Source: Tychonema litorale BBK16
GTDB lineage: Bacteria; Cyanobacteriota; Cyanobacteriia; Cyanobacteriales; Microcoleaceae
Reading direction: 5' to 3'
NCBI RefSeq assembly: GCF_021648855.1
Contig: NZ_JAKJHX010000136.1
Coordinates: 1 to 13,988, forward strand
Length of the DNA stretch: 13,988 bases
Each line of letters begins with the position of its first letter. Position 1 is the first letter of the stretch. The notes under the pieces are model-generated. The model did not search any database. It saw only the letters and a list, made by a program, of their open reading frames with translations, and had not been told where the DNA came from. Positions 1 to 13,988 of the stretch are shown in pieces. A program made the translations under genes and the position numbers.

Positions 1-54
1 AATAATATAAAGCCGTCCTAGAAGGACGGGGCTTTAGACCCAGTTTTCTGGTAA
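1..54 (-). repeat. IS200/IS605 (IS1341-type) left-end repeat, copy 1, facing outward
   Basis: Read on the minus strand, this stretch matches the left end of the tnpB element at 1799-1848. It begins TTACCAGAAAACTGGG and runs into a palindrome with arms CCGTCCT (13-19) and AGGACGG (23-29) around a 3-nt loop; AAAGC/GCTTT pairs extend the stem across a 2-nt bulge. In the intact element this end lies about 120 bp before tnpB. The copy here therefore points leftward out of the window, either towards a tnpB beyond the edge or as a solo end. It also lies just downstream of cobG and could act as a stem-loop for that transcript. The repeat is clearly visible; its identity as a transposon end rests on similarity to the intact element. 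Confidence 0.6.
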
Positions 55-94
55 AAGCCGATGGAGCAGACTCAAGCCGGAAACTGGAAATTGA

Positions 95-1555
95 TTAACT
101 GGACTCGCTCTTAAACCATTGCTGCAATTGGTCGATCGCACTTCGATCGATCAATTCGCCAAAGGATTCGTCGGGCGATCGCAATCGTTGATATATCCGT
201 AGCAACTTGTTCATAGAACTTGCAATCTCTGTAACTCTCACACCCTGGAAAATTTGTCGCCCAAAAGGTGATTCTGTTTTACCTGCGTAAATGTCATAAC
301 CTGGGATGATCTCATTTCCATGTTGAATCTGAATTCCCACTAAAGTGATATCTATTGGGTGATGCTGAGCACAGGATTTTTCGCAACCGCTAAAATGAAT
401 GTTGATGGGGCGATCGATTTGCAATTTTTGTGCTAAATCTTTCACCGTTGCTAGGGCATGACTTTGGGTATCTGTCATCGCCGAAGCACAACCGCTACTG
501 CCGGCACAAGCAACTAAACATGAGTCTAGATTTGTTGTTGACCAATGAAATCCGCAGTCAGTTATTTGTTGTTTGACTTCAAATAACTGGGAGTTGGGAA
601 TGTCAGAAATCAACAGATTTTGCCAAGGTGTGAGTCTCAGAGTACCTCCGGCGAAGTTTTGGGCTAAATTTGCCAAATTTCGCAGTTGCTTTGATTCTAG
701 TCTACCTAATGGTAGTGCGATTCCGATATAGGAGAAGCCTGGTTGTTGTTGCGGATGAATGCCGAGATGTTGGTAATTGGGGATGAATTTTTCCGATGAG
801 GCGATCGCGATTCGCTGCAATAGAAATGGTAAATTCTGCTGTACCTGTTCTAGATAACTTTCAATGCCCCAATCTGCCAGTAGGTGACGCAAACGCGGGT
901 TTTTTCTGTCAATTCGAGGTTTGATTTTGGTATATTCAAGATAGACATTAGCCAGGGCTCCTAAAACTGACATAGCTTGGGAAGGTTGAATCAAAATCCC
1001 TGTATCGCCAGAGTTTTGTGGATTGCTATTTAGGTGCAGCCGGAACCAGATTTCTGAAGAACTAGATCGCCTTTGGGCGACTAATAGAATGTCATTGGGG
1101 CGATCGCGAATCGAAACCAATTCTCCGCCATCAAAGCCTACACTAAATTTAGCTGAGAGTTCGGATAACTCAGGATGAGTTTGCAGATAATCATCCCAGG
1201 CGGTAACTAAGGGGCGAGTATCGAGTAATTTTTGGCGATCGATTCCTGCTGTCGGACTTGCCATTATGTTGCGAATCGGATCGACTTCAACCAGCCGAGA
1301 TGCGAGTCCCAATTCCTGTAAATTGTGCCAAACCTCTGGGGGAATTTCTGAGTGGATTTCTCGAATTTGCAAATTTGCCCGATTGGTGATTTGTATCCAA
1401 CCGGTGCTGTAATTATCGATCAAATGTGCGATCAACAAACACTGCTGAGTATTTAAAATACCACCTGGAATCCGCATTCTGGATAATATTCCATCGCGGG
1501 CGCGAGAACCATAAAATAAACCTGGACAAGTCGGCAAATCAGTCAAAACTAACAA
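95..1555 (-). CDS. cobG: Precorrin-3B synthase-like protein (CobG family, sirohaem/4Fe-4S)
   Basis: This is a member of the nitrite/sulfite reductase fold family, most like CobG. CobG converts precorrin-3A to precorrin-3B (O2-dependent hydroxylation and lactone formation) in cobalamin biosynthesis in the cytoplasm. Visible marks are the N-terminal CPGLFYGS and DGILSRMRIPGGILN motifs (about residues 10-35) and the 4Fe-4S/sirohaem cysteine pattern C-x5-C (Cys350, Cys356) then C-x3-C (Cys391, Cys395). The length is 486 aa from the start chosen here. The longest frame would begin at an ATG at 1663, but that stretch is the riboswitch. I prefer the TTG at 1555, which has GGAGAGG five bases upstream and lies just before the conserved domain. 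Regulation is probably by cobalamin through the leader. No other cobalamin gene is adjacent. Exact substrate is by family; a related sirohaem reductase is less likely given the B12 riboswitch. Confidence 0.85.
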   Translation of the reverse strand: MLVLTDLPTCPGLFYGSRARDGILSRMRIPGGILNTQQCLLIAHLIDNYSTGWIQITNRANLQIREIHSEIPPEVWHNLQELGLASRLVEVDPIRNIMASPTAGIDRQKLLDTRPLVTAWDDYLQTHPELSELSAKFSVGFDGGELVSIRDRPNDILLVAQRRSSSSEIWFRLHLNSNPQNSGDTGILIQPSQAMSVLGALANVYLEYTKIKPRIDRKNPRLRHLLADWGIESYLEQVQQNLPFLLQRIAIASSEKFIPNYQHLGIHPQQQPGFSYIGIALPLGRLESKQLRNLANLAQNFAGGTLRLTPWQNLLISDIPNSQLFEVKQQITDCGFHWSTTNLDSCLVACAGSSGCASAMTDTQSHALATVKDLAQKLQIDRPINIHFSGCEKSCAQHHPIDITLVGIQIQHGNEIIPGYDIYAGKTESPFGRQIFQGVRVTEIASSMNKLLRIYQRLRSPDESFGELIDRSAIDQLQQWFKSESS

Positions 1556-1560
1556 ATAAA

Positions 1561-1583
1561 CCTCTCCCTGTGCGACGCAGGGA
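1561..1583 (-). promoter_or_regulatory. Expression-platform hairpin overlapping the cobG ribosome binding site
   Basis: On the minus strand TCCCTG and CAGGGA pair around the 7-nt loop CGTCGCA, and the 3' arm runs directly into GAGAGG. The Shine-Dalgarno GGGAGAGG is thus partly inside the stem and ends five bases before the TTG start at 1555. Its position just after the cobalamin aptamer suggests translational control, with this hairpin playing the role of the RBS-sequestering stem of short class-II riboswitches. I could not find a convincing kissing-loop complement in the aptamer, so the mechanism is inferred. Confidence 0.5.
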
Positions 1584-1592
1584 ATGTAAAGT

Positions 1593-1673
1593 AAACTCCT
1601 GAAATTGGCATTCTGACTTTCACAGTTGCGGCACAGCACCGGAATTGCACCGGACTTTCCCACTTTCAGGTTT
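1593..1673 (-). promoter_or_regulatory. Cobalamin riboswitch (short, class-II-like aptamer) controlling cobG
   Basis: Read on the minus strand, the leader carries the conserved cobalamin-aptamer landmarks in order: GTGGGAAAGT, CCGGTGCAATTCCGG, the core CCGCAACTGT, and a B12-box-like AGTCAGAATGCCA. A closing stem P1 is visible: AAACCTGAAA (1664-1673) pairs with TTTCAG and GTTT (1593-1604) across a GA bulge. At about 81 nt it is shorter than class-I elements and the spacing resembles class-II aptamers, which in other systems can prefer methyl- or hydroxocobalamin. It is followed by a hairpin at the cobG RBS, so translational repression by cobalamin is likely. The motifs are seen directly; class and ligand preference are inference. 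Confidence 0.88.
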
Positions 1674-1798
1674 TAGAAAGGTATCACAAGTCGATCGGCA
1701 TAAACCAAATCTATCGAGTTTCTTAACAAGTCTTAGGGCGAGCTCGCCTGTTTCGCGGGAAGTTCGTTTCATTGTCTTGCTGATTCCCGAATAATTTT

Positions 1799-1848
1799 TT
1801 ATCAGAAAATTGGGTTAAAAACCCCGTGCTTATAGGACGGCTTTAATC
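1799..1848 (+). repeat. Left end of the tnpB element (repeat copy 2)
   Basis: This segment begins TTATCAGAAAATTGGG and contains an imperfect palindrome with arms CCGT (1824-1827) and ACGG (1837-1840), followed by CTTTAATCC. The same layout, TTAYCA-(A/G-rich)-TGGGT-palindrome-GGCTTTA, is seen at 1-54 (inverted) and at 13937-13988. In this IS group such hairpins are recognised by TnpA as single-stranded DNA. Upstream, 1674-1798 holds only the cobG promoter region and a perfect 12-bp palindrome GGCGAGCTCGCC (1737-1748) of unknown role. Confidence 0.65.
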
Positions 1849-1971
1849 CAAGTATAAATGATGAGTCGATTTCAACTTCGAGAATACAAAGAAGTGTGAC
1901 AAATCTTGCAATAAGTAGATTTTTAGTTTAACCTAAAACCAAGTGAACAAAAAATAGGAGGTGACTCAATC

Positions 1972-3387
1972 TTGCTCACGAACTATGTTTACAAACTTCG
2001 TCCGAATCCAACACAAGATGCCAAAATGTCAAATTGGGTAGATATGTTAAGGAGTCACTATAATTGGTGTCTAAATGACAGAATCACTCTATACAACCAA
2101 CAATTTGTCCAAGGAAATTGCTGTGACATCATTCGTCAGAGAGAAGCTTGCCCTCTCACTTGTTTTGTCAGCAAAAATGGTGCAACAGGAAATCCATGGA
2201 AAGACTCGAAAATCGATTCTTCAGGTAAAGTCAAAAACCCTCGTCGCAGTGCTGGGGATATTCAAATCACAGCTTTGCCAGAGTTAAAAACAGCTAGACC
2301 TTGGTACAAAAGCATTGACTCAACGGTGCTACAACAGAATGTTAAACGCCTAGACATTGCCTACAAAAACTTCTTTGAAGGACGAGGATTTCCTAAATTC
2401 AAAAATCGGAGTAACTTTACTTCTTTTACCTTCGTAATGGGAGTTAAAATACAAGGTAATAAAATTTACCTACCCAAACTAGGTTGGATGCGGTTTTACA
2501 ACTCACGCTCAATCCCCGATGGTTTTACCATTAAAGCTTGTGCGGTGAGAAAACGGCAAAATGGCTGGTATATGTCTATTAGGATAGAGGACAAATCTAT
2601 TCCCGACTATCTCACAAAATCTCTCAAGGATGTAGTAAAAATAATTGGATGTGACCTAGGGATTACCAAATTAGTTCATTTATCTGATGGACATCAAATT
2701 AAAAACCCTAAATTCTCAACCAATAAAAAAGCTAAACGCACCCTAAAGATTAGACAGAGACGGGTTACTCGCAAACTCAAAGGCAGTAGAAATCGGAAAA
2801 AAGCTGCGAAGAAAGTTGGGCTATTTCATCAAAGAATTAGTAATAAGCGCCAAGCATATCAATGGAGAACTGCCCACAAAATAGTGGATCGAAATATTGA
2901 TGCGATTGCCTTAGAAAACTTGAATATTTCGGGCATGATGCGCCGTTGTCGAGTAAAAATTGACGAGAAAACTGAAAGATTTCTCAAAAATGGACAATCC
3001 ATCAAGAAAGGTTTAAATCGTTCTATCTCTGATGCAGGCTGGTCTAAATTAACTTTAAAGATTGAGTATCTAGCTGCGAAGCAAGGAAAAGTCGTAATTA
3101 AAGTCAATCCCAAATACTCTAGCACTGAATGCAGAAGTTGTGGCTATATTGACAAGTCTAACAGAGATGGTGAAAAATTCATTTGTGTTGAATGTGGCTA
3201 TATTGAACACGCTGATATTGGTGCTGCAAAAACGATTAGAGATAGAGCTTTAGAAATGGTACGTGGGGACTCTGCGAAACCTGGTACTATGTACCTAAAC
3301 GCCCAAAAGATATCACCACGCTCTTTGAGCAAATGTGGTGAGTTTGGGAACCCTATCACTAGGGATATTAAGGCCGGAATGTCTTAA
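1972..3387 (+). CDS. tnpB: TnpB RNA-guided endonuclease of an IS1341-type element
   Basis: TnpB proteins are RuvC nucleases guided by a right-end RNA; they cut target DNA next to a TAM and favour persistence of their transposon. This 471-aa protein looks intact: an N-terminal HTH/wedge region, RuvC motif I GCDLGIT (Asp228), motif II ALENLNISGM (Glu315), a zinc ribbon with Cys387, Cys390, Cys405 and Cys408, and motif III HADIGAAKTI (Asp415). A cysteine-containing insertion (about 45-110, with PLTC and NPRRSAGDIQITALPELK) is typical of a cyanobacterial TnpB group. The start is TTG, chosen because a full AGGAGGTGA Shine-Dalgarno (1956-1964) precedes it by seven bases, unusually strong next to other genes here. 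The C-terminal tail reads straight into the right-end hairpin. There is no tnpA partner. Activity is inferred from motifs only. Confidence 0.92.
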   Translation: MLTNYVYKLRPNPTQDAKMSNWVDMLRSHYNWCLNDRITLYNQQFVQGNCCDIIRQREACPLTCFVSKNGATGNPWKDSKIDSSGKVKNPRRSAGDIQITALPELKTARPWYKSIDSTVLQQNVKRLDIAYKNFFEGRGFPKFKNRSNFTSFTFVMGVKIQGNKIYLPKLGWMRFYNSRSIPDGFTIKACAVRKRQNGWYMSIRIEDKSIPDYLTKSLKDVVKIIGCDLGITKLVHLSDGHQIKNPKFSTNKKAKRTLKIRQRRVTRKLKGSRNRKKAAKKVGLFHQRISNKRQAYQWRTAHKIVDRNIDAIALENLNISGMMRRCRVKIDEKTERFLKNGQSIKKGLNRSISDAGWSKLTLKIEYLAAKQGKVVIKVNPKYSSTECRSCGYIDKSNRDGEKFICVECGYIEHADIGAAKTIRDRALEMVRGDSAKPGTMYLNAQKISPRSLSKCGEFGNPITRDIKAGMS

Positions 3388-3436
3388 GAATCCCCATGCC
3401 TTTAGGCTGGGGAGTGTCAACAAAATAAAGAACTTC
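3388..3436 (+). ncRNA. Putative omega/reRNA 3' scaffold hairpin plus guide of TnpB
   Basis: Immediately after the tnpB stop, TCCCCA and TGGGGA enclose GCC-TTTA-GGC with one bulged T (hairpin 3391-3413), followed by GTGTCAA ending at 3420. In characterised IS200/IS605 elements the right end supplies the scaffold of the TnpB guide RNA, and the bases just past the element form the guide. By that rule the guide here would start at 3421 (CAAAATAAAGAACTTC), lying between the element and the glycosyltransferase gene. The scaffold normally extends back into the tnpB 3' coding sequence, whose limit I cannot set. The same hairpin may also act as a weak terminator. Confidence 0.5.
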
Positions 3437-3440
3437 CCCT

Positions 3441-4406
3441 ATGAACACCGCCAAAGTCAGTGTCATCATTCCTGCATTCAATGCCGCCGAAACCCTGGCT
3501 GAGGCAGTTGCATCCGCCGTCAATGGTAGCTACCAGCATCTAGAAATCTTAATCGTTGATGACTGCTCTACTGACGATACTAGCAAAGTTGCTGCTAAAA
3601 TTGCTGAGTCAGATCCGCGAATTCAGTTATTTATAAATCCCCAAAATTATGGGGTTTCTAAGTCGAGAAATTTAATGATTGATCGGGCAACAGGTGAGTA
3701 TGTAGCGTTTCTCGACAGCGATGATACTTGGGAACCAAACAAGCTGGAATTTTGCTTGCAGATGCTCTCAGACAATCCAGAAGTCAAAGCTGTTGCTCAT
3801 GCTTTGCGGTATTTAGACAAAAGTGGCAATAAGTTAAGTTATATTCCTACCTATCCCACAACCAAAGACGAAATGCAGGCGATTAAGATGACAGGGGAAA
3901 GTCCTTGGGTTTTCCCGTCTTCTATGGTGATTTATCGCACAACACTACTTATTGAAGGTGGGTTTGCTGAAGATTGGCAAGTAGGGGAAGATACAGAGTT
4001 ATTTACCAAAATCGCCCAAAAACATGGTTTGCTAGCGGCGACACAGCCCTTGGGAAATTATCGGATTAGGGGGAATTCTCTCACAGATAAGCACTGGCTG
4101 AAAAAACGTCTTGCTGCCGATTGTGTCAAGGAAAATCAACAGCGGCGCTTGCGGGGAGAAGCGGAGTTATCTTTGAATGAGTACGAACAGTTATGCTTTA
4201 AGAATTTGCCTTTTGGGAAAAAACTGAACAAATTTAGAAGATTTTTGGCTCTGCACTACATGAGAAAGGTCGGACAAAGTTGGTTGAATAGGGAGGTTTT
4301 GCCGACTCTTGTTTACGGGATTGCTACTACACTGCTCAATCCTCAAGCTACTTTGAATAAGTTGAAATGGATGAAGTATCATGAAGAAAGGTTTAATACT
4401 CCGTAG
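3441..4406 (+). CDS. Family 2 glycosyltransferase (GT-A fold)
   Basis: This cytoplasmic or membrane-associated enzyme is predicted to transfer a sugar from a nucleotide-sugar donor to a glycan or lipid acceptor. The 321-aa protein shows the GT2 landmarks: VSVIIPAFNAAETL at the N-terminus, Asp40-Asp41 in LIVDDCSTDDT, the metal-binding DxD in AFLDSDDTWEP (Asp92-Asp94), and a probable catalytic acid in VGEDTELF (Glu183-Asp184). No clear membrane segment follows, so it is not of the processive synthase type. The acceptor cannot be told; cell-envelope or exopolysaccharide work is the usual role. It starts 20 bp after the tnpB element with no obvious Shine-Dalgarno, so the element may have displaced its original promoter. 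The next gene starts 12 bp downstream, suggesting co-transcription. Confidence 0.88.
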   Translation: MNTAKVSVIIPAFNAAETLAEAVASAVNGSYQHLEILIVDDCSTDDTSKVAAKIAESDPRIQLFINPQNYGVSKSRNLMIDRATGEYVAFLDSDDTWEPNKLEFCLQMLSDNPEVKAVAHALRYLDKSGNKLSYIPTYPTTKDEMQAIKMTGESPWVFPSSMVIYRTTLLIEGGFAEDWQVGEDTELFTKIAQKHGLLAATQPLGNYRIRGNSLTDKHWLKKRLAADCVKENQQRRLRGEAELSLNEYEQLCFKNLPFGKKLNKFRRFLALHYMRKVGQSWLNREVLPTLVYGIATTLLNPQATLNKLKWMKYHEERFNTP

Positions 4407-4418
4407 TTGATTTAATTT

Positions 4419-5186
4419 ATGGACTGGCAGGAAATTTCTGGAAACTGGGTATTAATTCCTTCGAGACCGATCGCGATCGTACATTTTCTCGGTGGTGCAT
4501 TTGTGGCGACAGCACCGCAGTTGACCTATCGTTGGCTGTTGGAGGCTGTGGCTAACCAAGGATATGTTGTAGTCGCAACGCCGTTTGTCAATATTTTGGA
4601 TCATATTGCGATCGCCCGCGATGTCCTCAACAAATTTGAAAATGCTCTCGATCGCTTACAGGGAAACAAAGCGATCCGAAATCGATATCTCCCCATTTAC
4701 GGGATGGGACACAGCATGGGGTGCAAACTCCATCTCCTCATCGGTGCTGTGTTTGACGTGGAACGGGCCGGCAATATTCTGATCTCTTTCAACAATTATG
4801 CGGCTTCCGAAGCCATCCCGATCGTCGAACAAATTTCCCCTGTTTTTAAGGTCGAGTTTACCCCTTCCCCCCAAGATACCAATCGCCTCGTCAAGGATAG
4901 CTATCCAATTCGGCGCAATCTTTTAATTAAATTTAAGGGCGACAACATCGACCAAACCCTGCTTTTAACTGACTTGCTAAAACAGAGATTTTCCGACATG
5001 ATTACAATTCAGACTCTGGCTGGGAACCATCAAACACCCTTGGGGCAGGATGTTAGCTGGCCTGTCGGTCAAATTTTTACTCCCTTTGATGCGATCGGAC
5101 AGTGGGTAAAACAGGAAGTGTATCGGGAATTAAATCAATTAAAACAAACAATCTTGTTGTGGCTAAATCCGATGTCCCGCTTTTGA
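4419..5186 (+). CDS. DUF1350 family protein (alpha/beta-hydrolase-like)
   Basis: The 255-aa protein belongs to the DUF1350 family, found in cyanobacteria and plant plastids and of unknown biochemical role. Visible features are the early strand IAIVHFLGGAFVATAPQLTYR (17-37), the segment YVVVATPFVNILDH (49-62) and a nucleophile-elbow-like motif YGMGHSMGCKLH (94-105, Ser99) matching G-x-S-x-G. A late NHQTPLG segment could supply a histidine. The length fits a single domain. It has no signal peptide. It follows the glycosyltransferase by 12 bp on the same strand, so a shared transcript is likely, though this proves no shared function. A hydrolase or lipase-like activity is inferred from the fold only. 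Confidence 0.85.
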   Translation: MDWQEISGNWVLIPSRPIAIVHFLGGAFVATAPQLTYRWLLEAVANQGYVVVATPFVNILDHIAIARDVLNKFENALDRLQGNKAIRNRYLPIYGMGHSMGCKLHLLIGAVFDVERAGNILISFNNYAASEAIPIVEQISPVFKVEFTPSPQDTNRLVKDSYPIRRNLLIKFKGDNIDQTLLLTDLLKQRFSDMITIQTLAGNHQTPLGQDVSWPVGQIFTPFDAIGQWVKQEVYRELNQLKQTILLWLNPMSRF

Positions 5187-5209
5187 AAATTTAGCAAATG
5201 TCGATCGAC

Positions 5210-5238
5210 GCCACTGTAGTTTCAAAAATCTCAGTGGC
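5210..5238. terminator. Stem-loop between convergent genes (candidate bidirectional terminator)
   Basis: GCCACTG (5210-5216) pairs with CAGTGGC (5232-5238); two further pairs AG/CT extend the stem past a bulged T, leaving a loop of about 10 nt. It lies in the 79-bp gap between the DUF1350 gene and the convergent anti-sigma-type gene. No U-run follows on either strand, so it may mark transcript ends without being a classical intrinsic terminator. Confidence 0.45.
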
Positions 5239-5265
5239 AAATCTCGTATCTGCAAAATCGTAACT

Positions 5266-5706
5266 TTATCCTTCTTCCTTGAGAATACAGGGAGAATAAT
5301 TTTTGGCGATCGACAAACAATTCCGTCCATCAGCCGTTCTCACATAACTGAGACTGTCCCCAATGTCTTTCATTAATTTTAGACCTCGACCCCCCGGAGC
5401 TTCAAGATCAACTTTTTCAGCAATAATTTTAATTTTTGCTTCTAAATCAAACGGATCGCCCCAATCCCAAATTTTAATCTCTACAAACTCAGCGAACATT
5501 GTGACCTGAATGTCAACAGGCAAATCCGCTGGTTTACCCTTATGGGCGTGACGAACAGCATTCGTAAAGCCCTCAGCCAAAGCCAACTGACATCTGATCC
5601 ACACACTTCTGGGAATTCGCGACTCGTACAATTGCGAAAACCATGATAAAACTTGGTCTAATCCATTTAGACCAGTATTGACTTGAAGATCCGCTTTCTT
5701 GAGCAT
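5266..5706 (-). CDS. RsbW/SpoIIAB-like serine kinase (HATPase, partner-switching)
   Basis: Proteins of this GHKL ATPase family are serine kinases that phosphorylate a STAS antagonist and hold a target protein, often a sigma factor, in check. From the ATG at 5706 it has 146 aa. The N-box is CQLALAEGFTNAVRHAH (Glu45, Asn49), the G1 box DWGDPFD (81-87) and the G2 box GGRGLKLMKDIGD (105-117). The frame is open back to a TTG at 5790 and includes GTG and TTG alternatives, but the extra N-terminus does not look like the domain. None of the starts has a strong Shine-Dalgarno, so the start is uncertain. The matching phosphatase and STAS genes lie within 2.1 kb. No sigma factor is adjacent, so the controlled target is unknown. 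Confidence 0.82.
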   Translation of the reverse strand: MLKKADLQVNTGLNGLDQVLSWFSQLYESRIPRSVWIRCQLALAEGFTNAVRHAHKGKPADLPVDIQVTMFAEFVEIKIWDWGDPFDLEAKIKIIAEKVDLEAPGGRGLKLMKDIGDSLSYVRTADGRNCLSIAKNYSPCILKEEG

Positions 5707-6252
5707 CGGCAACTTTTCGGAACCTTTGAATTCAATCACTCTGGACCACTGAAATTCTTCATCGGCCGACGGGCAAATACAACGAGACAAAATAGAACAG
5801 TGGCAAAATTGAATGGTAATTTGAGGATACTAGCTTTGGTCGGCCGTCGAGCGATGTTTAATCCACTAATCGGTTAAGTACGATACCATACATAGCACTT
5901 CCATGTCAACCAGCGCCTCTAGAAAATAAAAGTAACCAGAATGATAGATTCCAAGGCAGTGCCGTTTCCCCACAATAAATCACGGTAGGGACATTGCACG
6001 TGCCGTGTCCTGGCTGTGGGTAATATTAATTCTGAATGCTACCGGATTTGATATGATATGATCAAAATTGAGTCAAACATTGAGTATAACTAAACAAGAA
6101 ATACTCAATAAACTTAAACAGCGTAGTTTTTCGGGATTTGTCCGGGTTTTTAGAGGCTGTCAATAGACTATACTCAATCTCAGGTCAAGGCGCTGATAGG
6201 ATGTATTTTGAGTGACCCCCAGACGTTGAAAGACTTGTAGTACCTGAGTGCC
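5707..6252. other. Long intergenic region upstream of the kinase and phosphatase genes
   Basis: This 546-bp region separates two divergently read partner-switching genes and should hold both promoters. It contains two decayed palindromes (5951-6010), a 9-bp inverted repeat ATTGAGTAT (6079-6087) / ATACTCAAT (6101-6109), and AT-rich TATGAT-like hexamers at 6052-6062 without a good -35. A 28-codon frame from a TTG at 6080 to a TAG at 6166 is discussed as a possible gene remnant. I see no convincing gene or strong sigma-70-type promoter. Confidence 0.5.
5951..6010. repeat. Two decayed members of the GGGACA...TGTCCC palindromic repeat family
   Basis: The segment around 5951-5970 carries GGCAGTGCCGTTTCCC, resembling half of the intact palindrome at 7915-7941. 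At 5989-6010, GGACA and TGTCC flank a GCACGTGC core with two mismatched bases on each side. Both look like worn copies of the same short palindromic intergenic repeat seen again at 11961-12052. Confidence 0.5.
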
Positions 6253-7389
6253 ATGTTTCAAATTCTGGTTATAGACGATGATACTGCTGTTCAAGAACTA
6301 CTGAGAAGAACCCTGAAAAAACAGGGTTACGAAGTAACGGTAGCAAGTAACGGCGAAGACGGTATAGCAGAGGCGCAAAAATTGCGTCCTGCTTTGATCA
6401 TTTGCGATTGGATCATGCCACGCTTGACAGGCATTGACGTGTGTCGTCGAGTCAAGGCAGATCCTGATCTGTCAACTACTCAATTCTTTTTGCTGACTTC
6501 TTTGGGGTCGATCGCCGATCGAGTCAAAGGACTTGACGCAGGTGCCGATGATTTTATTTCCAAACCCATTGAACTCAACGAGTTACAGGCGAGAGTGCGC
6601 GCCGGACTAAGGCTGCACCAACTCAGTCGAGATTTAAAAATTGCCAAGCAAAGTCTGGAAGCAGAACTAGCTGAGGCCGCGGAGTATGTGCAGTCCCTAT
6701 TGCCAGATCCGATGGTGGAACCTGTCAGCATTGAGTCAAAATTCATTCCTTCCCGACAGTTGGGAGGAGATTGCTTTGACTACAACTGGCTGGACTCAAA
6801 TTATTTAGCGATTTACTTGCTTGACGTAGCCGGACACGGTTTGCGGGCGGCGCTACCTTCTGTGGCGGTGTTGAATTTGTTGCGATCGCGCGCGCTACCC
6901 AACATTGACTACTACAAGCCCAGCGACGTTTTACGCGCCCTGAACACCACCTTCCAGATGAGTTACCAAAATGATAAATATTTCACCATCTGGTATGGAG
7001 TTTACAACCGGAGCGATCGCACATTAGTTTACGCCAGCGCCGGCCATCCCCCCGCGGTATTGATTTCTCAGTCCCCCACCAGCAAAGCCAAAGTCCAGCA
7101 ACTAAGAACCCCCGGAATGCCTGTCGGAATGTTTCCCGATGCCCGGTATCTCGATAATTGCTGCGAAGTCGAAGATTTGAGCACTCTCTACATCTTCAGC
7201 GACGGGGTATACGAGATTAATCAACCCGATGGCAATATCTGGGGACTCGATCCTTTCATCGACTTGTTAGCAGCTTACAACGGTGGAACTGCCGACCAGT
7301 TAGAGTTGGTTTTGAGCTACACTCAAAAATTGAATGCTAAAGCAGTTTTTGACGATGACTGGTCTTTGCTCAAGGTAAACTTTGGCTAA
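6253..7389 (+). CDS. Receiver-PP2C response regulator phosphatase (RsbU/SpoIIE-like)
   Basis: The 378-aa protein joins a phospho-acceptor receiver to a PP2C-type serine phosphatase. The receiver (about 3-118) has the acidic pocket Asp8-Asp9, phosphorylation site Asp52 in CDWIMP, Thr82 and Lys104 in SKP. A short coiled linker (about 125-150) follows. The SpoIIE phosphatase domain (about 158-377) shows GGDCFD (Asp173), DVAGHGLRAAL (Asp191), YASAGHPP, FSDGVYE (Asp317) and a terminal DDDWSLLK, so the metal-binding acids are present. Such proteins dephosphorylate a STAS antagonist in response to a histidine kinase. The STAS gene lies 64 bp downstream in the opposite direction and the kinase-type gene upstream. 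No cognate histidine kinase is in the window. The ATG has no clear Shine-Dalgarno. Confidence 0.92.
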   Translation: MFQILVIDDDTAVQELLRRTLKKQGYEVTVASNGEDGIAEAQKLRPALIICDWIMPRLTGIDVCRRVKADPDLSTTQFFLLTSLGSIADRVKGLDAGADDFISKPIELNELQARVRAGLRLHQLSRDLKIAKQSLEAELAEAAEYVQSLLPDPMVEPVSIESKFIPSRQLGGDCFDYNWLDSNYLAIYLLDVAGHGLRAALPSVAVLNLLRSRALPNIDYYKPSDVLRALNTTFQMSYQNDKYFTIWYGVYNRSDRTLVYASAGHPPAVLISQSPTSKAKVQQLRTPGMPVGMFPDARYLDNCCEVEDLSTLYIFSDGVYEINQPDGNIWGLDPFIDLLAAYNGGTADQLELVLSYTQKLNAKAVFDDDWSLLKVNFG

Positions 7390-7391
7390 CC

Positions 7392-7431
7392 GACTTCTGG
7401 CTGCATATCTGCGATCGCATAGCCAGAAGTC
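7392..7431. terminator. Strong stem-loop between convergent phosphatase and STAS genes
   Basis: GACTTCTGGCT (7392-7402) and AGCCAGAAGTC (7421-7431) form a perfect 11-bp stem around an 18-nt loop that contains a HIP1 octamer. The stem lies in the 64-bp gap between convergent genes, starting 3 bp after the phosphatase stop. No U-run follows on either strand, so it probably protects 3' ends or stops transcription from both sides without a classical tail. Confidence 0.55.
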
Positions 7432-7453
7432 AGCAGCCAAAAGATTTAGTATT

Positions 7454-7774
7454 TTATAGCAGAATCTTGCTATTAAAAGCCTCACGGGTGGAAAATATCT
7501 CAAAAACTCGATCCATGCTGGTGAGTTCAAATAAGATGCGGATTTGCTCGTTGATAGAACAGACGACTAACTGACTACCAGCAGCCCTGACTGTTTTGAG
7601 CGCCAAGACTAAAGCGCCCAAACCCGAACTGTCCATAAATGTCACATCTTGGAAGTCTATCAATACCACATCGGCTCCAGCTTCCACTAGGTCGCTAATC
7701 TCTAGGCGAAATTGACTTGCTTTAGTGCCGTCTAAGATGCCAGAGGGTTGAATAATTTTAACTACAGGACTCAT
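7454..7774 (-). CDS. STAS-domain anti-sigma factor antagonist (RsbV/SpoIIAA-like)
   Basis: This 106-aa single-domain protein is the third partner of the switching set: in its unphosphorylated form it binds the RsbW-like kinase and frees the kinase's target. The STAS core is clear, with VVLIDFQDVTFMDSSGLGAL (36-55), where one of the serines of DSSG (49-50) would be the phosphorylation site, followed by LVLALKTVRAAGSQLVVC. The frame stays open to 7846, but the extra N-terminus (MARSPSRSYTNVV) lacks domain character and the ATG at 7774 gives the usual family length. The gene runs toward the phosphatase gene. Its distance from the kinase gene means the stoichiometry of the three is not set by one operon. 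Confidence 0.88.
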   Translation of the reverse strand: MSPVVKIIQPSGILDGTKASQFRLEISDLVEAGADVVLIDFQDVTFMDSSGLGALVLALKTVRAAGSQLVVCSINEQIRILFELTSMDRVFEIFSTREAFNSKILL

Positions 7775-7870
7775 ATTTTGCAGTAGGAATGTCAGAATTT
7801 CTAGCCAGACTACGTTAGTATAGCTGCGAGACGGACTCCGAGCCAAATAGGGGCAGAGGAAAACAAGATG

Positions 7871-7972
7871 AGATATAGCAGTTTTAAATCAGACGAAATA
7901 CAGCCCTGCGGCTGTAGGGACAAGGCACTGCCGTGTCCCTACGGGATATCTCAACTCAGAAATGTTATATCT
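7871..7972. mobile_element. Putative small MITE-like palindromic insertion
   Basis: The ends AGATATAGCA (7871-7880) and TGTTATATCT (7963-7972) are inverted repeats matching at 9 of 10 positions. Between them are a hairpin with arms CAGCC and GGCTG (7901-7914) and a 27-bp palindrome with arms TAGGGACA and TGTCCCTA (7915-7941) sharing an inner GGC-ACT-GCC. No target duplication is evident. It fills most of the 209-bp gap between the STAS and HTH-GrpE genes. The inner palindrome belongs to the family also present at 5951-6010 and 11961-12052. Mobility is inferred. Confidence 0.4.
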
Positions 7973-7983
7973 AAATCTATCAA

Positions 7984-8616
7984 TTAAACAGAGCTAACTT
8001 TGGCGCGATAGAGCAGTTTGTCGCCTTGCTTGTAGCCCGTATAGCGGACTTTGACCAGTTCTCCCGGCTGGGCTGTTCCTTCGAGGAGTTGGTGCTGTTG
8101 CGGATTATAGGGGATGGAAGATCCGACGGTCGCGATCGCCTCTACCCCCCATTCCTGCAACAATTTCTCGACCGGACGCACCAAAGGCAGTAATTTCACA
8201 GCCGGCAAATGGTGATTTTCCTGCGCTTTGCTAGCGGCAGTCGGCCACTGCAACATCCAGGATTCTAAAATTTGTAAGCTGGAAAGTTGAAATTCCTGCA
8301 TTAAAGATTCCCGCTGAACATCAAGTGTAGCTTGCAATCTCTGATATTCTTGTTGCATTGCCGTCGGTGCTGGCTGTTCTAACTCTACAGAACCAGGGGC
8401 AAAAGTTGCCAGCACTTCGTTTAAGGAAATTTGTAAAGCTTGACTGATTTTCAGCAGGATCTCTACTCGTGTTTGCAAGGCTAAGCCACGACGCAAACGG
8501 CTGAGTTCAAGTTCAGAAACCCCTGCTTTTTGGCTGAGTTCTCGATCGCCCCCAAGGCCTGCTTGTTGCATCAGACATTGCAGTTGAGAAGCATAATCTG
8601 GGATATTAGCTACCAC
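7984..8616 (-). CDS. XRE-type HTH protein fused to a GrpE-like C-terminal domain
   Basis: From the GTG at 8616 the protein has 210 aa. Residues about 22-73 form a Cro/CI-like helix-turn-helix (RELSQKAGVSELELSRLRRG, then ISQALQISLNEVLATF). A helical linker with an AMQQEYQRLQATLDVQRESL stretch (86-105) follows. The C-terminus (about 145-207) resembles the beta-domain of GrpE, the DnaK nucleotide exchange factor: EWGVEAIATVGSSIPYNPQQH, then a Pro-Gly turn and VKVRYTGYKQGDKLLYRAKV. The long dimerisation helix of true GrpE is short or missing. The frame extends to a TTG at 8631, but GGATGG sits about seven bases before the GTG, which I prefer. It may link DNA binding to chaperone function; alternatively the HTH only mediates assembly. 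Confidence 0.7.
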   Translation of the reverse strand: MVANIPDYASQLQCLMQQAGLGGDRELSQKAGVSELELSRLRRGLALQTRVEILLKISQALQISLNEVLATFAPGSVELEQPAPTAMQQEYQRLQATLDVQRESLMQEFQLSSLQILESWMLQWPTAASKAQENHHLPAVKLLPLVRPVEKLLQEWGVEAIATVGSSIPYNPQQHQLLEGTAQPGELVKVRYTGYKQGDKLLYRAKVSSV

Positions 8617-8685
8617 AAAAAAGCCATCCAAAGTAATAAATGGATATTTTATCGTAAGCTGTCAGGTGTCGCAACTGCATCTTTA

Positions 8686-8708
8686 GGGCGGGCAAGATGC
8701 CCACTCCC
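8686..8708. repeat. Short palindromic intergenic repeat downstream of dps
   Basis: GGGC (8690-8693) and GCCC (8699-8702) pair around AAGAT, with outer GGG and CCC tracts able to extend the stem. It lies in the 137-bp gap between dps and the HTH-GrpE gene and may end the dps transcript. No U-run follows on the minus strand. The rest of this gap shows nothing recognisable. Confidence 0.4.
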
Positions 8709-8753
8709 CAAGAGTTTTACGATTTTTAAGGATGCAAATTGATTGATAGCTGG

Positions 8754-9305
8754 CTATTTCACAGCTACTTTTTCAGAAACGGCTACAGTTGCCGTTGTCG
8801 CTGAACCTTGCAAGTGTGCTTCCAGGAACCACAAACGCTTGTCAATTGCCCGCGAAATTTCGGTATACAAGTCAGCGGTGTCAGCGTCACCGAGTTCCCC
8901 TGCTTTATCTATGGCGACTCGCAGGTGTTGGGCATAGGGTGCGTAGCGATCGGCCAAAGCCGTCAGGTACTCTTTACCATCTAAAATATCGAAAGGAAAT
9001 TCGGGCAAAATCGAATCTGCCGCCGCTGTGCGGGCTGTTCCTACCGCTAAACCGCCCAAAGCTGTGACCCGTTCAGCAACCGTATCCACATATTCTTCGA
9101 GTTCTGTTGCCATTTCATCAAATAGCAAATGTAGCTGGTAAAAGTCCATGCCTTTGACGTTCCAGTGAGCTTGCTTGACTTGGGTTTTCAAGTCCAGAGT
9201 CGTTGCTAGCGTAGCGTTGAGCAGCCCGACTATATTCGATCGAGTTCCTACTGGCATATCGATGCGAGTTGGATAAAGGCGTTGTTTGTGGTTGTTCAGA
9301 CTCAT
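8754..9305 (-). CDS. dps: Dps-family mini-ferritin (DNA protection during starvation)
   Basis: Dps proteins form 12-subunit shells that oxidise Fe(II), often with H2O2, and store iron, limiting Fenton damage to DNA. The 183-aa sequence shows the full intersubunit ferroxidase set in Dps spacing: His47 in KQAHWNVKG, His59, Asp63 and then Asp74 and Glu78 in EEYVDTVAERV. The rest is the helical ferritin-like core, ending in a Thr/Ala/Val-rich tail after about residue 165. The ATG at 9305 has AAGG about ten bases upstream. It lies 60 bp downstream of the sulfiredoxin gene on the same strand, so co-transcription is likely and fits peroxide defence. No separate promoter is visible in the 60-bp gap. 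Confidence 0.93.
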   Translation of the reverse strand: MSLNNHKQRLYPTRIDMPVGTRSNIVGLLNATLATTLDLKTQVKQAHWNVKGMDFYQLHLLFDEMATELEEYVDTVAERVTALGGLAVGTARTAAADSILPEFPFDILDGKEYLTALADRYAPYAQHLRVAIDKAGELGDADTADLYTEISRAIDKRLWFLEAHLQGSATTATVAVSEKVAVK

Positions 9306-9365
9306 ATGTTTTGTACCTTGTTATTTTCCACTAAAAAAATTAGATTTGTGCAGTGTTTCCTGAAC

Positions 9366-9626
9366 TCAGGCTAAGTGCATCTGCAACACGGAACGGGGAG
9401 CGCGACGTACTTTACAGCGGATGGTTTCTAAACCGAGGCGCTGGCAAGCTTCGTATCGGTGGCAGCCGGAAAATCCGTAATACTGACCCTCTACTTCTAG
9501 CACGTCGATCGGCTCGTTTAAGCCTACCTCGCGGATCGATTCCATGAGGGCGCTTACTTTGGTTTGGTCGTTGACTCGCGGCAGGGGGCGACGAATCTGA
9601 CTGAGGGGTATTTCTTCGATCCTCAT
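9366..9626 (-). CDS. srx: Sulfiredoxin
   Basis: Sulfiredoxin uses ATP to reduce the cysteine sulfinic acid of over-oxidised 2-Cys peroxiredoxins. The 86-aa protein has a ParB/sulfiredoxin-type fold: an N-terminal IPLSQIRRPLPRVN, the segment VGLNEPIDVLEVEGQYYG, and the signature FSGCHRYEACQRLG, with catalytic Cys55 followed by His-Arg. This GCHR motif and the single-domain length distinguish it from ParB nucleases. The ATG at 9626 has GAGAG nine bases upstream. A promoter-like pair lies at 9653-9682 and a MITE sits just upstream of that. Its likely operon partner is dps, so the pair would protect against hydrogen peroxide and iron. Confidence 0.92.
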   Translation of the reverse strand: MRIEEIPLSQIRRPLPRVNDQTKVSALMESIREVGLNEPIDVLEVEGQYYGFSGCHRYEACQRLGLETIRCKVRRAPRSVLQMHLA

Positions 9627-9652
9627 TCTGGTTATCTCTCGCTTCTTATTAA

Positions 9653-9682
9653 ATCATACTCGTAATGACTTCGACTTGGCAA
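9653..9682 (-). promoter_or_regulatory. Candidate sigma-70-type promoter of srx-dps
   Basis: On the minus strand TTGCCA (9677-9682) and TATGAT (9653-9658) are separated by 18 bp, and transcription would start about 20 bp before the srx ATG. The MITE target duplication begins 5 bp upstream of the -35 box, so elements further upstream have been moved away by 115 bp. Confidence 0.6.
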
Positions 9683-9692
9683 GCAAGATGTA

Positions 9693-9802
9693 TAGGACTG
9701 ACGCATCGGGCCCAGAAACCGGGTTTTTTTACGAAAATACTTGATTGTCACCTACAGATTAGGTGAAAAACCCGGTTTCTGCGTCGGAGTGCGTCAGTCC
9801 TA
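9693..9802. mobile_element. 110-bp MITE with 13-bp TIRs and 5-bp target duplication
   Basis: The ends TAGGACTGACGCA (9693-9705) and TGCGTCAGTCCTA (9790-9802) are perfect inverted repeats, flanked on both sides by ATGTA (9688-9692 and 9803-9807). Inside, CAGAAACCGGGTTTTT (9713-9728) pairs perfectly with 9766-9781, and TCACCT/AGGTGA form an inner stem with a 7-nt loop. There is no coding capacity. It would need a transposase in trans from an IS with matching ends, which is not present here. Ends of this kind are, from general knowledge, common in cyanobacterial genomes. Confidence 0.85.
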
Positions 9803-9807
9803 ATGTA

Positions 9808-9836
9808 TTGACGTTTGAAAGCCCTAAAGTTATAAT
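9808..9836 (+). promoter_or_regulatory. Near-consensus sigma-70 promoter of the predicted small RNA
   Basis: TTGACG (9808-9813), a 17-bp spacer and TATAAT (9831-9836) make the best promoter match in the window. The -35 box starts directly after the right target duplication of the MITE. No coding frame follows on the plus strand; instead a structured 70-nt segment with a terminator does. Confidence 0.75.
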
Positions 9837-9842
9837 TTTATT

Positions 9843-9912
9843 AGGCAAAGCCTAGGGGTAGTCGTTACGACTGCCGCATCATAACCGCTGAAGAGGCGGT
9901 TTTGCTGTTTTT
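9843..9912 (+). ncRNA. Predicted small structured RNA, about 70 nt, unidentified
   Basis: Transcription from the promoter at 9808-9836 would start near A9843. Three hairpins follow: AGGC-AAA-GCCT (9843-9853); an 8-bp stem GGTAGTCG/CGACTGCC with a UUA loop and one G-U pair (9857-9875); and AACCGC/GCGGTT with a 7-nt loop (9883-9901). The last leads to TTTGCTGTTTTT, a terminator-like tail. Seven or so bases, GCATCAT (9876-9882), between hairpins 2 and 3 are single-stranded and could be a seed. I do not recognise a known cyanobacterial RNA; the common Yfr1 motif ACUCCUCACAC is absent. It lies divergent from srx-dps and convergent with the small hypothetical gene, whose stop codon it touches. Confidence 0.6.
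9883..9912 (+). terminator. Intrinsic terminator of the predicted small RNA
   Basis: The 6-bp stem AACCGC/GCGGTT is followed by a T-rich tail broken by GC and G and ending in five T. It may also serve the convergent gene on the minus strand, which ends at 9911, though no U-run follows on that side. Confidence 0.6.
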
Positions 9913-10198
9913 AAGGTCGCTCGAAGCAATAGTATTTAATACCTAATTGGTCTATTTGACTAGGCTCTAGGTCGCAGTCTACAAGTAACTTTTTTTCTTT
10001 CAAAGATAAGAAAGCTCGATTATCAGGCTGGTCTTGGCTGCGCGCAACGGGATATAAGCACAAATCAGTTAGTTGCATTACTAGGTTATTTTTTGTTTTG
10101 CTATCTATACCGCGTAGCAGTCTCGAAAAATCCGTGTTAGATAATGGCGAGTATTGACTAGATCGATCGGAATCGAAAGGATTGCCTTGCGATCGCAA
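9911..10198 (-). CDS. Small hypothetical protein
   Basis: I do not recognise this 95-aa protein. It has no membrane segment, signal peptide or cysteine cluster. The first 40 residues are polar and Ser-rich (SDRSSQYSPLSNTDFSRLL); the rest looks like a small folded domain, with LVMQLTDLCLYPVARSQ, then FLSLKEKKLLVDCDLEPSQ and a closing IKYYCFERP. The frame starts at a TTG without a good Shine-Dalgarno. An internal ATG at 10078 would give only 55 aa. Codon choice looks like that of its neighbours. It is divergent from the SpoIID gene and ends within the terminator tail of the predicted small RNA. It could be a real gene or chance; there is no function to assign. Confidence 0.5.
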   Translation of the reverse strand: MRSQGNPFDSDRSSQYSPLSNTDFSRLLRGIDSKTKNNLVMQLTDLCLYPVARSQDQPDNRAFLSLKEKKLLVDCDLEPSQIDQLGIKYYCFERP

Positions 10199-10210
10199 CT
10201 CATTGAAATA

Positions 10211-10239
10211 TTGCTTAAACAGATGTGCTAACGTACAAT
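10211..10239 (+). promoter_or_regulatory. Candidate sigma-70-type promoter of the SpoIID/LytB gene
   Basis: TTGCTT (10211-10216) and TACAAT (10234-10239) are separated by 17 bp. Transcription would begin near 10246, giving a leader of about 33 nt that contains GGGAG (10264-10268) ten bases before the GTG start. Confidence 0.6.
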
Positions 10240-10278
10240 GAAAACTCCTAAATTTCCACTATCGGGAGATAGATAACC

Positions 10279-11934
10279 GTGTTAGTCCAAGCGCCTCAAA
10301 CTCCCAATTACAAATGGTTTTGCTCAATTTCTAGCGCTGCTGTGACAGCATTATGCCTGTTACCCCTCGCTAGCACTGCCGCCACCGCCCAAAGTCCCCA
10401 GAATCGAGAAATCAAAATCGGTGTCGTACAACGGTTTGGCACCAAAGCAACCGATAAATTGACCCTGAAAGCCATACCCGGTGACAGTTTAACTGTAAGT
10501 TACAAAACTCCTCAAGGTATAGAAACTGCAAAGGTTCCTAGCATCAAGCTAGAAATCGCCGCAAAACCGCTGGAAACACCAACCGTAGAAGAACGAGTGG
10601 TACTAAGTTCCCACCGCAGTTTTGAGAGTGCAGAAGATAGTGCTAATAAGTGGCGCGCTAAGGGAATTGAAGTAGAAATTGCTCAACCTTTGCGCTGGCA
10701 AGTTTGGGCAAAAAGAGATAATTACAACTCTCCTTTAGTGCGGCGTTTGCTATTGCAAAGTTTGCAAACTCAAGGCAACAAAACTGCTTTTTTAGATACA
10801 AAAGTTCTGAAACAAGTACCCCAAGCTTTTTGGGTTTTAAACGGGTTTCGTTTTAACCGCAATGAGTTAGATGTTGTGGCGGGTAAAAAGGTGATTGAGG
10901 TAGTAGAACAGACTACTCAACAGGCTACAGCTACTGAACCAGAGAAAGCGATTCAACAAACTCACCGTTATGGTGGCAGTTTACACCTTCAGAAAAATGC
11001 TTATGGTACTTATACTTTGGTCAATGAAGTACCGACTGAAACTTATTTGCGGGGAGTTGTGCCACATGAAATAGGAGCTTTTTCGCCCTATGCTTCGATT
11101 GTCGCTCAAACTATTTTGGCAAGAACTTATGCGCTGAGAAATTTGAGGCGATTTGCTATTGATAATTATGAGTTGTGCGCTGATGTTAACTGTCAAGTTT
11201 ATAAGGGTTTGACGGAAGTTTACCCACAAAGTGACAAGGCGATCGCCCAAACTAGCGGTTTGGTTCTAACTTATGAAAATCAATTGGTTGATGCGCTTTA
11301 TTCGGCTTCTAGTGGTGGAGTGACTGCACTTTTTGGTGATGTTTGGCATGGCGCAGAACGCCCTTATTTGCGATCGATCGTGGATTCCCCTAATAATGTT
11401 TGGGATTTGTCGAAACAGAGTTTGTCAGACGAAAACAATTTCCGTCGCTTTATGAGCTTGAAGAAGGGGTTTAATGAGGAAAAACAAGATACTTTTCGCT
11501 GGCGTGAAGAAGTTTCTTTAACATCGATTGCTGGGTTTCTCAAACAGTATCTTCAGAAGAAACAGCACCCGCTGGCTAATTTTAAAACGATTAGTCAGGT
11601 GCTAGTTGTGGAAAGGTCTCCCGGTGGTCGAGTTTTGCAAATGAGGGTACAAACTGACTTGGGGGCGATCGATATTGACAAAGATGAGATTCGCAATGCT
11701 TTTTACCCTCCCATCAGCACTCTGTTTTATCTAGATCCTATTTACAATCCAGACAAAACCCTGAATGGTTATGCTTTTGTGGGAGGTGGGTTCGGACATG
11801 GGGTGGGAATGAGTCAAACGGGTTCTTATAATTTGGCTAATTTGGGCTGGAGTGGCGATCGCATTCTTAGCTTTTATTTTCCCGGTACTCAAGTTGTACC
11901 ACTGAATGATGCGATTACATTTTGGCGGGAATAG
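10279..11934 (+). CDS. Exported SpoIID/LytB-domain protein (probable peptidoglycan lytic enzyme)
   Basis: SpoIID is a lytic transglycosylase acting on denuded glycan strands; cyanobacterial homologues are thought to act in cell-wall remodelling. The 551-aa protein starts at a GTG. Residues about 13-37 form a signal peptide (hydrophobic core ISSAAVTALCLLPLAS, cleavage after ATA at 37), so it acts in the periplasm. A less conserved region (40-230) includes a possible SPOR-like part near 105-145 (SHRSFESAEDSANKWRAKGI). The SpoIID domain follows: EVPTETYLRGVVPHEIG (catalytic-type Glu264), AQTILARTYAL, NCQVYKG, YSASSGG, and a C-terminal GGGFGHGVGMSQTG (about 503-516). Bacilli use this family in sporulation, but here no spore context exists. 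It has its own promoter-like sequence and stands alone. Confidence 0.88.
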   Translation: MLVQAPQTPNYKWFCSISSAAVTALCLLPLASTAATAQSPQNREIKIGVVQRFGTKATDKLTLKAIPGDSLTVSYKTPQGIETAKVPSIKLEIAAKPLETPTVEERVVLSSHRSFESAEDSANKWRAKGIEVEIAQPLRWQVWAKRDNYNSPLVRRLLLQSLQTQGNKTAFLDTKVLKQVPQAFWVLNGFRFNRNELDVVAGKKVIEVVEQTTQQATATEPEKAIQQTHRYGGSLHLQKNAYGTYTLVNEVPTETYLRGVVPHEIGAFSPYASIVAQTILARTYALRNLRRFAIDNYELCADVNCQVYKGLTEVYPQSDKAIAQTSGLVLTYENQLVDALYSASSGGVTALFGDVWHGAERPYLRSIVDSPNNVWDLSKQSLSDENNFRRFMSLKKGFNEEKQDTFRWREEVSLTSIAGFLKQYLQKKQHPLANFKTISQVLVVERSPGGRVLQMRVQTDLGAIDIDKDEIRNAFYPPISTLFYLDPIYNPDKTLNGYAFVGGGFGHGVGMSQTGSYNLANLGWSGDRILSFYFPGTQVVPLNDAITFWRE

Positions 11935-11960
11935 ACATTTGGGCGGGAGTAGAATCAACA

Positions 11961-12052
11961 TATGTTTAAGGACACAGCACTGCTGTGTCCCTATAGCCGT
12001 CTCCCTATGTATTTAAGGACACAGCAGTGCTGTGTCCCTACAGCCGTCTCCC
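11961..12052. repeat. Tandem pair of palindromic intergenic repeats
   Basis: Two units of 45 and 47 bp (11961-12005 and 12006-12052) share TATG, TTTAAGGACACAGC, GCTGTGTCCCTA and AGCCGTCTCCC. Each core is a 9-bp stem GGACACAGC/GCTGTGTCC with a 3-nt loop, ACT in the first and AGT in the second, so the two 21-bp cores are exact reverse complements. The family also occurs at 7915-7941 and in decayed form at 5951-6010. Two units without unique spacers do not make a CRISPR. Confidence 0.75.
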
Positions 12053-12105
12053 TAGCTTGTTTCGGGTCTGTTTGACCAGATTTGAGACCAGCCATCGGCT
12101 CAAAC

Positions 12106-12153
12106 AGCTATTAATTCATAGCTGGGAGTGACAGCAGATGGCTGAGGCTGTTT

Positions 12154-12155
<2 letters not shown>
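12106..12155. terminator. Stem-loops between convergent SpoIID and petF genes
   Basis: AGCTAT/ATAGCT (12106-12123) forms one hairpin. ACAGC (12131-12135) and GCTGT (12147-12151) form a second, followed on the plus strand by five T (12151-12155), so it could end the SpoIID transcript. A further CTGTTTGA/TCAAACAG pair (12068-12107) lies upstream. On the petF side no U-run follows. Confidence 0.4.
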
Positions 12156-12820
<665 letters not shown>

Positions 12821-13834
12821 ATGACTAATATTGATACGCGATCGGGCTTTTCGGTCAATTCTCCAATTCGAGTTGGAATTGTGGGTACTGGTTTTGCGGC
12901 TAAGTTGAGGGCCGAGATGTTGCAAACTGATACCAGAGCCCACTTAGTGACGGTTGCGGGCCACACTCCGCACAAGACGGAAGCGTTTTGTCAAAAATTC
13001 GAGGCCGAAGCTGCTGTTTCTTGGCGCAAGTTGGTGGAAAGGGACGATTTGGATTTGGTGATTGTCTGTACGGTGAATCGGGATCATGGGGCGATTGTCC
13101 TGGCGGCGCTGGAAAATGACAAGCACGTTGTGGTAGAATATCCTCTATCTTTAGATGTATCTGAGGCCGAAAGGGCGATCGAACTTGCCACCCAAAAGCG
13201 AAAACTGCTCCACATCGAACACATCGAACTTTTAGGCGGTTTGCACCAAGCCATTAAAACATCCTTGCCCTTAATTGGCAAAGTTTTTTACACCCGCTAC
13301 GTGACTATTACAGCTCAGCGTTCGGTACCTCAGCGCTGGACTTATCAACATTCGCTATTTGGATTTCCGTTAATTGGGGCAATTTCTAGACTGCATCGAT
13401 TTACCGATTTATTTGGGGAAGTGACAAGCGTTAACTGTCAAACTCAATTTTGGGACACTCAGCCAGATTTTTATAAAGCTAGTTTGTGCAATGCACAGTT
13501 GCGATTTGCAAATGGGGTTTTTGCAGAAGCTGTTTATGGAAAAGGGGAAACTTTTTCGGAGTCGGAAAACATTTTTACAATTTATGGAGAAGAGGGAACG
13601 CTGGTTTTTACTCCCGAATCCGGTCAGTTAATTCAGGGAGAAAATAGGCAAACAATTGAAGTGGGAACGCGGCGCGGTTTGTTTGCCAAAGATACAGATA
13701 TGGTGTTAGAATATTTATTGAATGGTACGAATTTGTATGTGAATAATGTCAGTAGTTTGTATGCTTTGAAAGTTGCAGATGCTGCGAGGCGATCGAGTGA
13801 TACTGGGCAAAATGTTGAACTTAGCAATTCGTAA
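12821..13834 (+). CDS. bvdR: Biliverdin reductase (Gfo/Idh/MocA fold)
   Basis: BvdR reduces biliverdin IX-alpha to bilirubin with NAD(P)H in the cytoplasm. The 337-aa protein has a Rossmann nucleotide-binding motif GIVGTG (19-24), then HGAIVLAALENDKHVVVEYPLS (89-110), and HIEHIELLGGLHQAI (131-145), followed by FYTRYVTI, PQRWTYQHSLFGFPL and SRLHRFTDLFG. These segments match, from memory, the characterised Synechocystis BvdR, and set it apart from general sugar dehydrogenases, which have EKP in place of EYP. Length fits the family. The ATG has no clear Shine-Dalgarno. It is divergent from petF. A different Gfo/Idh/MocA substrate is possible but unlikely. Confidence 0.9.
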   Translation: MTNIDTRSGFSVNSPIRVGIVGTGFAAKLRAEMLQTDTRAHLVTVAGHTPHKTEAFCQKFEAEAAVSWRKLVERDDLDLVIVCTVNRDHGAIVLAALENDKHVVVEYPLSLDVSEAERAIELATQKRKLLHIEHIELLGGLHQAIKTSLPLIGKVFYTRYVTITAQRSVPQRWTYQHSLFGFPLIGAISRLHRFTDLFGEVTSVNCQTQFWDTQPDFYKASLCNAQLRFANGVFAEAVYGKGETFSESENIFTIYGEEGTLVFTPESGQLIQGENRQTIEVGTRRGLFAKDTDMVLEYLLNGTNLYVNNVSSLYALKVADAARRSSDTGQNVELSNS

Positions 13835-13886
13835 AAAGCTAGCGAACACGAGGTTATTTCAATTGCGGTAACACGAGATGATAGAA

Positions 13887-13938
13887 AAGGAAGTAGCGCG
13901 GTGATACAACTCAAAGTCTGTATCAAACTGCTTTCCTT
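13887..13938 (+). other. Interrupted stem-loop downstream of bvdR
   Basis: TGATACA (13902-13908) pairs with TGTATCA (13919-13925) around a 10-nt loop, and the outer arms AAGGAA (13887-13892) and TTCCTT (13933-13938) can extend the structure with internal loops. It starts about 50 bp after the bvdR stop and may stabilise or end that transcript; no U-run follows. Two AACACGAG direct repeats lie just upstream (13847 and 13870). Confidence 0.35.
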
Positions 13939-13988
13939 ACCAAAAAGCTGGGTCTAAAGCCCCTTCTTCAGTGGCCGGCTTTAATTTT
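13937..13988 (+). repeat. IS200/IS605 (IS1341-type) left-end repeat, copy 3, facing outward
   Basis: TTACCAAAAAGCTGGG followed by TCTAAAGCCCC, a loop, and GGCCGGCTTTAA matches copy 1 (read on the minus strand) and the left end of the intact element. Stem AAAGCC/GGCTTT plus CC/GG with a 2-nt bulge gives the same shape as copy 1, although the inner arms differ. The orientation points a tnpB, if present, to the right beyond the window. Confidence 0.6.

Follow-up and report, generated by a model that had tools for sequence, protein, structure and literature searches.

The small RNA gene and the gene beside it

The window (the whole 13,988-nt stretch of Tychonema litorale BBK16 DNA that was analysed) carries a small RNA gene with its promoter, and the remnant of a DUF3800 gene that converges on it from the other strand and went unmentioned in the preliminary description, which was made from the letters of the window (Table 1). 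By comparative sequence analysis, we confirmed the predicted 70-nt RNA gene with its near-consensus promoter, two hairpins and terminator. That it is an independent gene had been proposed before, and the covariance model, the covariation and the conserved promoter agree with this proposal.

Table 1. Features of the small RNA locus, in positions of the window
Feature	Position	Strand	Basis or detail
Promoter of the small RNA, TTGACG-N17-TATAAT	9808..9836	+	TTGACG 9808-9813, TATAAT 9831-9836, spacer 17 nt
Predicted DUF3800-linked small RNA, about 70 nt, first base likely 9843	9842..9912	+	Covariance model and fold
Hairpin 1, AGGC-AAA-GCCT	9843..9853	+	Two-sided changes in 4/5 modelled pairs
Linker AGG, then GG opening hairpin 2	9854..9856	+	GGGG conservation
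Hairpin 2, GGTAGTCG-TTA-CGACTGCC, U.G wobble at 9859/9873	9857..9875	+	Pair conservation
GCATCAT, earlier proposed seed	9876..9882	+	First G alone invariant
Intrinsic terminator, AACCGC...GCGGTT and T-rich tail	9883..9912	+	Terminator scan; two-sided changes in 4/6 modelled pairs in cyanobacteria
Convergent DUF3800 gene, C-terminal remnant covering profile positions 166-267	9911..10225	-	Profile and protein comparison

The promoter, which agrees with the consensus at 11 of 12 positions, was the best of five promoter-like sites in 9000-10800 (2.1 sites expected), and the terminator scan found one terminator-like site (stem 9883-9901) against 2.2 expected. Since these counts are close to chance, neither scan is significant by itself, and they would suit a reading in which no RNA gene exists and the promoter and hairpin arose by chance, or the DUF3800 gene has a bidirectional terminator here. 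Covariation and promoter conservation argue against this reading, which we consider barely credible. We rate the RNA gene above chance because of its conservation, namely the model matches, the covariation and a promoter that is kept in distant genera. The window RNA matched the covariance model with an E value of 2.4e-18, the window sequence being one of the model's own 19, and the predicted fold of 9843-9912 (-28.1 kcal/mol, z -3.47) was better than those of 200/200 shuffles.

The outermost modelled pair of hairpin 1 (9842/9854) is unpaired in 10/32 and 14/24 alignment rows. The GGGG at 9855-9858, which spans the linker and hairpin 2, is invariant across the 19 model sequences, not in every row of the wider set. 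For hairpin 2, the previously described 8-bp stem closing a UUA loop can form (9857-9864 with 9868-9875), but the minimum-energy fold has seven pairs and a 5-nt loop. The GCATCAT after it had been proposed as an exposed seed; however, it is mostly paired in the predicted fold, and relatives have GACTCA, GATCGAC or GAAATAT in its place, so that the proposal did not hold up.

Elsewhere in the window, a 108-bp near-palindromic, MITE-like repeat (9695-9802) ends just upstream of the RNA promoter and has at least 39 copies in the genome at E ≤ 1e-8, counted from 40 of 136 first-look candidates that were scored. An AdoCbl-II cobalamin riboswitch (1598-1677, minus strand, 55.8 bits) lies at the start of a nitrite/sulfite-reductase-like gene (95-1663), and an IS605 OrfB/TnpB-like protein of 471 aa with a TTG start is encoded at 1972-3387 (plus strand). 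The genes at 5266-7846, for an ATPase-fold kinase-like protein, a response regulator with a SpoIIE phosphatase and a STAS protein, are a possible partner-switching set.

Conservation and covariation of the RNA

A DNA search with the RNA matched 25/291 genomes of the order Cyanobacteriales at E ≤ 0.01, two of these matches being 22-23 nt long and probably due to chance. We built covariance model R1 and alignment A1 from 19 of the 25 loci, leaving out three with a duplication, one that was cut off and two weak ones. The custom covariance-model search over cyanobacterial genomes that the preliminary description had recommended found the RNA in 32/291 genomes and 18/121 genera of the order at E ≤ 0.001, including 7/16 genomes of the window's genus; these genome-wide counts are lower bounds, as stricter Infernal filters were used. 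A strict RNA pattern matched 23 records of named genomes, among them Microcoleus vaginatus, Lyngbya, Phormidium, Dolichospermum, Chlorogloeopsis, Calothrix, Prochloron and Crocosphaera.

We then considered whether stems and TATAAT persist in homologous loci, the point on which the earlier claim had been staked, and found that the stems covary and the promoter is kept. In alignment A3 (35 chosen loci, 32 distinct rows), two-sided changes occur in 10/18 pairs and 96.9% of the cells are paired. The covariation score was reached by 0/500 shuffles, and the signal disappeared when the partners were slid; A3, like the two-phylum alignment described below, was fitted to the model, and such fitting favours the structure. 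At the right distance from the RNA, a promoter matching at least 9/12 positions was present in 27/35 chosen loci (29 cyanobacterial and 6 rhizobial) compared with 5.8% of shuffles, and one matching at least 8/12 positions in 31/35 loci compared with 27% of shuffles. By these computations, promoter, fold and terminator are conserved.

In the rest of the phylum (386 genomes), at least 25 genomes had a match to the RNA model, of which 10 were counted as RNA. Three further matches, one of them at 32.6 bits, had no DUF3800 match in the retrieved locus and are candidates at most. A further family of twelve matches (23.5-27.2 bits) was judged by inspection to consist of chance terminator matches.

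Linkage of the RNA to a convergent DUF3800 gene

The window remnant is 95 aa long and 63% identical over 93 residues to a Chlorogloeopsis DUF3800 protein. By itself it matched no Pfam family; its three full-length relatives that were scanned (3/3) all match Pfam PF12686 (DUF3800), with E values of 2.4e-11 to 2.5e-14. The DUF3800 protein has a predicted RNase H fold. Foldseek with this protein gave no match at E ≤ 0.001, and PADLOC gave weak matches at best.

The profile of this DUF3800 subfamily matched 23/291 genomes at E ≤ 1e-20. Both RNA and protein were found in 20 genomes, the RNA only in 12, the protein only in 3 and neither in 256 (Fisher p = 9e-20, shared ancestry ignored), and the two genes are neighbours in 20/20 genomes that have both. 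The pair is intact in Chlorogloeopsis fritschii, Fischerella thermalis is listed with a DUF3800 relative, and the copy in Geminocystis NIES-3709 is plasmid-borne. One genome has a full-length, more distant relative and no RNA match. In the window, the stop codon of the remnant (9911-9913, minus strand) overlaps the T-tract of the RNA by 2 nt. The overlap is exactly 2 nt in 20 of the 27 loci measured, and in the remaining 7 it ranges from -16 to +16, partly as an artefact of T-run calling. The tail-to-tail linkage of the RNA and the DUF3800 gene is well supported by these observations.

With the stop codon at the end of the T-tract, any 3' UTR on the DUF3800 mRNA would extend into the RNA gene. 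The RNA could then be a cis-antisense regulator: the DUF3800 mRNA would read past its stop through the RNA complement, and the RNA would pair with this 3' end as in a type I toxin-antitoxin system. Antisense pairing needs no compensatory changes, yet the stems covary across phyla, and we think this arrangement rather unlikely. For pairing of the RNA with the start region of the DUF3800 gene, no consistent signal was found in 8 loci (z from -3.3, in one locus alone, to +1.1).

Relatives on alphaproteobacterial plasmids

A tblastn search of plasmids with the Chlorogloeopsis protein returned 38 records, mostly from Sinorhizobium (19) and Rhizobium (11), with protein identities of 34.6-38.4% among the alphaproteobacterial matches listed; one such DUF3800 gene is that of Sinorhizobium meliloti plasmid pSmeSM11b. 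We examined 17 alphaproteobacterial loci (56 kb altogether) with model R2, which was trained on cyanobacterial RNAs alone. The results showed that 12/17 loci have a match that faces the 3' end of the DUF3800 gene from the other strand (20.3-30.2 bits, E 5.5e-6 to 0.0018 for 56 kb), and nowhere else in these 56 kb did a match exceed 10.1 bits. These scores overlap the genome-wide chance range (23.5-27.2 bits), so the claim rests on the position beside the gene. The 12 RNAs represent about five sequence types.

In the two-phylum alignment A6 (24 chosen loci, four near-duplicates left out), two-sided changes occur in 14/18 pairs. Hairpin 2 has U.G as its third pair in 23/24 sequences from the two phyla, and the pair after it is found as A-U, C-G, G-C and U-A. 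Of five measures, one, the pair types, was reached by 43/500 shuffles.

Model R2 had no match in 5/17 loci. Two of these, on Methylorubrum and Shinella plasmids, encode distant DUF3800 proteins (27.7-29.8% identity). Downstream of base 1752 (minus strand), inspection by eye showed promoter-like sequence, a hairpin and a terminator on the strand opposite to DUF3800. Their sequence differs from that of the 70-nt RNA, and they are perhaps a further RNA family of the DUF3800-linked kind.

Loss of the protein beside the RNA

At least 6/20 linked proteins look broken, including that of the window, where we infer that the nuclease has gone and has left the RNA as an orphan. Four of the 12 RNA-only genomes are Microcoleus with a DUF3800 fragment adjoining the RNA (best alignment to query residues 34-68, 71-77% identity). 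A DUF3800 match was absent from six RNA-only loci of about 3 kb each; in another the contig ends at the locus. The search of the RNA-only loci covered 11 of the 12 genomes. The protein has decayed repeatedly, and the RNA next to it continues to match the full model.

Within the four RNA-only Microcoleus, the RNA is about 98.5% identical and the flanking blocks are 78-100% identical; the best flanking blocks are at least as conserved as the RNA, so that this comparison gives weak evidence of constraint. A 14-nt duplication precedes the terminator in 3/4 of these genomes. Where the protein is missing (12/32 genomes), the RNA may have a job of its own or may be in slow decay.

The absence of a protein match at E ≤ 1e-20 from these genomes and the invariant GGGG in the 19 model sequences would both suit a stand-alone sRNA that acts in trans through a seed on mRNAs elsewhere, with DUF3800 as a mere neighbour. 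However, DUF3800 recurs as the neighbour, even in another phylum, and the seed proposed for such a role varies; we regard this explanation as improbable.

Genomic surroundings of the RNA

We listed the open reading frames around 12 loci and found that the srx-dps genes adjoin the RNA in Microcoleus only, other genera having different flanking genes, of which RuBisCO- and pntB-like genes were recognised by eye. The link to oxidative or iron stress that had been suggested from the sulfiredoxin-dps neighbourhood therefore loses its footing: that neighbourhood is kept within Microcoleus, and the recurrent neighbour is the convergent DUF3800 gene. Ten toxin-looking neighbours were picked by hand at 4/12 loci: two PIN (one below the cut-off), PemK/MazF-like, HicA, HicB-like, XisH, XisI, DUF5615 and DUF433 proteins, and one of the ten had no family match.

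Among the nine RNA-less genomes of the window's genus, the sulfiredoxin region was located in eight. In three RNA-less loci, a DUF433 gene stands downstream of the sulfiredoxin gene at the spot of the RNA module (placed by eye, families assigned by search), and in two of them a DUF5615-type frame comes next, interrupted in one case. The site of the RNA module looks like an insertion hotspot.

We also considered whether the module is at home in phages or viruses and rejected this: 33 IMG/VR stretches match the peptide pattern and none encodes a relative. The search of 50,697 phage records gave 0 matches.

Relation to known RNAs and systems

Eleven DUF3800-associated RNA motifs are said to have been described by Weinberg et al. 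in 2017. They share with the 70-nt RNA a small size, a conserved secondary structure and a location beside a DUF3800 gene; for our RNA, this location was found in 20/32 RNA-positive genomes and 12/17 alphaproteobacterial loci, and its secondary structure is conserved. RNAs linked to DUF3800 are a known kind, since the Rfam 15 paper names RF02969 (DUF3800-I) and RF02968 (DUF3800-IX). The 70-nt RNA differs from the Rfam families in that it reaches the threshold of none of them. In agreement with the preliminary description, which had assigned it to no known family, no Rfam family reached threshold for this RNA in the window, in 16 loci or in 18 plasmid loci, where chance-level matches alone were seen. 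Sub-threshold matches over the RNA (OrzO-P at E 4.3; STnc420, isrK; BjrC68) were treated as chance. The DUF3800 models were not listed at E up to 10 for the window or up to 5 for the 16 loci, nor in the 18 plasmid loci. RF02969 and RF02968 each matched 0/194 genomes, a result that shows little because the controls likewise matched nowhere. As no DUF3800 model matched, we class the 70-nt RNA as a new family of the DUF3800-linked kind.

Type III toxin-antitoxin systems (ToxIN, CptIN) combine a structured RNA with a nuclease, the RNA being made of tandem repeats upstream of the toxin on the same strand. Like them, the module described here has a structured RNA and a nuclease-like gene, and it occurs in patchy lineages and on plasmids. 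In contrast to their tandem-repeat RNA, the 70-nt RNA is convergent with the protein gene, has its own promoter and gave one match per genome searched, and an RNase H fold is predicted for its protein partner. Retrons of type VII have a DUF3800 effector; no reverse transcriptase gene was noticed by eye among the frames around 12 loci.

DUF3800 has been described as a domain with an RNase H fold that accompanies putative ncRNAs as well as Cas12a2 (V-A2) and VI-F CRISPR loci (PMC10910872, PMC12669027), where it is thought to act with RNA. By-eye inspection of the frames around 12 loci differs from this, as no cas gene was noticed around the RNA. The association suggests the main rival to a restraining RNA, in which the RNA would be a guide or activating cofactor and DUF3800 an RNA-dependent nuclease that needs the RNA and is not restrained by it. 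The conserved structure and the U.G pair, which suit recognition by a protein, are consistent with a cofactor; inspection of the alignments by eye shows no variable segment that could be a guide, and a mere cofactor would be less likely to be kept once its protein is gone. We judge this role unlikely, if a serious contender.

NsiR4 is a cyanobacterial sRNA that lies tail to tail with alr3725 (PMC4734099), and it is likewise a short conserved sRNA convergent with a gene. The 70-nt RNA differs in its patchy occurrence (32/291) and its tie to DUF3800, a distinction drawn by description, not by sequence. Nostoc sp. PCC 7120 and Synechocystis sp. PCC 6803 are both absent from the records of the strict-pattern scan, though a strict pattern may miss copies. 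In the portions of the literature on DUF3800, NsiR4, conserved cyanobacterial sRNAs and sRNAs of Microcoleus or srx-dps that were consulted, no description of the 70-nt RNA was found.

A possible RNA-nuclease module

Our best guess for the RNA and its partner, which range over the Cyanobacteriales and rhizobial plasmids, is a toxin-antitoxin or defence module in which binding by the RNA either holds the nuclease in check or licenses it. As to mechanism, we infer a two-component module, in which we have middling confidence. The RNA would be made independently and adopt a fold in which a short linker joins hairpin 1 to hairpin 2, the latter carrying the fixed U.G pair. The convergent DUF3800 nuclease would recognise the shape of the RNA, and the bound RNA would silence it until phage or another stress alters the RNA, the two together forming a toxin-antitoxin-like or defence unit. 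We favour a restraining RNA because the structure, not the seed, is conserved, because the RNA has its own promoter, and because loss of the protein comes about more easily than loss of the RNA.

A broader proposal, which we put forward tentatively, is that cyanobacteria and rhizobia share an unlisted RNA-nuclease module, whose small RNA would be read by the DUF3800 RNase H-like enzyme via its U.G hairpin and would serve, in the maintenance of plasmids or in defence against phage, as the antitoxin or switch of that enzyme. If so, an RNA that outlives the toxin could shield its host against incoming copies.

The family described here is compact (70 nt), simple and physically interlocked with its protein; it occurs on plasmids of well-studied rhizobia, and the loci where the protein is lost and the RNA kept are natural experiments. 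Together, these features make the role of DUF3800 RNAs directly testable.
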